Source of the DNA: Hymenobacter monticola
GTDB lineage: Bacteria; Bacteroidota; Bacteroidia; Cytophagales; Hymenobacteraceae
Assembly (NCBI RefSeq): GCF_022811645.1
Contig: NZ_CP094534.1
Coordinates: 682,001 to 746,000 of the forward strand
Direction: 5' to 3'
Length of the DNA stretch: 64,000 nt
Part shown: piece after piece, positions 1-64,000 of the stretch
How the letters are laid out: every line of letters begins with the position of its first letter
Position numbering within the stretch: the first letter of the stretch is position 1
Notes under the pieces: generated by a model
Told to the model about the DNA's origin: nothing
Databases searched by the model: none
The model's input: only the letters and a program-made list of their open reading frames with translations
Made by a program: the position numbers and the translations under genes

Positions 1-567
1 AACCCCGAGCAAAAACAGGCGTTGGAAACCGTGGTGGACCAAGCCGCCACCGTGGCCCACGACCCGCAGGACCCCGCCAAGCAAGGGTTCTTCGACCGCA
101 TTGGCGACAAGCTCTCCAACGTGGGCATCCCCAAAACTGCCCTGATGACCGGCCTGCTCGGGGTGGTAGCCCCCATGGTGATTTCGCGCGTGATGAGCGG
201 CGGCAGTCATAACCAAGGCTACGGCAACCAGGGCGGCGGTGGACTGCTGGGTGGCCTGGGTGGCGGTGGCAGCCTGGGCGGCCTGCTGGGCGGCGCGGCA
301 AGCACCGGGCTGGGCGGTATGCTCGGCGGCCTGCTTGGCGGCGGCATGCTCGGCGGCCTGATGGGCGGTGGCAACCAGGCCGCCAACTATCCGCAGCAGG
401 GCTCGGCCATCGGCAACGGCGGCCTGGGCTCGATGATGTCCATCCTCGGCGGCCTGGGCGGGCGCCCCAACTCGCAGCCGGCCAGCGCGGGCGGCAGCGG
501 CCTGGGTGGCCTGCTGGGCAGCAGCAGCCTGGGCGGCATGCTCGGCGGCCTGTTTGGCGGGCGCTAG
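1..567 (+). CDS. Glycine-rich protein, C-terminal part (5' partial)
   Basis: Only the 3' part of this gene is present. The frame is open from base 1, so the true start lies upstream and the TTG at 22 need not be a start. The first visible ~45 residues are ordinary and charged. A hydrophobic stretch (LMTGLLGVVAPMVISRVM) follows, then about 115 residues built almost only from Gly, Leu, Ser and Met in steps such as GGLLGG and GGMLGG. No enzymatic motif is visible. The low-complexity tail suggests a flexible or self-associating segment, which is inference. I do not recognise the family. The stop codon TAG is followed with no gap by a palindromic repeat. Confidence 0.7.
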   Translation, partial: NPEQKQALETVVDQAATVAHDPQDPAKQGFFDRIGDKLSNVGIPKTALMTGLLGVVAPMVISRVMSGGSHNQGYGNQGGGGLLGGLGGGGSLGGLLGGAASTGLGGMLGGLLGGGMLGGLMGGGNQAANYPQQGSAIGNGGLGSMMSILGGLGGRPNSQPASAGGSGLGGLLGSSSLGGMLGGLFGGR

Positions 568-751
568 GACCACGGATTCGCTCGGATTTATCGGATTCCA
601 CGGATTTTGTGGACGACTACCTAATAATATCTCCAACCAAAAAGGCCGCTCGTATGAGCGGCCTTTTTGGTTTTTAAACCAGCTTCAGTCCTACAAATTG
701 CGCCGTCCACGAAATCCGCGGAATTCGATAAATCCGAGCGAATCCGTGGTC
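568..751. repeat. Family B inverted repeat between convergent genes, with nested terminator
   Basis: Arms at 568-615 and 704-751 are inverted copies of 48 bases with 3 mismatches, containing GGATT steps (ACCACGGATTCG, TTTATCGGATT). The left arm begins on the base after the TAG of the upstream gene. The right arm ends 6 bases before the TGA of mscS. The interior carries a separate terminator hairpin. Related CCGC-GGATT/AGATT repeats lie at 47917-48514, 49171-49200 and 49367-49426. Confidence 0.85.
636..676. terminator. Bidirectional rho-independent terminator
   Basis: The stem AAAAAGGCCGCT / AGCGGCCTTTTT has a 6-base loop and T-tracts on both strands. It serves the convergent genes ending at 567 and 758 and sits inside the larger family B inverted repeat. 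Confidence 0.85.
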
Positions 752-757
752 TGTGGG

Positions 758-1870
758 TCAGGGTTTGGCGGGCGGTGCTACCACCGGCGTGCCGGCAAAC
801 ACGCCGCCGTGCTGCTCCACCATTTCCACGAGGCGGTAGTTGAGGTCTTCTTTCACGTCGAGGTATTCGTCGTAGCTCGTGGTGTCGACGAAGTACTGCA
901 CGGTGACTTCGCGGCCGGCAGGTGTGAGGGCATTGAATTTCATCTGCACGTCCTGCGTCACCAGCGGGTGGGCCTGCATGGCCTTTATTGAGTCGGCGAT
1001 GATGGCGTGCAACTGGACACTGGTGGTTTTCTGGTCGAAAATGAGGGTGAAGCCCACGCGGCGCGAGGTGCGCAGCGAGAGGTTATCCAGGGGCTTGTCA
1101 ATCATGCTTTTGTTGGGCACGGTGACGTAGCTTTTCTCGGCGGTGCGCAGGCGGGTGCTGCGGAAACCAATTTTCTCCACGGTGCCGCTCACGTCGCCGG
1201 CTGTCACCAAGTCGCCCACGCCAAAGGGCTGGTCGAGGAAGATGGTGAAGGAAGCAATGAGGTTTTCGAGGCTTTCCTTAGCGGCGAAGGCCACGGCCAA
1301 ACCGCCGATGCCGAGGCCGCCAATTAGGGCCGTCACGTTCACGCTGAACACTTCGCCCAGCACCACCAGCACGCCGATGATGATGACCAGCACCTTCAGC
1401 AAATCCTTGGCGAAGGGCAGAAACTGACTGTCGAGCCGGGTGGCGGTGGCGGTTTGGCGCAGCTCGTTGCGGCGCTGCACCACCAGCAGGGCAAAATCGA
1501 CCAGCCGCAGCACCACCCAGGTAATGGTGAGGATGATGCCCAGCAGAAACACCCGCAGCAGTGCCACCTTGGGCCAGGGCTCGATGCCGGGCACCGCGTC
1601 GGGCGGCATCGGGTAGCGCAGCACCCCAAACGCCAGGTACAGGGTGGCCAGCAACAGCAGCACCGACAGCGGCTGAATCAGCAAATCGTGCAGCTCCTGT
1701 TCGGTCACGCCGGCCGTGTAGCGCTTGGTGAGGCGAAACAGAATGGCACTCAGCAGCCGCGACATCAGCCGCCGCAAGGCCGCGCCCACTAATAGAATAA
1801 ACCCGGCCAGCAGGTACTGGCCAATGGAATTGCCTAGAATTTCGTGATTCAGAAAGGGAGGAAGCGCCAT
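758..1870 (-). CDS. MscS-family mechanosensitive ion channel
   Basis: Small-conductance mechanosensitive channel of the inner membrane, expected to release solutes on hypo-osmotic shock. Several hydrophobic helices precede the MscS core. The core has a pore-lining helix rich in Gly/Ala (LIGGLGIGGLAVAFAAKES), then the beta-domain (FTIFLDQPFGVGDLVTAGD, GTVEKIGFRSTRLRT, VTVPNKSMID). I chose the ATG at 1870 (MALPPFLNHEI), giving 370 aa. The frame stays open to 1960, but that extension is made of the repeat at 1892-1973. The gene runs parallel to the ABC permease upstream and converges on the Gly-rich gene. Confidence 0.85.
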   Translation of the reverse strand: MALPPFLNHEILGNSIGQYLLAGFILLVGAALRRLMSRLLSAILFRLTKRYTAGVTEQELHDLLIQPLSVLLLLATLYLAFGVLRYPMPPDAVPGIEPWPKVALLRVFLLGIILTITWVVLRLVDFALLVVQRRNELRQTATATRLDSQFLPFAKDLLKVLVIIIGVLVVLGEVFSVNVTALIGGLGIGGLAVAFAAKESLENLIASFTIFLDQPFGVGDLVTAGDVSGTVEKIGFRSTRLRTAEKSYVTVPNKSMIDKPLDNLSLRTSRRVGFTLIFDQKTTSVQLHAIIADSIKAMQAHPLVTQDVQMKFNALTPAGREVTVQYFVDTTSYDEYLDVKEDLNYRLVEMVEQHGGVFAGTPVVAPPAKP

Positions 1871-1891
1871 CAAATAGAAAAATGGTGTGCT

Positions 1892-1973
1892 GTAGAGACG
1901 CATAATGGCGTCTTGTTGTTTGCGCCATTCGCCCGTCATCGCACAATGACGAGACGCCATTAGGCATCTCTAC
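1892..1973. repeat. Family E inverted repeat (GTAGAGACGC type)
   Basis: Arms GTAGAGACGCATAATGGCGTCT (1892-1913) and its imperfect inverse (1952-1973) differ at two or three bases. The right arm contains the TAG stop codon (1970-1972) of the ABC permease gene. The same family recurs at 52054-52165, where it also supplies a stop codon. Confidence 0.8.
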
Positions 1974-3232
1974 TTCGCCCGAATGGCAATTACCGGGTCC
2001 AGGTTGGCCGCCACGGCCGCGGGCACAATGCCGGCAATGACGCCGATGGCCACTGAAATGAGCAAGCCCAGCGCAATGCGGGCCGTGGTCATGGTGAGCG
2101 GCAGAGCGTCCTGCGGAATCGTTGTCACGAGCCAGACCAGGAAAAGGCCGGCCCCGCCGCCAATGAGGCACAGGCAGATGGCCTCGAACAGGAACTGAAA
2201 AAGGATGAAGAAGTTCTTGGCCCCCAACGACTTCTGAATACCAATGATATTGGTTCGCTCGCGCACCGACACAAACATGATGTTGGCAATGCCGAAGCCG
2301 CCCACCAGCGTGGCCAGCCCGCCAATCACGGCCCCGATGACACCGATGCGGCTGAACAGCGTGCCAATCATCGAGGCAATCATTTCGGGTCGGTTCAGGG
2401 CGAAGTTGTCTTCCTCCCGAGGCTTGAGGCCGCGGATGTTGCGCATCACGCCCTGCAGTTCATATTCCAAATCGAGCAGGCCCGCGTCCTCGTCGCGGCC
2501 TTTCACGGCGATGGACGTGCTCGGGCCGTTACCGTAGCCGGAAGTACTCACGCTGAACAGCTTGGCGAACAGCGGGAAGGGAATGATGCAGTTGTCGTCG
2601 TTGCTGGCAATGGTGAGCAGCTTTTTGCCCTCTTTCTCCATCACGCCGATGACGGTGAACGTGCGGCCGCGCACCTTAAACTCCTTGCCCAGGGCATTGC
2701 CGTTGGGAAACAGGTTTTCGGCAATGATGGCGCCGATGATGGCCACCGGCCGACCCGCGTCCATCTCCTGAGTAGTGAAATAGCGGCCTTCCTTGAGGGG
2801 CACGTTGCGCACCGTGCGGAAATCGTAGGTCACGCCCTGCAGTGCACAGTCAGCCACCGAGTTGGAGCCGGCTTTGAAGGTGTTGCTGCCGCTGGCGGCA
2901 AACATGGCCACACCTTTGTTATTCGGCCCAAGCTGACGGCGCAGCTGCTGAAACTCGCGCGGCGTGGGGTTGGGGCGGTTGAAGTATTTCCACCAAGGCG
3001 AGTCGGGCGAGAAAATGAACGGCCATTTCTGGACGTAAATGATTTTGTCGCCCACAAAATCGAGGCTGCTGCGAATGTTGGTTTCCAGCGAATCGACGAC
3101 GGTGAAGACGGCGATGATGGAAAAAATGCCCACCGTGACGCCCAGCAGCGACAGAATGGTGCGCAACAAATTGGCCTTGAGGGCGTCGAGGGCGAAGCGA
3201 AAGCTTTCGAAGACGAGACGAAGCGTGAGCAT
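1970..3232 (-). CDS. MacB/FtsX-type ABC transporter permease
   Basis: Permease of an ABC transporter of the MacB type, likely handling lipoproteins, peptides or drugs across the envelope. An N-terminal transmembrane helix (LLRTILSLLGVTVGIFSII) is followed by a large periplasmic core (roughly residues 45-290) and a C-terminal FtsX region with three helices, including SVRERTNIIGIQKSLGAK, the usual ATPase-contact loop. The start at 3232 (MLTLRLVFESF) gives 420 aa, the usual family size. A longer in-frame start at 3292 adds a non-hydrophobic extension and is less likely. No ATPase gene is adjacent, so its partner is elsewhere. The last codon and the stop lie in a palindromic repeat. Confidence 0.85.
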   Translation of the reverse strand: MLTLRLVFESFRFALDALKANLLRTILSLLGVTVGIFSIIAVFTVVDSLETNIRSSLDFVGDKIIYVQKWPFIFSPDSPWWKYFNRPNPTPREFQQLRRQLGPNNKGVAMFAASGSNTFKAGSNSVADCALQGVTYDFRTVRNVPLKEGRYFTTQEMDAGRPVAIIGAIIAENLFPNGNALGKEFKVRGRTFTVIGVMEKEGKKLLTIASNDDNCIIPFPLFAKLFSVSTSGYGNGPSTSIAVKGRDEDAGLLDLEYELQGVMRNIRGLKPREEDNFALNRPEMIASMIGTLFSRIGVIGAVIGGLATLVGGFGIANIMFVSVRERTNIIGIQKSLGAKNFFILFQFLFEAICLCLIGGGAGLFLVWLVTTIPQDALPLTMTTARIALGLLISVAIGVIAGIVPAAVAANLDPVIAIRAK

Positions 3233-3438
3233 AATGAACGGAGCGAGTGCAGAAAGAAGGAACGATGGCCGGTAGCGCCTGCAAAAGTGCACCGGATAAC
3301 TTTCGCCGCGGGCGGCGGTTTTTCGTAGAGGCGATTTACAAACTCAAAAGACGGGATTGCGCGGGGAAGTTGCTGACGGTGAAAGCCCGCCCGCAAAGCC
3401 AGCCTTCTCCAAAAAAACGATACTCCCGAAAAAAGCCG

Positions 3439-3446
3439 TACTTTTG
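3439..3446 (+). promoter_or_regulatory. Candidate -7 box for queA
   Basis: TACTTTTG matches the Bacteroidota -7 consensus TANNTTTG and stands 38 bases before the queA ATG. Bases 3233-3484 between the divergent ABC permease and queA hold no gene I can support. Confidence 0.5.
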
Positions 3447-3484
3447 CCTCCCCAAATTTCCGTATATTCCCCAATTACTGCCCT

Positions 3485-4540
3485 ATGGCGATGAAATTGC
3501 ATGAGTTCAAATTTGAACTCCCCGAGGAGCTGGTGGCCATGCACCCGGCCCGCAACCGCGACGAAAGCCGCCTGATGGTGGTGCACCGCGCCACCGGCCA
3601 GATTGAGCACCGCAACTTCAAAGATATTCTCGATTATTTTGACGAAGGCGACGTGTTGGTGTTCAACGACACGAAGGTATTCCCCGCCCGCCTCTACGGC
3701 AACAAAGAAAAAACCGGCGCTAAAATCGAAGTGTTCCTGCTGCGCGAGCTGAACAAGGAGCTGCGCCTGTGGGACGTGCTGGTGGACCCCGCCCGCAAAA
3801 TCCGCGTGGGCAACAAGCTGTACTTCGGCGAGTCGGACATGGTGGCCGAGGTGATTGACAACACCACGTCGCGCGGCCGCACCATCAAGTTCCTGTTCGA
3901 TGGCACCGACGAGGAGTTCCGTAAGGCGCTCTACGAGCTGGGCGAAACCCCGATTCCGAAGGAGGTTATCAACCGCGAAACCGAAGCGGCCGACAAGGAG
4001 CGCTACCAGACCATCTACGCCGAGCACATTGGCGCGGTGGCGGCCCCATCGGCCGGCCTGCACTTCACCCGCGAGGTGATGAAGCGCATGGAAATCAAGG
4101 GCGTGGAGCCGGCGTTTGTGACGCTGCACGTGGGCCTGGGCACCTTCCGCACGGTGGACGTGGAAGACCTGACCAAGCACAAGATGGACTCGGAAAACTT
4201 CATTGTGACGGCCCCGGCCTGCGAAGTGGTGAACAAGGCCCTCGACACCAAGAAGAAGGTGTGCGCCGTGGGCACCACCACCATCCGCGCCATGGAAGCG
4301 TCGGTGTCGGCCAATGCCCGCATGAAGCCCACGCAGGGCTGGATTGACCGGTTCATCTTCCCGCCCCACGATTTCAAAATCGCCAACTGCATGCTCACCA
4401 ACTTCCACATGCCGGAGAGCACGCTCATCATGCTGGCGTCGGCCTTCGCCGGCTACCCGCTGCTGATGGAAGCCTACAAGGAAGCCATCAAGGAGAAGTA
4501 TAAGTTCTTCAGCTACGGCGACGCCATGCTGATTCTGTAA
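3485..4540 (+). CDS. queA: S-adenosylmethionine:tRNA ribosyltransferase-isomerase
   Basis: QueA transfers and isomerises the ribosyl group of SAM onto 7-aminomethyl-7-deazaguanine in tRNA, giving epoxyqueuosine. It is a cytoplasmic enzyme of queuosine synthesis. Family motifs run the full length: [19 protein letters not shown] near the N-terminus, [16 protein letters not shown], the [13 protein letters not shown] segment, [13 protein letters not shown] and the C-terminal [20 protein letters not shown]. At 351 aa it has the normal family length. Two ATGs (3485, 3491) are both possible starts. The upstream neighbour is divergent. The gene has its own terminator and ispD follows on the same strand. 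Confidence 0.96.
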
Positions 4541-4560
4541 GCATTCGAGCCGCTGGCTTT

Positions 4561-4605
4561 CGGAACGCCGGAATTCCTTGTCAGGAGTTCCGGCGTTCTT
4601 TTTTG
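4561..4605 (+). terminator. Terminator after queA
   Basis: The stem GAACGCCGGAA(T)TCC / GGAGTTCCGGCGTTC is followed by TTTTTT, 20-65 bases past the queA stop and just before ispD. Confidence 0.85.
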
Positions 4606-4621
4606 ATAGAACTTCGCGCCG

Positions 4622-5350
4622 ATGAAAACCCCTACCCTTCCCCGCCAGGCCCCCGGGCTTCCCAGCGCCCAGGCACCCCGGCTCGCCATTCTGGTAGCCG
4701 GCGGCAGCGGCACGCGCATGGGCGCCGACCGGCCCAAGCAGTTTCTGCTGCTGCGCGGCGAGCCCGTGTTGCTGCACACGCTGCGTCGCTTTGCCGAGCC
4801 GGCGCTGGGCGTGCGGGAAATTGTGCTGGTGCTGCCGGCCGACCAGATTGATACCTGGCAGGCGCTGTGCGCGCAGTTCAGCATTGATATTTCGCACCGG
4901 CTGGTGACGGGCGGCGCCACGCGCTGGGCTTCGGTGAAGGCCGGCCTAGCAGCGCTGAAGGACTATCCGGAGGGCCTAGTGGCCGTGCACGACGGCGTGC
5001 GCCCGCTGGTGTCGCGCCAGGTGGTGGAGCGCACCTACGCCGCCGCTGCCACGCACGCCGCCGCCGCCGCCGCCGTGATGCCGAAGGACTCGGTGCGGCT
5101 GGTGTCGCAGCACGGCTCCGCGGCCCAGAACCGCAGCCGCCTGCGCCTGATGCAAACGCCCCAGACGTTTGAAATCGACCTGCTGCGCCGCGCCTATGTC
5201 ATGCCGGAGCTGGCCTCCTTCACCGACGACGCCACGGTGGTGGACGACCTGTGCCGCGTGCAGCTGGTGGATGGCGACTACCGCAACCTGAAAATCACGA
5301 CGCCGGAGGATTTGGTGGTGGCGGAGGCGCTGCTAGCAGCCGCACTGTAG
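4622..5350 (+). CDS. ispD: 2-C-methyl-D-erythritol 4-phosphate cytidylyltransferase
   Basis: IspD couples CTP to MEP in the non-mevalonate isoprenoid pathway. The nucleotide-binding signature is present near residue 25 (VAGGSGTRMGADRPKQFLLL), followed by VHDGVRPLVS and the product-site segment QTPQTFEIDLLRRAY with SFTDDATVV. At 242 aa it is slightly longer than usual, because ~18 Pro/Ala-rich residues precede the catalytic domain. The ATG at 4622 lies directly after the queA terminator, so the leader is short. The stop TAG (5348-5350) forms the first three bases of a perfect 25-base palindrome arm. Confidence 0.95.
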   Translation: MKTPTLPRQAPGLPSAQAPRLAILVAGGSGTRMGADRPKQFLLLRGEPVLLHTLRRFAEPALGVREIVLVLPADQIDTWQALCAQFSIDISHRLVTGGATRWASVKAGLAALKDYPEGLVAVHDGVRPLVSRQVVERTYAAAATHAAAAAAVMPKDSVRLVSQHGSAAQNRSRLRLMQTPQTFEIDLLRRAYVMPELASFTDDATVVDDLCRVQLVDGDYRNLKITTPEDLVVAEALLAAAL

Positions 5351-5424
5351 CGCGAACTTTGTAGTTCGCGTGCCAGCACGATACCCGAACGGCGCGGGCC
5401 ACGCGAACTACAAAGTTCGCGCTA
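5348..5424. repeat. Family C inverted repeat (TAGCGCGAACTTTG type)
   Basis: Perfect 25-base arms at 5348-5372 and 5400-5424 flank a 27-base spacer. The first three bases are the ispD stop codon. The right end runs into TACTTTCG (5423-5430), a -7-like box 24 bases before the next gene, so the element may also supply part of that gene's promoter. Confidence 0.85.
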
Positions 5425-5454
5425 CTTTCGCCCTCCCACCCATCAATCCCCCCA

Positions 5455-6255
5455 ATGCAATACACCAGCCTGCTCTACGACGTGCGCCCCGACGGCGTGG
5501 CCACCATCACCCTGAACCGCCCGGAGGTCTTCAACGCCTTCAACGACCCCATGAGCTACGAGCTGCAAGACGCCCTGAAGCAGGTGGCGCGCGATGCGGC
5601 CGTGCGGGCCGTGGTGCTTACGGGTGCCGGCCGCGCCTTCTGCTCGGGCCAGGACCTGAAGGCGGCGCAGGAAGCCGCGGCCGCCGAGGGCAAGCCCCGC
5701 TCCTTCTACGACTCGCTGCACCAGCGCTACAACCCCATCATCCGGGCCATGCGCGGACTGCCCAAGCCCATCATTGGGCGTCTCAATGGCGTGGCGGCGG
5801 GCGCCGGCTGCTCGCTGGCCCTGGCCTGTGATGCCATTGTGGCCAGCAGCGACGCCTCGCTGATTGAGGTGTTCATCAACATCGGGCTGGTGCCGGATTC
5901 GGGCTCGTCGTGGTTTTTGCCGCGGCTGGTGGGCACGCTTAAGGCGTTTGAGCTGTGCAGCCTGGGCTCAAAAGTGCCCGCCGACGAGGCGTTGCGGCTG
6001 GGCCTGGTAAACCAGGTGGTGGCGCCCGAGCAGCTGGATGAAGCCACTTACGCGCTGGCCGCCCGCTACGCCTCGGCACCTACCAAGTCCATCGGCCTCA
6101 TCAAGCAAATGTTGAACAAGGCCGGTGCAGCCACCCTGGACGAGATGCTCGATTACGAAGCCCACTGCCAGCAGATTGCCGGTGAATCGGCCGACTATCA
6201 GGAAGGAGTGAAGGCTTTTAGTGAGAAGCGCAAGCCGGCATTCACCGGAAACTAA
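5455..6255 (+). CDS. Enoyl-CoA hydratase/isomerase family (PaaG-like)
   Basis: Crotonase-fold enzyme acting on an acyl-CoA. Visible features are the CoA-binding segment ATITLNRPEVFNAFND, the first oxyanion-hole loop GAGRAFCSGQDLKAAQ, and the second, RLNGVAAGAGCSLALACD. GLVPDSGSSWFLPRLVG follows with the Asp expected at the PaaG-type active site. SGQDL and PDSGSSW resemble PaaG (ring-1,2-epoxyphenylacetyl-CoA isomerase), but no other phenylacetate gene is nearby, so a role in general fatty-acid oxidation is equally possible. The 266 aa length is normal. The gene is transcribed alone and ends before a terminator. Confidence 0.85.
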   Translation: MQYTSLLYDVRPDGVATITLNRPEVFNAFNDPMSYELQDALKQVARDAAVRAVVLTGAGRAFCSGQDLKAAQEAAAAEGKPRSFYDSLHQRYNPIIRAMRGLPKPIIGRLNGVAAGAGCSLALACDAIVASSDASLIEVFINIGLVPDSGSSWFLPRLVGTLKAFELCSLGSKVPADEALRLGLVNQVVAPEQLDEATYALAARYASAPTKSIGLIKQMLNKAGAATLDEMLDYEAHCQQIAGESADYQEGVKAFSEKRKPAFTGN

Positions 6256-6300
6256 AACGCTGTACTAACTGATTTTCGCAGCACGCACTTTCCATCAATG

Positions 6301-6335
6301 AAAAGAGCCGTCCCAAAAAGGACGGCTCTTTCTAT
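6301..6335. terminator. Terminator between convergent genes
   Basis: AAAGAGCCGTCC / GGACGGCTCTTT, a compact stem with A- and T-rich flanks, serves the convergent genes ending at 6255 and 6374. Confidence 0.8.
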
Positions 6336-6373
6336 ATGCAGCGGAAAACTGTTGGGCCGAAGCCCCCGGTGTA

Positions 6374-7210
6374 CTAGCGGAGCGTGATGGTGCGGGTGCG
6401 GCCGTTGATGGACACCGTGGCGGAATTGTCGCAGGTGCCGTTGCCGTAGTCCATTACCATGGTTTTGCCCTTGGTGTTGCTGATGCTGATGGCGCCCTGC
6501 ACGAAATACTTAAAGCAGTCGCCGCGCTTGATGAGGGGCGTCTGGATGGTGGTGGTGTAGGCTACGCCTTTGCGGTTGGTGCCGGCCGAGGAGCCGGTCA
6601 CGCTGAACACGTCGTCGGCAAACTGGGGCGTGCCGAAGCCGGCGGTTTGGGTGAAAGTCCAGCTGGCGGTCCAGGAGTGGGTGCCGCCATTGTTGGCGCG
6701 GATGATGCTGGCGTTGGTCACATCCACCGAGAACGAGCCCAGCCCCAGGTCGGTGAAGGTGCGGGTGGCGGTGTGCTGGTTGCTGTTCACGAAGTAGTTC
6801 TGGCGCGTGACCACGGCGCCGGCGCGGCGCGTCAGCACATCGGTGGTGAAGCGTACCAGAATCTGGCCGCGGCGGTTGCGGCCGTCGGGGCACAGGCAGT
6901 CGGTGGGACCGAAGTCGATGGTGAGCGTGCGGGTGTTATAGTCGTAGGTGCGGGTGGCGCAGGCGCCGAAGCGGGTGCGGAACTCGGCGTCGGTGGTGGC
7001 GTAGGCCGAGCCCTGCACGCTGGGGTCGGTGGGGCCGGCCAGCTTGGCGTCGGAGCTCACGGCGGTTTCAATGTTGTCCTCGCTGCGGTCTTCGGCGGTG
7101 GTGATGTCGTCGGGGGCGGCATCGTCGGCTTTGCGGTTGCAGGCGGTGGTGAGCAGCAGGCCGCTGGCGAGGCAGGCAAACGTGAGGGAACGGAGTGAAA
7201 GAGTGCGCAT
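6374..7210 (-). CDS. Secreted lipoprotein of unknown function
   Basis: 278 aa with a signal peptide and lipobox (LLLTTAC, Cys at about residue 24), so it is probably anchored to the outer membrane. An acidic linker (DDITTAEDRSEDNIE) is followed by a Thr/Asn-rich, beta-looking domain with six further Cys, for example DCLCPDG, RGDCFKYF and NGTCDN. No catalytic motif is recognised. Similar lipoproteins are common in Bacteroidota, but I cannot name a family. It ends convergently with the enoyl-CoA hydratase and diverges from the DUF4142 cluster. Confidence 0.7.
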   Translation of the reverse strand: MRTLSLRSLTFACLASGLLLTTACNRKADDAAPDDITTAEDRSEDNIETAVSSDAKLAGPTDPSVQGSAYATTDAEFRTRFGACATRTYDYNTRTLTIDFGPTDCLCPDGRNRRGQILVRFTTDVLTRRAGAVVTRQNYFVNSNQHTATRTFTDLGLGSFSVDVTNASIIRANNGGTHSWTASWTFTQTAGFGTPQFADDVFSVTGSSAGTNRKGVAYTTTIQTPLIKRGDCFKYFVQGAISISNTKGKTMVMDYGNGTCDNSATVSINGRTRTITLR

Positions 7211-7383
7211 GGCTAAAAGAAAGTGAAAATATAACGATGTTGAAAGATGAACTGCCGTTGTGGCCGGTTGGAAGCCGCTGTTGCAAACAAGTTTAAAGCC
7301 CGCTTAAAAAATCTTCAAAAACCCCCTACCTGGCCCCTCGTATAGCGGGCAACGCCTTTTCACCCCACTCAAACTCCACTCCT

Positions 7384-7983
7384 ATGCGCCTTTCACTGAC
7401 TGTTTTGCCTGCCGTGCGGCGGCTGTTGCTGGGCGTGGCCGTGCTACCGCTGGCTGTGGCTTGCTCCTCCAACGGGAGCGGTGGCCAGGACGCCGAAGCC
7501 CTGAACGAGCGCAAAATCAACGAAGCCGACATCACCGACAAGCAGGAGGCCGACGCCAAATTCCTGGTGCGGGCCGCCAGCAACGCCCTGCTGGAAGTGG
7601 AGCTGGGCAAGCTGGCCCAGGCCCGGGCCACGGCGCCGGCCGTGCGTGCTTTCGGCACGGACGTGGTGAAGAGCCGGCTCGACCTGCTGGCGGCCCTGCG
7701 CACCCTGGCCGCGGCCAAGCAACTGGCCGTGCCTTCGGCGCTGGGCGACGACGAACAGAGCGCCTACCACGAAGCCAGTACCCAAACCGGCAGCCAGCTC
7801 GACAAGCGCCTGATGGCGCTGCTGGTGAAGGTCCAGAAGCAGGACGAGGATGCTTTTGATGACATGAAAGACGACGCTTACGACGGCGACATCCGCGGCC
7901 TGGCGGCGAAGTACCACGCCCCCCTTGAGGAGCAGCTGGATGCCGCCAAAGAAGCGGCCGAAGCGGCGGAAAAACTGCCGTAA
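7384..7983 (+). CDS. DUF4142 lipoprotein, copy 1
   Basis: 199 aa. The signal peptide has lipobox-like residues (LAVACSS). The helical DUF4142 domain (PF13628, ferritin-like by fold prediction in the literature) contains ADAKFLVRAASNALLEVELG and the paired-helix segment after it. The biochemical role of the family is not established and no metal ligands can be assigned here. It is the first of three tandem paralogues (next at 8060 and 8867) and the most diverged, with HH-type residues of the other two replaced. It probably acts in the periplasm or outer membrane. Confidence 0.8.
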   Translation: MRLSLTVLPAVRRLLLGVAVLPLAVACSSNGSGGQDAEALNERKINEADITDKQEADAKFLVRAASNALLEVELGKLAQARATAPAVRAFGTDVVKSRLDLLAALRTLAAAKQLAVPSALGDDEQSAYHEASTQTGSQLDKRLMALLVKVQKQDEDAFDDMKDDAYDGDIRGLAAKYHAPLEEQLDAAKEAAEAAEKLP

Positions 7984-8059
7984 CGGCTTCGGCACGGCTT
8001 CAGCATTTGCTCACGTAGCTAGCTGAATTTTAGCACTTCACCAACACCTTTCTTTTCCG

Positions 8060-8662
8060 ATGAAACGCCCCTTCATTACCCTCTTTAGCACGGCCATAGT
8101 GCTTCTGGCCGCTACCAGCTGCAATTCCAACGACTCCGTGAAAGAAGCCCAGAAAACCAACGAGGTGAAAGCCGACAGCGCAACGGCCAATACCGAAATG
8201 GGCAAGGTTGAGAAGACAGGCATGGACTATGATTCCGAGTTCCTGACCAAGGCGGCCAGTGGCGGCATGCTGGAAGTAGAGTTGGGCAAGCAGGTAGTGG
8301 CCCGCGCCATCACGCCGCAGGCCAAAGAGTTTGCCCAGCAAATGGTGGACGACCACTCCAAAGGCAACGCCGAGCTGATGGCCCTGGCCACCAAAAAGAA
8401 CATCACTCTGCCTACTACGCTGGGCGACGACCACCAGAAAGTGCTGAAGGAAGTGACCGAAGAAAAAGGCGTGAAAATGGACCAGAAATACCTCAAGGAA
8501 ATGCTGGAAGACCACGAGGAAGACGTGAAAGAGTACACCGACGCCTCCATCAAAGCGGCGGACCCCGACATCAAGGCCTTCGCGGCCAAGACGGTGCCGA
8601 TGCTGAAAATGCACCTCGACATGGTGACGAAGATGAAGCCGGCCGTTGACGCCGCCAAGTAG
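8060..8662 (+). CDS. DUF4142 lipoprotein, copy 2
   Basis: 200 aa with signal peptide and lipobox (LAATSC). The DUF4142 domain is clear: SEFLTKAASGGMLEVELGKQ, then AQQMVDDHSKGNAELMALA and LEDHEEDVKEY, with His residues in the two helices that are usual for the family. Only 76 bases separate it from copy 1, so the two could be co-transcribed. A terminator follows. Confidence 0.85.
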   Translation: MKRPFITLFSTAIVLLAATSCNSNDSVKEAQKTNEVKADSATANTEMGKVEKTGMDYDSEFLTKAASGGMLEVELGKQVVARAITPQAKEFAQQMVDDHSKGNAELMALATKKNITLPTTLGDDHQKVLKEVTEEKGVKMDQKYLKEMLEDHEEDVKEYTDASIKAADPDIKAFAAKTVPMLKMHLDMVTKMKPAVDAAK

Positions 8663-8685
8663 GCTGCTTCTGCTCAATTCCTAAG

Positions 8686-8717
8686 GTTCGCTCCGGGTTC
8701 GGGGCGAACTTTTTTAT
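8686..8717 (+). terminator. Terminator after DUF4142 copy 2
   Basis: GTTCGCTCC / GGGGCGAAC stem followed by TTTTTT, 25 bases past the stop. Confidence 0.8.
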
Positions 8718-8866
8718 ACCCGACTACGGCTCAGCTTACTGATATTCAACGGTTCTGCTTAGCAATTTTATTAACCAAACCGTGCAACTACAACCCGTAA
8801 TTATTCCGTACCACCCGCAAGCACGTCATTGCTAACACCTTTTTCTAACTTTTCCTTTCCCACACC

Positions 8867-9538
8867 ATGGTACGTTCCTCCCTTCTTCCCCTGCTGGCTA
8901 CGGGCCTGCTCACGCTGGCCTCCTGCGGCGACGGCAACAAATCGACCACCGAAAGCAGCACCGACAGCAACATGGCCAATACGCCGGCCACTGGCACTGA
9001 TACTACCGCCGGGGCAGGCTCCGCCATGGGCGATAGCAGCGCGATGGGCGGCGATGCGATGAGCGGCGGCTCGGCCAAGGCGGACCCCAACGGCCCCACC
9101 GGCCCTCACAAAGACGACAAGGAATTCATGATGACGGCCGCGCACAGCGACCAGAACGAGATTCAACAAAGCAAAATGGCCCTGGCCAAGGGCGTGACCG
9201 GCATGGCCAAGGAAATGGCCAACAAGATGATTGCCGACCACACCAAGTCGACCAACGACCTGAAAGCCATTGCCGCCAAAAAAGGCCTGACCCTGCCCAC
9301 CGACATGGACGCCGAGCACAAAGCCCTGGCCCCGGCCATGGAGAAACTCTCGGGCAAAGAGTTTGAGACCCGCTACCTGGCCCAGATGCAGACCGACCAC
9401 CAAAAGACGGCCAATACCATGGCTTCCCACGAGAAAATGACCCAGGACGCCGACCTGAAAGCCTTCATCGGCAAGACCCTGCCGGTGGTGGAACAGCACT
9501 TGGGCATGGCCCAGCAAGGCTCGAACATGAAGATGTAA
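8867..9538 (+). CDS. DUF4142 lipoprotein, copy 3
   Basis: 223 aa with signal peptide and lipobox (LTLASCG). A ~65-residue Ser/Thr/Gly/Met-rich linker comes next, longer than in the two upstream copies, then the DUF4142 domain (EFMMTAAHSDQNEIQQSKMA, NKMIADHTKSTNDLKAIA, MQTDHQKTANTMASHE). The linker would hold the domain away from the membrane, which is inference. The 200-base gap before it, beyond the copy 2 terminator, implies its own promoter. Confidence 0.85.
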   Translation: MVRSSLLPLLATGLLTLASCGDGNKSTTESSTDSNMANTPATGTDTTAGAGSAMGDSSAMGGDAMSGGSAKADPNGPTGPHKDDKEFMMTAAHSDQNEIQQSKMALAKGVTGMAKEMANKMIADHTKSTNDLKAIAAKKGLTLPTDMDAEHKALAPAMEKLSGKEFETRYLAQMQTDHQKTANTMASHEKMTQDADLKAFIGKTLPVVEQHLGMAQQGSNMKM

Positions 9539-9565
9539 GCATCGGTTTTCGACGCTTCATCCTGC

Positions 9566-9601
9566 AAAAACGCCGCTTCGGGAAACCGGGCGGCGTTTTT
9601 C
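9566..9601 (+). terminator. Terminator after DUF4142 copy 3
   Basis: AAAAACGCCGC / GCGGCGTTTTT stem and T-run after the third DUF4142 gene. Confidence 0.8.
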
Positions 9602-9840
9602 ATTGGTCGCCATCCTAATATTGCCAGGCTGGCCTTTGGGCCGCACCTAATCCCATGGATGGCAACGAGAAAGCCCAACACAACCGCGACGCGTTTCAGC
9701 TGGAGCGCCTGATTTTGTTCACCGATGCCGTGTTTGCCATTGCCATCACGTTGCTCGTCATTGAGCTGAAGGTGCCGGAGCTGGAACACCGCACCGAAAG
9801 GGAGGCCTGGCACGGCTTTTTGCAACTGATTCCCAAGCTA

Positions 9841-10634
9841 GGAAGTGTTAACAGTGATTGGTAGTTTGGGGCATGGAAAGAATGCTCACGGATGCGCAAT
9901 GGGCGCGGTTGGCGCCCCTCTTGCCGGGTCGGGAAGGCACGAGCGGTGGGCGCGGGCGCGACAACCGCCAGTTCGTGGAAGCCGTGCTCTGGCTGGCGCG
10001 CAACGGGGCGCGGTGGCGGGCCCTGCCGCCGGAACGCGGCAACTGGCACACGACGTACACGCGCTTCCAGCGCTGGGCGGCCGCGGGTGTGTGGCAACGC
10101 GTGTTCGAGGCCGTGCAGGACGAAACCGCCCTGCACACGCTGCTGGTGGATTCGACCACCGTGCGGGCCCACCAGCACGCGTCCGGGGCGCGCAAAAAAA
10201 CGGACCGCAGGCCCTCGGCCGCAGCCGCGGCGGGCTGACGTGCAAGCTGCACGCCGTGGCCGACGCCCGCGGCCGGCCCGTGCGCTGCTGCCTCACGGCG
10301 GGCCAGCGCCACGACGCCCCGCAAGCCTTGCCCCTGCTCGAGGGCTTGGCCCCGGTCCACCTCATCGCCGACCGGGGCTACGATTCCGACCCGCTGGTGG
10401 CCGCTTTGGCTGCCCGCGGCACCCACGCCGTGATTCCGCCCCGGCGCAAGCGCCGGCACCCGCGGGCCTACGACCCGGCCCGCTACGCCCAGCGCCACCC
10501 CATCGAGCGACTCTTCAGCCGCCTCAAGCAATTTCGACGCGTGGCCACGCGCTACGACAAGTTGGACCGGCATTTTCTGGCTTTTATTCACTTAGCAGCA
10601 ACTGTGCTCTGGCTGCGCGATTGTTAACACTTCC
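9841..10634 (+). mobile_element. IS5-family insertion sequence (IS427-like), 794 bp
   Basis: Perfect 13-base terminal inverted repeats (GGAAGTGTTAACA) lie at 9841-9853 and 10622-10634, flanked by TA on both sides (9839-9840, 10635-10636). The duplication can equally be read as CTAG with a one-base-shorter terminus. The element holds one transposase in two overlapping frames. Short length, TA/CTAG target and the two-frame DDE transposase fit the IS427 group. Confidence 0.9.
9873..10627 (+). CDS. IS5-family DDE transposase, made by -1 frameshift
   Basis: OrfA runs from ATG 9873 (MERMLTDAQWARLAPLLPG) to a stop at 10238. OrfB is in the -1 frame and continues to 10627. The switch point is the A7 run at 10194-10200. 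Slippage there turns KKTDRR into KKNGPQALGRSRGGLT, the sequence expected of this family. The DDE residues are D in LLVDSTTVRAH (OrfA), D in LIADRGYDSDPL and E in IERLFSRLKQFRR (OrfB), so only the fusion carries a full triad. The stop TAA lies in the right terminal repeat. It appears intact and potentially active. Confidence 0.9.
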
Positions 10635-11150
10635 TAGTAGGCTTCTTCATCAGCTTCTTTATCATTGCTATCTACTGGGTGGCGCACCACCGCATCTTCC
10701 GCTTCGTGCGGCACCTGGACAGCCGACTGATTTGGCTGAACATGCTGTTTCTGCTCTGTATTGTTCTCATGCCCTTCACCACGGCCTACCAGAGCGAGTA
10801 CGCCATGCTGCGCACGCCCTGGATTATCTACAGCATCAACATCATTGCCACGGGGCTGATGCAGGCCCAGCTGCAAAACTACCTGCGGCACCCAGGCCAC
10901 GGCGTCACGGCCGCCCACGAGCGCACCCACCCCGACCTCGACCTGCTGCGGCCCCTCTCGTCGCCCATCGTGTTTGGCACCAGCATTTTGCTGTCGTTCT
11001 TCGTGCAGCCCTGGATGCTGCGAATGGTGCCCGCGGTGGCATTTCCGCTGCTGGCCCTGCTGCTGCGCCGGCGGCACCAACGCCTGGAGCAACGCTACGC
11101 TCAGTCGGCAGTTGAACGGCAACATTCGTGAGGTTACTTCTCGGGGAATA

Positions 11151-11187
11151 AAAAGAGGCCGGCAAATACTTATTTGCCGGCCTCTTT
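11151..11187. terminator. Terminator, probably the original uvrA terminator
   Basis: AAAGAGGCCGGCAAATA / TATTTGCCGGCCTCTTT. The longer T-run (TTTTTAT) lies on the minus strand, so it best fits transcripts ending after the uvrA tail remnant at 11205. It can also stop the TMEM175 gene. Confidence 0.75.
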
Positions 11188-11204
11188 CGCAGTGTTTGTT
11201 ATGG

Positions 11205-11319
11205 TCAGGCCGTGGCGTACTTGCTCGTGCGTAGTTCCTCGGCCAGGAAACGGGCCGTATGGCCTTTGCCGGCCTTGGCCACCTGCTCGGGCATGCCCTG
11301 GGCCACGATGGTGCCGCCT
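11205..11319 (-). pseudogene. Displaced 3' end of uvrA
   Basis: Minus-strand translation gives [20 protein letters not shown], then [17 protein letters not shown] and a stop, matching the UvrA C-terminus encoded at 12845-12966. Over 104 aligned bases I count 12 differences. Only two codons change amino acid (T to M, G to S). Mostly silent differences mean both copies were coding while they diverged. Homology stops abruptly at 11319. The fragment has no start and lies next to a terminator placed as expected for the native uvrA end. Confidence 0.85.
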
Positions 11320-11346
11320 TGGGCCGACCGATGCCATTGCCCAATC

Positions 11347-12702
11347 TCAGCGCCCTCCTTTCAGACGAGCCACCGCTTCTTCGAAGTTCTCGGCGCGCAG
11401 GTATAAGATTCTCAGTTTGCCTTCACGACGCTTGTCGAGCAAGCCCATGTTTTCGAGGTGCATCAGGTCGTTCCGGGCCGTGTCGTACACCACACCGAAA
11501 CGATGTTGCACTTCCCGAATGGTCCAGATGGCGTCCGGGTCAGTTATCAACTCTTGCAATATGGAAACCTGACGCTGATTGAACTGGTCGAACTGCCGGA
11601 AGCTGCGCAGCTGTTTTTTCTCGGCCACCTTGCGCTCGATGTATTGCTGCAGGCTGGTGAACGCTAGGTCGAGGGTCTTCACCTGATAATTGATGAAATA
11701 CGTCAGGTCGTTGCCGTCGTATTCGGTATAGAGGTAGGCCCGTGCATATTGGGAGGCCGATTTATGAATGATACGCGAAATCGACATGTACTCCAGTTGC
11801 CAATAGCCCTTGCGCAGCAAATACCAATAGAACACCGCCCGGGCCGTGCGGCCATTGCCGTCGGCAAAGGGATGGATGTATCCGATAAGAAAGTGCAGAA
11901 TGGAGGCCCGCACAATGGGGTGAATAAACGAGCCCGACGTACCGCTTTGGCTGGGAATCTCGTCGTTAGCCAGCGCGCAGTACCAGCGCAGCAGTTCCGG
12001 CAAATGCCGCTGCAACGGCGGCACGTGTACCACCTCCCCGGTCGTAAAATCCTCGACCCGCACGTCGTCGTTTTGCCGGAACTGGCCTTCGTGCGCGGGG
12101 TCGCCTAGGGAGCCCTGCGTCATGCGGGCCTGAATTTGACAAAGCATCTCCGGCGTAAGAGCTTGTTTTTTTTGCTCCAGAATGTATTGAATGGTTTGGT
12201 AATTATTGAAAATCATCAGTTCCGAAGCATTGCGTGGCTTGCGCTTCTTCCGTAGCATGTCTTTGGCTACTTCCCGGGTTGTCGCAGCTCCCTCTAGCTG
12301 GCTGGAGGCAATAGCTTCCTCCATAATAGAACCCACCAGATAGCGTGTACGGTCCTCAGCCGGTATCAGGCTGTCGGTCTGCATAATTCCCCCCATGTAC
12401 AGGTCAAACCGGTGCAACTTTTCTAAGGTGGGCTCAGTCACTTGGTACCGAAACCGACACCCGGGGATGTTTGGTACGGCTAATTCCCGTAAATTACCCA
12501 GCCGGCTGCTCTTAACTAGCAGCCACACCGGCCCCGGAACAAAACCATCGGGCAGTTTTTGCCTTTTCAACTCAGACCAATAAAGGTATTCGTAATTGGC
12601 TTTTCGAACCACGTTATTCACGTCTCCGCTGGTCCAATAGCGGACCATCTCTTCGGAGCCAAAATTTTCAAAAGAACTAGCAGGCGGGTGCTCAATGTTC
12701 AT
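11347..12702 (-). CDS. Fic-domain protein with C-terminal winged helix
   Basis: Fic proteins usually transfer AMP from ATP to target hydroxyl groups. The core motif is intact: HPFADGNGRTAR, with catalytic His and anion-binding GNGR. Upstream, SSQLEGA fits the inhibitory helix motif (S/T)xxxE(G/N), which places it among self-inhibited class II Fic proteins. The last ~90 residues (QRQVSILQELITDPDAIWTI, REVQHRFGVVYDTARNDLMH) look like a winged-helix DNA-binding domain. The start at 12702 (MNIEHPPASS, 451 aa) leaves the palindrome at 12707-12746 outside the gene. Base composition is visibly more AT-rich than the neighbours, suggesting transfer. Confidence 0.9.
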   Translation of the reverse strand: MNIEHPPASSFENFGSEEMVRYWTSGDVNNVVRKANYEYLYWSELKRQKLPDGFVPGPVWLLVKSSRLGNLRELAVPNIPGCRFRYQVTEPTLEKLHRFDLYMGGIMQTDSLIPAEDRTRYLVGSIMEEAIASSQLEGAATTREVAKDMLRKKRKPRNASELMIFNNYQTIQYILEQKKQALTPEMLCQIQARMTQGSLGDPAHEGQFRQNDDVRVEDFTTGEVVHVPPLQRHLPELLRWYCALANDEIPSQSGTSGSFIHPIVRASILHFLIGYIHPFADGNGRTARAVFYWYLLRKGYWQLEYMSISRIIHKSASQYARAYLYTEYDGNDLTYFINYQVKTLDLAFTSLQQYIERKVAEKKQLRSFRQFDQFNQRQVSILQELITDPDAIWTIREVQHRFGVVYDTARNDLMHLENMGLLDKRREGKLRILYLRAENFEEAVARLKGGR

Positions 12703-12706
12703 AATA

Positions 12707-12817
12707 CTAAAACTTACCGATTTATATAACAATCGGTAAGTTTTAGCAAAGATAACCCGTCCGACCGAAACTTACCGATTTGTGTAAAAATCGGTAAGTT
12801 TCGGTCGGACGGGTTAT
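12707..12817 (-). promoter_or_regulatory. Two palindromes and -7 box upstream of the Fic gene
   Basis: Palindrome 1 has perfect 16-base arms (12707-12722, 12731-12746). Palindrome 2 has perfect 30-base arms (12752-12781, 12788-12817) with a 6-base loop. ACTTACCGATT occurs in all four arms. On the minus strand TATCTTTG (12747-12754) matches the -7 consensus and lies between the palindromes, so palindrome 1 would cover the start of transcription. This fits an operator, possibly bound by the Fic protein's own winged helix (inference). Palindrome 2 also follows the uvrA stop and could form a 3' hairpin, though it has no T-tail. Confidence 0.6.
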
Positions 12818-12841
12818 TTATGGCTAACCGGCGGTGTATTT

Positions 12842-15800
12842 CTACAACTTATTATCTCCTGCGTACTTGCCTGTGCGTAGCTCCTCGGCAAGGAAGCGGG
12901 CGGTGTGGCCCTTACCGGCCTTGGCCACCTGCTCGGGCGTGCCCTGGGCTACAATGGTGCCGCCGCCCGCGCCGCCTTCGGGGCCAACGTCGATGATGTG
13001 GTCGGCCACCTTAATCAGGTCGAGGTTGTGCTCGATGATGAGGACGGTGTTGCCCTTGTCGGCCAGCTTCTGAAGCACGTCGGCGAGGTGATTAATATCC
13101 TCGAAGTGCAGGCCGGTGGTGGGCTCGTCGAGGATGTAGAAGGTCTTGCCCGTATCCTTTTTGCTGAGCTCGGTGGCCAGCTTCACGCGCTGGGCCTCGC
13201 CGCCGCTCAGCGTGGTGGCCTGCTGGCCCAGCGTGAGGTAGCCCAGGCCCACGTCGTTCAGGGTCTTGATTTTGCGCAGGATGCGGGGCTGGAACTCGAA
13301 GAACTCCACGGCCTTCTCCACGGTCATGTCCAGCACGTCGGTGATGGACTTGCCTTTGAAGCGCACTTCCAGCGTTTCGCGGTTATAGCGGCGGCCTTTG
13401 CAGGTTTCGCAGGGCACGTGCACGTCGGGCAGGAAGTTCATCTCGATGGTGCGAATGCCGGCGCCCTCACAGGTTTCGCAGCGCCCACCCTTCACGTTGA
13501 AGGAGAAGCGGCCGGGGCCGTAGCCGCGGATTTTGGCTTCCGCCATCTCGCCAAACAGCTGCCGTATTTCGGTGAACACGCCCGTATAAGTAGCTGGGTT
13601 GGAGCGCGGCGTGCGGCCAATGGGCGACTGGTCCACTTCAATCACCTTGTCCACCAAGTCCAGCCCTTCGATGCTGCCGTACGCCAGTGGCTCCTTCTTC
13701 GAGTTGAAGAAGTGCTGGTTCAAAATCGGGTACAGCGTGTCGTGGATGAGTGTAGACTTGCCTGAGCCCGACACGCCCGTGACGGCCACCAGCTTGCCTA
13801 ATGGCACTTTCAGGGTCACGTTTTTCAGGTTGTTGCCCTTGGCGCCTTTCAATACCAGCTCGGTGCCTTCGCCCTTGCGCTTTTTCTTTTGCAGCTCGAT
13901 GTGCTTCTGCCCGCTGAGGTACTGCGAGGTAAGCGAGCCGGAGTTGAAAATCTCCTGCGGCGTGCCCGAGGCCACAATGTGGCCGCCGTGAATGCCCGCG
14001 CCGGGCCCAATGTCCAGCACATGGTCGGCGTTGAGAATCATGTCCTTGTCGTGCTCTACCACAATCACCGAGTTGCCGATGTCGCGCAGGTGCTGCAGGG
14101 CCTTGATGAGCCGCTCGTTGTCGCGCTGGTGCAGGCCGATGCTGGGCTCGTCCATGATGTAGAGCACGCCCACGAGCTGGGTGCCAATCTGGGTGGCGAG
14201 GCGGATGCGCTGGCTTTCGCCGCCGCTCAGCGTGCGCACGGGGCGGTGCAGGTTCAGGTAGTCGAGGCCCACTTCGAGCAGGAAGCCGATGCGCTTGCGG
14301 ATTTCCTTCAGCAGCTCGCGGGCGATGACGTTCTGGCGCTCCGTCAGGCGGTCTTCCAGGCCCTCAAACCAGCCAGCCAGCTCGTTCAAATCCATCACCG
14401 ACAGCTCGCCGATGTGCTTGTCGTCCATCTTGAAGTGCAGGCTTTCCTTTTTGAGGCGGTAGCCCTGGCATTCGGGGCAGGGCTGGGCCTGCGCGTACTG
14501 CGCAATCCACTCGCGGATGTTGTCCGACTCCGAATCCATCTGCCGGCGCAGGAAGGGAATAATGCCCTCAAATGGCTCCGTAAAGGCGCCCTTGCCACTG
14601 TCAGCTTCGTCCTCCGAAATGCCGTGCAATAGGCGCTTCAGCAACTCCTCGGGCAGCTTGTCGATGGCGGTGTTCAGCGTGGCTTTGTTCTTCTTGAGGA
14701 TGAGCGAGAGCTGCTGGAAAATCCAGATATCGCGGTACTCGCCCAGCGGCGCGATGCCGCCGCGGCTGATGCTCAGCTTGCGGTCGGGCAGCACGGCTTC
14801 TTCCGTGATTTCCTGCACCTCGCCCAGTCCGTTGCAGGTGGGGCAGGCGCCGTAGGGCGAGTTGAACGAGAAGGTGTTGGGCGCCGGGTCGTCGTAGGCG
14901 ATGCCGGTGGCCGGGTCCATCAGGAAGCGCGAGAAGAACTGCGGCTGGGCCTTTTTGGCGTCGGGGTCGAGCACCAGCATGGTGCCCTTGCCGTGCGTGA
15001 GGGCGTTCTGCACCGAGCCCGAGAGGCGGAATCGGTCTTCTTCCTTCACAATGAGCCGGTCGATGACAATTTCGATGTCGTGGATTTTGTAGCGGTCCAC
15101 CTGCATCTTGGGCGTGATGTCGAGGATTTCGCCGTCTACCCGCACCTTGGCAAAGCCCAGCTTGGCAATCTTCTGGAAATCCTCGCGGTAGTGGCCCTTG
15201 CGGCCCTTCACCACGGGCGCCAGCACCACCAGCTTCTTGCCGTCGAAGTGCTTGAGGATATAGTTGATAATCTGGTCATCCGACTGCCGAATCATCTTCT
15301 TGCCCGTGGCGTAGCTGAAGGCTTCGGCCGTGCGGGCGTAGAGCAGGCGCAGGAAATCATAGATTTCGGTGATGGTGCCCACCGTGGAGCGCGGGTTGCG
15401 CGAGGTGGTCTTTTGCTCGATGCTGATAACCGGCGACAGGCCCTCAATCTTGTCCACGTCGGGCCGCTCCAGCCCGCCCATGAAGCTGCGGGCGTAGGCC
15501 GAAAACGTCTCCATGTAGCGCCGCTGCCCCTCGGCATAAATGGTGTCGAACGCCAGGCTGCTCTTACCCGAGCCCGAGATGCCCGTGAACACCACCAGCT
15601 TATTGCGCGGAATCTGCACGCTCACGTTTTTGAGGTTGTGCTCGCGCGCGCCGTACACTTCAATGAAGGGCGCGTCGATGTGGTGCGTGGAGCCATTGGC
15701 TGCGGGCGTGGTCTCAACCGGCGGCAGTGTCTCGGGCGTCTGGTGTTGCAGGGCCACTGCCACGCTGGCCGGGTTGGGCTGGCTGGCCGCGGCGGCTTCC

Positions 15801-15925
15801 GGTTCGGTGAGGGCGCCGGCGAGCTGCTTTTTGAGCGCGGCGGCGGGGGCAACTGGTTTTTTCTTGGCGGAAGCGGCGGCTTTGGGAGCTTTGGCAACCG
15901 GGTCAGCAGTGGATTTTTTGGCCAT
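12842..15925 (-). CDS. uvrA: Excinuclease ABC subunit A
   Basis: UvrA is the damage-sensing ATPase of nucleotide excision repair and loads UvrB. Both ABC modules are complete: Walker [17 protein letters not shown] and [16 protein letters not shown], signatures [12 protein letters not shown] and [12 protein letters not shown]. Zinc-binding CPTCNG, CPECQG and CETCEG...CETCKG pairs are present. The 1027 aa length exceeds the usual ~940 because about 80 Ala/Lys/Pro-rich residues precede the first domain. They include [14 protein letters not shown] and are probably disordered. The ATG at 15925 is preceded 24 bases upstream by TACCTTTA. The final ~40 codons appear to have been acquired together with the Fic locus. 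Confidence 0.96.
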
Positions 15926-15976
15926 TCAGGAACGCAGCGAATAAGTGCGTAAAGGTACGTAGATAGGGCGCCGAAG

Positions 15977-16012
15977 GCTAACCCGAAAGGCATATTTGCC
16001 AGTCGGGTTAGC
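15977..16012. other. Palindrome between divergent uvrA and secreted-protein gene
   Basis: GCTAACCCGA / TCGGGTTAGC arms, with a smaller GGCA...TGCC stem inside, lie in the 292-base divergent region 15926-16217. The rest of the region holds nothing I can support. It could be an operator or a small repeat. It has only a four-base T-run on the plus strand. Confidence 0.4.
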
Positions 16013-16217
16013 TTTTGGTGCGTCGGGGTGTAACAGCAAGAGCGGCCCGTTTGTCCCCGGCTTTCTCACAGAAAATAAACGGGCGAGGGTTCCTGGCATT
16101 TGGGCGACGTTTTCTGCCGCTGAATCTACCTTTTCCGGCACATTGGCACTTGCCTTGCACCTATGCGGAAGCAGCGCCGTTAGTGGCCTGTTAGTCCATT
16201 TTTTCCAACCCAATAGC

Positions 16218-16889
16218 ATGAAACCCCTCGCAAGACTTTTTGGCGCGACCCTGGTGGGCGCGTTTGCCCTGTTGGCCGCACCGGCCGCCCAGGCGCAGGT
16301 GGGGGTGAATATTAATATCGGCGTGCCGGCCTGGGGCCCCCAGGTGCCCTACGGCACGCAGTATTACTACATCCCCGAAATTGATGGGTATTACGACCTC
16401 TACAACCAACAGTACATCGTGTTCCAGGACGGCTACTGGGTGCCCCAGCCCGAGCTGTATGGCTACGACCCCTACCTGTTTCACCCGGTAATAGTGGACT
16501 ACCGCGGCGCGCAGCCCTGGTCCCGCCTCGATTACTACCACCAGCGCTACGCCTACCAGCCCTACCGCTACTACGCCCGCCCCGGCTACTATAGCGGCGG
16601 CTACGGCTACAACGGGTACGGCAGCTACGGCCACCCGCGCGCCGGCTACTACTCCAACGGCCGCGGCTACAACGGTCCCGGCGGCTACCGCGGCCACGAC
16701 AACCGCGGCGGCAACGCCTACCCCGGCGGGAATTACAACCCGCCGCGCGGCAACCAACCGGCCCAGCCGCAGCCGCCTCAGGGTGGCTACAACCCCGGCC
16801 CGGGCCAGAACCCGGGCAACCACGGCGGCTTTGGCGGCAACAACGGTAGTGGGCGCAATAATGCCCCCCTCCGGCACGGCCGCAGCTAG
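16218..16889 (+). CDS. Secreted Tyr/Gly-rich protein, paralogue 1
   Basis: 223 aa with a Sec signal peptide (ATLVGAFALLAAPAAQAQ). The mature N-terminus VGVNINIG and the motif QYYYIPEIDGYYDLYNQQYI recur in the next gene (AQYYYVPEIKGYYDVPARRY), so the two are paralogues. After the ~90-residue common domain, which ends DYRGAQPW, the tail is rich in Tyr, Gly and Asn. No catalytic residues are visible. I do not recognise a named family. The ATG at 16218 was chosen because the longer frame has no signal sequence at its start. Confidence 0.75.
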   Translation: MKPLARLFGATLVGAFALLAAPAAQAQVGVNINIGVPAWGPQVPYGTQYYYIPEIDGYYDLYNQQYIVFQDGYWVPQPELYGYDPYLFHPVIVDYRGAQPWSRLDYYHQRYAYQPYRYYARPGYYSGGYGYNGYGSYGHPRAGYYSNGRGYNGPGGYRGHDNRGGNAYPGGNYNPPRGNQPAQPQPPQGGYNPGPGQNPGNHGGFGGNNGSGRNNAPLRHGRS

Positions 16890-16988
16890 ACTGGCCACCT
16901 GAGTGCCATCAACCTACCATTTACCAATGCAGTATAATAGCGCCCGGCCCGGTGCCGGGTGTTGCCTGCTTCATTCAATACTTTCCTC

Positions 16989-17441
16989 ATGAAACTGATT
17001 CCCAACCTGCTTTGCGCCGCGCTGTTTGGTGGCGCCTCGCTGGCCGCGGCCCCCGCGGCCCAGGCCCAGATTAACGTCAACATCAACACAGGGCCGCCCG
17101 CCGTGGTAGGCGCCCCAGCTGATGCTCAGTATTACTACGTGCCCGAAATAAAGGGCTACTACGACGTGCCAGCCCGCCGCTACATTGTGCAGCGCAATGG
17201 CCAGTGGACGCGCGTGGAACGGCTGGAGGGCTACAACCCCGCCAACTTCCACCCGCAGTACATCGAATACCGCGGCAACTCGCCCTGGACCTACCGCGGC
17301 GGCAACCCCAGCAACGGCGCCCTGCCCCCCGGCCAGGCCAAAAAGATGGGCTACCCCGCCAACCCCAGCAACGGCGGCCTGCCTCCCGGGCAAGCCAAGA
17401 AGATGGGCGGTGGCAAAGGCCACGGCCACGGCAAGCACTAG
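16989..17441 (+). CDS. Secreted protein, paralogue 2, with PPGQAKK repeats
   Basis: 150 aa with a signal peptide ending AAPAAQAQ. It shares the domain of the gene before it: INVNINTG, QYYYVPEIKGYYD, NFHPQYIEYRGNSPW. The tail differs, with two copies of NPSNG(A/G)LPPGQAKKMG, then a GHGHGK end that could bind metal (inference). PPGQAKK steps occur in several secreted proteins of Gram-negatives, but their role is unknown. It lies 99 bases after paralogue 1 and before a terminator, so the pair may be one unit. Confidence 0.75.
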   Translation: MKLIPNLLCAALFGGASLAAAPAAQAQINVNINTGPPAVVGAPADAQYYYVPEIKGYYDVPARRYIVQRNGQWTRVERLEGYNPANFHPQYIEYRGNSPWTYRGGNPSNGALPPGQAKKMGYPANPSNGGLPPGQAKKMGGGKGHGHGKH

Positions 17442-17460
17442 CGCAGTATTCATCCGATTT

Positions 17461-17506
17461 TAGAAAAGAAAAGAGCCGCCCATCAGGGCGGCTCTTTTCT
17501 TTTCTA
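17461..17506. terminator. Bidirectional terminator
   Basis: AGAAAAGAAAAGAGCCGCCC / GGGCGGCTCTTTTCTTTTCT, a stem with A- and T-tracts on both strands, between the convergent genes ending at 17441 and 17526. Confidence 0.9.
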
Positions 17507-17525
17507 ACGCTGCGTAGTTGCTGAT

Positions 17526-18467
17526 TTATTCTATCACCAACCGTTTCGCGATGGTGCCTGAACCCATGCTTAAGCGCAAAGTGTAAATGCCGGTTTTGAG
17601 ATGGCTGGTGTCAACCTGGCCTTTGGCACCGTTGACCGTAGCTGGCAGGACCTGGCGCCCCACTTCCTGGCCCAGCGCGTTAAACAATGCGGCCACAACG
17701 GGCCGGATGGCTAGTTCGGCCGGAATGGCAATGTTCACCACTCCGTGGGCCGGGTTCGGATAGAGGCTAACCAAGGCCGCTTCGCGCGTTTCACGGGCGG
17801 CCAGGCCGGTCCGGCTGATGACAAACTGGGTATTGGGCCGGTTGCCGGCAAAGCGCACCGTGGGAATGGCCGAACTGTTCACCTGTGTGGCGTGAATGCC
17901 GGTAGTGCCCACGGCCGTGTACTGCCAGCTGATGTCGGCGGTGGGGGTGCCGTTGCGGTACCAGTCGACCAGCACTTCCACGTTGCTGGTGCCATTCCAG
18001 GCAAACGGCGTGCTGAGGGTGAACGTTTTGTAGCCCACACCGGTGGGCAACGACAGCGTGTTGTTGCTATACACGGCGGTAGCACCTGCCACTTCGGTAG
18101 CCCAGTCCACGGGGTTAGGAGCCAGGAGCGTAGCCGAAGTACTTTTCATGTACACATTGAGCTGCGAATCGGCACTGGTCAGCTCGCCGGTGCCGCCCTT
18201 CAACCAGGCAATGCTCACGATATTGCCGGCCACCGCGCCCGCCGCCGCCAGTTCAGCTGCGGAGAAGATGGACACCGTACGGGCGTATTTGTTGGTGGTA
18301 GTGCTGGTACTCAGCAAGACATTGGTGGAAGACGCCGATGTGCCAGTGCCAACCGTGGCAGTGACCGTGACCGGAGCCTGCGCCCGCGCCGCGGACATGC
18401 CGGCCACCAACAGCAGCCCCAAGCTGGCCCGCTTCAGATTTTGGAAAAGGGTAACGAGTGCATTCAT
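17526..18467 (-). CDS. Secreted T9SS cargo protein
   Basis: 313 aa. The signal peptide (LGLLLVAGMSAARAQ) is followed by a Thr/Ser/Ala-rich beta domain of about 200 residues and a type A T9SS sorting domain. That domain shows VSLYPNPAHGVVNIAI, ALGQEVGRQVLPATV, LKTGIYTLRLSMG and the final KRLVIE. It should be exported by the type IX system and attached to the cell surface or released. The central domain has no motif I can assign to an enzyme. It is transcribed alone. Confidence 0.85.
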   Translation of the reverse strand: MNALVTLFQNLKRASLGLLLVAGMSAARAQAPVTVTATVGTGTSASSTNVLLSTSTTTNKYARTVSIFSAAELAAAGAVAGNIVSIAWLKGGTGELTSADSQLNVYMKSTSATLLAPNPVDWATEVAGATAVYSNNTLSLPTGVGYKTFTLSTPFAWNGTSNVEVLVDWYRNGTPTADISWQYTAVGTTGIHATQVNSSAIPTVRFAGNRPNTQFVISRTGLAARETREAALVSLYPNPAHGVVNIAIPAELAIRPVVAALFNALGQEVGRQVLPATVNGAKGQVDTSHLKTGIYTLRLSMGSGTIAKRLVIE

Positions 18468-18575
18468 AGCGTTATGGCTTTATGAAGAAAGCATGAAAAA
18501 GTACGTCAATGTAGTCATTTAAAATTGCTTACTTATTGAATGGCAATACTTAGCTTTTTCGCCTAGTACATGCCG

Positions 18576-18619
18576 CAAACAAAAAAGCGGCTCCCGTGGG
18601 AACCGCTTTTTTTGTTTGC
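18576..18619 (-). terminator. Terminator after asnS
   Basis: CAAACAAAAAAGCGGCTCCC / GGGAACCGCTTTTTTTGTTTG hairpin 19 bases past the asnS stop, with a run of Ts on the minus strand. Confidence 0.85.
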
Positions 18620-18637
18620 ATACTTGTCGGACCGGCT

Positions 18638-20032
18638 TTAAAACGCCGCGTTCTTGGGGTAGCGCGGGAAGGGAATGACGTCGCGGATGTTGCCCATGCC
18701 CGTCACGAACAGCACGAGGCGCTCGAAGCCCAGGCCGAAGCCGGCGTGCGGGGCGCTGCCGAAGCGGCGGGTGTCGAGGTACCAGTCCAGGTCCTCGGTG
18801 GGCACGTGCATCTCGGCCATGCGGGTGGTGAGCTTGGTGTAATCTTCCTCGCGCTGCGAGCCGCCGATGATTTCGCCGATGCCGGGAAACAGCACGTCCA
18901 TGGCGCGCACGGTGCGGCCGTCGTCGTCCAGCTTCATGTAGAAGGCCTTGATTTCCTTGGGGTAGTTGGTGAGGATGACGGGCTTCTTGAAGTGCTTCTC
19001 CACCAGGTACCGCTCGTGCTCACTCTGCAGGTCGGTGCCCCAGTCCACGGGGAATTCAAACTTCTGCTTGGCGGCTTTCAGGATATCGATGGCCTCGGTG
19101 TAGGTGAGGCGCTGGAAGGCGTTGTCGACCACGAAGTTCAGGCGGCCCAGCAGCTCCTTGTCGTACTGGTCGTTGAGGAACTGCAGGTCGTCGGCGCAAT
19201 TGGCCAGCGCGTACTTCACCAGGCTCCGGAGGAAGTCCTCGGCCAGGTCCATGTTTTCTTCGAGCTCGTTGAAGGCCACTTCGGGCTCAATCATCCAGAA
19301 CTCGGCCAGGTGGCGGGCGGTGTTGGAGTTTTCAGCCCGGAAGGTGGGGCCGAAGGTGTAGATGCTGCCCAGCGCCATGGCCGCCAGCTCGCCTTCGAGC
19401 TGGCCCGAAACGGTGAGGTTGGTTTGCTTACCGAAGAAATCCTGGGTGAAGTCCACCGAGCCATCGGCGGTGCGGGGCGGGTGCTCGGGAGGCAGCGTGG
19501 TCACGCGGAACATCTGGCCGGCGCCCTCGGCGTCGGAGCCCGTGATGATGGGCGTGTGCACGTAGTAGAACCCGTGGCGGTTGAAATAATCGTGAATGGC
19601 AAAGGCCAGCGCGTGCCGAATGCGCAGCACCGCCCCGAAGGTGTTGGTGCGCGGGCGCAGATGGGCGATGTCGCGCAGGTGCTCCAGCGAGGTGGCTTTC
19701 TTTTGCAGCGGGTAGGCTTCGGCATCGGCGGCGCCCAGCACGATGATTTCGGTGGCTTGGATTTCCACCGCCTGGCCCTTGCCCTGCGAGGCCACCAGCG
19801 TACCCCGAATGGCCACGGCGGCGCCGTTGCTCACGTCTTTGAGGCTTTCCTCGGGGAAATTTTCGGCGGCGGCCACGGCCTGAATGGTGTGGAGGGTGGA
19901 GCCGTCGTTCACGATGATGAACTGCACGTACTTGTTGCCGCGGCGGGAGCGAACCCAGCCTTTGACGAGGACTTCGCGGTCGAGCTCCTGGCTGGCCAGA
20001 AGCTCTTTGACGGTGGACCGTTTGAGGGACAT
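18638..20032 (-). CDS. asnS: Asparaginyl-tRNA synthetase
   Basis: Class IIb synthetase charging tRNA-Asn. The N-terminal OB fold (residues ~15-110, [19 protein letters not shown]) binds the anticodon. The catalytic domain has motif 2 ([20 protein letters not shown]) and motif 3 ([20 protein letters not shown]), and the protein ends [12 protein letters not shown] as in other AsnRS. The family length (464 aa) is normal. [12 protein letters not shown] distinguishes AsnRS from AspRS. The gene is monocistronic, with a candidate -7 box 29 bases upstream. Confidence 0.96.
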
Positions 20033-20061
20033 AACTTGCGGGGGAGCGGATTGTAAGAGGG

Positions 20062-20069
20062 CAAAGGTA
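20062..20069 (-). promoter_or_regulatory. Candidate -7 box for asnS
   Basis: TACCTTTG on the minus strand fits TANNTTTG and leaves a leader of about 20-25 bases before the asnS ATG. Confidence 0.5.
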
Positions 20070-20082
20070 GGGCAGTGAACGT

Positions 20083-20157
20083 GTACCCCGAAGCTCCTGC
20101 TTCGGCCCGGACGAACGATGGACGTTCTGCCAATCCGAAGCAGGAGCTTCGGGGTAC
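20083..20157. repeat. Family F inverted repeat (GTACCCCGAAGCTCC type)
   Basis: Perfect 23-base arms at 20083-20105 and 20135-20157, with a smaller GAACG...CGTTC hairpin inside, lie between the divergent promoters of asnS and rpoN. This is the only palindrome in the window not near a gene end. Confidence 0.8.
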
Positions 20158-20246
20158 TCGAACTGTGCGGCGCTTGCCAACTAACTTTTCAGGCCAAGAT
20201 TTAGTAAAATTGACCTCCGCTTCCGCCTTTCCGTACTTTCGTTACT

Positions 20247-21836
20247 ATGCAACGCCTCGACCTCAAACAGCTCCTTTCCCAAAAGCTCAGCCCGCAGCAG
20301 ATTCAGTTCATCAAGCTGCTGCAAATCCCGACGGCGGAGCTGGAGACGCGCATCAAAGAGGAGATGGAGGTGAACCCGGCCCTGGAAGAAGACGAATCTG
20401 ACGACGCCGAGGAGCTGGACCGCGACGATGACGACAGCGACGACTCGGACGACCCCGACGCCAGCCTCGACAACGACGAGAACACGCTGGACGAGGATTT
20501 TGACGACCGCAGCGGCAACGACTCGGAAATGGCCGACGAAATGCCCGAGCCCGACCTGGCGGCCAAGGAAGACCTGGCCTCGACCGACGACGCGCCCGAC
20601 AACACCGACCTCGACCTGAGCGACTACCTCAACGACGACGAAATAGCGGGCTACAAGATGCAGGGCGACGGCCCCGGCGAGGAGGAAGAACGCGACACCC
20701 CGCTAGCCGACACCAGCGCCTCGCTCATCGACTCGCTAATGGACCAGCTGCACTTTGCCGACCTCGACGAGCGGCAGGAGGCCATTGGCCAGCAGCTCAT
20801 TGGCTCCATTGACGGCGACGGTTACATCCGGCGCGACCTAGCGGCCATTGCCAACGACCTGGCTTTTAGCCAGAACCTGGAGGTGACCGTGCCCGAGATT
20901 GAGGCCGTGCTGCGCGTGGTGCAGCAGTTCGACCCGCCCGGCATTGCGGCGCGCGACCTGCCCGAGTGCCTGCTGCTGCAACTGGAGCGCCGCCCGCAGG
21001 ACGACAATACCGTGAATGCCGAGCGTATTCTCACCGAAACCTTTGAGGAGTTCACCAAGAAGCACTACCCGCGCATTCAGCAGCGGCTCGATTTGGAAGA
21101 TGATGAGCTGAAAGAAGCCATCAACGTCATTCTGAAGCTGAACCCCAAGCCGGGCGGCAGCGGCCCCACGGGCCTGGGCAAGACGCAGTACCTGATGCCG
21201 GACTTCATCCTGACGAACGACAACGGCGTGCTGAACCTGACCCTGAACGCCCGCAACGCCCCTGAGCTGCGCGTGAGCCCGGCCTACACCGAGATGTTCC
21301 GGACCTACGACAAGGCCGCCAAGAAGGACGCCAAGATGAAGGAGGCCGTGACCTTCGTGAAGCAGAAACTAGACTCGGCCAAGTGGTTTATCGACGCCAT
21401 CCGGCAGCGGCAAAACACGCTGCTGCGCACCATGAACGCCATTGTGGAGCTGCAGCGGGAGTTCTTTGTGGAAGGCGACGAGAGCAAGCTCAAGCCGATG
21501 ATTCTGAAAGACATTGCCCAGATGATAGGCATGGACATCTCGACGGTGAGCCGGGTGGCCAACTCCAAGTCGGTGCAAACCGAGTTCGGCATCTACCCGC
21601 TGAAGTACTTCTTCTCCGAAGGCATTGCCACCGACTCGGGCGAGGACGCCAGCAGCCGCGAGGTGAAAAGCATCCTCAAAGACCTCATCGGCAAGGAAAG
21701 CAAGGAACGGCCTCTCAGCGACGATAAGCTGGAAAAGATGCTCAACGCCCGCGGCTACAACATCGCGCGCCGCACCGTGGCCAAGTACCGCGAGCAGCTC
21801 AACATTCCGGTGGCCCGGCTGCGTAAGGAGCTGTAA
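20247..21836 (+). CDS. rpoN: RNA polymerase sigma-54 factor
   Basis: Sigma-54 directs polymerase to -24/-12 promoters and needs enhancer-binding ATPases. The N-terminal activator region is typical (LDLKQLLSQKLSPQQIQFIK, then LETRIKEEMEVNPALEE). Region II is an unusually long Asp/Glu-rich stretch, about residues 48-150. The core-binding domain follows, then a helix-turn-helix (IGMDISTVSRVANSKSVQ) and the RpoN box ARRTVAKYREQL. The 529 aa length is long for the family because of the acidic region. TACTTTCG lies 5 bases before the ATG, so the mRNA may be nearly leaderless. Confidence 0.96.
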   Translation: MQRLDLKQLLSQKLSPQQIQFIKLLQIPTAELETRIKEEMEVNPALEEDESDDAEELDRDDDDSDDSDDPDASLDNDENTLDEDFDDRSGNDSEMADEMPEPDLAAKEDLASTDDAPDNTDLDLSDYLNDDEIAGYKMQGDGPGEEEERDTPLADTSASLIDSLMDQLHFADLDERQEAIGQQLIGSIDGDGYIRRDLAAIANDLAFSQNLEVTVPEIEAVLRVVQQFDPPGIAARDLPECLLLQLERRPQDDNTVNAERILTETFEEFTKKHYPRIQQRLDLEDDELKEAINVILKLNPKPGGSGPTGLGKTQYLMPDFILTNDNGVLNLTLNARNAPELRVSPAYTEMFRTYDKAAKKDAKMKEAVTFVKQKLDSAKWFIDAIRQRQNTLLRTMNAIVELQREFFVEGDESKLKPMILKDIAQMIGMDISTVSRVANSKSVQTEFGIYPLKYFFSEGIATDSGEDASSREVKSILKDLIGKESKERPLSDDKLEKMLNARGYNIARRTVAKYREQLNIPVARLRKEL

Positions 21837-21975
21837 GGCCTCGTTCTGGCGGGCGCCTCCCCCCGTCCCCCTCTCCCCAGGGAGAGGGGGAGCCAGACGC
21901 TGGGAGCATAACCGGTGCCCCCTCTCCCTAGGGAGAGGGGGTCAGGGGGTGAGGCGCCCGCTAGAACGAGGCTCC
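21837..21975. repeat. Family D inverted repeat (GCCTC-CCCCTCTCC type)
   Basis: A roughly 45-base imperfect inverted pair. The left arm begins on the base after the rpoN TAA (CCTCGTTCTGGCGGGCGCC), and CCCCCTCTCCC cores are followed by the inverse arm ending at 21975. A second member lies at 53214-53345. Confidence 0.8.
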
Positions 21976-22013
21976 TTCACCGCCATTAACCCTGCCGTCA
22001 TCATATTTACAGG

Positions 22014-24836
22014 GTGAAAACTGACGCCCTGCCTTCCCCCACCCTGCCCACCGACGTAGCGGAGCTGCAAGAGCTGCTGCTCACCGAGCGCGCGCGCCGC
22101 GAGCTGGCCGAAGCCGAAGCCCAGCGCCTGCACGCCCTGGCGCAGGTGCCGATACTCAACCCCAACCCCTCCCTGCGGCTGGACGCCAGCGGCCAGCTGC
22201 TGTATGCCAACCCCGCCGCCGAGGCCCTGGCCCATGAGCTGAAAAGCAACGGCCCCTCGCGGCTGCGGCCGCAGCTGCTGCACGCCGCCACCCAGGCCCT
22301 GCGCACCGGCGAGGTGGGCCGGCGCGAAGTGGTGGCCAACGGGCAGCACTTCGTGCTGCACGTGGTGCCGCTGCTGGAAGAGCAAACGGCCCTGCTCTAC
22401 CTCACCGACGTGACCGACCAGCGGCAGGCCGAAAAGCGCAACGACGAGCTACGCGAGTTTTATGAAACCGTGCTGGCCCACCTGCCGGCCGTGGTGACGG
22501 TGCTCGACCCCGACCAGCGCTACCGCTACATCAACCCCTACGCCGAGCCCGACCCGGCCGCGCGCCAGGCGCGCATCGGCCGGTCGTTTGCCGACCATGC
22601 GGCCACCGTGGGCCTGCCCGGCGCCGTGGTCACGCGCCGCCGCCGCCTGTTTGAGCGGGCTGTGCAAAGCCGCCAGCTGGTGAGCTGGGAGGAGCGTTGG
22701 CCCGGCCCCGAGGGCGAACCCAACCTGTACTGGCTGTGCTATTACCAGCCCGTGTTTGGGCCCGATGGCGGGCTGCGCGAGGTGCTGTGCTACGGCTTCG
22801 ACATCACGGTGCGGCGGCAGGCCGAGGCCCGCAGCCGGCAGAGCGAAGCCGAGCGCGACGCCCAGCAGGCCTTCACCAACCTGGTGCTCGACCTCAACCC
22901 CAACCTGATTTGGGTGCGCGACGCCGAGGGCCGCACCATTTTTGAGAACGCTGAGATGCGCCGCCAGCGCCAGCACATTGCCGACGTGGGCAAGGCCGTG
23001 TCGATGGAAGCGGCCATGAGCAAGGAGGAAATTCAGCAAGCCATTCTGGCCGACCAGCAGGTGCTCAACACCGGCGAGCCGCTCACCACGCAGTTTTCGA
23101 TGCGTCTGGCCAACGGCGAGACGGTGTGGTACCAAACCGTGCGCTGCCCCCTGGTGCCGGCCGACGGTACCACCCAGGTGCTGGGCGTGAGCACCGACAT
23201 CACGGCCCTGAAGCAGGCCCAGCACGCGGCCGAAGCCGCCGCTACGGCCCGCGAAAACTTCCTGGCCAACATGAGCCACGAAATCCGCACGCCCCTGAAC
23301 GGGGTGCTGGGCATGACCAGCCTACTGGCCAAAACCGGCCTCAACGAGCAGCAGCTCAACTACGCGGCCATCATTCAGCACTCGGGGCGCCACCTGCTGA
23401 ACGTGGTGAACGACGTGCTCGACATGGCCAAAATCACCTCCGGGAAGCTGGAGCTGGAGCAATCGGCTTTCAACCTCTGCGACTCGATGGCACACGCAGG
23501 CCAGCCGCTGGCCATTCAGGCCCAGGAGAAGGGCATTCGGGTGGTGGGCACGCTGCTGCGCGACTCCTGCCCCCACCCCTGGGTGCTGGGCGACTCCTAC
23601 CGCCTCAACCAGGTGCTCATCAACCTGCTTTCCAACGCCATCAAGTTCACGCCCGTGGGCGGCACTATCACGGTGGGCGGCTACTTTGTGAGCGAAACCG
23701 AAGACACCCTCACCACCGAGTTCCGGGTGACGGACACGGGCATCGGCATTGCGCCCGAGAAGCTGGAAACCATTTTTCAGGAGTTTACCCAGGCCTACGC
23801 CGACACCACCCGCCAGTTTGGCGGCACCGGCCTGGGGCTGAGCATCAGCCGGGCCCTGGTGCAGCAAATGGGCGGCAAGCTCACGGTGCAAAGCGAGCTG
23901 GGCAAGGGCAGCTCGTTTTCCTTCATCACCACCCTGCCCAAGGCCAGCCCCGAAGCCCGCGCCGCGGCCCTGGCCCCGCAGGTGCCGGTGCAGGAGGCGG
24001 CCGTGCGCGGCGCCCGCGTGCTGCTGGTGGAAGACAACCCCGTGAACCGCGAAGTGGCTCAGCTGCTGCTCGAAGGCCACGGCGTCATCGTCGACGAAGC
24101 GGCCAGCGGCATCGAGGCCCTGGAGCTGTTTGAGCTGCACCGCTACGACGTGGTGCTCATGGACATTCAGATGCCGGGCATGAACGGGCTGGAAGCCACG
24201 GCCCGCATCCGCGCCCACGCCGAGCCCACCAAGGCGGCCACCCCCATCCTGGCCCTCACGGCCAACGCCTTCCGGGCCGATGCCGAGAAGTACGCCGCCG
24301 CCGGCATGAACGACACGCTGCCCAAGCCCTTCGACGAGGCCGAGCTGCTCAGCAAGCTGGCCTCGCTGATGGCCGGCGGCAGCGCCCTGCCCAAAACCAA
24401 GGCACCCGAGCCGGTAATCGCCGAACCGGAACCCGCGGCTCCTGCACCGCCTGAGCCCGCGCCCGTAGCGGCCCCGCCTACCCCATCGGCGTCCGCCGCC
24501 ACGGCCCCGCTCTACAGCCTGGGCTTGCTGCGCGAAACGGCCCACGGCAGCGTGGCCTTCATGAACCGCATTCTCACCTCCTTCCACACCAACACGCCCG
24601 CCAGCGTGGCGGAGCTACGCACCGCCCTGGCCGCCGCCGACTGGCCCGCCGTGGCCGCCGTGGCCCACCGCCTGCGCCCTTCCCTGAACCTGGTGGGCGC
24701 TGCCCGGGTAGTGCCCCACCTGCAAGTGGTGGAATCGAAAGACGCCCCCGAGGCCGGGCGGCGGGCCGCCACGGAAGGGTTCATCCGGGAGCTAACGGCT
24801 TTGCTGGACGGGCTGCCGGAGCGGGTGACGGCTTGA
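22014..24836 (+). CDS. Hybrid sensor histidine kinase with receiver and Hpt domains
   Basis: 940-aa phosphorelay protein without membrane helices, so a cytoplasmic sensor. In order: N-terminal coiled coil and PAS-like region (~1-135), two further PAS regions (~150-270, ~285-400), HisKA with phospho-His in NFLANMSHEIRTPLNGVLGM (~420), and a HATPase with NQVLINLLSNAIKFTP, DTGIGIAP and GGTGLGLSISRALV. A receiver follows (VLLVEDNPVNREVAQ, phosphoacceptor Asp in VVLMDIQMPGMNG, Lys in LPKPFDEAEL), then a Pro/Ala-rich linker and an Hpt domain (AVAHRLRPSLNLVGA). All relay residues are present. The start is GTG at 22014. No output regulator is adjacent. Confidence 0.93.
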   Translation: MKTDALPSPTLPTDVAELQELLLTERARRELAEAEAQRLHALAQVPILNPNPSLRLDASGQLLYANPAAEALAHELKSNGPSRLRPQLLHAATQALRTGEVGRREVVANGQHFVLHVVPLLEEQTALLYLTDVTDQRQAEKRNDELREFYETVLAHLPAVVTVLDPDQRYRYINPYAEPDPAARQARIGRSFADHAATVGLPGAVVTRRRRLFERAVQSRQLVSWEERWPGPEGEPNLYWLCYYQPVFGPDGGLREVLCYGFDITVRRQAEARSRQSEAERDAQQAFTNLVLDLNPNLIWVRDAEGRTIFENAEMRRQRQHIADVGKAVSMEAAMSKEEIQQAILADQQVLNTGEPLTTQFSMRLANGETVWYQTVRCPLVPADGTTQVLGVSTDITALKQAQHAAEAAATARENFLANMSHEIRTPLNGVLGMTSLLAKTGLNEQQLNYAAIIQHSGRHLLNVVNDVLDMAKITSGKLELEQSAFNLCDSMAHAGQPLAIQAQEKGIRVVGTLLRDSCPHPWVLGDSYRLNQVLINLLSNAIKFTPVGGTITVGGYFVSETEDTLTTEFRVTDTGIGIAPEKLETIFQEFTQAYADTTRQFGGTGLGLSISRALVQQMGGKLTVQSELGKGSSFSFITTLPKASPEARAAALAPQVPVQEAAVRGARVLLVEDNPVNREVAQLLLEGHGVIVDEAASGIEALELFELHRYDVVLMDIQMPGMNGLEATARIRAHAEPTKAATPILALTANAFRADAEKYAAAGMNDTLPKPFDEAELLSKLASLMAGGSALPKTKAPEPVIAEPEPAAPAPPEPAPVAAPPTPSASAATAPLYSLGLLRETAHGSVAFMNRILTSFHTNTPASVAELRTALAAADWPAVAAVAHRLRPSLNLVGAARVVPHLQVVESKDAPEAGRRAATEGFIRELTALLDGLPERVTA

Positions 24837-25546
24837 TGAGAGCGACTGGAGCCAGGGCAGCCGCAGCGGCGCAGGCCCCGTTTTCAAGAAGCCGGTGGCT
24901 GGTCTGGCTAGGCGCAGCTGGCTTGCTGGGCGCTTGCGAAAGCAAGCCCGGGCCGCTGGATGCCGCCGCGCTGCCCGTGCCCACGGGCTCTCCTGCCGGC
25001 TTGTTTGCGGGGGTTGATTCTTTTGCGTACGTCCTCCCAAGGGCCACCGTCACCGGTGGCTGCTATCTGCTGGCGCCCGAGCGGGGCGAACCGTTCGCAA
25101 CCGTGTTTTACCGGCCAGCGGCTGCCCAGGCCTGGCAGGAGGTGGGCAGCTTTCCCAACGTGCAGGCCCTCGACACGGCCAATATTGACGGGCGAGACCG
25201 GGCGGAACTGTTGGTCACCAGCGAGGTGCAGGCCTACGGGACCGGCGGGGGCACGGCTTGCCAGACCCTGACCATTTACCAGTGCGAAGCGACGGCGCGC
25301 AAAGTATTTGAAGCGCCTATTCGCTACGTTGACGAATGGTACGGCCACGACGAGCCCAACAGCCGCCATTACTACGAATCAACGCAAGCCGTTCAGGCCC
25401 GCTACGGGGCGCTTTGGGTGGGCCGGCCCCGCAGCAGCAAGGCCCTGCGCTGCAATGGCTACGACCTCTGCATCGGCTGCACCCCCAAACTAAAACCGGG
25501 CCGCTACGCTCTGCGCCGCGACACCGTGGCCTGGGTTGCTCCCTAG
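24836..25546 (+). CDS. Lipoprotein overlapping the hybrid kinase stop
   Basis: 236 aa. The ATG overlaps the kinase TGA by one base (ATGA type), so the two are translationally coupled. A basic N-terminus and hydrophobic segment end in a lipobox (AAGLLGAC). The mature part contains ALDTANIDGRDRAELLVTSE, reminiscent of FG-GAP/VCBS calcium-binding loops, and CNGYDLCIGCTP near the end with three Cys. No enzyme motif is seen. Coupling suggests a periplasmic partner for the kinase, but that kinase has no visible sensor outside the membrane, so the link is uncertain. Confidence 0.7.
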   Translation: MRATGARAAAAAQAPFSRSRWLVWLGAAGLLGACESKPGPLDAAALPVPTGSPAGLFAGVDSFAYVLPRATVTGGCYLLAPERGEPFATVFYRPAAAQAWQEVGSFPNVQALDTANIDGRDRAELLVTSEVQAYGTGGGTACQTLTIYQCEATARKVFEAPIRYVDEWYGHDEPNSRHYYESTQAVQARYGALWVGRPRSSKALRCNGYDLCIGCTPKLKPGRYALRRDTVAWVAP

Positions 25547-25629
25547 CGGAGCAGAGCCACGGGCCTCCGCCAGCCAGTCGATTCCGGGCAAAGGCCGGGA
25601 AGCAGAAGACGTATTCAGCTGCCGCTGCG

Positions 25630-26077
25630 TCAGGGCTGCACCACCAGCCGCTGGGCAGGGCCCACGCCGGCGCCGTCGGCACCCACCACCCGAACTAGGC
25701 AGGTCTTCGGCGTTGGCGTCGGTGAGGTGCATCAGGCCCTGGGGCAGCAACTCCTTCAGCTTCTCGGGGTGCTGGCGGTAGGTGGGCACCAGCTTCACGG
25801 CGTTGGCGTCCTGGGCAAACACGCGCATGGCGCGCAGCACGTCCTTCTTCGAGCGCGTGAGGGTTTGGCCGGTGGCGCCCTGGCCCTCGCGGGCCACCAC
25901 GCTGCCAGCCAGGGCCTGGGCGGCGGCCTGCAGGTCGGCGCTCAGCTTCTTGAGGGCGGCGTGGGGGCTGGCGGCGGTGGCCGTGGCGGTGTAGTTCAGG
26001 AAGCCCAGAAATGTGGCCCGGCTGCACCGGATGTTGGCAAAATGATTTTCGTAAAGGTCGTGGTAGGGAGCGGCCAT
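25630..26077 (-). pseudogene. Truncated helical protein gene joined to a T9SS tail
   Basis: From ATG 26077 the frame encodes ~128 residues of a plausible helical protein (MAAPYHDLYENHFANIRCSR ... LMHLTDANAEDLP). At about 25697 the coding character stops. The +1 frame then reads LVRVVGADGAGVGPAQRLVV followed by QP and a stop at 25630, which looks like the last strand of a T9SS sorting domain. In the original frame the ORF runs on without coding character into the end of the lipoprotein gene. The simplest reading is a deletion fusing the start of one gene to the end of another. I do not recognise the N-terminal family. Confidence 0.5.
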
Positions 26078-26157
26078 GGGCGGGAATGGGTTGAGGTTAA
26101 AGGATGGCGGGAAGGCAGGGAAAAGAACGGATAATGAGGTAGAAGAGAGAATAAAAA

Positions 26158-26196
26158 AACACGTCATGCTGAGCGTAGCCGAAGCATGACGTGTTT
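26158..26196. repeat. Family A palindrome (GTCATGCTGAGCG type)
   Basis: AAACACGTCATGC ... GCATGACGTGTTT around TGAGCGTAGCCGAA. It lies between a gene remnant and the end of the T9SS cargo gene at 26213, 17 bases past that gene's stop. Confidence 0.8.
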
Positions 26197-26212
26197 TCCT
26201 TTTTATCCCTCC

Positions 26213-27775
26213 TCAGCGCAGTTCCAGCCGGGCGGCGGCGCGGGGTTGGTCGGCCTGCTCGGGCACGAGTTCGACCAGGTAGAGCCCCGGCGGCAGCCCG
26301 GCCACCGGCAGCGTTGCCTCAGTTGTGCCCGCCACCACGGCCACCTCCCGCAAGGTGCGGCCCAGCGCGTCGCGCACAAGCAGCCGCCCCGCCCCGGCGC
26401 CCGCTGGCAGCACCGCGCGCACGGCCTCCCCCGCCCCGGCCGGGCTGGGGTATGCGCGCAGCGGTTCGCCCGCCCGCATTGTGCTGGCCGCGGCCGTGGG
26501 CAGGCGCGCCACCAGCTTGTAGCGCCCCAGCCAAGCCTGCTGGGGGCCGGCCCCGCCGCGGGCCGTCAGCCGCTCGGCCGAGCCGGCCACCACTATCGAG
26601 GAGTCGGCCTGCGCCTGCCAGTCCCACACCCCCACCGCGTACATCCCGCCAATCGCAAACTCCTCCTCCCGCACGATGGCCCCGGTCACCGGATTGAGCG
26701 TGGTCAGGTACAGGTAGGGCGATTGCCGTTCGGTGAAGCTGAGCACCTGCAGCGCGCCCGAGGGCAGCTGCCGCACCCGCGTGGGGCGCTGGGCCCCGCC
26801 CCGGCGGGCGGGCAGGCGCGTGGTCCAGCGCAGTTGCAGGGCCGTGTCGAAGCAGGCCACGTACCCCCAGCGCCGCGCGCTCGTGCCCTGCACCGAGTCG
26901 GCCCACCCCGCCAGGGCGTACGCGCCCCCACCGGCCAGCGGCAGCGTGTTGTTGAAGGTGCGCAGCACCTGGGCCTTGGCTTCCAGGGAAGCGGCCACGG
27001 GCAGCGTGGCCTGGCGCAGCTGGGTGCCCGCCGCGTCGGTTTCCACCAGCCAGGGCCGGTTGGTGTAGCCGGCGCGCGTGCCGGGCGCCAGGTAGCCGGC
27101 AAAGCCGGTGAGCAGGTAGCCCCCGCGGGCCGTGCGCAGCACTTCGTTGGGGTAAGGGATGGCCCGCACCGGGTAATGGTAAACCCGCGTCCAGACCACA
27201 TTGCCCAGCGAGTCGGTGCGCGTGAGCGTGTAGACATCGGTGTCGGCCGTGGACGGGGTGCCCGGGTCGTAGCCGAAGCCCGTCATCGTGAAGCCCCCGT
27301 CGGCCTCGCGCAGGGCGTTGCTGGGCGTGGTACGCACCTGGGCCATGGGCAGCACCTGTTTGCGCACCGACACGCCCCCGGCCGTGAACCATTCCAGGAA
27401 AGGCACAGCCACGTTGACGCTGCCAACCGGCACATAAGCCGTGCCCACGAAGGCAAAGCCCGCCCCCCAAGGCAGCAGCGCCTGCTCACAGGTAAACATG
27501 TCACTGGCCCGGTGCTGCCACACCACCTGCCCGCCCGCGCCGTACGCCCCCAGGTACGCCGGCCAGCCCAGGTTCGCCTGCACTCCTTCGCAACCGCCGG
27601 CCAGATACTGCCCCCGGTAGGAGAACACGCGCAGGTAAGCGGCCTGCGAAGCATCAGGCGAACGGGGCGCCAAGTTTTCCCACACGGTTTGCGTCAGCAG
27701 TTGGGCGCGGCCGGGCAAGGCCACACCCAGCAGCGCCGCCACGAGGACGGCGCTACGGTAAAATCGGTGCAACAT
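26213..27775 (-). CDS. Large secreted T9SS cargo protein
   Basis: 520 aa. The signal peptide (AVLVAALLGVALPGRAQ) precedes ~400 residues of beta-rich sequence with repeated Gly-Gly-Tyr/Phe turns (GGFTMTGFGYDPG, RGGYLLTGFAGY, GGAYALAGWAD), as in beta-propeller-like secreted proteins. The C-terminal ~80 residues form a T9SS sorting domain (RAYPSPAGAGEAVRAVLP, DALGRTLREVAVVAG, GLPPGLYLVELVPE). No catalytic residues are assigned. A 45-codon ORF ending in a T9SS-like tail ends 9 bases before its ATG. Confidence 0.85.
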   Translation of the reverse strand: MLHRFYRSAVLVAALLGVALPGRAQLLTQTVWENLAPRSPDASQAAYLRVFSYRGQYLAGGCEGVQANLGWPAYLGAYGAGGQVVWQHRASDMFTCEQALLPWGAGFAFVGTAYVPVGSVNVAVPFLEWFTAGGVSVRKQVLPMAQVRTTPSNALREADGGFTMTGFGYDPGTPSTADTDVYTLTRTDSLGNVVWTRVYHYPVRAIPYPNEVLRTARGGYLLTGFAGYLAPGTRAGYTNRPWLVETDAAGTQLRQATLPVAASLEAKAQVLRTFNNTLPLAGGGAYALAGWADSVQGTSARRWGYVACFDTALQLRWTTRLPARRGGAQRPTRVRQLPSGALQVLSFTERQSPYLYLTTLNPVTGAIVREEEFAIGGMYAVGVWDWQAQADSSIVVAGSAERLTARGGAGPQQAWLGRYKLVARLPTAAASTMRAGEPLRAYPSPAGAGEAVRAVLPAGAGAGRLLVRDALGRTLREVAVVAGTTEATLPVAGLPPGLYLVELVPEQADQPRAAARLELR

Positions 27776-27784
27776 TTGGTGGCT

Positions 27785-27922
27785 TTACTGAATGACGACG
27801 CGTTGGGTAGCCTGCACCGCGCCATCGACCACCAACTGGCAACCGTAGATGCTGGCCTTGAGCCAGCGCTTGGCGCCGCAAGCGGCAGCGGCGGTTCGGG
27901 AAAACGTAGAGAACTGCATCAT
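27785..27922 (-). CDS. Mini-ORF resembling a lone T9SS tail
   Basis: 45 codons from ATG ATG (27922/27919) to TAA. The first ~20 residues are basic/Ala-rich (MMQFSTFSRTAAAACGAKRW). The rest, SIYGCQLVVDGAVQATQRVV then IQ and stop, matches the final two strands of T9SS sorting domains (usual form GIYxxQLxxDGxxxxxRVVIQ). There is no signal peptide, so it cannot be cargo as it stands. It is most likely the end of a deleted cargo gene that has kept an open frame. It lies 9 bases before the next ATG. The remainder of 27923-28034 shows nothing. Confidence 0.4.
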   Translation of the reverse strand: MMQFSTFSRTAAAACGAKRWLKASIYGCQLVVDGAVQATQRVVIQ

Positions 27923-28034
27923 AAAAAATGGGAAAGGGGGACGAAACGGCGACTGGATGGCCGCCGGGCAAGCAGTCGCTTGCCGACAGCAAGGTAGCCG
28001 ATTTTGCTGTATTTCAATGCCTTTAGCTAAAATA

Positions 28035-30095
28035 CTACCGCCGCCCCAGGCGCCATTCTGCCGTCAGCTCGAAGTAGGGCAGCACCCGGTTGGTTTCGCG
28101 CTCCAAATCCGCGGCCGCGTAGCTGGTGCCGATGTAGCTGCCCCGCCCCACGGCGTAGGTGGAGTAGGTGCGCAGCCACTGCAGCCACAGGCTGGCCGCG
28201 AGGTTGAAGCCGGCCGTGGCGCGGCGCTCCACGGCCACCTCGGGCCCCTGCTGCCGGGTGATGTTGTGCAAGTAAATCAGGCTGCTGGCGGGGTTCAGGG
28301 CCGAGGCGTCGGGCAGCAGGGCGGCGCGGCCGTAGTTGCGCTGCTCCAGCAGGCGGTAGCCCAGGCGCAGGCTGGTGCTGCCGCGCGGCCCGGCCCAGCT
28401 TTGGCGGGCGCCGATGTTGAGGTCGTGCGTCACGCTGGTATCGAGGGGGCTTTCGCGGAAGCGGGTCCAGTCGAGCTGGCCCACGCGGTTTTCGCGGCGC
28501 ACGTAGTCGGCCAGCAGCAGCAGGCGGGGGCGCAGCTGGTAGCTGAGGCTTTGGGTTTGCTCCAGCACGCGGCTGGCGCGGTTGCGGGCCTGCTCGGTGG
28601 CCTGGTCGCGCACCTGGTAGCTCACCCACAGGTGGTACTGCGAGCGGATGCTCCACTTGCCTGGCGCCCACGTGAAGCCCGGCTCCCAATGCAGCAGGTG
28701 GTCGGCGTAATTCTCCGCGCTTAGCCCGGCCCGGATGAACACTGTTTGGCGGTATTCGCCGGCCACGCCCAGCGTGGTGCGGAAGGACCCGGCCCAGCGC
28801 CCGGTCCACGTCAGGCGGGCCAGGTGCTGGGCCTCGTCGCGGATTTGCTGGTTGTCTTTGCTGGGGGCGTCCACGCGCAGCAGCTGGGCGCTGCCCAGCA
28901 GCGCCAGCGCGTGGCGGGCCGTGGGCAGCCAGGTCAGGTTGCCCTGCCAGAGAATGGTTTGCTCGGTGATGTCCTTCACCTGCTCGCGGGCCAGGGCCGC
29001 GGCCAGGCGGGGCGCGCTCAGGCGGCGGGAGTTGTCGAGGTAGTAGGCGCGGGTGCGCTCGCGGTAGTTGAAGGCGATGCTGGCCTGCAGCTGGGGCCGG
29101 GCAAAGCGCAGCTCCTGCCGGGTGTCGATTTCGCGCTGGCGGTAGCCCACGTCCTGCAAAGTGTCGGCCCGCTCGCTCAGTCGCCGGTACCGAAAGGCCC
29201 GGGTGGGCAGCAGCACGCTGTTGTCGGAGCGCAGCGTGGCGTATTCGCTCAGCTTGTAGGTGGCGCCGGCCTGCGCCAGCACCGTGTCGGACTGAATGCG
29301 CTGCACCGAGCCCAGCAGGTAGTCTTCGGCGCGGTTGGTGCGGTAGCCCAGGCGGCCCTGCACCAGCAGTGGCGCATTTTCCAGAAAAGCCTGCTCACCG
29401 GCAGCCTCGGCCACCAGCCGTTGCAGGGTGCGCGGGCCCAGCTGGGCGCGGGTGCCCAGCACGCGCACGGCCAGCGGCGGCGCGGCCGTGCCGTTGAGGA
29501 AATAGAGCGCGGCCGCGTCGAAGCCCAGGGCCACGCCGGCGTCGGAGCGGCCATTGCGGTGGTCGGTGGCCAGGCCAGCCAGGGCCGTGAGGTGCAGCTG
29601 GCTCAGGGTGTCGAGTGGGCTGGCGGGGCGCAGGCGGCGGTGGTAGCCCAAGCGGCCCAGCCACAGGCCGGTGCGCGTGGCGTTGGCGCGGCTCTGGTCG
29701 TAGTGCAGCTGCTGGCCCAGCTGCCAGTGCTGGGCGTCATCAAGCGTGAAGACGTGGGCCACATCCGCGCCGTAGTCCTGGCGCACGAAGGGCGGGGTGC
29801 CGCGCGAGTCGTAAATCCAGTCACTCCCCACGCGGTAGCGCAGCTGCTGGCGCGGCCCCAGCTGCAGGTAGCCCAGCGCGGCGCTGGTTTGCACAAAGGT
29901 GCTCACGCCCACCCGCCGGGCCCGGGCCAGCAAAAACAGGGCCGTGTCGGCCCCGGCCGGGCGCAGGCCCCGGAACACCGGGCCGAATGTGGTGGCCCCT
30001 ACCTGCGCCGCGGCGCGTGGGGCCGGCACTAGGAAAAACAATAAAATCAGTCCGGCCACGGCACGCCGAATGAGGGGCCGGCAACCCGCCTCCAT
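28035..30095 (-). CDS. Predicted outer-membrane beta-barrel protein
   Basis: 686 aa from ATG 30095, chosen because a signal peptide follows at once (AVAGLILLFFLVPAPRAAAQ). The frame stays open 66 bases further up. The body consists of repeated short amphipathic strands with alternating Tyr/Trp/Arg/Leu and turns, for example LHYDQSRANATRTGLWLGRL, SVRERTRAYYLDN-like steps and YRLLEQRNYG, and the final residues are FELTAEWRLGRR. This is typical of large Bacteroidota barrels, and no plug or carboxypeptidase domain is seen. Its substrate is unknown. It is transcribed alone. Confidence 0.7.
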   Translation of the reverse strand: MEAGCRPLIRRAVAGLILLFFLVPAPRAAAQVGATTFGPVFRGLRPAGADTALFLLARARRVGVSTFVQTSAALGYLQLGPRQQLRYRVGSDWIYDSRGTPPFVRQDYGADVAHVFTLDDAQHWQLGQQLHYDQSRANATRTGLWLGRLGYHRRLRPASPLDTLSQLHLTALAGLATDHRNGRSDAGVALGFDAAALYFLNGTAAPPLAVRVLGTRAQLGPRTLQRLVAEAAGEQAFLENAPLLVQGRLGYRTNRAEDYLLGSVQRIQSDTVLAQAGATYKLSEYATLRSDNSVLLPTRAFRYRRLSERADTLQDVGYRQREIDTRQELRFARPQLQASIAFNYRERTRAYYLDNSRRLSAPRLAAALAREQVKDITEQTILWQGNLTWLPTARHALALLGSAQLLRVDAPSKDNQQIRDEAQHLARLTWTGRWAGSFRTTLGVAGEYRQTVFIRAGLSAENYADHLLHWEPGFTWAPGKWSIRSQYHLWVSYQVRDQATEQARNRASRVLEQTQSLSYQLRPRLLLLADYVRRENRVGQLDWTRFRESPLDTSVTHDLNIGARQSWAGPRGSTSLRLGYRLLEQRNYGRAALLPDASALNPASSLIYLHNITRQQGPEVAVERRATAGFNLAASLWLQWLRTYSTYAVGRGSYIGTSYAAADLERETNRVLPYFELTAEWRLGRR

Positions 30096-30314
30096 CCACC
30101 TTTCGCGCACCGAAAAACCTTGAATTGCCACGCAGCCATGCCCCGCAAAATAGTGCCTCACGGAACGGTTTCGGGAAGGTAATACATTCGCGCGGCAGGC
30201 GCTGCAAATCCTTTTTCAAGAGGTGATTTGCAGCAAACTTCTTCCCAGTTCCATTCCTATTGCCGTTATTTGCCAAACCTACTCCTGTTGCTAGTTTTTC
30301 ATCCTGCCGCTACA

Positions 30315-32417
30315 ATGAATCATTATCTTATCCGAAACTCCTTATTGGCAGTGCCCGCGGCGCTGCTGCTCTCGGCGGCGCCGGCCCTGGCCCAGCACGT
30401 GCAGTGGGCCGCCCGCCTCGTCGCGGTATCGTCCTACAAGTCGGAAGGCAAAGACCCCTTCTCCCCCAACCAGGTGTTGGGCGTGCCCAACGCCCTGCCG
30501 CTGGGCCAAATCAGCAACGACGCCTGGATTCCGCGCAAGGAGGGGCCGAATGAATTCATTGAGGTGCGCTTTGCCCGCTCCATCGCGGCCCAGCAGGTTA
30601 CCATCATCGAGAACTTCAACCCCGGCTCCATTACCAAAGTGGAGCTGGTGGACACCAAGGGCGAGCACCACGAGGTGTACGCCAACGCCAACCCCGGCCC
30701 GCTGCCCGAAACCTTCCGCACGCTGGAAATTCGCTTCCCCGCGGCCGACTACCGCACGCTGGGCGTGAAGGTGTACATGAACACGGCCAAAGTGGAAGGC
30801 GTGAACCAGATTGACGCCATCGGCGTGGCCGACGTGGCCTCCACCATGGTGAAGCAGGACTTCACGGAGCCCAAGGGCCCCGACGCGGTGAAGTCGACGC
30901 AGTTTGACTCGTCGCTGGTGAGCCTGGGGCCCAACATCAACACCCGCTACGTCGACACGCACCCCGTGATTTCGCCCGACGGCCGCACGCTCTACTTCGC
31001 CCGCCAAAACCACCCCGGCAACGTGGGCGGCGGGCGCGACCCGCAGGACATCTGGTACTCGAAGCTGGTATCGGGCCGCAACAAAACCTGGAGCCTGGCC
31101 AAGAACATGGCCGAGCCCAGCAACAGCCCCGAAGACCCCAACGGCCTGGCCTCGGTATCGGCCAACGGCCGGTCGGCCCTGCTCATCGGGGTGTACGAAG
31201 ACGGCCTGATGCAGCCCAAGGGCTTCAGCATGAGCAAGCAAACCCCCGGCGGCTGGACCAAGCCGGTGAAGGTAGAAATCGACGACTTCTACAATAAAGA
31301 CCCCGAACACATCGACGGCTTCCTGGCCACCTCGGGCAAGGCTCTGCTCATGGCCGTGCAGCGCAACGACGGCGCCGGCGGCCAGGATTTGTACGTGAGC
31401 TTCCCGAAAGTGGACAAGCTGCCCGAGGGCGTGGCCACCGTGAAAGCCCAAACCGAGTGGACCAAGCCGCTCAACCTGGGCCGCACCATCAACACTGCCG
31501 GCGCGGATTTTGCGCCCTTCCTGGCGGCCGATGAGAAGACGCTGTACTTCGCCAGCGACGGCCGCGGCGGCTACGGCAAGTCCGACATCTTCTACACCAA
31601 ACGCCTCGACGATACCTGGACCAACTGGAGCACCCCGCGCAACCTGGGCCCGGTGGTGAACTCGCCCGACTTCGACGCTTACTACACCATCTCGGCCGCC
31701 GGCCAGGATGCCTACCTCGTGTCGTCGCGCAATGGCGTGGACGGCTCGAAGGACATCTTCCGCATCTCGCTGGCCCCCGCCTTCCAGCCCGAAGTGGTGA
31801 CGCTGGTAACCGGCCAGGTGCTCGACGTGAACACCAAGAAGCCCATCCGCGCCATCATTCACTACGAAAACCTGCTCACGGGCGAGGAAATCGGCGTGAC
31901 CGAAACCGACCCGCGCGACGGCTCCTACACCATTGTGCTGCCCAGCGGCGTGCAGTACGGCATGCGCGCCGAGGCCAAAGGCTACATCGCCGAAAACGCT
32001 AACCTCGACGTGACGGCCAAGGACAAGTACTCGGAGCAGAAGCAGGACCTGTACCTCGTGCCCTTCGACGTGGGCCAGACCGTGAAGCTGAACAACATCT
32101 TCTTCCAGCAAAGCAAGTACTACCTCAACACCAGCTCCTATCCCGAGCTGCTGCGCCTCATTCGCATCATGAAGGACTACCCCACGGTGGAAATCAAGAT
32201 TGCGGGCCACACTGACAACCAGGGCGACCCCGCCCTGAACCTGAAGCTGAGCCAGGACCGCGTGAACGAGGTGAAGAAGTACCTGGTGGCCCACGGCATC
32301 AACGGCGGCCGCATCACCACCGAAGGCTTCGGCGGCACCAAGCCCATTGCCAGCAACGACCAGGAGGAAACCCGCTCCCGCAATCGCCGCGTGGAATTCA
32401 CGATTACCAAGAAATAG
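30315..32417 (+). CDS. OmpA-family protein with PD40 repeats
   Basis: 700 aa. The signal peptide (AVPAALLLSAAPALAQ) is followed by a ~170-residue N-terminal domain that looks like a discoidin/galactose-binding fold (VLGVPNALPLGQISNDAWIP). PD40 beta-propeller repeats come next (TLYFARQNHPG, TLYFASDGRGGYGKSDIFY, DAYLVSSRNGVDGSKDIF), then a CarboxypepD_reg-like module (GQVLDVNTKKPIRAIIHYEN) and a C-terminal OmpA peptidoglycan-binding domain (IAGHTDNQGDPALNLKLSQD, SRNRRVEFTI). It probably bridges outer membrane and cell wall. PorE-like T9SS components have a related layout, so a T9SS role is possible but not shown. Confidence 0.88.
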   Translation: MNHYLIRNSLLAVPAALLLSAAPALAQHVQWAARLVAVSSYKSEGKDPFSPNQVLGVPNALPLGQISNDAWIPRKEGPNEFIEVRFARSIAAQQVTIIENFNPGSITKVELVDTKGEHHEVYANANPGPLPETFRTLEIRFPAADYRTLGVKVYMNTAKVEGVNQIDAIGVADVASTMVKQDFTEPKGPDAVKSTQFDSSLVSLGPNINTRYVDTHPVISPDGRTLYFARQNHPGNVGGGRDPQDIWYSKLVSGRNKTWSLAKNMAEPSNSPEDPNGLASVSANGRSALLIGVYEDGLMQPKGFSMSKQTPGGWTKPVKVEIDDFYNKDPEHIDGFLATSGKALLMAVQRNDGAGGQDLYVSFPKVDKLPEGVATVKAQTEWTKPLNLGRTINTAGADFAPFLAADEKTLYFASDGRGGYGKSDIFYTKRLDDTWTNWSTPRNLGPVVNSPDFDAYYTISAAGQDAYLVSSRNGVDGSKDIFRISLAPAFQPEVVTLVTGQVLDVNTKKPIRAIIHYENLLTGEEIGVTETDPRDGSYTIVLPSGVQYGMRAEAKGYIAENANLDVTAKDKYSEQKQDLYLVPFDVGQTVKLNNIFFQQSKYYLNTSSYPELLRLIRIMKDYPTVEIKIAGHTDNQGDPALNLKLSQDRVNEVKKYLVAHGINGGRITTEGFGGTKPIASNDQEETRSRNRRVEFTITKK

Positions 32418-32430
32418 CGCGCCGCGCGCC

Positions 32431-32498
32431 GCTTGGCCTTCCAAACGAAAAGCCCCGGTACCGCTTGGCACCGGGGCTTTTCGTTTGGAAGGCCAAGC
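32431..32498. terminator. Very long bidirectional terminator stem
   Basis: 32-base arms with one mismatch (GCTTGGCCTTCCAAACGAAA continuing AGCCCCGGTACC) and a 4-base loop, between the convergent genes ending at 32417 and 32501. T-tracts are internal (CTTTTCG), so it may act as a roadblock as well as a classical terminator. Confidence 0.75.
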
Positions 32499-32500
32499 GC

Positions 32501-32926
32501 TTACTGCTTGGCCGTGGCCTCGGCTTCAACAAAGGCGGTGAGGCGCCCTTCGGAGCTTTCGATGCCCACCAGGTCGAGCAGGTCCTGGTAGAAGGAGGCG
32601 GTTTGCTGGCGGTCCTCCAGGGTTTTCATCAGCGGGTTGATGCGGCTCAGTCCGGCGTCGAGGCTTTGCAGGAAGGCCTCCTTGGTGGGATTGGTGCGCG
32701 TGGCGAGGGCCAGAAAATCCGAAGTGGACTGCGCCAGCATGCGGTTGGTCATCGGGCGGGCCTCTACGGGCAGAATTGCCGCCTTCTTGCCCACTACCAC
32801 GGCGTCCTGCGTTTGCTTAAGCAGCTTTTCAAGCTTGCTTGCCGCTTTGCTGGGTATGGTAATGGAGGTTTGGGCATAGGCGTTGCCTGCCAGGAAAATG
32901 AGGGCTGCGAGCAGAAGTTTGCGCAT
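32501..32926 (-). CDS. Small secreted helical protein
   Basis: 141 aa. The start at 32926 (MRKLLLAALIFLAGNAYAQ) gives a clear signal peptide, whereas the longer frame to 32974 begins with non-signal residues. The mature part is Lys/Ala/Leu-rich and helical (AASKLEKLLKQTQDAVVVGK, TSDFLALATRTNPTKEAFLQ). DUF4844-like proteins have this size and character, but I cannot confirm membership. It probably resides in the periplasm. Upstream, 32927-33081 is AT-rich and shows no gene. Confidence 0.65.
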   Translation of the reverse strand: MRKLLLAALIFLAGNAYAQTSITIPSKAASKLEKLLKQTQDAVVVGKKAAILPVEARPMTNRMLAQSTSDFLALATRTNPTKEAFLQSLDAGLSRINPLMKTLEDRQQTASFYQDLLDLVGIESSEGRLTAFVEAEATAKQ

Positions 32927-33081
32927 AGGAGAAAGGGTTTGTGCCGCGTTGTAACACGGCAGATTCATGGTCAAAGATAATTTGAAAGAACAATATTCAT
33001 ACCAATTAAATTAAATAATTTGTAGAAATATAAATAATCAAGCTGGCTTTGGGCATAGTCTTGCTCGCTGAGTAGGGCCAT

Positions 33082-33142
33082 AAAAAAAGAGCCGCAGCGT
33101 GGCGATGAACTCGTTATGAGCCCTTTACCACACTGCGGCTCA
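33082..33142 (-). terminator. Terminator after proS
   Basis: On the minus strand GAGCCGCAGTGTGG ... CCACGCTGCGGCTC followed by TTTTTTT, about 75 bases past the proS stop, with a long loop. Confidence 0.75.
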
Positions 33143-33215
33143 AACCATGCATAAGCTGGTTAGCCTGACTGCCGCTGCCGTCACTCGAAAGAATAAATGC
33201 AGCAGCTATGTCTAA

Positions 33216-34691
33216 TTAATAAGCGCGGGCGAAATACGCGCGGCGCGGGCTCGGCTTGCCGGTTACCATGCAGATGCCTTCCTCGTCGGGCTCGGCCAGG
33301 GCCAGGCAGCGCACGGTGGCTTTGGTTTCGTCCTTGATGCGCTCCTCGGTTTCGGAGGTGCCGTCGTAGTGGGCCAGCAGGAAGCCGGGCTCCTCGTCCA
33401 GCATGCGCTTGAACTCGTCGTAGCTGTCCACACGGGTGGTGTGCGTGTCGCGGAAATGCCGGGCCTTGCTGTAAATGTTGGTTTGGATGTCGGTTAGCAG
33501 CTGGTCGACGGTGGCCACGATGTCGGCCAGGGGCAGGCTCATTTTCTCCTTGGTGTCGCGGCGCACCACTTCCACCATGCCGGCGTCGAGGTCGCGCGCG
33601 CCAATGGCCAGGCGCACGGGCACGCCCTTCAGCTCCCACTCGGCAAACTTGAAGCCGGGCCGCTCGGTGTCGCGGCTGTCGAGCTTCACCGAAATGCCGC
33701 GCGCGATGAGGCCCTGCTGAATGGGCCGGATGCGCTCGATGAGGGCATCCAGCTCGCCGGTTTTGTAGATGGGCACGATGACCACCTGGATGGGGGCCAG
33801 CTTGGGCGGCAGCACCAGGCCCTCGTCGTCGGAGTGGGCCATGATGAGGGCGCCCATCAGGCGGGTGCTCACGCCCCAGCTAGTGCCCCACACGTGCTCG
33901 CGCACGCCTTCTTTGTTCGAAAACTGCACGTCGAAGGCCTTAGCGAAGTTCTGGCCCAGGAAGTGGCTGGTGCCGGCCTGCAGGGCCTTGCCGTCCTGCA
34001 TCAGCGCCTCGATGCAGTAGGTGTCTTCGGCGCCGGCAAACCGCTCGTTGGGCGTTTTCACGCCCTTCACCACGGGCAGGGCCATGTGCTCCTCGGCAAA
34101 TTCGGCATACACGTCGAGCATCTGGCGGGTTTCGGCCACGGCTTCTTCGGCGGTGGCGTGGGCCGTGTGGCCTTCCTGCCACAGAAACTCGGCCGTGCGC
34201 AGGAACAAGCGGGTGCGCATTTCCCAGCGCACCACGTTGGCCCACTGGTTGATGAGCAGCGGCAGGTCGCGGTAGCTCTGCACCCAGTTTTTGTAGGTGT
34301 TCCAGATGATGGCCTCGGAGGTGGGGCGCACCACTAGCTCTTCCTCCAGCTTGGCGTTGGGGTCCACGCGGAGCTTGCCCGGCTTGTCGGGGTCGGTCTG
34401 CAGGCGGTAGTGCGTCACTACGGCGCACTCTTTGGCGAAGCCTTCGGCGTTTTTTTCCTCGGCTTCGAACAGGCTTTTGGGCACGAAGAGCGGGAAGTAG
34501 GCGTTTTCGTGGCCGGTGCGCTTGAACATGTCGTCGAGCTGGCGCTGCATTTTTTCCCAGATGGCGTAGCCGTAGGGCTTAATAACCATGCAGCCACGCA
34601 CGGCCGAGTTCTCGGCCAAGCCAGCACGCTTCACTAACTCGTTGTACCAGAGAGAATAATCTTCTTGGCGGGTAGGCAACTTTTTGCTCAT
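33216..34691 (-). CDS. proS: Prolyl-tRNA synthetase (short, archaeal/eukaryal-like type)
   Basis: Charges tRNA-Pro. 491 aa from [20 protein letters not shown], without the editing (INS) domain of the E. coli enzyme, so it is ProS type 3. Class II motifs are present: motif 2 region [20 protein letters not shown] with [20 protein letters not shown], and motif 3 [20 protein letters not shown]. The anticodon-binding domain ([20 protein letters not shown]) and a Zn-domain-like tail follow, ending RRAYFARAY with the conserved C-terminal Tyr. The ORF is open to 34775 but the extension lacks conservation-like features. Bases 34692-34976 show no gene. Confidence 0.95.
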
Positions 34692-34976
34692 AAAAGGCAT
34701 CTGAAGGAGTAATCGAAAAAGTTCCAACTCTGGTACAACATTTGAATTAACCCAGGGGCACCGTTTCGGGGTCAAATTACGTTAGGAATACGCGTACCTC
34801 ATACGGGGCCAGCCCGGCCCGGCCACCCCGAGGCCCTACCGACTTTCCGGTAGACGCCGCTCCCGGCTTACCAGTATTTTGGGCCGAAGGGGGGCTGATT
34901 ATTAGCCTCTTCATCCTGCTTCCACCGTATAGTGCGTTACTTTACAACAGCTACCCACCCTCACCTTTTTGCCGTC

Positions 34977-36401
34977 ATGAAAAACACACTCACCGCCTTG
35001 TTGCCCGCCCTGGCCCTGCTCGCGCTGGGTGGCTGCGCGAGCACCGCCGGCCTCGCCACGTCGGAAGACGACGGGGTCTATTACTCCTCGAAGGACCGCA
35101 CCACAGCCGTGGTGGCTGCCGCGCCAGTGCCGGCCAACGCCGACGAAGCCGCCAACCCCGACTACAACGGCAGCCCGGCCCGCTCATCGGCCCGTCAGGG
35201 CAGCGGCTCCGACCAGTACTACGACAACACGTACACCTACATGAAGGGCGTGCCCACCAGCCCGGGCCTGGGCTACTACGCCCCGTATAGCCCCTACACC
35301 ACCCTGAGCTACGCCGGAAGCTATGGCTACGGCTGGGGCGGCGGCGCCTGCGGCTTCTCGCCCTACCCCTGCGTTGGGGTTTATGACCCGTTCTACAGCT
35401 CGTTTTATAGCCCCTTCTACAGCCCGTTTGGCTATGGCTACCGCTCGGGCATCAGCATCGGCATAGGGTTTGGCTACGGCCGCTCGTTTGGGTATGGCTA
35501 CTCGCCCTTCGGCTATGGCTACGGCGGCTACGGCGGGTTCTACGACCCGTTCTATTCGCCTTACCACTACGGTGGCCCCTTCTACGGCGGCTACTACGGC
35601 CGCGGTGGCTACTACGGCAACAGCTACAACGGCGGCAGCTACGGCAACAACGGCTACGACAACCGTGGCAACGGCCGCACCTACGGCCACCGCACCGACC
35701 GGGCCTCGGAAGGCCGGGCTTCGGCTTCCAGCGTGAGCGGCGGTACCACGTCGGCTCCGGTGCCGGCCAGCGGCGGGCGGATGCGTAGCGAGATGGCGAC
35801 CCAGCCCAACTCGACGGCCGGTGGCGTGACGCCTGACCGGAACCGTGGGCGCGGCGAGGCCGGCTCCGTCACCGCTTCCCCGGCGCAGGAACAAAGCACC
35901 GGTGGCTTCAACCGCCCCCAGCGCATCGACCGTTCAGCACAGCCGCAATACGGCGACATGGGCCAACCGGCCACTATTTCCCGCCAGCCCGAAATAGCGC
36001 CCGCGCAGAGCCAGGATGGGCGCGACAACGTTCGCGGCCGGTGGCGCAACGCCGACGTGAACGCGCAAGCCGGCCAGGCACAGCCCATGGCCACTCCGCA
36101 GCCGGTGGAGGGAGAGCGGCGCCGCGGTGGGTTCTTCCGCAGCTTGGGCGGCGACCAGCCGGCCAACAACGGCGGCCAGATGACCCAGCAGCCGCAACGC
36201 AGCTACGAGCAGTCGCGGCCGCAACGTACTTATGAGCAGCCCCAGCGCACTTTCGAGCAGCCGCAGCAGCAGCGCAGCTACGAGCAGCCCCGGCAGGAGC
36301 GCACCTACAGCCAGCCCAGCCAGCCTTCGTATTCGGCTCCGTCGTACGGTGGGGGCAATAGCGGCGGTGGCGGGGGTGGCGGCCGCCGGGGCCGTGACTA
36401 A
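34977..36401 (+). CDS. Tyr/Gly-rich lipoprotein with Gln-rich repeat tail
   Basis: 474 aa. The lipobox LALGGC follows a short signal peptide. After ~100 residues the middle section (about 100-250) is an extreme Gly/Tyr/Ser/Phe/Pro sequence (SPFGYGYGGYGGFYDPFYSP). The last ~100 residues have degenerate repeats of (S/T)(Y/F)EQ(P/S)(R/Q)-type units (QRTYEQPQRTFEQPQQQRSY) and a Gly/Arg end. Aromatic-rich low complexity of this sort favours self-association, which is inference. No domain is recognised. It is on the same strand as the FadL-type gene but separated by a terminator. Confidence 0.7.
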   Translation: MKNTLTALLPALALLALGGCASTAGLATSEDDGVYYSSKDRTTAVVAAAPVPANADEAANPDYNGSPARSSARQGSGSDQYYDNTYTYMKGVPTSPGLGYYAPYSPYTTLSYAGSYGYGWGGGACGFSPYPCVGVYDPFYSSFYSPFYSPFGYGYRSGISIGIGFGYGRSFGYGYSPFGYGYGGYGGFYDPFYSPYHYGGPFYGGYYGRGGYYGNSYNGGSYGNNGYDNRGNGRTYGHRTDRASEGRASASSVSGGTTSAPVPASGGRMRSEMATQPNSTAGGVTPDRNRGRGEAGSVTASPAQEQSTGGFNRPQRIDRSAQPQYGDMGQPATISRQPEIAPAQSQDGRDNVRGRWRNADVNAQAGQAQPMATPQPVEGERRRGGFFRSLGGDQPANNGGQMTQQPQRSYEQSRPQRTYEQPQRTFEQPQQQRSYEQPRQERTYSQPSQPSYSAPSYGGGNSGGGGGGGRRGRD

Positions 36402-36436
36402 TTGAATCGGTTTGTTTTCTGCAAAAATTCCCTTTA

Positions 36437-36465
36437 GCGAGCCGGCCAAACGGCCGGCTCCTTTT
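36437..36465 (+). terminator. Terminator after the Tyr/Gly-rich lipoprotein
   Basis: GAGCCGGCC / GGCCGGCTC stem followed by CTTTTCTTTC, directly before the next gene. Confidence 0.75.
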
Positions 36466-36478
36466 CTTTCCCATTCTT

Positions 36479-38050
36479 ATGAAAAACCGGATATTATGGC
36501 TTAGCCTGGCCCTCGTAGCGGGGCAGGCCGGCCACGCCTTTGCCCAAGGCGCCAGCGACGCGCTGCGCTACTCACGCCTGCAGTTTGGCGGCCCGGCCCG
36601 CACGCAGGGCATTGCCGGGGCCAACGTAGGCCTCGGCGCCGATTTTGGCAACCTTACCAGCAACCCGGCGGGCCTCGGCCTGTTTCAGAAGTCGGAGCTG
36701 CACATCACGCCGGGCGTGGGCGTGGGCCAAAGCGACGGCCGCATCGAAGGCATCTCCGACGCCGCCGTGAACGACACCAAGAACAGCTTCCATATTGCCA
36801 GCACGGGTGTGGTGCTGGCCAACCGCAAGGCCGACACCGAAGAGGGCGATTGGCGCGGCGGTGCGTTTGCGCTGGGCTTCACCCGCTTGGCCGACTTTAA
36901 CATCAGCTCCAACTACAAGGGCACGTTTGGGCCAGGAACCCCTTCTTTTCTGGACCGGCTCCGGCCCAGCGCCGGGGTGCAGCCGCAGAGTTTCTACGAC
37001 GACCTGGACGCCCAAGTAAACAACAGCCGCTACACCTCCGACCTGGGCCTGGCCTACGGCGCGTATCTGGCTAACATCTCGGCTTACCGCCGGGGCACCC
37101 GCGGCGACTCGGCCGTGGTGCTGCGCGTGCAGGGCGACCAGATTACGCAGAGCGAGCTGGTGACCAACTCGGGGTCGGTGTCGCAGTTTGATTTGGGCTA
37201 CGGGGCCAGCTTCCGCGACCGGCTGTACATCGGCGGCGGCATCGGCATTGTGAGCTCTAACTTCACCCAAACCCGCACGCTCACGGAGTCGGACAGCGAC
37301 CCCACCACCCACTTCCAGAGCCTGACCAGCAGCACCGAGCTGCGCACCAAGGGCAGCGGCTTCAACGCCCGGCTGGGCGTCATCGTGCGGGCCCTGGACA
37401 ATCTGCGCATCGGCGCATCGGTGCAAACGCCGACCTTCATGCGCCTGAGCGATACCTACAACGAAAGCCTGGTGGGCAGCTTCAGCGCCACCGGCACCGA
37501 CCGCGTGCCCGGCGACCTGCCCGTGGGCACCGGCCCGAAGGTATCCTTTCAGCCCAACGACTACGACTATACCCTCACCACGCCTTTCCGGGCCAACGGC
37601 GGCGTGGCCCTCACGCTGGGCAAGCACGGCTTCGTGACAGGCGACGTGGAATACGTGGGCTACCGCCAGGCGCGCCTGCACAACGACCCCAATGGCGCCA
37701 ACGGCGACGACTACTCTTTCTCGGCCGAGAACATCGCTGTGCGCAACCTCTACAAGAACACCGTGAACCTGCGCTTCGGCGCCGAGGGCCGCTTCGACGT
37801 GTTTCGGGTGCGGCTGGGCTACGCCCGCTACGGCGACCCGTACGTGGCCGACGCCAAAGACGACCGGTCCCAAAACTTCTACACCGCCGGCCTGGGCTTG
37901 CGCCAGGGCAACTTCTTCCTCGACGCGGCCGGCGTATACACCACGTTCAACCAGGTGTACACGCCCTACAACGTGAGCGGCCTGGAGCCCACCATCAAGG
38001 TGACCAACTCGCGCTTCACCACCAGCGTCACAGCCGGTATCACGTTCTAG
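36479..38050 (+). CDS. OmpP1/FadL-family outer-membrane transport protein
   Basis: 523 aa with a signal peptide (LSLALVAGQAGHAFAQ). The N-terminal hatch-like region QGIAGANVGLGADFGNLTSN, then PAGLGLFQKSEL, is the usual opening of Bacteroidota FadL/TodX-type barrels. Long amphipathic strands follow (VNLRFGAEGRFDVFRVRLGY), and the end TTSVTAGITF terminates in Phe as expected for BamA recognition. The likely role is uptake of hydrophobic compounds. PorV and PorQ of the T9SS belong to the same superfamily, so an accessory secretion role cannot be excluded. Confidence 0.85.
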   Translation: MKNRILWLSLALVAGQAGHAFAQGASDALRYSRLQFGGPARTQGIAGANVGLGADFGNLTSNPAGLGLFQKSELHITPGVGVGQSDGRIEGISDAAVNDTKNSFHIASTGVVLANRKADTEEGDWRGGAFALGFTRLADFNISSNYKGTFGPGTPSFLDRLRPSAGVQPQSFYDDLDAQVNNSRYTSDLGLAYGAYLANISAYRRGTRGDSAVVLRVQGDQITQSELVTNSGSVSQFDLGYGASFRDRLYIGGGIGIVSSNFTQTRTLTESDSDPTTHFQSLTSSTELRTKGSGFNARLGVIVRALDNLRIGASVQTPTFMRLSDTYNESLVGSFSATGTDRVPGDLPVGTGPKVSFQPNDYDYTLTTPFRANGGVALTLGKHGFVTGDVEYVGYRQARLHNDPNGANGDDYSFSAENIAVRNLYKNTVNLRFGAEGRFDVFRVRLGYARYGDPYVADAKDDRSQNFYTAGLGLRQGNFFLDAAGVYTTFNQVYTPYNVSGLEPTIKVTNSRFTTSVTAGITF

Positions 38051-38081
38051 CCGCACGGCTACAAGCAACTTGTTCTGCACT

Positions 38082-38116
38082 AAAAAAGGCGTCCTCTTCA
38101 AGAGGACGCCTTTTTT
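38082..38116. terminator. Bidirectional terminator
   Basis: AAAAAAGGCGTCCTCTT / AAGAGGACGCCTTTTTT, a near-perfect stem with A- and T-tracts, between the convergent genes ending at 38050 and 38135. Confidence 0.9.
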
Positions 38117-38134
38117 ATTCGCTGGCGGCAGGGT

Positions 38135-39160
38135 CTATTTTGTCACCTTTACCGAGCAGGTAAACTGCGGGGAAGTGCCCAGCACGATGTTATTCACCAG
38201 CAGCAGGCCGGTGTACGTCACCGATTTCTCAGTGACCTGAAAGGCCACCACTTGGTTGCGCGCCAGCACATCGGTATTGAACGGATTGATGAAAGCCGTC
38301 CCGGCCGTGAAGGCATTGTTAATGGCCGCCACCGTGGTGATATTGGTAAAATCGGTGTCGTTGAGCCGCGTGGCGCGCAGCACGGTGGCCTTGCGGTTGT
38401 TGCGGGGCCAACGCTGCGGGCTCAGCTTGAAGATGCTGGTGTCGGCAGGGGCGTTCAGGCTTACATAATTGCCGTCGGGGCTAAAGGCTATTAAATCGAC
38501 CAGCAGCTGATTGCTCTGCACCGTGGTTTCGCGGTTCAGCACGGCATACTTGGGCAGCAGCAGGCCCGTGCGCAGGTTTAGAAACACCCGGCGGCTGTCG
38601 CGCGTGCTGGCAGGCACGGCGCGGTTGCGGGGCACGGGGCGCAGCTGGGCAGTGTAGCTGTGGTACACCGCCGCCGAATCGGCCTTGCGCACCGTGAGGC
38701 GCAGGGCCCGGCTGGCCGACTCCCCCTTTTTATCCTTGATGGTGTATTGCCACTGCTCGGTACCCGACGTGGCGCGCGCCACAAAGGCGTTGTTAAACAA
38801 GTACTCGCCTCCAGCCGGTGGCGGGTCAGACGCCTTAAAAACCGGCTTGATGAGGGAATCGAGGTACACAATGGTTTGGTCGTCGGGGGCTTTATCGGGG
38901 TCGAAGCTCGACACCGGCGTGGGGTAGCTGATGGGGCTGAGGCCCGGGCTGTAAGCCACTTCCACATGCAGGCGCTTCAGGGAATCGTCGTTGCTCACGG
39001 CGTAGACGCGCGTGGTGAGGGTATCGTTGGGACTCACCGTGCGGTTGCCCGACGTGAGCGAAGACGCGCCTATCAGGTCGAGCCGGACGGGCCCGTTGGT
39101 TTTGGAACAGGCCGCCAGCAGCGCGGGCAGGCAAATCAGCATCAGATGGCGGAAACGCAT
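38135..39160 (-). CDS. Lipoprotein of unknown function
   Basis: 341 aa from ATG 39160. The lipobox is ALLAAC with Cys at about residue 18. An Ig-like region of ~170 residues contains LEVAYSPGLSPISYP-like strands and QYTIKDKKGESASRALRLTV, a pattern also found in cell-surface adhesin domains. A second half includes VRKADSAAVYHSYTAQLRP and DLIAFSPDGNYVSLNAPADT. No catalytic motif is seen. The frame is open to 39301 but the extension has no signal peptide. TACCTTTG is 4 bases from the ATG, so the transcript is probably leaderless. Confidence 0.7.
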   Translation of the reverse strand: MRFRHLMLICLPALLAACSKTNGPVRLDLIGASSLTSGNRTVSPNDTLTTRVYAVSNDDSLKRLHVEVAYSPGLSPISYPTPVSSFDPDKAPDDQTIVYLDSLIKPVFKASDPPPAGGEYLFNNAFVARATSGTEQWQYTIKDKKGESASRALRLTVRKADSAAVYHSYTAQLRPVPRNRAVPASTRDSRRVFLNLRTGLLLPKYAVLNRETTVQSNQLLVDLIAFSPDGNYVSLNAPADTSIFKLSPQRWPRNNRKATVLRATRLNDTDFTNITTVAAINNAFTAGTAFINPFNTDVLARNQVVAFQVTEKSVTYTGLLLVNNIVLGTSPQFTCSVKVTK

Positions 39161-39164
39161 GGTG

Positions 39165-39172
39165 CAAAGGTA
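39165..39172 (-). promoter_or_regulatory. -7 box immediately upstream of the 39160 start
   Basis: TACCTTTG matches TANNTTTG and is followed after CACC by the ATG. The transcription start would fall on or next to the start codon. Confidence 0.6.
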
Positions 39173-39408
39173 ACGGTGAGCCGGGCTGAGGCTGAGCGCC
39201 GGCCCGGCGTGGTCATCAACGGCGCCGGGCCGCCCATATTTTGCCGACGGCGGCAGCGACTCCCTTTTGCCAGCGTTGGTGAGCCTGGCCGGTACGCCCA
39301 AACCGTGTATGCCCGCTCTTCGTGCCCTGCCAACACTTCGTCGGCCTGCAACGACGGTTCGGTTGCTTCCGCTTGAAGACCGATAGGCAACGGCTCCTTC
39401 TTTGGAGC

Positions 39409-40368
39409 ATGAAAACGCTCCGCCACCTCCGCCCTGCCCTTTTTGCCCTCATATGCGCGCTGCTCTTCGCCGCCCCGGCGGCCCACGCCCAAACCCTGCG
39501 CAACGGCACGCCCGCCCTCACCACCTCCGACGGCGTGCGCCTTTACGTGCGCGTGGCAGGTCAGGGGCAGCCCTGCGTGTTCGTGCACGGCGGGCCAGGT
39601 GCCGGCTCCGATGTGATTGAAAAGCTCGCCGGCCCGGCGCTGGAGCCGAATTTTCAAATGATTTACCTCGACCAGCGCGGCAGCGGCCGCTCAGCCAGCG
39701 CACCCGCCGGGGCCTACGAGCTGCCCCGCCTAGTGCAGGACCTGGAGGAATTGCGCCACCAGCTGCACGTGGAGAAATGGGTGCTGATGTCCCATTCCTT
39801 CGGAGGCATCATCGCCACGGCCTATGCCCGGCAATACCCGCAGCGGGTGCTGGGCCTGGTGCTCACCAACAGCATCCTGAACCTGCCCGCCTCGATGGAA
39901 AGCATGGCCACACACGGCTACGCCCTGCTGCCCACCACCACCCGCCCGCCGCTCGATGCCGCCGCGCCCCTGCCCCAACGCTTCGGCATGGTGATGGCCC
40001 TGCTCAACCAGCAGCACCTACTCAATCAGCTGATGTACGCCGACGACTCCACCGCCGCCCGCGTGAGCCGCGTGCAACGCCAACCAACTGCTGCCAACCA
40101 CGACTTCGCCGCCTCGCTCTACCGCCCGGGCGTGATTAATGGCTACCTCGAAGACTTCACTGCCGCCACGCCGCGCCTGACCATGCCCGTCCTCGTACTG
40201 CCCGGCCAGTCCGACGACGTGACCGGGCCACAGCACCAGTCCTTCCGCTTCCCGCACCAGCGCGTGCTGCCCCTGCCCGGCAAACACTTTGTCTTACTCG
40301 AAAACCAGCAGGGTGTGAGCCAGGCACTGGCCACGTTCAGCCGGCAGTTGGCTCAGGCGAACAAGTAG
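39409..40368 (+). CDS. Secreted alpha/beta hydrolase (proline iminopeptidase-like)
   Basis: 319 aa from ATG 39409, which begins a good signal peptide (ALFALICALLFAAPAAHAQ). The alpha/beta-hydrolase fold shows the oxyanion motif HGGPGAGSDV, the strand IYLDQRGSGRSA and the nucleophile elbow SHSFGG (Ser). The Asp and His appear as VLPGQSDDVTG and LPGKHFVLLEN. HGGPG and DQRGSGRS are typical of prolyl aminopeptidases. The lid (~150-230) would set specificity. It likely acts in the periplasm. A REP-like palindrome begins 2 bases past the stop. Confidence 0.88.
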   Translation: MKTLRHLRPALFALICALLFAAPAAHAQTLRNGTPALTTSDGVRLYVRVAGQGQPCVFVHGGPGAGSDVIEKLAGPALEPNFQMIYLDQRGSGRSASAPAGAYELPRLVQDLEELRHQLHVEKWVLMSHSFGGIIATAYARQYPQRVLGLVLTNSILNLPASMESMATHGYALLPTTTRPPLDAAAPLPQRFGMVMALLNQQHLLNQLMYADDSTAARVSRVQRQPTAANHDFAASLYRPGVINGYLEDFTAATPRLTMPVLVLPGQSDDVTGPQHQSFRFPHQRVLPLPGKHFVLLENQQGVSQALATFSRQLAQANK

Positions 40369-40370
40369 TA

Positions 40371-40404
40371 GTTGTCATGCTGAGCGCAGTCGAAGCATGA
40401 CAAC
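40371..40404. repeat. Family A palindrome
   Basis: GTTGTCATGC ... GCATGACAAC around TGAGCGCAGTCGAA, two bases after the hydrolase TAG. It is a compact single unit, like that at 26158. Confidence 0.85.
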
Positions 40405-40419
40405 TCCCCGAATGCCAAC

Positions 40420-40456
40420 AAAAAAGGGCTCCCGTTGCCGGGAGCCCTTTTTCTCA
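40420..40456. terminator. Bidirectional terminator
   Basis: AAAAAAGGGCTCCCG / CGGGAGCCCTTTTT between the convergent hydrolase and catalase genes. Confidence 0.9.
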
Positions 40457-40471
40457 CTCAATCAATCGAAA

Positions 40472-42130
40472 CTAGTACGGCTTGGCGTCGTGCGCCACGG
40501 CCTCGGCTTCAGCCACGGCTTCGGAGCCCTTGGCTTCGTTGTACTGGTTGCCGCCCTCGGCGTTCTGGCCGCCGCGGGCAGCGGCCAGGCCGTCGGCCAG
40601 GCGCTTGCCCCAGTCGGGGTCGCAGTTGGTGCACAGCTCCACCATCTTATCGCTCACGGTGCGGTTGGCCGTGGCCAGGGCGCCCACCATGTTGTTGATG
40701 AGGTCGTCGCGCTCCCAGTCTTCGTGCAGGCGGTAGCGCTCACCGGCTTGCTTGAAGTTGTTCTGGCGGTCGATGGTTTCGCGAATCAACCGGCCCTTGT
40801 ACTCCGGCATGTGGTCGGGGGCGGTGCGGGGCGCCTCCTTCAGGCCGTTCAGCGAGCTGGGCTCGTAGTTGATGTGGTTGTTCTGGCCGGGGGCCGAGTC
40901 CACGTGGTAGGCCATCTGACCGTCGCGCTGGTTAGTGGCCACGTGCTTCTTGGGCGCGTTAATGGGCAGCTGCAAGTAATTGGTGCCCACGCGGTAGCGC
41001 TGCGTGTCCGAATACGAGAACGTGCGGCCCTGTAGCATCTTGTCGTCGGAGAAGTCGAGCCCATCCACGAGCACGCCGGTGCCGAACGCCGACTGCTCCA
41101 CTTCGGCGAAGTAGTTCTCGGGGTTGCGGTTCAGCGTCATCATGCCCACGGGCAGGTGCGGGAACTGGTCTTCGGGCCAGATTTTGGTGTCGTCGAGCGG
41201 GTCGAAGTCCAGCTCCGGGTGCTCGTCGTCGCTCATAATCTGCACGCGCAGCTCCCACTTGGGGAAGTTGCCCTTCTCGATGTTCTCGAACAGGTCCTGG
41301 GTGGCGTGGTTGAAGTTCTTGGCCTGAATGGCTTCGGCTTCGCTGGCGGTCAGGTTTTTGATGCCTTGCTGCGGCTCCCAGTGGTATTTCACCAGCACGG
41401 CGTCGCCGTTTTGGTTTACCCACTTGTAGGTGTTCACGCCCGAGCCCTGCATCTGGCGGTAGTTGGCCGGAATGCCCCAGGGCGAGAACAGGAAGCTTAC
41501 CATGTGCATGGCTTCCGGCGTGTTCGAAATGAAGTCGAAGATGCGCTCGCCAGTCTGGCGGTTGTGCACCGGGTCGGGCTTCTGCGAGTGAATGAGGTCC
41601 GGAAACTTCATGGCGTCGCGGATGAAGAACACCTTCAAGTTGTTGCCCACCAAGTCCCAGTTGCCATCTTCGGTGTAGAATTTCACCGCGAAGCCGCGCG
41701 GGTCGCGCAGGGTTTCGGGCGAGTGGCCGCCGTGGCCCACCGTGCTGAAGCGCACGAACACCGGCGTCTCCTTACCGGCCGTGTTGAACAGTTTGGCGCG
41801 GGTGTACTTCTCAATGGGCTCGTTGCCTACTTTGCCGTAGGCTTCGAACACGCCGTGGGCGCCGGCGCCGCGGGCGTGCACCACGCGCTCGGGCACGCGC
41901 TCCCGGTCGAAGTGCGAGATTTTCTCAATGAACTGGTAGTTCTCCAGCGTGGCCGGGCCGCGGTTGCCCACGGTGCGGGTGTTCTGGTTGTTGGTAAGGG
42001 GGTGGCCCTGGCGGGTGGTCAGGGTCTGGGCGTTTTCGCCGGAGGCCATGCGGCCGTCCTGCGAGGTACCCGCGCCGTTTACGGCCGTGCCCGTGCCGTC
42101 GCCGGAGGTGGGATTTTGCTCTTCACTCAT
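40472..42130 (-). CDS. Monofunctional haem catalase
   Basis: Converts hydrogen peroxide to water and oxygen in the cytoplasm. 552 aa with a ~45-residue Gly/Thr/Asn-rich N-terminal arm, then the catalase core. Catalytic His is in [13 protein letters not shown], distal Asn in [11 protein letters not shown], and the proximal haem-ligand Tyr in [13 protein letters not shown]. The loop [19 protein letters not shown] differs from the STVAGERGSADTxRDPRG form of many small catalases. The C-terminus has a short helical extension but no large domain of the HPII type. It is convergent with the hydrolase. Bases 42131-42356 show no gene. Confidence 0.95.
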
Positions 42131-42356
42131 GGTTGAATAAGATTAGTGGAAGGAATGTAAACCGCTGTGTTTGCTGCGCAAATAACGCCAAACAAGCCGG
42201 GCATGTTTGATAGAATTTGGTTATACAGCCATTAGAAAAGAGTCGAAAATGGCCAATGCACAGTTTAAGCTGGGCAGTAGCCCCTGCAGCGCTTTGCCTA
42301 TACTCGTCTGGCATGTTGGGCTCTACCATCCTGAGCACAAGCAATACAAGTTGGCT

Positions 42357-43214
42357 CTACCGCCGGGTTCCGCGCACCATCCGTGCCTTCCCAAACATAT
42401 CGGGCACCACGCGCACGTCCTCAAAAGCTTCCGGCAAAAGCAAAGCGGCCGTTTCGGCCCCAAGCGCTTCGTTGATTTCCCAGTAAACGCTGCCACCAGC
42501 GGCCAGCAATTCCCGGCCCACCTCAGCCAGGCGGCGGTAGAACAGTAGCGGGTCTTCATCGGGCACAAACAGGGCCGTGGCGGGCTCCCAGGCCAGCACG
42601 TTTTCGCGCATCAATGGCCGCTCGCTTTCGCGCACGTAGGGCGGGTTGCTCACCAGCACATCGAGCGAGCCAGCGCCCATGCCATCCGGCATTCCCTGCA
42701 GAATATCGACTTCCTGAAAGGCCACGAGCGGAGCGTAGCGCGCCGCGTTGCGCCGGGCCACGGCCAGCGCCTCGGCCGAAATATCCACGGCCAGCACCTG
42801 GGCCTGGGGCAGTGCGCGGGCCAGCGCCAGCGCCAAGCAGCCCGAGCCGGTACCCACGTCGAGCATGCGCAAACCTCGGCGCCCGCGCTGCTCCTGCGTG
42901 ATGAGGTGCACCAGCTCCTCGGTTTCGGGACGCGGAATGAGGGTGGCGGGCGTCACTTCCAGCTCCATGTCGGCGAAGTAGGCGGTGCCCAGCACGTACT
43001 GCACGGGCTCGTGGGCCAGCAGGCGGGCCTGCAGGGCCGGCAGCGCCACCTGGGCGGCTTCGGGCACGGGCTGCTGGGCATCCATCATGCGCTGCAGCGA
43101 GTCGATGCCTAATAGGTGTTCCACCACAAGGGCGGCAATGTTTTCGGCTTCGCGGGTTGGGTAGAGGGGCTGCAGGGCAGCAGCGAGGTCGGTAGTGAGG
43201 CGGCGGACGGTCAT
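42357..43214 (-). CDS. prmC: Peptide chain release factor N5-glutamine methyltransferase
   Basis: PrmC methylates the GGQ glutamine of RF1 and RF2 using SAM. 285 aa from ATG 43214. The N-terminal helical domain (residues ~1-85) has EPVQYVLGTAYFADMELEV, then the SAM-binding fold with LDVGTGSGCLALALARALP, and the catalytic NPPY in DVLVSNPPYVRESER. The longer open frame to 43328 overlaps the ribD gene and is rejected. TACATTTG ends 5 bases before the ATG. prmC and ribD diverge from a 52-base region with back-to-back promoters. Confidence 0.95.
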   Translation of the reverse strand: MTVRRLTTDLAAALQPLYPTREAENIAALVVEHLLGIDSLQRMMDAQQPVPEAAQVALPALQARLLAHEPVQYVLGTAYFADMELEVTPATLIPRPETEELVHLITQEQRGRRGLRMLDVGTGSGCLALALARALPQAQVLAVDISAEALAVARRNAARYAPLVAFQEVDILQGMPDGMGAGSLDVLVSNPPYVRESERPLMRENVLAWEPATALFVPDEDPLLFYRRLAEVGRELLAAGGSVYWEINEALGAETAALLLPEAFEDVRVVPDMFGKARMVRGTRR

Positions 43215-43266
43215 CGGGACAAATGTAGGCGGCCGGCGTAGCTGCGGCGCGGCTGCTACCTTCGTC
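43215..43266. promoter_or_regulatory. Divergent promoters of prmC and ribD
   Basis: The minus-strand TACATTTG (43220-43227) sits 5 bases before prmC. The plus-strand TACCTTCG (43257-43264) sits 2 bases before ribD. Both resemble TANNTTTG, and both transcripts would start at or within a few bases of the ATG. Confidence 0.55.
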
Positions 43267-44304
43267 ATGATGAAAACAGACGACGCCACTTTCATGCGCC
43301 GCGCCCTCGATTTGGCGCAGCAAGGCACCGGCTACGCCCGCCCAAACCCGCTGGTGGGCTGCGTGGTCACGCACCAGGGCCGCATCATCGGCGAGGGCTG
43401 GCACCAGCAGCACGGCGGCCCCCACGCCGAAGTGAACGCCCTGGCCGCCGTGGCCGACCAGGAATTGCTAAAGCAAAGCCGTGTGTACGTGACGCTGGAG
43501 CCCTGCGCCCACCACGGCAAAACGCCGCCCTGCGCCGACCTGCTCATTGCCAAGGGCGTGCCCGAAGTGGTAATATGCAACGACGACCCGTTTCCGCTGG
43601 TAGCCGGGCGCGGCCTGGAGAAGCTGCGCGCCGCCGGCGTGCGCGTCGAAACCGGCCTGCTGGCCGAGGAAGGCCGCTGGCTGAACCGACGCTTCTTCAC
43701 TTTTCACGAAAAGAAGCGCCCCTACCTGGTGCTGAAGTGGGCCGAAACGGCCGACGGCTTCCTGGCCGGGCGCTACTTTCAGCCGGTCCAAATCAGCGGG
43801 CCCCAGGCGGGCCTGCTCACCCACCGCTGGCGGACCGAGGAGCAGGCCATCCTGGTGGGCACGCGCACGGCCCTGCACGACAACCCCCGCCTGAGCGCGC
43901 GCGACTGGCCCGGCCAGCAGCCCACCCGCCTCGTCATCGACAAAAACCTGAGTTTGCCGCCCACGCACAACCTACTCGACGGCTCGCAGCCCACCCTCAT
44001 CTACACCTACCGCCAGCCTTACCACAAAGCCAACCTTGACCTGGTGCACCTTTCCGAAGCCGACGACCTGCTACCCCAGGTGCTGGCCGATTTGTATGAG
44101 CGCCAGGTGCAGTCGGTGCTGGTAGAAGGAGGCCCCACAGTGCTCAACGCCCTGCTCAATGCCGGCTTGTGGGACGAAATCCGCGTGTTCCGCTCGCCCA
44201 TGACGCTCGGGCAGGGCATTGCGGCGCCGCGCCTGGGCTTGGGTGGCCTGCGCAGCCAGGAAAACGTTGGGCCGGACCAACTGTTCTGGTACGTAAACAA
44301 ATAA
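43267..44304 (+). CDS. ribD: Bifunctional riboflavin deaminase/reductase
   Basis: RibD catalyses two steps of riboflavin synthesis: deamination of the pyrimidine intermediate and reduction of its ribosyl group. 345 aa. The deaminase domain (1-~145) has the zinc site GGPHAEVNAL (HAE) and the pair VTLEPCAHHGKTPPCADLL. The reductase domain includes VLKWAETADGFLAG, AILVGTRTALHDNPRL and LVEGGPTVLNALL. The ATGATG at 43267/43270 is the start, because the open frame further up overlaps prmC. No other rib gene is adjacent. The TAA is part of a 10-base direct repeat around the next element. Confidence 0.96.
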   Translation: MMKTDDATFMRRALDLAQQGTGYARPNPLVGCVVTHQGRIIGEGWHQQHGGPHAEVNALAAVADQELLKQSRVYVTLEPCAHHGKTPPCADLLIAKGVPEVVICNDDPFPLVAGRGLEKLRAAGVRVETGLLAEEGRWLNRRFFTFHEKKRPYLVLKWAETADGFLAGRYFQPVQISGPQAGLLTHRWRTEEQAILVGTRTALHDNPRLSARDWPGQQPTRLVIDKNLSLPPTHNLLDGSQPTLIYTYRQPYHKANLDLVHLSEADDLLPQVLADLYERQVQSVLVEGGPTVLNALLNAGLWDEIRVFRSPMTLGQGIAAPRLGLGGLRSQENVGPDQLFWYVNK

Positions 44305-44422
44305 ACAGCTGCCCTCGCTGAGCGCAGCGAAGGACCTTACCTGGTTTGAACAGCTCTGCTGTAATTAAAACAGCGCAAGCGCGCTAAGGTCCTTCGCTGC
44401 GCTCAGGATGACAAACAAATAA
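44295..44422. repeat. Family A element flanked by 10-base direct repeats
   Basis: Inverted arms CTGAGCGCAGCGAAGGACCT TA (44318-44339) and their perfect inverse (44385-44406) are bounded by AAACAAATAA at 44295-44304 and again at 44413-44422. The first copy contains the ribD stop codon. The right outer end (GGATGAC) is canonical and the left one is degenerate. The direct repeat looks like a target-site duplication. Confidence 0.75.
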
Positions 44423-44437
44423 CTATTGAAGAATCTC

Positions 44438-44920
44438 ATGGCCGAATCCCTCACCCTCGACACCACGCTCACCAAAGCCGAGCAATACCAGCAGCTGCTG
44501 CCTCAAATCGAAGCCCTCACCGCAGGCGAGCCCGACCTGACGGCCAACCTGGCCAACACGGCGGCGGCCCTGCGGCAGGCGTTTGGCTTTTTCTGGGTGG
44601 GATTTTATCTGGTGAAAGGCGATGAATTGGTGCTGGGTCCATTCCAAGGGCCCATTGCCTGCACGCGCATCCGCCATGGCAAGGGCGTGTGCGGCGCCAG
44701 CTGGGCCCGGGCCGAAACCGTGCTGGTGCCCGATGTGGAGGCCTTCCCCGGACACATCGCCTGCAGTTCAGAGTCGAAGTCGGAAATCGTGGTGCCAGTC
44801 CTGAAAAATGGTCAAGTAGTGGCTGTGCTGGATGTGGACAGCGACCAACTCAACCATTTCGACCAGAACGACCAAGCCGCCCTGGAGCAGCTGATGCAGC
44901 TAGCAGCGCAGTGGTTTTAG
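44438..44920 (+). CDS. msrC: Free methionine-(R)-sulfoxide reductase, GAF domain
   Basis: Reduces free Met-(R)-sulfoxide in the cytoplasm. 160 aa, almost wholly one GAF domain. The three cysteines of the E. coli YebR/fRMsr enzyme are all present: GPIACTRI, GKGVCGASW and GHIACSSESKSEIVVPV. FFWVGFYLV and AVLDVDSDQLNHFD are also typical. I chose ATG 44438 over an in-frame start 12 bases upstream that lies close to the repeat. It belongs to the same oxidative-damage theme as the nearby catalase, though they are not an operon. Confidence 0.93.
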   Translation: MAESLTLDTTLTKAEQYQQLLPQIEALTAGEPDLTANLANTAAALRQAFGFFWVGFYLVKGDELVLGPFQGPIACTRIRHGKGVCGASWARAETVLVPDVEAFPGHIACSSESKSEIVVPVLKNGQVVAVLDVDSDQLNHFDQNDQAALEQLMQLAAQWF

Positions 44921-44944
44921 GCCTTTTTTCTTCTACCCGCTGCG

Positions 44945-45898
44945 ATGCATTTCCCTTTATACAACGGCATATGCGGGTTGGTGATGGGCCTGTGGACGGT
45001 CAGTGCTGCCAACGTCCAGCCGGCCCGGCCCGCGCTGGCGGGCGTGGTCGTGGACGCAGCCTCCGGGCAGCCCGTGCCGTTTGCGGTGGTCGAACTGAAG
45101 CGGCTGGCGCTGGGGGTGCAGGCCACCGAGCAGGGCGCGTTCCTGCTGGAGTTGCCGGCTACCCTCAGCGCAGCTGACTCTTTGCAAGTCTCGTCGCTGG
45201 GCTTTGAAAAGGCGGCGGTGGCCGTACCTGCGGCATCGCCGATGCGGGTGGCGTTGCGGCGGCTGGCAGTAGCCCTACCCGAAACCGTGGTGCGGCCGCC
45301 AGCGCCGCCGGTACGCCTGGGGCCCACCGCCCACGGCACGAAATTCGGCTTTAGCGGTGGAAGCAGGCTAACGGCCGAGCGCGCCCAGGGCTGGCAGGTG
45401 GCCCGCAAATTCACCGATGCTCCCGCAGGCACGGTGCAGGCCGTCCGGTTCTACGTGAAACCCGGCGTGCACTGCGGCAAAACCAGCCTGCAGGCGCCTT
45501 TTCGGGTGCGGCTGTACGCCGCCAACGGCCCGGCCGGGGCACCGGGCACCGATTTGCTGCTCACCTCCGTCGTAACCCACGCCCTCGCCGCCGGCTGGCA
45601 CGAAGTCGATTTATCCAGCTACTGTGTTCCAGTGCCGCCCGAAGGTTTTTACGTGGCGATGGAGTGGCTTTATACAAATGCCGGTTTTGGGTGTAATTAC
45701 ACCTATACTTCGGCGAATAAAGAGCGAAAATCCGGCTATAACTACGGCCAGACCTTGGGCGGCTACCTGGGGCCAACCTCTGCGCCCGGCTGGTACCTGA
45801 GTGCAGGCTACCCGTGGCAGGAATTTCATCAGCCTGCGCAGCTGGCCGCTCACGGCGACCCCAGCGCGGCCATTCAGGCCCTGGTGCAACCAGACTAA
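44945..45898 (+). CDS. Secreted protein with CarboxypepD_reg-like domain
   Basis: 317 aa with an N-terminal hydrophobic segment (GICGLVMGLWTVSAANV). Residues ~30-110 form a carboxypeptidase regulatory-like beta-sandwich (LAGVVVDAASGQPVPFAVVE, LQVSSLGFEKAAVAV). A Pro linker follows, then a ~170-residue domain with AVRFYVKPGVHCGKTSLQAP and DLSSYCVPVPPEGFYVAMEW, resembling a jelly-roll or galactose-binding fold. No barrel or T9SS tail follows, so its final location is unclear. It starts 24 bases after msrC, so co-transcription is possible. Confidence 0.75.
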   Translation: MHFPLYNGICGLVMGLWTVSAANVQPARPALAGVVVDAASGQPVPFAVVELKRLALGVQATEQGAFLLELPATLSAADSLQVSSLGFEKAAVAVPAASPMRVALRRLAVALPETVVRPPAPPVRLGPTAHGTKFGFSGGSRLTAERAQGWQVARKFTDAPAGTVQAVRFYVKPGVHCGKTSLQAPFRVRLYAANGPAGAPGTDLLLTSVVTHALAAGWHEVDLSSYCVPVPPEGFYVAMEWLYTNAGFGCNYTYTSANKERKSGYNYGQTLGGYLGPTSAPGWYLSAGYPWQEFHQPAQLAAHGDPSAAIQALVQPD

Positions 45899-45920
45899 CG
45901 TTTATTCAATCTCCTTTCCT

Positions 45921-46601
45921 ATGAAAAAGCATTTCCACTTTCTCGGCGACTGGCGCCGCAACGTGCTGCTGCTCGCCGCCGCCAGCAGCCTCGGCCTCAC
46001 GCTGCCCGCCTGCTCCGATAGCAACGACACCCGCACCGACGACAACGGCGCCGAAGGCAACTGGGGCGGCGAAACCTACAGCCAAGGCGTCATCACCGAA
46101 ATGACTGAGGTGAGGCCCGGCGAGTGGAAAATCACGGCCGAGCGCCCCGCCGGCAAGGAAGAAGTGGCCGCCATCCTGCACCACGCCGATGGCAAAACCG
46201 ATACCCTGCAAGGCCAGGCCCTGCAACGCCAGATGCAGGACTACAGCCGCCGCAACCCCGAAAACCACGTCGGCAACAGCAGCATGATGAACGTGCTGAT
46301 GTGGAGCGGCATCGGCTACATGGCCGGCCGCTACATGACGCCCAACCCCGCCTACTACGCCAACCCCGGCGTGATGCAGCAAAACCAGGCCTGGCGCAGC
46401 ACCGTCCAGGACGAGCGCCGGGGGGGGCGCGGCTTCTTCGGGCGCGGTTTCAGCGGCGGGCGCACCTCTCCGTCGGCCGGCATTCAGGAAAGCCGCTCCA
46501 CCATGCGCAGCTCGCCGCGGCCCAGCTTCCGCAGCAGCGCACCGGCGGGCCGCAGCAGCGGCTTCGGCAGCCGCGGGGGGTTCCGTGGGTTTGGAGGGTA
46601 A
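45921..46601 (+). CDS. Lipoprotein next to glutathionylspermidine synthase-like gene
   Basis: 226 aa. A Trp/Arg N-terminal segment, a hydrophobic stretch and the lipobox LTLPAC are followed by an acidic stretch and a small domain (SQGVITEMTEVRPGEWKITA). A hydrophobic Met/Gly/Tyr segment (NVLMWSGIGYMAGRYM) and a Ser/Arg/Gly/Phe tail follow. In enterobacteria the synthase-like ygiC/yjfC genes are paired with DUF1190 lipoprotein genes (ygiB/yjfM), and this protein has the same general plan. Equivalence is inferred from position. The two genes are separated by a palindromic element at 46622. Confidence 0.7.
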   Translation: MKKHFHFLGDWRRNVLLLAAASSLGLTLPACSDSNDTRTDDNGAEGNWGGETYSQGVITEMTEVRPGEWKITAERPAGKEEVAAILHHADGKTDTLQGQALQRQMQDYSRRNPENHVGNSSMMNVLMWSGIGYMAGRYMTPNPAYYANPGVMQQNQAWRSTVQDERRGGRGFFGRGFSGGRTSPSAGIQESRSTMRSSPRPSFRSSAPAGRSSGFGSRGGFRGFGG

Positions 46602-46621
46602 CATCTGTCAATGCTCAACAA

Positions 46622-46731
46622 GGCCGTCATGCAGAGCGCAGCGAAGCATCTCGCGTGTGGTAGCAAATCTTTTCCAGCGCTTGGGTTAGCTGAGACAAGC
46701 GAGATGCTTCGCTGCGCTCTGCATGACGGCC
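46622..46731. repeat. Family A inverted repeat
   Basis: Perfect 33-base arms (46622-46654, 46699-46731) beginning GGCCGTCATGCAGAGCGCAG with a 44-base spacer, lying in the gap between the lipoprotein gene and the synthase-like gene, 21 bases past the former's stop. Confidence 0.85.
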
Positions 46732-46747
46732 CCTTTTCTCAATCAAA

Positions 46748-47923
46748 ATGATAAACCTTCTCCCCCTTTCTGGCGACGTGGCCCCGGCCGTGCGCACCCT
46801 GGGCTGGGACTGGGCCATCGAGGACGCCTGCCAGCATTACGTAGCCCGCGAAGCCGTGCAGCTCAGCGAAAACGAGGCCGAAGCCCTGCTGCAAGCCGCC
46901 GACACGCTCTATGACATGCTGGTGGAAGCCATTCCCGACCCCATTCCCGACGAGCTGCTGCGCAAGCTGGCCATCCCGGCCAATCTGTGGGAGGCCGTGC
47001 GCCACTCCTGGAACGACGAGCGGCACTGGCACCTCTACGGCCGCTTCGACCTAGCCCTGACCGCCGATGGACCCAAGCTCCTGGAATTCAACGCCGACAC
47101 CGCCACCAGCCTGCCCGAAACCGCCGTGGTGCAGTGGGCCAGCCTGGTGGCCGCCGGTCAAGCCAGCGACGAACGCCAGGCTAATGGCCTGTTTGAATGC
47201 CTCGAAGACCAGTTCCGCCACTGGCGCGGCCTCAACAACGACCGGCAAGCCACCTTGCTGCTCGTGCACCTGCCCGACAGTGCGGAGGACGAAGCCAACT
47301 GCGCCGTTCTGGCTGAAGCCGCCCGCACGGCCGGCTTTGCCGACGTTTTTATCTGCTCCGTGGATGCCATGACGGTATCGGTGCAGGGCGAGGAACGGGG
47401 CGTGTGGGCCGAATCGGTGCCCGGCGAGTGGCAGAAGTTCGACTTTCTGTTTAAGCTGGTGCCCTGGGAAATCCTGGCCGAGGAAGAGCCCGAGCTGACC
47501 GCCGACCTCGCCCATCTGCAACTCACCCGCGACGTGGTAACGGCCAACCCTGCCTACACCCTGCTGTTCCAGAGCAAAGCCCTGCTGGCGCACCTCTGGG
47601 ACGTATTCCCGCACCACCCGCTGCTACTTGAAGCCAGCCTGAGCCCCCTGTCCGGCCACCACGTGCGCAAACCCCTGCTGGGCCGCGAAGGCCAGAACGT
47701 CACCGAAATCCAACCCGACGGCCGCCCCGGCGCCGAAGTCCCCGGCGAGTTTGGCCAGCAGCCCCAGCTCTACCAGCGCTGGGCCGAGCTGCCCACCGAC
47801 GCGCAAGACCGTCGCTATCAGGCCGGCGTGTTCTGGGCCGGCGAGGCCTGTGCCATCGGCTTCCGTCGCGACACCGGGCTCATCACCAACTTGTCGGAGT
47901 TCGTGCCGCATATCTTGGTCTGA
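46748..47923 (+). CDS. Glutathionylspermidine synthase-like ATP-grasp protein
   Basis: 391 aa, the size of the stand-alone C-terminal synthetase domain of GspSA (YgiC/YjfC type). Typical segments are GWDWAIEDACQHYVAREAV at the start, RFDLALTADGPKLLEFNADT then PTSLPE-like residues (substrate/ATP site), LVPWEILAEEEPEL, and ARG-poor C-terminal VFWAGEACAIGFRRDTGLIT. An amidase half is absent. True glutathionylspermidine synthesis is unproven for this branch; it may ligate another peptide. The TGA stop lies inside the left arm of the inverted repeat that encloses the GxxExxY gene. Confidence 0.85.
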   Translation: MINLLPLSGDVAPAVRTLGWDWAIEDACQHYVAREAVQLSENEAEALLQAADTLYDMLVEAIPDPIPDELLRKLAIPANLWEAVRHSWNDERHWHLYGRFDLALTADGPKLLEFNADTATSLPETAVVQWASLVAAGQASDERQANGLFECLEDQFRHWRGLNNDRQATLLLVHLPDSAEDEANCAVLAEAARTAGFADVFICSVDAMTVSVQGEERGVWAESVPGEWQKFDFLFKLVPWEILAEEEPELTADLAHLQLTRDVVTANPAYTLLFQSKALLAHLWDVFPHHPLLLEASLSPLSGHHVRKPLLGREGQNVTEIQPDGRPGAEVPGEFGQQPQLYQRWAELPTDAQDRRYQAGVFWAGEACAIGFRRDTGLITNLSEFVPHILV

Positions 47924-48514
47924 ACCGCAGATTTTCGCAGATTAAACGGATAAGAACGGATTCACATGGGTCCGTTCTTTTTTATTGTAATAGATTTTGA
48001 TTCAATAAGTGAATCTGGTTTTGACAAAGCGTTTAAATTCTAACGAAGGACCTCCGAAGTTTATGAGCAGGCCGATGGGTAGACGGTACGCCTCCAAATA
48101 GTTGATAATTTGGGCGTGGTGAGTTTCATTCAAGGCGCTCAGAGCTTTTAGCTCTACCAATACAGTATCGTTCACAAGAAAATCTACCCGGCGCGAGCCA
48201 ATTTCATTTTGGCGGTAATAGATGGGCATCTCCAGTTCACGCTGCGCCACCACCCCGCATTGCTCCAATTCAATAGCTAACGCCCGCTGGTAAATCACCT
48301 CTTGAAAACCAGGGCCCAGCACCCGGTGCACCTGCATAGCACAACCAATGATTTTGCCCGTCAATTCTTTGTACGAGCCTAAATCAACTTGCGCTTTCTC
48401 CATACTTGAATTTCTATTTCAACAAGATAGCGAATTTGATAAAGCCAAAAAAAGAACGGACTCATGTGAATCCGTTCTTATCCGTTTAATCTGCGAAAAT
48501 CTGCGGTTCAGACC
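47917..48514. repeat. Family B inverted repeat enclosing the GxxExxY gene
   Basis: The left arm from 47917 and the right arm to 48514 are inverted copies of about 66 bases with one mismatch, starting GGTCTGAACCGCAGATTTTC. The arms contain the TGA of the synthase-like gene (47921-47923) and the TGA of psd (48508-48510). Each arm also has its own small hairpin (AAGAACGGA ... TCCGTTCTT). The unit spans 598 bases and holds one complete gene, so it has the shape of a gene cassette. Confidence 0.85.
48002..48403 (-). CDS. GxxExxY protein (PD-(D/E)XK nuclease-like)
   Basis: 133 aa. The defining motif is GFQEVIY near residue 32. Downstream, RRVDFLVNDTVLVELKAL gives the D...ExK arrangement of PD-(D/E)XK nucleases, followed by HHAQIINYLEAYRLPIGLLI and a C-terminal GGPSLEFKRFVK. 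Family members are widespread in Bacteroidota but of unproven function. Base composition is AT-richer than the neighbours. The gene lies alone inside a 66-base inverted repeat and is oriented like psd. Confidence 0.92.
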   Translation of the reverse strand: MEKAQVDLGSYKELTGKIIGCAMQVHRVLGPGFQEVIYQRALAIELEQCGVVAQRELEMPIYYRQNEIGSRRVDFLVNDTVLVELKALSALNETHHAQIINYLEAYRLPIGLLINFGGPSLEFKRFVKTRFTY

Positions 48515-49170
48515 TTCAGCTGGCAAATCACCGTTTCGCCGCCTTTTACTTTCTGGCCCAACTCCACCTTTACTTCGGTGTCAAGGGGCACGAAAACGTC
48601 GACGCGCGAGCCGAACTTGATGAAGCCGAACTCTTCGCCTTGGCTCACTTCGTCGCCCTCGTTCACGTACCACACAATGCGGCGGGCCATGGCGCCGGCA
48701 ATCTGCCGGAAGAGCACCAGCGGGCCAGCGTCGGACTCCACTACCACGGTGGTGCGCTCGTTTTGGGTGCTGCTTTTCGGGTGCCAGGCCACGAGGTAGT
48801 TGCCGGGGTGGTACTTGAAGTATTTCACCAAGCCCGAAATCGGGTTGCGCGTCACGTGCACGTTGATGGGCGACATGAAAATGCTGATTTGCTTGCGCTC
48901 ATCCTCGAAGTACTCGGGCTCGAACACGTTTTCAATCACCACCACCTTGCCATCGGCGGGCGCTATCAGCAGGTCTTCGTGGGTGAACATGTGCCGGAAC
49001 GGGCTCCGGAAGAACTGCAGAATCAGCAGGAAGATGATGACGGTAGCGCCTGCAAACAGGCGGTTCACCAGCGTGTTACCCCGGTTGAAATAGAACATCA
49101 ACAAGTTGAGCGCCAGCAGAATCAGCAGCGTCACAAACAGAATGCGTCGTCCTTCTTTATGTATTTTCAT
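48508..49170 (-). CDS. psd: Phosphatidylserine decarboxylase
   Basis: Makes phosphatidylethanolamine from phosphatidylserine at the inner membrane. 220 aa from MKIHKEGRRILFVTLLILLA, which contains a membrane helix. The core has ITRNPISG-like VHVTRNPISGLVKYFKYHPG, and the short-type self-cleavage site lies in EEFGFIKFGSRVDVFVPLDT, where GS is the usual LGST equivalent and Ser becomes the pyruvoyl group. The frame is open to 49326, but that extension is encoded by repeat sequence and is rejected. A family B repeat fragment touches the start codon, and its stop is inside another. Confidence 0.93.
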   Translation of the reverse strand: MKIHKEGRRILFVTLLILLALNLLMFYFNRGNTLVNRLFAGATVIIFLLILQFFRSPFRHMFTHEDLLIAPADGKVVVIENVFEPEYFEDERKQISIFMSPINVHVTRNPISGLVKYFKYHPGNYLVAWHPKSSTQNERTTVVVESDAGPLVLFRQIAGAMARRIVWYVNEGDEVSQGEEFGFIKFGSRVDVFVPLDTEVKVELGQKVKGGETVICQLKV

Positions 49171-49200
49171 GAACCGCGGATTGAACGGATATTTTACGAG
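49171..49200. repeat. Family B repeat fragment at the psd start
   Basis: GAACCGCGGATTGAACGGAT begins on the base next to the psd ATG on its upstream side. It shares the AACCGC/GGATT/AACGGAT pattern with the repeats at 47917 and 49367. No inverse partner is adjacent. Confidence 0.6.
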
Positions 49201-49285
49201 TAAACGGGTTTTCTCAGATTGCGAGGGGCCGTCAGGGTGATGCGTCGGGGTGAATTCCGGCAAACAAAGGTCGGCAGGAAAACTA

Positions 49286-49319
49286 AAAAGGCACGAACCT
49301 CGCGGCCCGTGCCTTTTCA
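49286..49319 (-). terminator. Terminator after glutamate dehydrogenase
   Basis: AAAAGGCACG / CGTGCCTTTT stem with TTTTTAG on the minus strand, about 110 bases past the gdh stop and before psd. Confidence 0.75.
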
Positions 49320-49366
49320 AGAACAATTACGTCAGGATTTTAAAAACGGTTGAAGCACTGCCTTCA

Positions 49367-49426
49367 CAACCCGCGGAACCACAGAAAATCTGTTTAATCC
49401 GTTAAAATCCGTTCCATCTGCGGTTC
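49367..49426. repeat. Family B repeat directly after the gdh stop
   Basis: Read on the minus strand, the TAA of the dehydrogenase is followed at once by GAACCGCAGATGGAACGGAT and, about 30 bases on, ATCTGTGGTTCCGCGG-like sequence in inverse. It is another member of the CCGCAGATT family. Confidence 0.7.
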
Positions 49427-50713
49427 TTAGAAGCCGCCACGGAACTTGTAGGTCTGGGCCACTTTGTCGATGGCCACCACGTAGGCGGCAATGCGCATCG
49501 GCACCTTGTACTTCTGGCTGGTCTGGTACACCTTCTCGAAGGCCTCCGACATGATGCGGTCGGCGCGCTCGGTCACCATGTCGAGGCTCCATTTGAAGCC
49601 TTGCTTGTTCTGCACCCACTCGAAGTACGACACCGTGACGCCGCCCGAGTTGGCCAGAATGTCCGGCACCACCATAATGCCCTTCTCGTTGATGATGGGG
49701 TCGGCCGAGGCCGAGGTGGGGCCGTTGGCGCCTTCCACGATGAGCTTGGCCTTGATGTCGTGGGCGTTGTGCTCGGTGATGACGTCCTCCACGGCGGCGG
49801 GCACCAGCACGTCCACGTCGGAGGTCAGCAGGTCGTTGGGGTCCATCGGCGTGGCGCCGGTGAAGCCTTCGAGGCGGCCGTTGTGGGCGTTTTTGTAGGC
49901 AATGGCTTCGTCAATGTTAATGCCGTTCTCATTCCAGTAAGCGCCCGAAATGTCCGACACGGCCTTGATTTTCACGCCTTGCTGGTGCAGCAGCACCGCC
50001 GCCCACGAGCCCACGTTGCCGAAGCCCTGCACGGCGGCCGATACTTCCGTCGGCTTCAGGCCCAGTTTCTTGAGCGCGGCCAAGGCCGACACCATCACGC
50101 CGCGGCCGGTGGCCTCGGTGCGGCCCAGCGAGCCGCCCATTACCAGCGGCTTGCCCGTCACCACGGCGGGCGAAGTCATGCCATTGGTTTTCGAGAATTC
50201 GTCCATCAGCCACGCCATTTCGCGGGGGCCGGTGCCCATGTCGGGAGCCGGAATGTCGCGGTCGGGGCCGAAAATGTCTTTAAGGGCCAGCGTGTAGCCG
50301 CGCGTCATGCGCTCAATTTCGCCGGCGCTCATGGTGGTGGGGTCGCAGATGATGCCACCCTTGGCACCGCCGTACGGGATGTCGACCACGGCGCACTTCC
50401 AGGTCATCCAGGCCGCGAGGGCCTTCACCTCGTCGAGGTGTACGTTCTTGTCGTAGCGGATGCCGCCCTTGCTCGGGCCCAGAATGGTGTTGTGAATGAC
50501 GCGGTAGCCTTCAAAAACCTTGATTTTGCCGTTGTCCATCGTCACCGGAATATGCACAATCACCTGCTTGTCAGGTGCTTTAAGCACGTTGTAGGTTTCG
50601 TCGTCGAGGCCAAGGATTTCGGCGGCGATGTTGAAACGCGACATCATCGATTCCAGCGGGTTTTCGCGGTCGACTTTCGGGGCCGGTTCTTTATACACGG
50701 TATTAGCAGCCAT
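49427..50713 (-). CDS. Glu/Leu/Phe/Val family dehydrogenase (glutamate dehydrogenase)
   Basis: Interconverts glutamate and 2-oxoglutarate plus ammonia with NAD(P). 428 aa. The substrate domain includes GGIRYDKNVHLDEVKALAAW, MTWKCAVVDIPYGGAKGGII (catalytic Lys) and APDMGTGPREMAWLMDEFS. The Rossmann domain has the dinucleotide motif VQGFGNVGSWAA, and the protein ends AAYVVAIDKVAQTYKFRGGF. Length and motifs fit the hexameric GDH-I type. Coenzyme preference cannot be read reliably. A -7 box (TACCTTTG) lies 60 bases upstream. The stop codon abuts a family B repeat. Confidence 0.93.
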   Translation of the reverse strand: MAANTVYKEPAPKVDRENPLESMMSRFNIAAEILGLDDETYNVLKAPDKQVIVHIPVTMDNGKIKVFEGYRVIHNTILGPSKGGIRYDKNVHLDEVKALAAWMTWKCAVVDIPYGGAKGGIICDPTTMSAGEIERMTRGYTLALKDIFGPDRDIPAPDMGTGPREMAWLMDEFSKTNGMTSPAVVTGKPLVMGGSLGRTEATGRGVMVSALAALKKLGLKPTEVSAAVQGFGNVGSWAAVLLHQQGVKIKAVSDISGAYWNENGINIDEAIAYKNAHNGRLEGFTGATPMDPNDLLTSDVDVLVPAAVEDVITEHNAHDIKAKLIVEGANGPTSASADPIINEKGIMVVPDILANSGGVTVSYFEWVQNKQGFKWSLDMVTERADRIMSEAFEKVYQTSQKYKVPMRIAAYVVAIDKVAQTYKFRGGF

Positions 50714-50772
50714 GCGGAAGGGGGTTGGTTTAAGGAAACGTTGGGTGGGACGATAGGTACGTTTTAGGCCCG

Positions 50773-50780
50773 CAAAGGTA
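50773..50780 (-). promoter_or_regulatory. Candidate -7 box for glutamate dehydrogenase
   Basis: TACCTTTG on the minus strand, preceded about 8 bases up by TTGGTTTTGGC-type sequence on the plus strand, leaves a leader of roughly 55 bases. Confidence 0.5.
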
Positions 50781-50861
50781 TTGGTTTTGGCAGGATGCGG
50801 AAGGAATTTGCCGCAAACGTTTGGGGACGGTTGTAACTACCTGTCACTACGGAGCATCCAG

Positions 50862-51038
50862 CTGTCATTGCGAGCGCAGCGAAGCAATCCGTCCTGTCAG
50901 AATCGGACACACCCTTTTACCAGAAAGCCCCGGCACTGCGCAGTGCCGGGACTTTCTGGGTTTAAAAAGCTTTGTCACATCATTGAGTGGGTCGCTGAGA
51001 ACAGGACGGATTGCTTCGGCTCCGCCTCGCAATGACAG
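50862..51038. repeat. Family A-like nested inverted repeat (CATTGCGAGCG type)
   Basis: Outer arms CTGTCATTGCGAGCGCAGCG ... GTCCTGT and the inverse ending CTCGCAATGACAG lie at about 50862-50898 and 51001-51038. Inside, CAGAAAGCCCCGGCACTGCG pairs with CAGTGCCGGGACTTTCTG at 50921-50958. It fills most of the 349-base gap 50714-51062 between cdsA and gdh, where I see no gene. Confidence 0.8.
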
Positions 51039-51062
51039 GCTCTCCGTCTTTTCGCTCGGCCC

Positions 51063-52043
51063 CTACCCCGCCAGCAGCTGCAGCAGCGCCAGCACCGGCA
51101 GCACCAGCAAAAACGCGTCGAACCGGTCGAGCAGGCCGCCGTGGCCGGGCATGATGCTGCCCGAGTCCTTCACCCCCACGCTGCGCTTGAGCATGGATTC
51201 GGCCAAATCGCCCAGCGGCGCGAACACGGCCACCACGCCGGCCGCCACCAAACGGTGCGTGAGCGGCATGTCGGGCAGCATGAAGCCGATGGCCCAGCCC
51301 ACCACCAGCGTGAGCACGAAGCCGCCGGCCCAGCCTTCCCAGGTTTTGCCGGGCGAGATTTTGGGGGCCAGCTTGTGCTTGCCGATGGCCCGGCCCACGG
51401 CGTAGGCGCCGATGTCGGACGCCCAGATGAGGAAGAGCAGGACGAAGATGCGGCGGTAGTCGTAGCCAGTGCCATTAAACGACAAGAGACTTAGCGTCAC
51501 CATCGGCATAGTCACATAGAGAAGCCCAAGAAGAGTTACGGCAACATCAGCAAACGGCTGCTTACTTTCAGGCCATTTGCGCATTTCTCGCAACAGCAGA
51601 ATAACAGGGGTCAAAAACGCGATAACTAGCAGCGCATTGTAACAAATGAACCAAGCTTCAGAGGTCAAACTTGAGACCAGTGAACCACTTGTTATGGCTA
51701 CGTAGCCATCGGAAGGACCTTGCGTGCCAGGTTTAAATATGTGTTCCAGATGCCCTGTCAGGCTTTGTCTTGTATGAAACAAAGCAAAGGCCAACGTACT
51801 AACCCCCACCCCAATCCACGTGGCCGGCGCGTAGCCGCCCGCCCGCATCATGCGGTAAAACTCCCACAGCATCACGGCCTGCACAGCGGCGAAGAACAGC
51901 CCAAACGTCCAGGGGCTGAACCAGACGCTGCCCAGCAGCAGCGCGGCGCCGATGATGCCCCAGGTGATGCGCAGCTGTAGGTTGCTGGGGCCAGTTTTGT
52001 CGGCGTTGGTTTCGGAAGAAAGCGGGGGTGTAGAGTCGGCCAA
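51063..52043 (-). CDS. cdsA: Phosphatidate cytidylyltransferase
   Basis: Makes CDP-diacylglycerol, the branch point of phospholipid synthesis, in the inner membrane. Many hydrophobic helices are present, and the C-terminal CDS signature is complete: SMLKRSVGVKDSGSIMPGHG then GLLDRFD. Length 326 aa is 30-50 above usual. The start is TTG at 52043, as no ATG exists before the first helix. The middle (about 51475-51805, encoding QSLTGHLEHIFKPGTQ to LSLLSFNG) is visibly AT-richer than both ends, suggesting a recombined segment. It supplies the pathway that psd (48508) completes. Confidence 0.9.
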   Translation of the reverse strand: MADSTPPLSSETNADKTGPSNLQLRITWGIIGAALLLGSVWFSPWTFGLFFAAVQAVMLWEFYRMMRAGGYAPATWIGVGVSTLAFALFHTRQSLTGHLEHIFKPGTQGPSDGYVAITSGSLVSSLTSEAWFICYNALLVIAFLTPVILLLREMRKWPESKQPFADVAVTLLGLLYVTMPMVTLSLLSFNGTGYDYRRIFVLLFLIWASDIGAYAVGRAIGKHKLAPKISPGKTWEGWAGGFVLTLVVGWAIGFMLPDMPLTHRLVAAGVVAVFAPLGDLAESMLKRSVGVKDSGSIMPGHGGLLDRFDAFLLVLPVLALLQLLAG

Positions 52044-52053
52044 AGTAGGAAAG

Positions 52054-52165
52054 GGTGTAGAGACGCGACCCTTCGCGTCTCGGCGTTTGAGCTTGAATTA
52101 GGGCAATTACGGTTGTTCGGACGCGTCGTTCAACGGGCAGAAGCGAAGGGTCGCGTCTCTACACC
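52054..52165. repeat. Family E inverted repeat
   Basis: Perfect 23-base arms (GGTGTAGAGACGCGACCCTT CGC, 52054-52076 and inverse 52143-52165) around a 66-base spacer. The right arm contains the TAG stop (52159-52161) of the CPBP protease gene. The left arm lies just upstream of the cdsA start. Confidence 0.85.
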
Positions 52166-53136
52166 GTTCGGGTTACGCCTTCGCTGCTGAGGGTGAGCAT
52201 CTGGGTGGGCGGGGCCACGGCGGCGGCCGTCATGCGCTGATGCAGCAGGTAGAGCACCACCACCGTGAGCAGGCCCGAGGGCAGCACCAGCCACCACGGC
52301 AGCGCCTCGTTGGAATCGGCATCGAAGCCCCAGCCCAGCGCGCCCTGCTGGGTGAGATAGAGCAGCAGCAGCTGAAAGGCATTCTGGGTGAAGTGCGCCG
52401 CCATACTCACCAAAATATTGCCGCTCCAGAGGTATAGATACCCCAGCACCAGGCCCAACACAAAGCGCGGCACAAACCCGAAAAACTGGAGGTGAATGGC
52501 CGAAAAAATGGCCGCCGCCACCCACACGCCCACGTGCGGCGAAAACCAGCGCACCAGGTTTTTCTGCACCACGCCCCGGAAAACCAACTCCTCGGCCACG
52601 GCTGGCACCAGCGCCACCACCACCACGCCCACCAAAAACCGCGTGCCGGTATTGAACCGGGTGAGGAATTTGGTGAGCACGGCAGCGCGGTCTTCGCTGG
52701 CGCGGGCCCACACCTCAAAATCGTGCAGGGCGGTGGGGAAGTGCGCCCCCGCGTTCCAGGCAATGATGACCGACATCAGCGGCATGATGACGAGAATGAG
52801 CGCGGCCGCCGCCGCCAGCCACCAGCCCGCCCCCAACCGGCGCGGGCTGAAGTACTCGGCCCAGCCGTAGCCCAGCGCCGAGGCCAGCGCCAGCGCGCCA
52901 CCCCCAAACACCAGCCCCAGTGTCACGCCCTGAATCATCATCATCACGCCCCAGCCATTGGGCGATTCGGTGGGGCGCTGCATGGCCGTCATCAGCTCAC
53001 CCATCGACAGGCCGAAGCCGCCTATGCCCCAGGCAAATATCACGGCGTAGGCCACGCAGAGGCAAAGCACCATGAAGACCAGCAGAAATATAATCTGGAG
53101 GCCGGGGTGCAGCGTGCGGGACAGGAAACCTTTCAT
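52159..53136 (-). CDS. CPBP-family intramembrane glutamic protease
   Basis: 325 aa with about eight hydrophobic helices. The CPBP (CAAX protease/bacteriocin-processing) motifs are intact: EELVFRGVVQKNL with catalytic Glu pair and Arg, and FSAIHLQFFGFVPRFVLGL with His, followed by AAHFTQNAFQL with the second His. Substrates are unknown; roles in prenyl-protein processing or bacteriocin immunity are known for relatives. ATG 53136 was preferred to an upstream TTG. Its last codons and stop lie in a family E repeat. Confidence 0.88.
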   Translation of the reverse strand: MKGFLSRTLHPGLQIIFLLVFMVLCLCVAYAVIFAWGIGGFGLSMGELMTAMQRPTESPNGWGVMMMIQGVTLGLVFGGGALALASALGYGWAEYFSPRRLGAGWWLAAAAALILVIMPLMSVIIAWNAGAHFPTALHDFEVWARASEDRAAVLTKFLTRFNTGTRFLVGVVVVALVPAVAEELVFRGVVQKNLVRWFSPHVGVWVAAAIFSAIHLQFFGFVPRFVLGLVLGYLYLWSGNILVSMAAHFTQNAFQLLLLYLTQQGALGWGFDADSNEALPWWLVLPSGLLTVVVLYLLHQRMTAAAVAPPTQMLTLSSEGVTRTV

Positions 53137-53213
53137 GGCGGGGCGCAAGTTGGGAAGGGCGTAAATTTACCGCAGTTTTTAACTTAGGCTTAATCAAACA
53201 AAGAACGTGCTTC

Positions 53214-53345
53214 GTTTCGGCGTGGCGCCTCACCCCCAGCCCCTCTCCCAAAGGAGCGGGGTGCCAGCCGACATTTAGAGCCGAACCGGTGCCCCCTCTC
53301 CTTTGGGAGAGGGGGTCAGGGGGTGAGGCGTAAGACCGGAACGAA
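53214..53345. repeat. Family D inverted repeat upstream of dusB
   Basis: GTTTCGGCGTGGCGCCTCAC ... CCCCTCTCCC is followed by the inverse ending GGGGTGAGGCGTAAGACCGG AACGAAAC. It is about 130 bases and related to 21837-21975. The right end sits ~30 bases before the dusB start. Confidence 0.8.
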
Positions 53346-53376
53346 ACACTCTTCTTCATCCAACTCCTTATTTCCC

Positions 53377-54366
53377 GTGGTCAAAATAGGCAACATCTCC
53401 CTCCCCGACTTTCCGCTCCTGCTCGCGCCCATGGAGGACGTGAGCGACCCGCCCTTCCGCGCCGTGTGCAAGGCCAACGGGGCCGATTTGATGTACACCG
53501 AGTTTATTTCCTCGGAAGGCCTCATTCGGGCGGCCGCCAAGAGCCGCAAGAAGCTCGACGTGTTCGACTACGAGCGGCCCATCGGCATCCAACTCTTTGG
53601 CTCCGACGTGGAGACCATGGGCGAGTGCGCGGCCATCAGCACCGAGGCCGGACCCGACCTCATCGACATCAACTACGGCTGCCCGGTGAAGCAGGTGGCC
53701 TGCCGCGGGGCCGGCGCCGCCCTGCTCCAGGACATTCCCAAAATGGTGGCCATGACGGCCGCCGTGGTGAAAAGCACCCACCTGCCCGTGACCGTGAAAA
53801 CCCGCCTGGGCTGGGACGAGGGCACCAAAAATGTGGAAGAAGTGGCCGAGCGCCTGCAAGACGTGGGCATCCAAGCCCTCACGGTGCACGGCCGCACCCG
53901 CGCCCAGCTCTACAAGGGCGAGGCCGACTGGCGCCTCATCGCCAGCATTAAAAACAACCCGCGCATCCACATCCCCATCTTCGGCAACGGCGACATCGAC
54001 TCGCCCCAGAAGGCGCTGGAATACCAGCAGCGCTACGGCGTGGACGGCGTGATGATAGGCCGCGCCAGCATCGGCTACCCCTGGATTTTCCGGGAGGTGA
54101 AGCACTACGTGGCCACCGGCCAGCTGCTGGCCCCGCCCACGCTGGAAGAGCGGGTGGCCATGTGCCAGATGCACTTCGACCGCAGCGTGGAGTGGAAGGG
54201 CCCGAAGGTGGGCATCTTTGAGATGCGCCGGCACTACGCGCACTATTTCCGCGGGCTAGAGGGCGCCAAGGCCTGGCGCACCCGCCTGGTGGAGGCCGGC
54301 ACCCCGGCCGAGGTGTACGAGATTTTGCAGGAGATTGCCAGCAGCGACGCCGTACTGGTGGGCTAG
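53377..54366 (+). CDS. dusB: tRNA-dihydrouridine synthase
   Basis: FMN enzyme reducing uridine in the tRNA D-loop. 329 aa from GTG 53377 (VKIGNISLPDFPLLLAPMED). The longer open frame starts in the palindromic repeat and is rejected. Motifs are APMEDVSDPPFRAVC, DLIDINYGCPVKQVACRGAG with the catalytic Cys, VTVKTRLGWDEGTKN, TVHGRTRAQLYKGEADW and GNGDIDSPQKALEY with VDGVMIGRASIGYPWIF. The layout is DusB-like. Its stop is 14 bases before a family A palindrome. Confidence 0.94.
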   Translation: MVKIGNISLPDFPLLLAPMEDVSDPPFRAVCKANGADLMYTEFISSEGLIRAAAKSRKKLDVFDYERPIGIQLFGSDVETMGECAAISTEAGPDLIDINYGCPVKQVACRGAGAALLQDIPKMVAMTAAVVKSTHLPVTVKTRLGWDEGTKNVEEVAERLQDVGIQALTVHGRTRAQLYKGEADWRLIASIKNNPRIHIPIFGNGDIDSPQKALEYQQRYGVDGVMIGRASIGYPWIFREVKHYVATGQLLAPPTLEERVAMCQMHFDRSVEWKGPKVGIFEMRRHYAHYFRGLEGAKAWRTRLVEAGTPAEVYEILQEIASSDAVLVG

Positions 54367-54380
54367 CAGAACACGCCTAG

Positions 54381-54484
54381 AACGTCATGCTGAGCGCAGC
54401 CGAAGCATCTCTACCGCAATAGTAATCCAACCATTTGAGTTACTGTTGCGGTAGAGATGCTTCGGCTGCGCTCAGCATGACGTT
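54381..54484. repeat. Family A inverted repeat between dusB and kinase
   Basis: 45-base arms with one mismatch (54381-54425, 54440-54484) and a 14-base loop, starting AACGTCATGCTGAGCGCAGC. It lies between dusB and the sensor kinase, whose ATG follows 15 bases later. Confidence 0.9.
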
Positions 54485-54499
54485 TTTTCTAACACATAC

Positions 54500-55699
54500 A
54501 TGATTCCGATTTACGAAAAGAAAACCCGCATCAAAATCCTGGTGGCGGCGCTGGCCCTGCTTATCGGGGCGGCCACCGTCATCTACACCAACTGGTTGGT
54601 GAAGCGGGTGGCCGAGCGCGAGCAGCAGCAGATTCAACTCTACGCCAAAGCCCAGCAGTTTACCGTTAATTCGGAAACCATCAATCCGTTCATTTTTGAC
54701 CAAATCATCAACGGCAACACGACCATCCCGGTCATTCTCACCGACGGCACCAACATCGTCAGTGCCAAGAACATCGACATGCTGCCGCGCCTGCCCGAAG
54801 CCGATTCGATGGCTGTGCTGCAGCAGGAGCTGGCCAAGATGAAGCTGCTGCATCCGCCCATTGTGGTGGAGCTGGGGGCCGGGGCGCGCAACTACATCTA
54901 CTACCGCGACTCGCAGCTGCTGCGGCAACTGCGCACCTACCCGCTGGTGCAACTGGTGGTGATTGGCTGCCTGGCCGTCATTGCCTACTTCGCGTTCAGC
55001 GCCTCGCGCCGGGCCGAGCAAAACCGCGTGTGGGTGGGCCTGGCCAAGGAAACGGCCCACCAGTTGGGCACGCCCCTCAGCAGCCTAGTGGGCTGGCAAA
55101 GCTACCTGCGCGAGAGCGACCGGTTCCGCGACGAGCCCATTGTGGAGGAGCTGGGCAAGGACATCCGCCGCCTCGAAATCATCACGGAGCGGTTCAGCAA
55201 CATCGGCTCGGTGCCGGTGCTCAAGGACGAAAACCTGCTGCAAACCACGCGCAACGCCATCGAATACCTGCAAAGCCGGGTGTCGAAGAAGGTAGTGTTC
55301 AAGATTGAATCGGACCTGCCGATGGATACGCCGGCCCGTATCAACGTGCCGCTGTTCGACTGGGTCATCGAAAACATCTGCAAAAACGCCGTGGACGCCA
55401 TGGACGGGCGCGGCTCCATCACGCTGCACCTGCGGCGGGTGCGCACGCGCCGTACCTGGTACCGCCGTGGCGCCCCGCCCCGGCAGGTGGCCGTCGACAT
55501 CACCGACACGGGCAAGGGCATTCCCAAAAACAAGATGGAAAGCGTGTTCATGCCCGGCTACACCACCAAAAAGCGTGGCTGGGGCCTGGGCCTAGCGCTG
55601 GCCAAGCGCATCATCGAGAACTACCACGAGGGCAAGCTCTTCGTGAAGTGGAGCGAGCAGGGCCGCGGCACCACCTTCCGGGTGGTGCTGAACCAGTGA
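54500..55699 (+). CDS. Sensor histidine kinase
   Basis: 399 aa membrane kinase. Two transmembrane helices (ILVAALALLIGAATVIYTNW; LVQLVVIGCLAVIAYFAFSA) enclose a ~110-residue extracytoplasmic domain. The H-box is the Bacteroidota type KETAHQLGTPLSSLVGW. The HATPase has N-box WVIENICKNAVDAMDG, DTGKGIPKNKMESVF and GWGLGLALAKRIIENYH. There is no receiver and no response-regulator gene nearby, so its partner is encoded elsewhere. The TGA stop is the first three bases of a perfect 39-base palindrome arm. Confidence 0.92.
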   Translation: MIPIYEKKTRIKILVAALALLIGAATVIYTNWLVKRVAEREQQQIQLYAKAQQFTVNSETINPFIFDQIINGNTTIPVILTDGTNIVSAKNIDMLPRLPEADSMAVLQQELAKMKLLHPPIVVELGAGARNYIYYRDSQLLRQLRTYPLVQLVVIGCLAVIAYFAFSASRRAEQNRVWVGLAKETAHQLGTPLSSLVGWQSYLRESDRFRDEPIVEELGKDIRRLEIITERFSNIGSVPVLKDENLLQTTRNAIEYLQSRVSKKVVFKIESDLPMDTPARINVPLFDWVIENICKNAVDAMDGRGSITLHLRRVRTRRTWYRRGAPPRQVAVDITDTGKGIPKNKMESVFMPGYTTKKRGWGLGLALAKRIIENYHEGKLFVKWSEQGRGTTFRVVLNQ

Positions 55700-55788
55700 G
55701 AGGTGGGACTGTGAGAAGTGAGACTATGAGAATGGCAAGCGGGCTTATTCCATTCTCATAGTCTCACTTCTCACAGTCCCACCTCTCA
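55697..55788. repeat. Family G perfect inverted repeat carrying both stop codons
   Basis: Arms of 39 bases (55697-55735, 55750-55788) are perfectly complementary around a 14-base loop and begin TGAGAGGTGGGACTGTGAGA. The first three bases of each arm are the TGA stop codons of the two convergent genes, the sensor kinase and the AttH-like lipoprotein. Confidence 0.95.
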
Positions 55789-56841
55789 TCGGTTCGTAAT
55801 CTCCACGTAGGCGTTGCCCGTGACGGGCTTGCCATTGTGCGTGCCGGTTACGCGGCACATGCCTTCCCAGTAGCGCAGGTTCAGCACTTTGAAGACGCGC
55901 AGGTTCAGCTCCTGGTTGGGCACGAGGGGCGTCACGGTGAGGTCGTAGCCTTTGCTGGGCACGCTGATGTGCCAGGTGGCGGGGTATTTTTTCTTTGAAG
56001 TGGGGCTGGTCCAGTATGTGACAGGCTCCAGCTTGAAGTCGGTTTCGGCGAGGTGCAGGTTTTCGCCCTTGGCCCCGAAATGCGAGCCGCCGCCGATGTG
56101 CTGGCCGGTTTTCATGTCGTGCACGGTGTAGAGCATCAACTCCTCGCGGGGCTCGTCGAGCTGCAGGCTGAGCCAGTCCCAGGCCACGTTGCGCTTGTTC
56201 ACGCCGCCGCAGTTCCACTGGCGGTCGTACCACAGCTCGCCGGTCACTTCGTGCGTTTTGCCCGCCACTTCGATGGTGCCGGTGGCCGCGAGGCGGGGGT
56301 AGCTGTAGTAGCCGGCCTGGGCCACGGGGCCGTACTGCTCGTAGCCGGTGCCGCCGTGCAGCAGCACGGGCTTGGCGGGCGTGGTGCGCAGATTGATGGC
56401 TTGGCCGGCGTGGTTGGTCATGCGGGCCTGCAGCTGGTAGGCGCCCTCCTGCCCGGTCAGCGTCCAGGTTTGGGCGGCTTTGGGCTGCTGGAGGCCGATG
56501 GGCAGCGTGGCCGTGAGCGGCTGGGGCAGCTTGCCCAGGTAGTAATCGTAGCGGAACTGCTGGGTTTGCGGGTCGGTCAGGGCGAAGTGCACCATTTGCT
56601 GGTCTTGCTTGCCGCTGGGGTTGAAGTGGAAGAAAACGTATTCTACCCCAAAGGTTTCGCCGGTTTTCACGTCCTTCAGATGGCCCGTGAAATACCACCA
56701 TTCCAAGGAGTTATTCACGTGCGGCGCCTCCTCCTGGGGCAGCTGGGCGCGGCCGGGGAAAACGTCGTTTTTGGTGGTGGGCTTGAGGATGGAACAGGCC
56801 GAAACGGCCACGAGCAACAGGGCAAAACGCAGAACCTTCAT
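55786..56841 (-). CDS. AttH/CrtC lipocalin-like lipoprotein
   Basis: 351 aa. The lipobox is VAVSAC. The body matches the AttH/CrtC-type fold (PF07143, two lipocalin-like barrels; relatives include hydroxyneurosporene synthase). Visible segments are NNSLEWWYFTGHLKDVKTGE, GVEYVFFHFNPSG, HEVTGELWYDRQWN and NVAWDWLSLQLDEPREELML. In this family a conserved Asp/Tyr pair in the cavity is used for hydration of carotenoids, but many members have unknown substrates. An outer-membrane lipoprotein location is inferred. It is convergent with the kinase; both stops lie in one palindrome. Confidence 0.85.
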   Translation of the reverse strand: MKVLRFALLLVAVSACSILKPTTKNDVFPGRAQLPQEEAPHVNNSLEWWYFTGHLKDVKTGETFGVEYVFFHFNPSGKQDQQMVHFALTDPQTQQFRYDYYLGKLPQPLTATLPIGLQQPKAAQTWTLTGQEGAYQLQARMTNHAGQAINLRTTPAKPVLLHGGTGYEQYGPVAQAGYYSYPRLAATGTIEVAGKTHEVTGELWYDRQWNCGGVNKRNVAWDWLSLQLDEPREELMLYTVHDMKTGQHIGGGSHFGAKGENLHLAETDFKLEPVTYWTSPTSKKKYPATWHISVPSKGYDLTVTPLVPNQELNLRVFKVLNLRYWEGMCRVTGTHNGKPVTGNAYVEITNR

Positions 56842-57022
56842 ACCCCTTGAGAAGGCTTTTCCGGGCAGAAAGGTTTGGGGCTAAAGTCCCTTTTATCCCT
56901 CCTGCCAACGCCTTAACCCGCCTCGCGCGCTCATATTCCGGGCCGTCAGACCGGCTTCATAAAGTCCTTATTGTGTAAATTTTGAATTGACAAAGCCAGT
57001 TTCTGATAACGTACTTCCGGCC

Positions 57023-57676
57023 ATGAGCAAAAGCTACTGCCTGCTACTTAATCCAGCCGCGCTGCTACTGTCATTTTTCGTTGGCAGCGCGCAAGCCAGC
57101 CACGCCCAGTCCCCCATCGAACCGGCGGCAGCGGCCAGGCGCAATATTGTTTCGGTCTCGCCGGTCGAGCTGTTCTACAAAACCCAACTGGGCTACGAGC
57201 GGGGTGTAGGCCCGCACAGTTCGGTGGGCCTGCTGGGCAGCTACCACTACGGCAACCTAGCGGGCTACCAGGGCTGGCAGACGACGGGCTATTACCGGCA
57301 CTTCTTCACCCGGCAGTTTCCCACGGGCCTCTACCTGCAGCTGCAAGCCAGCGTGTGCAGCTACTGGCAAGACGCCAACCTGATTAATCAGAAAACCAGC
57401 AAGCCCTACTCCTTGCGCTACCGGGGGCTAAGCGGCGGCGGCGGCCTGGGCCTGGGCTACCGGGGCTACTTTCTGCGCCGGGCCACCGGCGGGCGCCTGC
57501 TCTGGAATGCCCTGCTGGGCCTGCGCGGCCAAGCCCGCCCGGTTGCTACCTACGATGAAACCATTTACAGGCCCGAAGTTGGCTTCCTGGGTATCAGCGA
57601 CGACGCAAACTGGTACTTGGGCCCCAGTCCAGGCTCGCTGGCGCACGGCCTGCTGACGCTGGATTACCAGTTTTGA
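57023..57676 (+). CDS. Small outer-membrane beta-barrel protein
   Basis: 217 aa from ATG 57023 (MSKSYCLLLNPAALLLSFFV), with a signal peptide ending SHAQ. The upstream in-frame TTG at 56987 is less likely. Amphipathic strands such as LGYERGVGPHSSVGLLGSYH and GLGLGYRGYFLRR alternate with turns, and the protein ends HGLLTLDYQF with a terminal Phe. This is the plan of small DUF3575-type barrels. It ends 10 bases before the convergent gene with no terminator between. Confidence 0.65.
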   Translation: MSKSYCLLLNPAALLLSFFVGSAQASHAQSPIEPAAAARRNIVSVSPVELFYKTQLGYERGVGPHSSVGLLGSYHYGNLAGYQGWQTTGYYRHFFTRQFPTGLYLQLQASVCSYWQDANLINQKTSKPYSLRYRGLSGGGGLGLGYRGYFLRRATGGRLLWNALLGLRGQARPVATYDETIYRPEVGFLGISDDANWYLGPSPGSLAHGLLTLDYQF

Positions 57677-57686
57677 CCCTTAAAGC

Positions 57687-58394
57687 TTAGCCCCGTGGCG
57701 GCGCTACCGGCGGCGTAGGCGGCACCATGCGGCCCATGATGTGGCCCCGGCCTTCAGTCGATTCCATCTTGATGTTGAGCTCGATGGGCTGCGCGGCCGT
57801 GCGCACATTCACGGGCACATCCTGCGGCTTGAGCTCAAAGGGGTTGCCCGTCACGTGCAAGGTGAGTGCGCCGGCTTGCACGGGCTCCCAATTGGGGGCC
57901 AGCACCAGCTCGAAGCGGCCATTTTCGTCGGCGGTAGCGCCGTATTGGGTTTTGTTGATGAACACGAAGGCTCCCGCCACGCCAGGGCCCTTTTCGCCAT
58001 CCAGTACCTGCCCGCGAATGACTATTTGCTTCTGCGAGGCAGCCGGGTCGGCCACGGCGGCGGTGGGTGTGGGGGGCGGCGCCTGGGGCGGCTTGCTGGC
58101 GCACGACGATGCCAGCGGCTGCCAGCCCAGTAGGGCCAGCGCCGCCCACAGCCAGCGCCGGGGCCCTTGCAGCCGCACGACGGGCCGGGGCGTGAGCGGG
58201 GCGGCCAGCAGGCCGCACACCCGCTGCCCGCCGCGTGCCGCCAGAAACGCCAGCACCTCGGCCTCGCTCATGCGGGTGAAATCGACCACTTCGGTGGCGC
58301 ACACGGCGCAGTGGCGGCCCTGGGCGGTGGGCGTCATGGCGGCCCAGCTTTCGGGGCAGGGCTGCGGAATGCGGAGAGCAGGGCTGGTAGTCAT
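57687..58394 (-). CDS. Cys-motif membrane protein with CarboxypepD_reg domain, copy 2
   Basis: 235 aa. The N-terminal ~55 residues contain IPQPCPESWAAMTPTAQGRH followed by CAVC and VVDFTRMSEAEVLAFLA. The Cys/His set (C...H-CxxC) looks like a small metal-binding site facing the cytoplasm. One membrane helix follows (WLWAALALLGWQPLASS), then a Pro linker and a carboxypeptidase-regulatory-like domain (IVIRGQVLDGEKGPGVAGAF, GATADENGRFELVLAPN). It is paralogous to the gene just upstream (58420). No signal peptide precedes the Cys motif, so the topology is N-in, C-out. Function unknown. Confidence 0.75.
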   Translation of the reverse strand: MTTSPALRIPQPCPESWAAMTPTAQGRHCAVCATEVVDFTRMSEAEVLAFLAARGGQRVCGLLAAPLTPRPVVRLQGPRRWLWAALALLGWQPLASSCASKPPQAPPPTPTAAVADPAASQKQIVIRGQVLDGEKGPGVAGAFVFINKTQYGATADENGRFELVLAPNWEPVQAGALTLHVTGNPFELKPQDVPVNVRTAAQPIELNIKMESTEGRGHIMGRMVPPTPPVAPPRG

Positions 58395-58419
58395 GCGGCG
58401 AATGTAAGGTTTTGGCGGC

Positions 58420-59307
58420 TTAGCCGCGCCGGAAGGGGCGCGTGAGCCAGTATTTGCTCCAATTGTAGAAGCGGCGCGGGTGCCAGGGGGCAGGCGGCAT
58501 TTTGCTGTAATAGGCAGTAATTACTACCTCACCCATCATCCGGTCATCAACTTGCAGTTGAAACTGCTGTTTCACACCTACCTCGGCCAACGGCAGGGTG
58601 TGCTGCTGCTTCTTATAGCCAACGTAATTCACTAAGAACTCTACACTTCCTTTGCTAAGAAGCTGTGCGGGTACAGGTAATTCGAAAGCCCCATCAGCAT
58701 TTGTAACCGTGCCTATAAGGGTATTATTGAACAGAATCGTGACGTACGGCAGCCCCTGATGAGTCGAAGCATCGGTCACGGTGCCGCGCAGCACCAGCGG
58801 CTCGGCAGCTCGGGCAGCAACAGCTGCCGCAGCGGATTGCACCACCACGGTATCGCCCATTATTTCCTGTTGCGGCGGCAGTGGCTGGTGTTCTTTGAGC
58901 GTGGTCGTCTCTTTCGCCGGGCCCGGCGGCGCGGACGGCACCGGGCCGCCCCAGTAGCGGGCGCGCCATTCCGCGGGCACCTGGGCTTTGGTTTCTGTTG
59001 CCGTGCCTTCGCGCACGCCCCATACGGCCGTGGCGGCCGCCAGCCAGGTGCGCCAGCGCGCCGGCATTGGGGCAGCCGGGGTGGCGCGCTGCAACGGCCG
59101 CCCGAGCTGCCCCGCCGCGAAACGGCCGCAAGTGCGGCCGCCCGCGGCACCGGCCAGCAGGGCCAGAATTTCGGCGTCGGTTTTGTGCGTGAAGTCGACC
59201 ACCGTTTTCTGGCAGGCGGCGCAGTGGCGGCCTTGGGCGACGGGCCTCATGGCATCCCAGCTTTCGGAGCAGGGCTGCGGGATATGAAGGAACGTGGTGA
59301 GGCGCAT
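58420..59307 (-). CDS. Cys-motif membrane protein with CarboxypepD_reg domain, copy 1
   Basis: 295 aa from ATG 59307. The plan matches the next gene downstream: IPQPCSESWDAMRPVAQGRH with CAAC and TVVDFTHKTDAEILALLAG, a third Cys in GRTCGRF, a helix (TWLAAATAVWGV), a linker, then a CarboxypepD_reg-like domain (VLRGTVTDASTHQGLPYVTI, GTVTNADGAFELPVPAQ) and a short basic tail. About 58500-58760, encoding the regulatory-like domain, is AT-richer than the rest. The 25-base spacing suggests co-transcription with 57687. The pair could be a membrane sensor or scaffold, but nothing proves it. Confidence 0.75.
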   Translation of the reverse strand: MRLTTFLHIPQPCSESWDAMRPVAQGRHCAACQKTVVDFTHKTDAEILALLAGAAGGRTCGRFAAGQLGRPLQRATPAAPMPARWRTWLAAATAVWGVREGTATETKAQVPAEWRARYWGGPVPSAPPGPAKETTTLKEHQPLPPQQEIMGDTVVVQSAAAAVAARAAEPLVLRGTVTDASTHQGLPYVTILFNNTLIGTVTNADGAFELPVPAQLLSKGSVEFLVNYVGYKKQQHTLPLAEVGVKQQFQLQVDDRMMGEVVITAYYSKMPPAPWHPRRFYNWSKYWLTRPFRRG

Positions 59308-59411
59308 GAGCACAGGCTTTGGCTAACTGATGCCCAAACAGTGAAAACTGCACACATTGCTACCCAAAATCTCGTACCTTGTTCATCACCAACCTCCTTT
59401 TCCGACGTGCG

Positions 59412-59933
59412 ATGACTACTGCTCTACGCGTTGCCCCGCTGGCGCTGCTGCTGGCACCATCGTTTGGCCACGCCCAGGCGGGCGCGGCCGGTGCCATTGG
59501 CCTGGAAGTGCCCGCCCCCGCGCCGCCCAGCAAAGGCCACTTCCTGGCGGGCGCTTATGCCGTGGGCGCCTACTCGCCGCTGCCCACTACCGGCGGCTAT
59601 GGCTACGGCGTGCAGCCGTTTTTGCGCTACCAGCTCGGCAGCAGCGCCAGCAGTCGGCGCCGGCCGTATGTGCAATACAGCTTCGCACCCTACCGCGTGC
59701 CCACCTACGGCGCCGGCCCCTTCGCCGGGGCTGAGGCGCAGGGCCTGCCGGCCAACCCGGGGTTTGCCCCGCTCGCTCTGCGCAACGCGCCGTATGGCGC
59801 GCTGCCCTACGGCAGCTACGGCGGATTGGGGGCTTTTTCAGTGGGAATTCCGATGCAGATAGGTCGCAGCTCGGCCATGCTGAACGTGGGCGGCACGCTG
59901 CTGCAGGGGCTCCTGAACCCGGCGTATTGGTAA
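59412..59933 (+). CDS. Secreted Gly/Tyr/Pro-rich protein
   Basis: 173 aa from ATG 59412 with a signal peptide (VAPLALLLAPSFGHAQ). The mature chain is short of charged residues and rich in Gly, Ala, Pro and Tyr (FLAGAYAVGAYSPLPTTGGY, YGALPYGSYGGLGAF). It ends GTLLQGLLNPAYW. It may be a small surface or barrel-like protein. No family recognised. It diverges from the Cys-motif pair and precedes the permease on the same strand. Confidence 0.6.
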   Translation: MTTALRVAPLALLLAPSFGHAQAGAAGAIGLEVPAPAPPSKGHFLAGAYAVGAYSPLPTTGGYGYGVQPFLRYQLGSSASSRRRPYVQYSFAPYRVPTYGAGPFAGAEAQGLPANPGFAPLALRNAPYGALPYGSYGGLGAFSVGIPMQIGRSSAMLNVGGTLLQGLLNPAYW

Positions 59934-60011
59934 GTGCTTTGCGGGCGGCGAGGCAGCAAACCCGCGCCGGGGCGCTATCTTTTGCCCTTCAAACCCGCCC
60001 CTCCACCTTTC

Positions 60012-61784
60012 ATGAGTTCCCAGAAGTCCTTGTTTCGCCGCAAAACCATTGCGGCCATTCTCCAAAACCCACCCGCCGACCACGAAGGCCAGGCCGGCGG
60101 CCTGGCCCGCCACCTCACCGTGCGCGACCTCACGGCGCTGGGCATTGCGGCCATCATCGGGGCAGGCATCTTCAGTACCATCGGCAAGGCCAGCCTCGAC
60201 GGGGGCCCGGCGGTGTCGCTGCTGTTCGTGTTCACGGCGGTGGCCTGCGCGTTTTCGGCGCTGTGCTACGCGCAGTTTGCGGCCACCATTCCGGTCAGCG
60301 GCTCGGCTTACACTTATGCTTATGCCTCGTTTGGCGAGTTAGCGGCCTGGATTATCGGCTGGGCGCTGATAATGGAGTACGCGGTGGGCAACATCGTGGT
60401 GGCCATTTCTTGGTCCGATTACTTCACCGGGCTGCTCGATGGAATTGGGTTACACATCCCCGACTACCTCAGCACCGGCACCCAGAGCGCCTACCAGGGC
60501 TATCACTCGGCTCTTAATGCCATGATTGCGCATCAGCCGCTCACGGCGGCGCAGGAGGCCAGCTACAAGCTCTGGGCCACCGCGCCGCTGCTGTTCGGCG
60601 ACTTTCACCTGGTGTGCGACCTGCCGGCCTTCCTCATCACGGTGCTCATCACCGCGCTGGTGTATGTGGGCATCAAGGAAAGCAAGAACGCCTCCAACCT
60701 GCTGGTGCTGCTCAAGCTGATTGTGGTGTTCGTCGTCATTGCGGTGGGCGCCTTCTACGTGCAGCCGGCCAACTGGACGCCCTTCGCCCCCAACGGCGTA
60801 AGCGGCGTGCTCAAGGGCGTGTCGGCCGTGTTTTTTGCCTACATCGGCTTCGATGCCATCTCGACTACGGCCGAGGAGTGCAAGAACCCGCAGCGCGACT
60901 TGCCCAAAGCTATGATGTATGCCCTCGTCATCTGCACGGTGCTCTACGTCATCATCACGCTGGTGCTCACGGGCATGGTGAGCTACAAGGAACTCGGCGT
61001 GGGCGACCCGCTCTCCTTCGTGTTTGCCAAAGTGGGCCTCTCGCGCCTGTCGGGTCTGGTGGCGGTGAGTGCGGTGTTTGCCATGGCCTCGGTGCTGCTG
61101 GTGTTTCAGCTGGGGCAGCCGCGCATCTGGCTCACGATGAGCCGCGACGGGCTGCTGCCATCGGTGTTTTCGCGCATCCACCCGCGCTTCCACACGCCTT
61201 CGTTCAGCACCATTGTCACGGGCTTTTTTGTGGCCGTGCCGGCGCTGGTGCTGAACATGGATTTGGTGGTGGACCTCACCAGCATCGGCACGCTGTTCGC
61301 GTTTGCGCTGGTGTGCGGCGGCATCCTCATCATCGACCCCTATGGCAAATCGGAGGCCCGCTTCAAGGTACCTTACATCAACGGGCAGTGGCTGGTGCCG
61401 CTGATTCTGGTCATCGGCGCTTTCCTGGTGATTCGCTACAACGCGGCCGCCAACCACGAGTTCTGGCTCGACGCCAGCGGGGCCCATGGCTGGCTGCAAA
61501 CCGATGCCGTGAGCGGCAAGGTCACGGGCGGCTTCGCCCACCAGATTCCCACGCTGGTGTTCTTCCTGTTCTGCATCGGGCTGAGCATCTTGTCCTTCCG
61601 CAAGAAGCTGTCGTTGCTGCCCACCTTGGGCCTGCTCATCAACCTCTATTTGATGACCGAGCTGGGCATCAGCAACTGGACCTTGTTCTTCGTGTGGCTG
61701 CTGATTGGGCTGGCGGTATACTTCGGCTACGGCTACCGCAACTCCCGGCTGGGCAAGTCCGGCCCGCAGCCCGTGGCGGCGTAA
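60012..61784 (+). CDS. Amino-acid permease (APC superfamily, CAT-like)
   Basis: 590 aa with about 13-14 membrane helices. The first-helix motif LGIAAIIGAGIFSTIGKAS is the APC unwound substrate site. FSALCYAQFAATIPVSGSAY and FFAYIGFDAISTTAEECKNP, then QRDLPKAM, are the family signature of cationic/neutral amino-acid transporters of the YfnA/CAT type. The start is ATG 60012, since the open frame upstream to 59934 overlaps the previous gene. The substrate cannot be read from sequence. A terminator follows at once. Confidence 0.92.
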   Translation: MSSQKSLFRRKTIAAILQNPPADHEGQAGGLARHLTVRDLTALGIAAIIGAGIFSTIGKASLDGGPAVSLLFVFTAVACAFSALCYAQFAATIPVSGSAYTYAYASFGELAAWIIGWALIMEYAVGNIVVAISWSDYFTGLLDGIGLHIPDYLSTGTQSAYQGYHSALNAMIAHQPLTAAQEASYKLWATAPLLFGDFHLVCDLPAFLITVLITALVYVGIKESKNASNLLVLLKLIVVFVVIAVGAFYVQPANWTPFAPNGVSGVLKGVSAVFFAYIGFDAISTTAEECKNPQRDLPKAMMYALVICTVLYVIITLVLTGMVSYKELGVGDPLSFVFAKVGLSRLSGLVAVSAVFAMASVLLVFQLGQPRIWLTMSRDGLLPSVFSRIHPRFHTPSFSTIVTGFFVAVPALVLNMDLVVDLTSIGTLFAFALVCGGILIIDPYGKSEARFKVPYINGQWLVPLILVIGAFLVIRYNAAANHEFWLDASGAHGWLQTDAVSGKVTGGFAHQIPTLVFFLFCIGLSILSFRKKLSLLPTLGLLINLYLMTELGISNWTLFFVWLLIGLAVYFGYGYRNSRLGKSGPQPVAA

Positions 61785-61802
61785 GCACCCAACTTGACCT
61801 GG

Positions 61803-61848
61803 CAGCAAAAAGGCCGCGACGAGGATTTCGTCGCGGCCTTTTTGCTGA
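61803..61848 (+). terminator. Terminator after the permease
   Basis: CAGCAAAAAGGCCGCGACGA / TCGTCGCGGCCTTTTTGCTG, a perfect 20-base stem with a GGATT loop and T5, 19 bases past the stop. Confidence 0.92.
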
Positions 61849-61968
61849 TTTTCTGAGCGATGCCGCCTGGACCACCGCGCAGCCAACGATGCTCAGCCGC
61901 TACCTGCCTAACTTGCTGAGGCGACAAGCGTACCGCCTGCCGAGCCGCCCCACCTTCGAGAAACGGGA

Positions 61969-62005
61969 CCGAATTTTCGTTTAGGGCTATATTTCGAAAA
62001 TTCGG
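61969..62005 (+). promoter_or_regulatory. Palindrome around a possible promoter upstream of the PAS kinase
   Basis: Perfect 11-base arms CCGAATTTTCG / CGAAAATTCGG with 15 bases between them that include TATATTTC, close to the -7 consensus. It ends 59 bases before the kinase ATG. It could be an operator. Otherwise bases 61849-62064 show no feature. Confidence 0.4.
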
Positions 62006-62064
62006 CGGGTGCCATAGCACCCTTTCGGCCGCGTTTTTTGACCTTTCCTCCTTGCTTCAAACCC

Positions 62065-63174
62065 ATGCTGGCACCTTCTCCGGAACCGTTTCATTACCTG
62101 CTCGAAGGTAGCCGCCAAACGTCTTTTATCTACAACGTGAGCATCGGCGAGCTGGTGTACGTGAGCGCAGCCTACGAGCAACTCTTCCCCGGCCACCGGC
62201 GCGAAGACGCCTCCGCCGACCTGCCGCACCTGCTGAGCTACCTGCCCGCCGACGACCAGGCCTACGCCCGCCAGTGCTTTGCCGAGCTGGCCCACGGCCA
62301 GCTGCACGACGACCTTTTGCTCCGGGTGCAGCCGCGGCCCGACCAGCCGCCGCGCTGGCTGTGCGTGCGGGCGCACCGCGGGGCCACGCCCGAGGGGCAG
62401 GTGCTACTGGCCGGCACCGTCGACGACGTGACGGTGGAGCAGGAATACATCCGCAACGCCGACAAGTACATGGCCAAGAAGAACACCACGCTGGAGATTC
62501 TGTCGCACGACCTGGCCGGGCCGTTTAACATGCTCCAGCAGCTGGCCGAGTTCATCGGGGAGAAAACCCAGGCGCTCAACGACCCGCAGGTGGAGAAGCT
62601 GATTCGGGTGATGCAGGACACCTGCCGCGACAGCGTGAACCTCATCCGCGACTTCGTGGACGGCGAATTCATGGAGTCGGCCAGCGTGGAGCTCAAGCGC
62701 GCGCGCGTGGAGCTGGTGCTGGCCCTGCGCCAGATTATGGAAACCTACCAGCAGGGCGAGCACCTGGTGGCCAAGCGCTTCAGCCTGCGGGCCGCCCAGC
62801 CCAAGGTGTTCGTCGAAATCGACCACAACAAGTTCCTGCAGGTCATCAACAACCTGATGTCGAACGCCATCAAGTTCACCCGCGAGGGCGGCCACATCGT
62901 GGTGAGCGTGGAGCAGCAGGCCCAGCACGTGCTCGTGGCCGTGGCCGACGACGGCATCGGCATTCCGGCCGAGCTGCTGCCCGTGCTCTTCGACCGCTTC
63001 ACCAAGGCCCGCCGCCCGGGCCTGCGCGGCGAAAAAACCACCGGCCTCGGCATGCACCTCATCCAAACGCTGGTGCGGCTGCACGGCGGCACCATTTGGG
63101 TGGAAAGCGAGGAAAACCGGGGCACCACGTTCTATATCCAACTGCCCAATTCTGCGGTTCAGCCCGCGGAGTAG
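62065..63174 (+). CDS. Soluble PAS sensor histidine kinase
   Basis: 369 aa without membrane helices. A PAS domain occupies residues ~10-135 (SFIYNVSIGELVYVSAAYEQ, VLLAGTVDDVTVEQEYIRNA). The H-box is LEILSHDLAGPFNMLQQLA and the HATPase has NKFLQVINNLMSNAIKFTRE, DDGIGIPAELLPVLFDRFT and TTGLGMHLIQTLVRLHGG. The signal sensed is unknown. No response regulator is adjacent; the next gene is a transposase. The start ATG 62065 gives a PAS domain directly at the N-terminus. Confidence 0.9.
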   Translation: MLAPSPEPFHYLLEGSRQTSFIYNVSIGELVYVSAAYEQLFPGHRREDASADLPHLLSYLPADDQAYARQCFAELAHGQLHDDLLLRVQPRPDQPPRWLCVRAHRGATPEGQVLLAGTVDDVTVEQEYIRNADKYMAKKNTTLEILSHDLAGPFNMLQQLAEFIGEKTQALNDPQVEKLIRVMQDTCRDSVNLIRDFVDGEFMESASVELKRARVELVLALRQIMETYQQGEHLVAKRFSLRAAQPKVFVEIDHNKFLQVINNLMSNAIKFTREGGHIVVSVEQQAQHVLVAVADDGIGIPAELLPVLFDRFTKARRPGLRGEKTTGLGMHLIQTLVRLHGGTIWVESEENRGTTFYIQLPNSAVQPAE

Positions 63175-63213
63175 CCGGGTTCTTCTGCGTTGCCCTCCGT
63201 TGGCCCCCCTGGC

Positions 63214-63768
63214 ATGAGCCCCGGCGAAATCCACTTCCTCACCTTTCGCCTGCACGGAAGCATCCCGGCCGCCACTGGGCGCGAGTTGAAAGCCGAGCTT
63301 CGCCAGGCGCAGGAGGCCGGCACCGACCACCGCCGCGCACAAAAGCAATTCTTTGCCAAGTTCGACGCCGTGCTCGACCGGGCGCCCATCGGCCCGCGCC
63401 ACTTCGAAAACGAGAAAATAGCCGAAGTACTGGCCGGCGAAATCCTGATGCTGGAAGAAACCGGCTTCCGCGTGCACGGCTTTGCCATCTTGCCCAACCA
63501 CGCGCACTTCGTGCTCGAACTGGCCAAGAATAGCCGCCTGTCCTTCGCCAAAGCCATCGACCTGCTGCACCTGCGCACCGGCACCGCCTGCCGCCGCCTC
63601 GTGCGCCCCAAGCTCCCGCCCGAAGCCGAGTTTTGGCAGGTGGGCTGGCACGAATACGAGGTGCAGGACGATGCCGAACTCACCCGCCTGCTGGCCTACG
63701 TGCGCGGCAATGCCCGGCAGGCGGGATTGCCGGCGCGGTTTGGGGAGTGGCCGTACGTGAATGAGTAA
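63214..63768 (+). CDS. REP-associated tyrosine transposase (RAYT)
   Basis: 184 aa single-strand transposase of the Y1/HUH class (Transposase_17 family). The start of the domain, IHFLTFRLHGSIPAATG, matches the usual FxTxRL opening. The metal-binding HUH motif is GFAILPNHAHFVLELAK. FWQVGWHEYEVQDDAELTRL then LAYVRGNARQAGLPA corresponds to the helix bearing the catalytic Tyr and the NPxxAGL motif, here changed to NARQAGL. RAYTs act on REP palindromes in other bacteria. A family A palindrome starts 7 bases after the stop. It is intact and possibly active. Confidence 0.88.
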   Translation: MSPGEIHFLTFRLHGSIPAATGRELKAELRQAQEAGTDHRRAQKQFFAKFDAVLDRAPIGPRHFENEKIAEVLAGEILMLEETGFRVHGFAILPNHAHFVLELAKNSRLSFAKAIDLLHLRTGTACRRLVRPKLPPEAEFWQVGWHEYEVQDDAELTRLLAYVRGNARQAGLPARFGEWPYVNE

Positions 63769-63775
63769 TTGAGGG

Positions 63776-63871
63776 AAGCACCTGTCATCCTGAGCGCAGC
63801 GAAGGACCTTATTACGTCAGAAATTTCCAGCGTAATAAGGTCCTTCGCTGCGCTCAGGATGACAGGTGCTT
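63776..63871. repeat. Family A inverted repeat adjacent to the RAYT
   Basis: Perfect 41-base arms (63776-63816, 63831-63871) with a 14-base loop, starting AAGCACCTGTCATCCTGAGC. It is the longest perfect family A copy here and is linked to the transposase gene, as expected for a REP/BIME substrate. Confidence 0.92.
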
Positions 63872-63876
63872 GCTTA

Positions 63877-64000
63877 CTACTTGGCCCGGTGAATGATGAG
63901 CACGCCGCCCAGAATCACGACCATGCCCACGAAGTGCCAGATATTAAACGCTTCGCCATCGAGCGCGCCCAGGGCCAGCGCTACGATGGGAATGAGGTAG
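63877..64000 (-). CDS. EamA-type transporter, C-terminal end (partial)
   Basis: Only the last ~41 codons lie in the window. The minus-strand reading is YLIPIVALALGALDGEAFN, IWHFVGMVVILGGVLIIHRA, K and stop, the final two helices of a DMT/EamA drug or metabolite exporter. The YLIPI and GxxxIxxGVxL-type pattern is characteristic. Substrate unknown. The gene continues beyond 64000. Its stop lies 6 bases from the family A repeat. Confidence 0.85.
   Translation of the reverse strand, partial: YLIPIVALALGALDGEAFNIWHFVGMVVILGGVLIIHRAK

What the first reader, a model, noticed from the sequence alone, without database searches (positions are those of the whole stretch)
11205..12966. uvrA tail exchange: Fic gene between the new and the old uvrA 3' end
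A 115-base fragment of the uvrA 3' end lies beyond the Fic gene, next to a terminator suited to uvrA. The functional uvrA has its own different tail. I count 12 differences in 104 bases, but only two amino-acid changes, so both tails were under selection when they diverged. This looks like integration at the uvrA end in which incoming DNA restored the gene with a foreign tail and brought a Fic gene, the same logic used by tRNA-targeting islands but with a protein gene and no integrase visible.
Basis: partly seen in the sequence, partly recalled or inferred. Interest (0 to 1): 0.75.

Follow-up and report, generated by a model that had tools for sequence, protein, structure and literature searches.

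The report
Defence gene between two uvrA ends
In this Hymenobacter genome a probable anti-phage (Fic) gene sits between two copies of the end of the DNA-repair gene uvrA, and the same layout in related species suggests that such genes can move between species by swapping the end of uvrA through ordinary recombination, with no integration enzyme in sight.

Summary
A 104-base copy of the uvrA 3' end (12 mismatches; 10 of 12 changed codons silent) lies beyond a Fic gene, beside a terminator. The KYAGDNKL tail was seen only here (1 of 100 loci). The layout recurs: uvrA-Fic-uvrA tail in H. rubidus, decayed stages in the H. caeli clade, and uvrA-Abi-like gene-uvrA tail in another species. Fic alleles differ far more at silent sites (dS about 2.1) than all 32 and 11 neighbouring genes compared, so they did not simply descend with the genomes; yet Fic seems joined to the uvrA piece at one and the same point. 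The protein matches PADLOC's SoFic anti-phage profile. Best reading: a defence cassette inserted with a long target duplication, whose copied uvrA tail then serves as a homology arm for transfer between species. Closest known: 'insertion with long target duplication' of restriction-modification genes. Not shown: a foreign donor (104 bases are too few), the vehicle, or phage defence. The tRNA-island (integrase) analogy is not supported.

The parts
12842..15925 (-). uvrA, complete and in frame (1027 aa), with the unusual C-terminus [10 protein letters not shown]
   Evidence: UvrA domains; tail found in 1 of 100 genus loci and 0 of 120 listed database UvrAs
12861..12964 (-). working copy of the repeated uvrA 3' segment
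12752..12817 (-). perfect palindrome, 30-nt arms and 6-nt loop, just after the uvrA stop; likely uvrA terminator and first Fic operator
   Evidence: kept as a palindrome with other letters in four further species; function inferred
12747..12754 (-). TATCTTTG, promoter-like (Bacteroidota -7 box TAnnTTTG, recalled)
   Evidence: sequence; consensus from memory
12707..12746 (-). second palindrome (16-nt arms, 8-nt loop) with the same core as the first; likely second Fic operator
   Evidence: function inferred
11347..12702 (-). Fic gene, 451 aa, with HPFADGNGRTAR and SSQLEG
   Evidence: PF02661; PADLOC SoFic profile E 3.8e-44; model nearest to Shewanella oneidensis Fic
11205..11318 (-). uvrA 3'-end fragment ending SKYATA-stop: the probable old end of this genome's uvrA
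   Evidence: same tail type and same following terminator in Fic-free relatives
11319..11346 (-). possible decayed 5' part of the fragment, up to the Fic stop
   Evidence: by eye and by analogy with G064 and G077; not significant in this genome alone
11152..11187 (-). terminator-like inverted repeat, probably uvrA's original terminator
   Evidence: same repeat directly after uvrA in G056 and G045

Best explanation
A SoFic-like defence gene with its palindromic operators once inserted at the 3' end of a Hymenobacter uvrA with a target duplication of about 158 nt, so that the Fic stop codon is followed at once by a second copy of the uvrA tail. From then on, DNA holding uvrA-Fic-uvrA tail has homology to a recipient's uvrA on both sides of Fic, whatever genes lie further downstream. 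Ordinary homologous recombination (one crossover in uvrA and one in the tail repeat, or a single crossover with a circle) can put the cassette into another species: the recipient's uvrA gets the donor's end and stays whole, and its own old end and terminator are left beyond Fic. In the window genome this happened recently enough for the old end to be almost undamaged. Shown: the anatomy, the empty sites, the recurrence, and Fic divergence far above that of neighbouring genes. Inferred: the original duplication, the crossovers, the direction of transfer and the vehicle.
For: Empty sites with the fragment-type tail and terminator in G056 and G045. A second copy of the own uvrA tail in 3 of 100 loci: G064 (218), G000 (148), G106 (123), next best 36, reverse-complement control up to 42, reversed control up to 30. 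Decayed stages in one clade: G077 Fic, G011 chimeric Fic, G047 30-residue Fic remnant and a decayed tail (39 nt, 87% to a relative's tail, E 5e-7), G018 a lone hairpin, G048 empty. The stretch at the Fic stop matches uvrA -158..-129 in G077 (0 of 4000 random windows as good); uvrA -123 lies 31 nt (G000) and 32 nt (G064) from the first base of the Fic stop, so the joint looks shared. Fic dS 2.07 for G000-G064 against 0.29-1.29 in 32 other genes; 2.09 for G000-G077 against at most 0.86 in 11 others; 2.10 for G064-G077 against 0.47 for uvrA. In G000 10 of 12 changed codons are silent; in G064 3 of the first 8 codons but only 2 of the following 38 have amino-acid changes: decayed 5', intact 3'. 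Of seven Hymenobacter genomes with a Fic of 50% or more identity, five have it beside uvrA, against none outside Hymenobacter among 103 loci searched.
Against: The tail sequences do not by themselves show a foreign donor, and no species with the GDNKL tail was found. The shared joint is weak in G011 (35 of 4000), G000 (55 of 4000) and not significant in G047 (910 of 4000). G021 has Fic beside uvrA without a tail copy and after uvrA's own terminator, so Fic can arrive otherwise. Fic in G115 and G083 lies elsewhere. No vehicle was found. NG86 dS values near 2 are close to saturation and Fic has lower G+C than uvrA (0.52-0.57 against 0.61-0.64 in the species read correctly), so dS is a rank, not a clock.
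Confidence: 0.55

Rival explanations
1. One ancestral insertion with long target duplication at uvrA, inherited vertically and lost many times (for example by recombination between the two tails), with no transfer between species.
For: Fic, hairpin and tail joint look homologous in G000, G064 and the G077/G011 clade; stages of loss are visible in G047, G018 and G048.
Against: Fic silent divergence exceeds all 32 (G000-G064) and all 11 (G000-G077) other genes compared; several losses without scar would be needed in the uvrA tree; G011's Fic is a mosaic.
Confidence: 0.2
2. Local duplication of the uvrA end in this lineage, with Fic arriving in between or later, and no tail exchange.
For: Over 104 nt the working tail is no farther from the sisters than the fragment.
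Against: The sisters have the fragment-type tail and terminator, none has KYAGDNKL; 10 of 12 changed codons are silent; the same layout in H. rubidus.
Confidence: 0.1
3. Site-specific integration at the uvrA 3' end by a recombinase that is absent or acts from elsewhere, as in tRNA-gene islands.
For: Gene end restored at the insertion; repeated use of the uvrA end by two unlike cargoes, Fic and an Abi-like gene. A pneumococcal satellite prophage is reported to integrate upstream of uvrA with a 24-bp site (passage of PMC10383233).
Against: No recombinase between the repeats; the repeat is long and of different length in G000, G064 and G106 (104, 139, 89 nt); no Fic relative beside uvrA was seen outside Hymenobacter, while repeats of other genes flank some of them.
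Confidence: 0.07
4. The fragment is kept as a small gene that restrains Fic, in the place where the antitoxin AS1 lies next to E. coli Sofic.
For: AS1 (47 aa) lies downstream of EcSofic (section 2.1 of PMC12249575); in G064 an ATG overlaps the Fic stop (TAATG) and opens 50 aa in the uvrA frame; silent changes dominate in G000.
Against: The frame is 19 aa in G077 and 13 aa in G011, both with open Fic genes, and in G000 that start is missing. No resemblance between AS1 and the fragment was tested.
Confidence: 0.05

Closest known systems
Insertion with long target duplication of restriction-modification genes (Nobusato et al. 2000, Helicobacter pylori; seen only through passages of PMC1643837, PMC3154945 and PMC3031569)
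   Same: A gene for defence is inserted between long direct copies of the target, with an empty site in relatives.
   Different: Here it is a Fic gene (and once an Abi-like gene), the target is the end of one core gene used repeatedly in a genus, the two copies differ by 12%, and the cassette seems to have moved between species.
Integrase-driven islands and prophages that restore the 3' end of a gene (tRNA genes, icd; recalled)
   Same: Incoming DNA supplies a new 3' end and leaves the old end beyond the insert.
   Different: No integrase and no fixed short core found; single-gene insert.
SoFic / Fic-HTH proteins (Shewanella SoFic, E. coli Sofic, CccR)
   Same: Fic core, inhibitory-type motif, palindromes at its own promoter; PADLOC SoFic profile; nearest solved fold. 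CccR is reported to repress its own promoter at a palindrome (passages of PMC9755527).
   Different: Far below the NCBIfam SoFic equivalog cut-off (49.6 against 550 bits); lies between uvrA copies.
Homology-facilitated illegitimate recombination (abstract of PMC3240628 in the listing)
   Same: One homologous and one illegitimate joint could have made the first uvrA-Fic-uvrA tail arrangement.
   Different: Explains one founding event, not the later shared joint with diverged Fic alleles.

Membership tests
Insertion with long target duplication | insert flanked by long direct copies of the target | tested here: met
   104 nt, 88%; 139 nt, 91% in G064
Insertion with long target duplication | empty site without duplication in a close relative | tested here: met
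   G056, G045
Insertion with long target duplication | insert is a restriction-modification system (as in the cases described) | tested here: not met
   Fic gene
Integrase-type island restoring a gene end | site-specific recombinase in the insert | tested here: not met
   only the Fic gene lies between the uvrA copies
Integrase-type island restoring a gene end | fixed short attachment core | tested here: inconclusive
   long repeats of different lengths; shared start near uvrA -158 in the Fic cases
SoFic | Fic motif HxFx[D/E]GN[G/K]R | tested here: met
   HPFADGNGRTAR, invariant in 5 relatives
SoFic | [S/T]xxxE[G/N] inhibitory motif before the Fic core (motif recalled) | tested here: met
   SSQLEG, residues 143-148
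SoFic | match to the PADLOC SoFic profile | tested here: met
   E 3.8e-44, 149.5 bits; PADLOC's own threshold not shown
SoFic | NCBIfam SoFic equivalog cut-off | tested here: not met
   49.6 of 550 bits
SoFic | C-terminal winged-helix DNA-binding domain | tested here: inconclusive
   model ends H376-387, H395-402, H406-418, two strands, helix; no separate domain match
SoFic | protection against phage by AMPylation | not testable with these tools
   needs an experiment
PD-T4-5 / Abi_2 (G106 cargo) | profile match | tested here: inconclusive
   PADLOC PD-T4-5 E 6.5e-12; Pfam Abi_2 21.1 bits, below its cut-off of 25.6

The most novel reading that the evidence does not exclude
Single-gene defence cassettes can turn a core gene into a private docking site: by carrying a copy of that gene's 3' end they bring their own homology arm, restore the gene at each landing, and spread between species by the cell's own recombination, with long self-regulating palindromes at their other edge. 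This would be an integrase-free way for defence genes to form a hot spot, and could explain why SoFic-like genes in other phyla also often lie between direct repeats.
Probability: 0.3. Interest if true: 0.7.

Novelty: new variant of a known kind. Interest (0 to 1): 0.5.

Why it matters
How single defence genes without integrases move between species and settle at fixed spots is poorly understood. This locus suggests a concrete, testable answer (a carried copy of a core-gene end as homology arm), with empty sites, intact and decayed stages, and a second unlike cargo in one genus.

Tried and rejected
Phylogeny of the tails: 104 nt are too few. Identity along uvrA in 100-column windows showed no clear breakpoint; the last, partial window is lowest for all seven relatives but one. 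Donor search: no GDNKL tail in the other 99 loci or in the 120 listed of 1572 database hits. Vehicle search: Fic relatives on plasmids (15 records at E <= 1e-50) and phages (19 records at E <= 1e-5) are all under 60% identical; none in viral contigs (176 pattern stretches, none confirmed); no uvrA tail on plasmids at 1e-8. uvrA end as a general defence hot spot: ten of the 21 uncommon downstream genes listed had no PADLOC match at 1e-5 (Pfam), so this is not a general defence island.

Are long direct repeats a mark of the whole Fic family? Score 60 or more: 12 of 78 loci (82 entered, 4 too short) against 5 of 218 control ORFs, and 5 of 22 further loci (24 tested of 26; two from earlier searches left out). 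But without operator-type palindromic repeats it is 8 of 100 against 5 of 218, P 0.03; one of the eight is a repeat array (L297) and one (L212) scores as high inverted. Only suggestive.

Errors of mine: one search read G000's Fic on the wrong strand (its G000 Fic rows and G000 Fic G+C are void; redone); one search tested L178 on the wrong strand and entered one H. terricola locus twice (L041 and L180); several loci are genomes already (contig lengths), so locus counts are not fully independent; misread the uvrA stop of L078 (mended), and L166 (G083) has a frame-shifted uvrA end. In one search some loci have short flanks, so absence of uvrA there is weak.
Full report
What is there. On the minus strand the order is uvrA (12842-15925), a perfect palindrome with 30-nt arms (12752-12817), a promoter-like TATCTTTG (12747-12754), a second palindrome (12707-12746), a Fic gene (11347-12702), a uvrA 3'-end fragment (11205-11318) and a terminator-like inverted repeat (11152-11187). 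The 104-nt repeat has 12 mismatches; 10 of the 12 changed codons are silent. The fragment ends SKYATA, the working gene [10 protein letters not shown].

All 120 same-genus genomes searched have a UvrA match; I fetched the uvrA end, with 1.8 to 8 kb downstream, for 100 of them. GDNKL occurs in 1 of these 100, G000 itself, and in none of the 120 UvrA proteins listed of 1572 hits. The nearest relatives in the uvrA tree, G045 and G056, have no Fic beside uvrA; their uvrA ends TSKYATA and is followed at once by the inverted repeat that in G000 follows the fragment. So the fragment with its terminator looks like the native end, and the working uvrA carries another tail. The sequences of the two tails do not settle this: both are about equally far from the sisters.

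Recurrence. A copy of the own uvrA tail within 3 kb downstream scores 123 or more in 3 of 100 loci; the next score is 36, and the controls reach 42 and 30. The three are G000, G064 (Fic; 139 nt, 91%) and G106 (an Abi-like gene; 89 nt, 88%, whose last 56 nt before the final codon are identical to the working copy). The G106 cargo matches PADLOC PD-T4-5 (E 6.5e-12) and, below the cut-off, Pfam Abi_2. In G077 the stretch at the Fic stop matches uvrA -158..-129 (0 of 4000 random windows as good); G011 gives 35 of 4000, G064 0, G000 55 and G047 910 of 4000.

Lateral history. Fic silent divergence is 2.07 between G000 and G064, where 32 other genes have 0.29-1.29, and 2.09 between G000 and G077, where 11 others stay at or below 0.86; between G064 and G077 it is 2.10, with uvrA at 0.47. 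Amino-acid identity is 87-89%. The Fic alleles thus seem to have parted before these genomes did. Since uvrA -123 lies 31 and 32 nt from the first base of the Fic stop in G000 and G064, Fic and fragment probably travelled together; this is inference.

The Fic protein. It matches the PADLOC SoFic profile but stays far below the NCBIfam SoFic equivalog cut-off. An AlphaFold2 model (mean pLDDT 86.6) is nearest to Shewanella oneidensis Fic (Foldseek E 4.3e-11, TM-scores 0.46 and 0.54). Sofic is reported to act by abortive infection through AMPylation (start of the abstract of PMC12249575; section 2.1 read), and the Fic-HTH protein CccR to repress its own promoter at a palindrome (passages of PMC9755527). 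The palindromes fit that role: 60 of 99 Fic-family loci have a palindrome with arms of 10 or more upstream, against 26 of 306 control ORFs (some genomes enter twice). In five Hymenobacter species the hairpin beside uvrA has 26 comparable pairs, 15 of them with changes on both sides and no broken cell of 130 (these stretches were picked as palindromes, so the changes in letters are the informative part).

Other genera. None of 103 Fic-family loci outside Hymenobacter showed uvrA directly beside Fic (the 103 include six Hymenobacter entries, two of them with uvrA; one more, L229, has a 43% UvrA-like gene about 1.9 kb away; some flanks are short). Some lie between repeats of other genes: in Ca. 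Desulfobacillus denitrificans (L219) a 99-nt, 96% copy of an inner part of atpC begins 2 nt after the Fic stop, with the whole atpC about 0.9 kb before Fic; in a MAG (L221) a 5' piece of a 352-aa gene lies before Fic and the whole gene after it. This resembles the long target duplications described for restriction-modification genes.

Reading. An original insertion with long target duplication, followed by transfers in which uvrA and its copied tail act as two homology arms, explains the restored uvrA, the native end left beyond Fic, the decayed 5' and intact 3' part of the G064 fragment, the confinement of the uvrA link to one genus, and the lack of an integrase. It does not explain why SoFic-like genes insert with long duplications in the first place.

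Print. Searches returned no paper that, by its listing, treats a uvrA-Fic arrangement; no paper held both 'Hymenobacter' and 'anti-phage defense'. The three papers with uvrA and attachment-site terms were checked for uvrA: one reports a pneumococcal satellite prophage integrating upstream of uvrA, the others concern other matters. The library holds only part of the literature, and the founding papers on long target duplication were not available to me (for one of them).

Noticed in passing
window 9838-10637: An insertion sequence with a DUF4096 (IS4/5-type) transposase frame and perfect 16-nt terminal inverted repeats (CTAGGAAGTGTTAACA) splits a TMEM175-like gene into 9655-9864 and 10679-11131.
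   Followed up: partly
L190, L192, L202, L204, L208, L223, L229, L325, L326: In many Fic-family loci of other Bacteroidota a second copy of the operator palindrome lies right at or just after the Fic stop, so that Fic is flanked by palindromes on both sides.
   Followed up: partly
L308 (G501:C6), 2733-10805: A Fic relative sits in an array in which a repeat of about 400 nt (71-76% alike) recurs between successive ORFs, like a cassette array.
   Followed up: no
L084 (G018), 38-99 nt after the uvrA stop: A lone palindrome with 26-nt arms, like the Fic operator hairpin, follows uvrA although no Fic is there; it may be the scar of a lost cassette.
   Followed up: partly
   Followed up: partly
L237, 5457-5545 and 7395-7483: A Fic relative near ychF lies between two 89-nt copies (80%) that, read by eye on the other strand, look like the end of a tyrosine integrase.
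   Followed up: no
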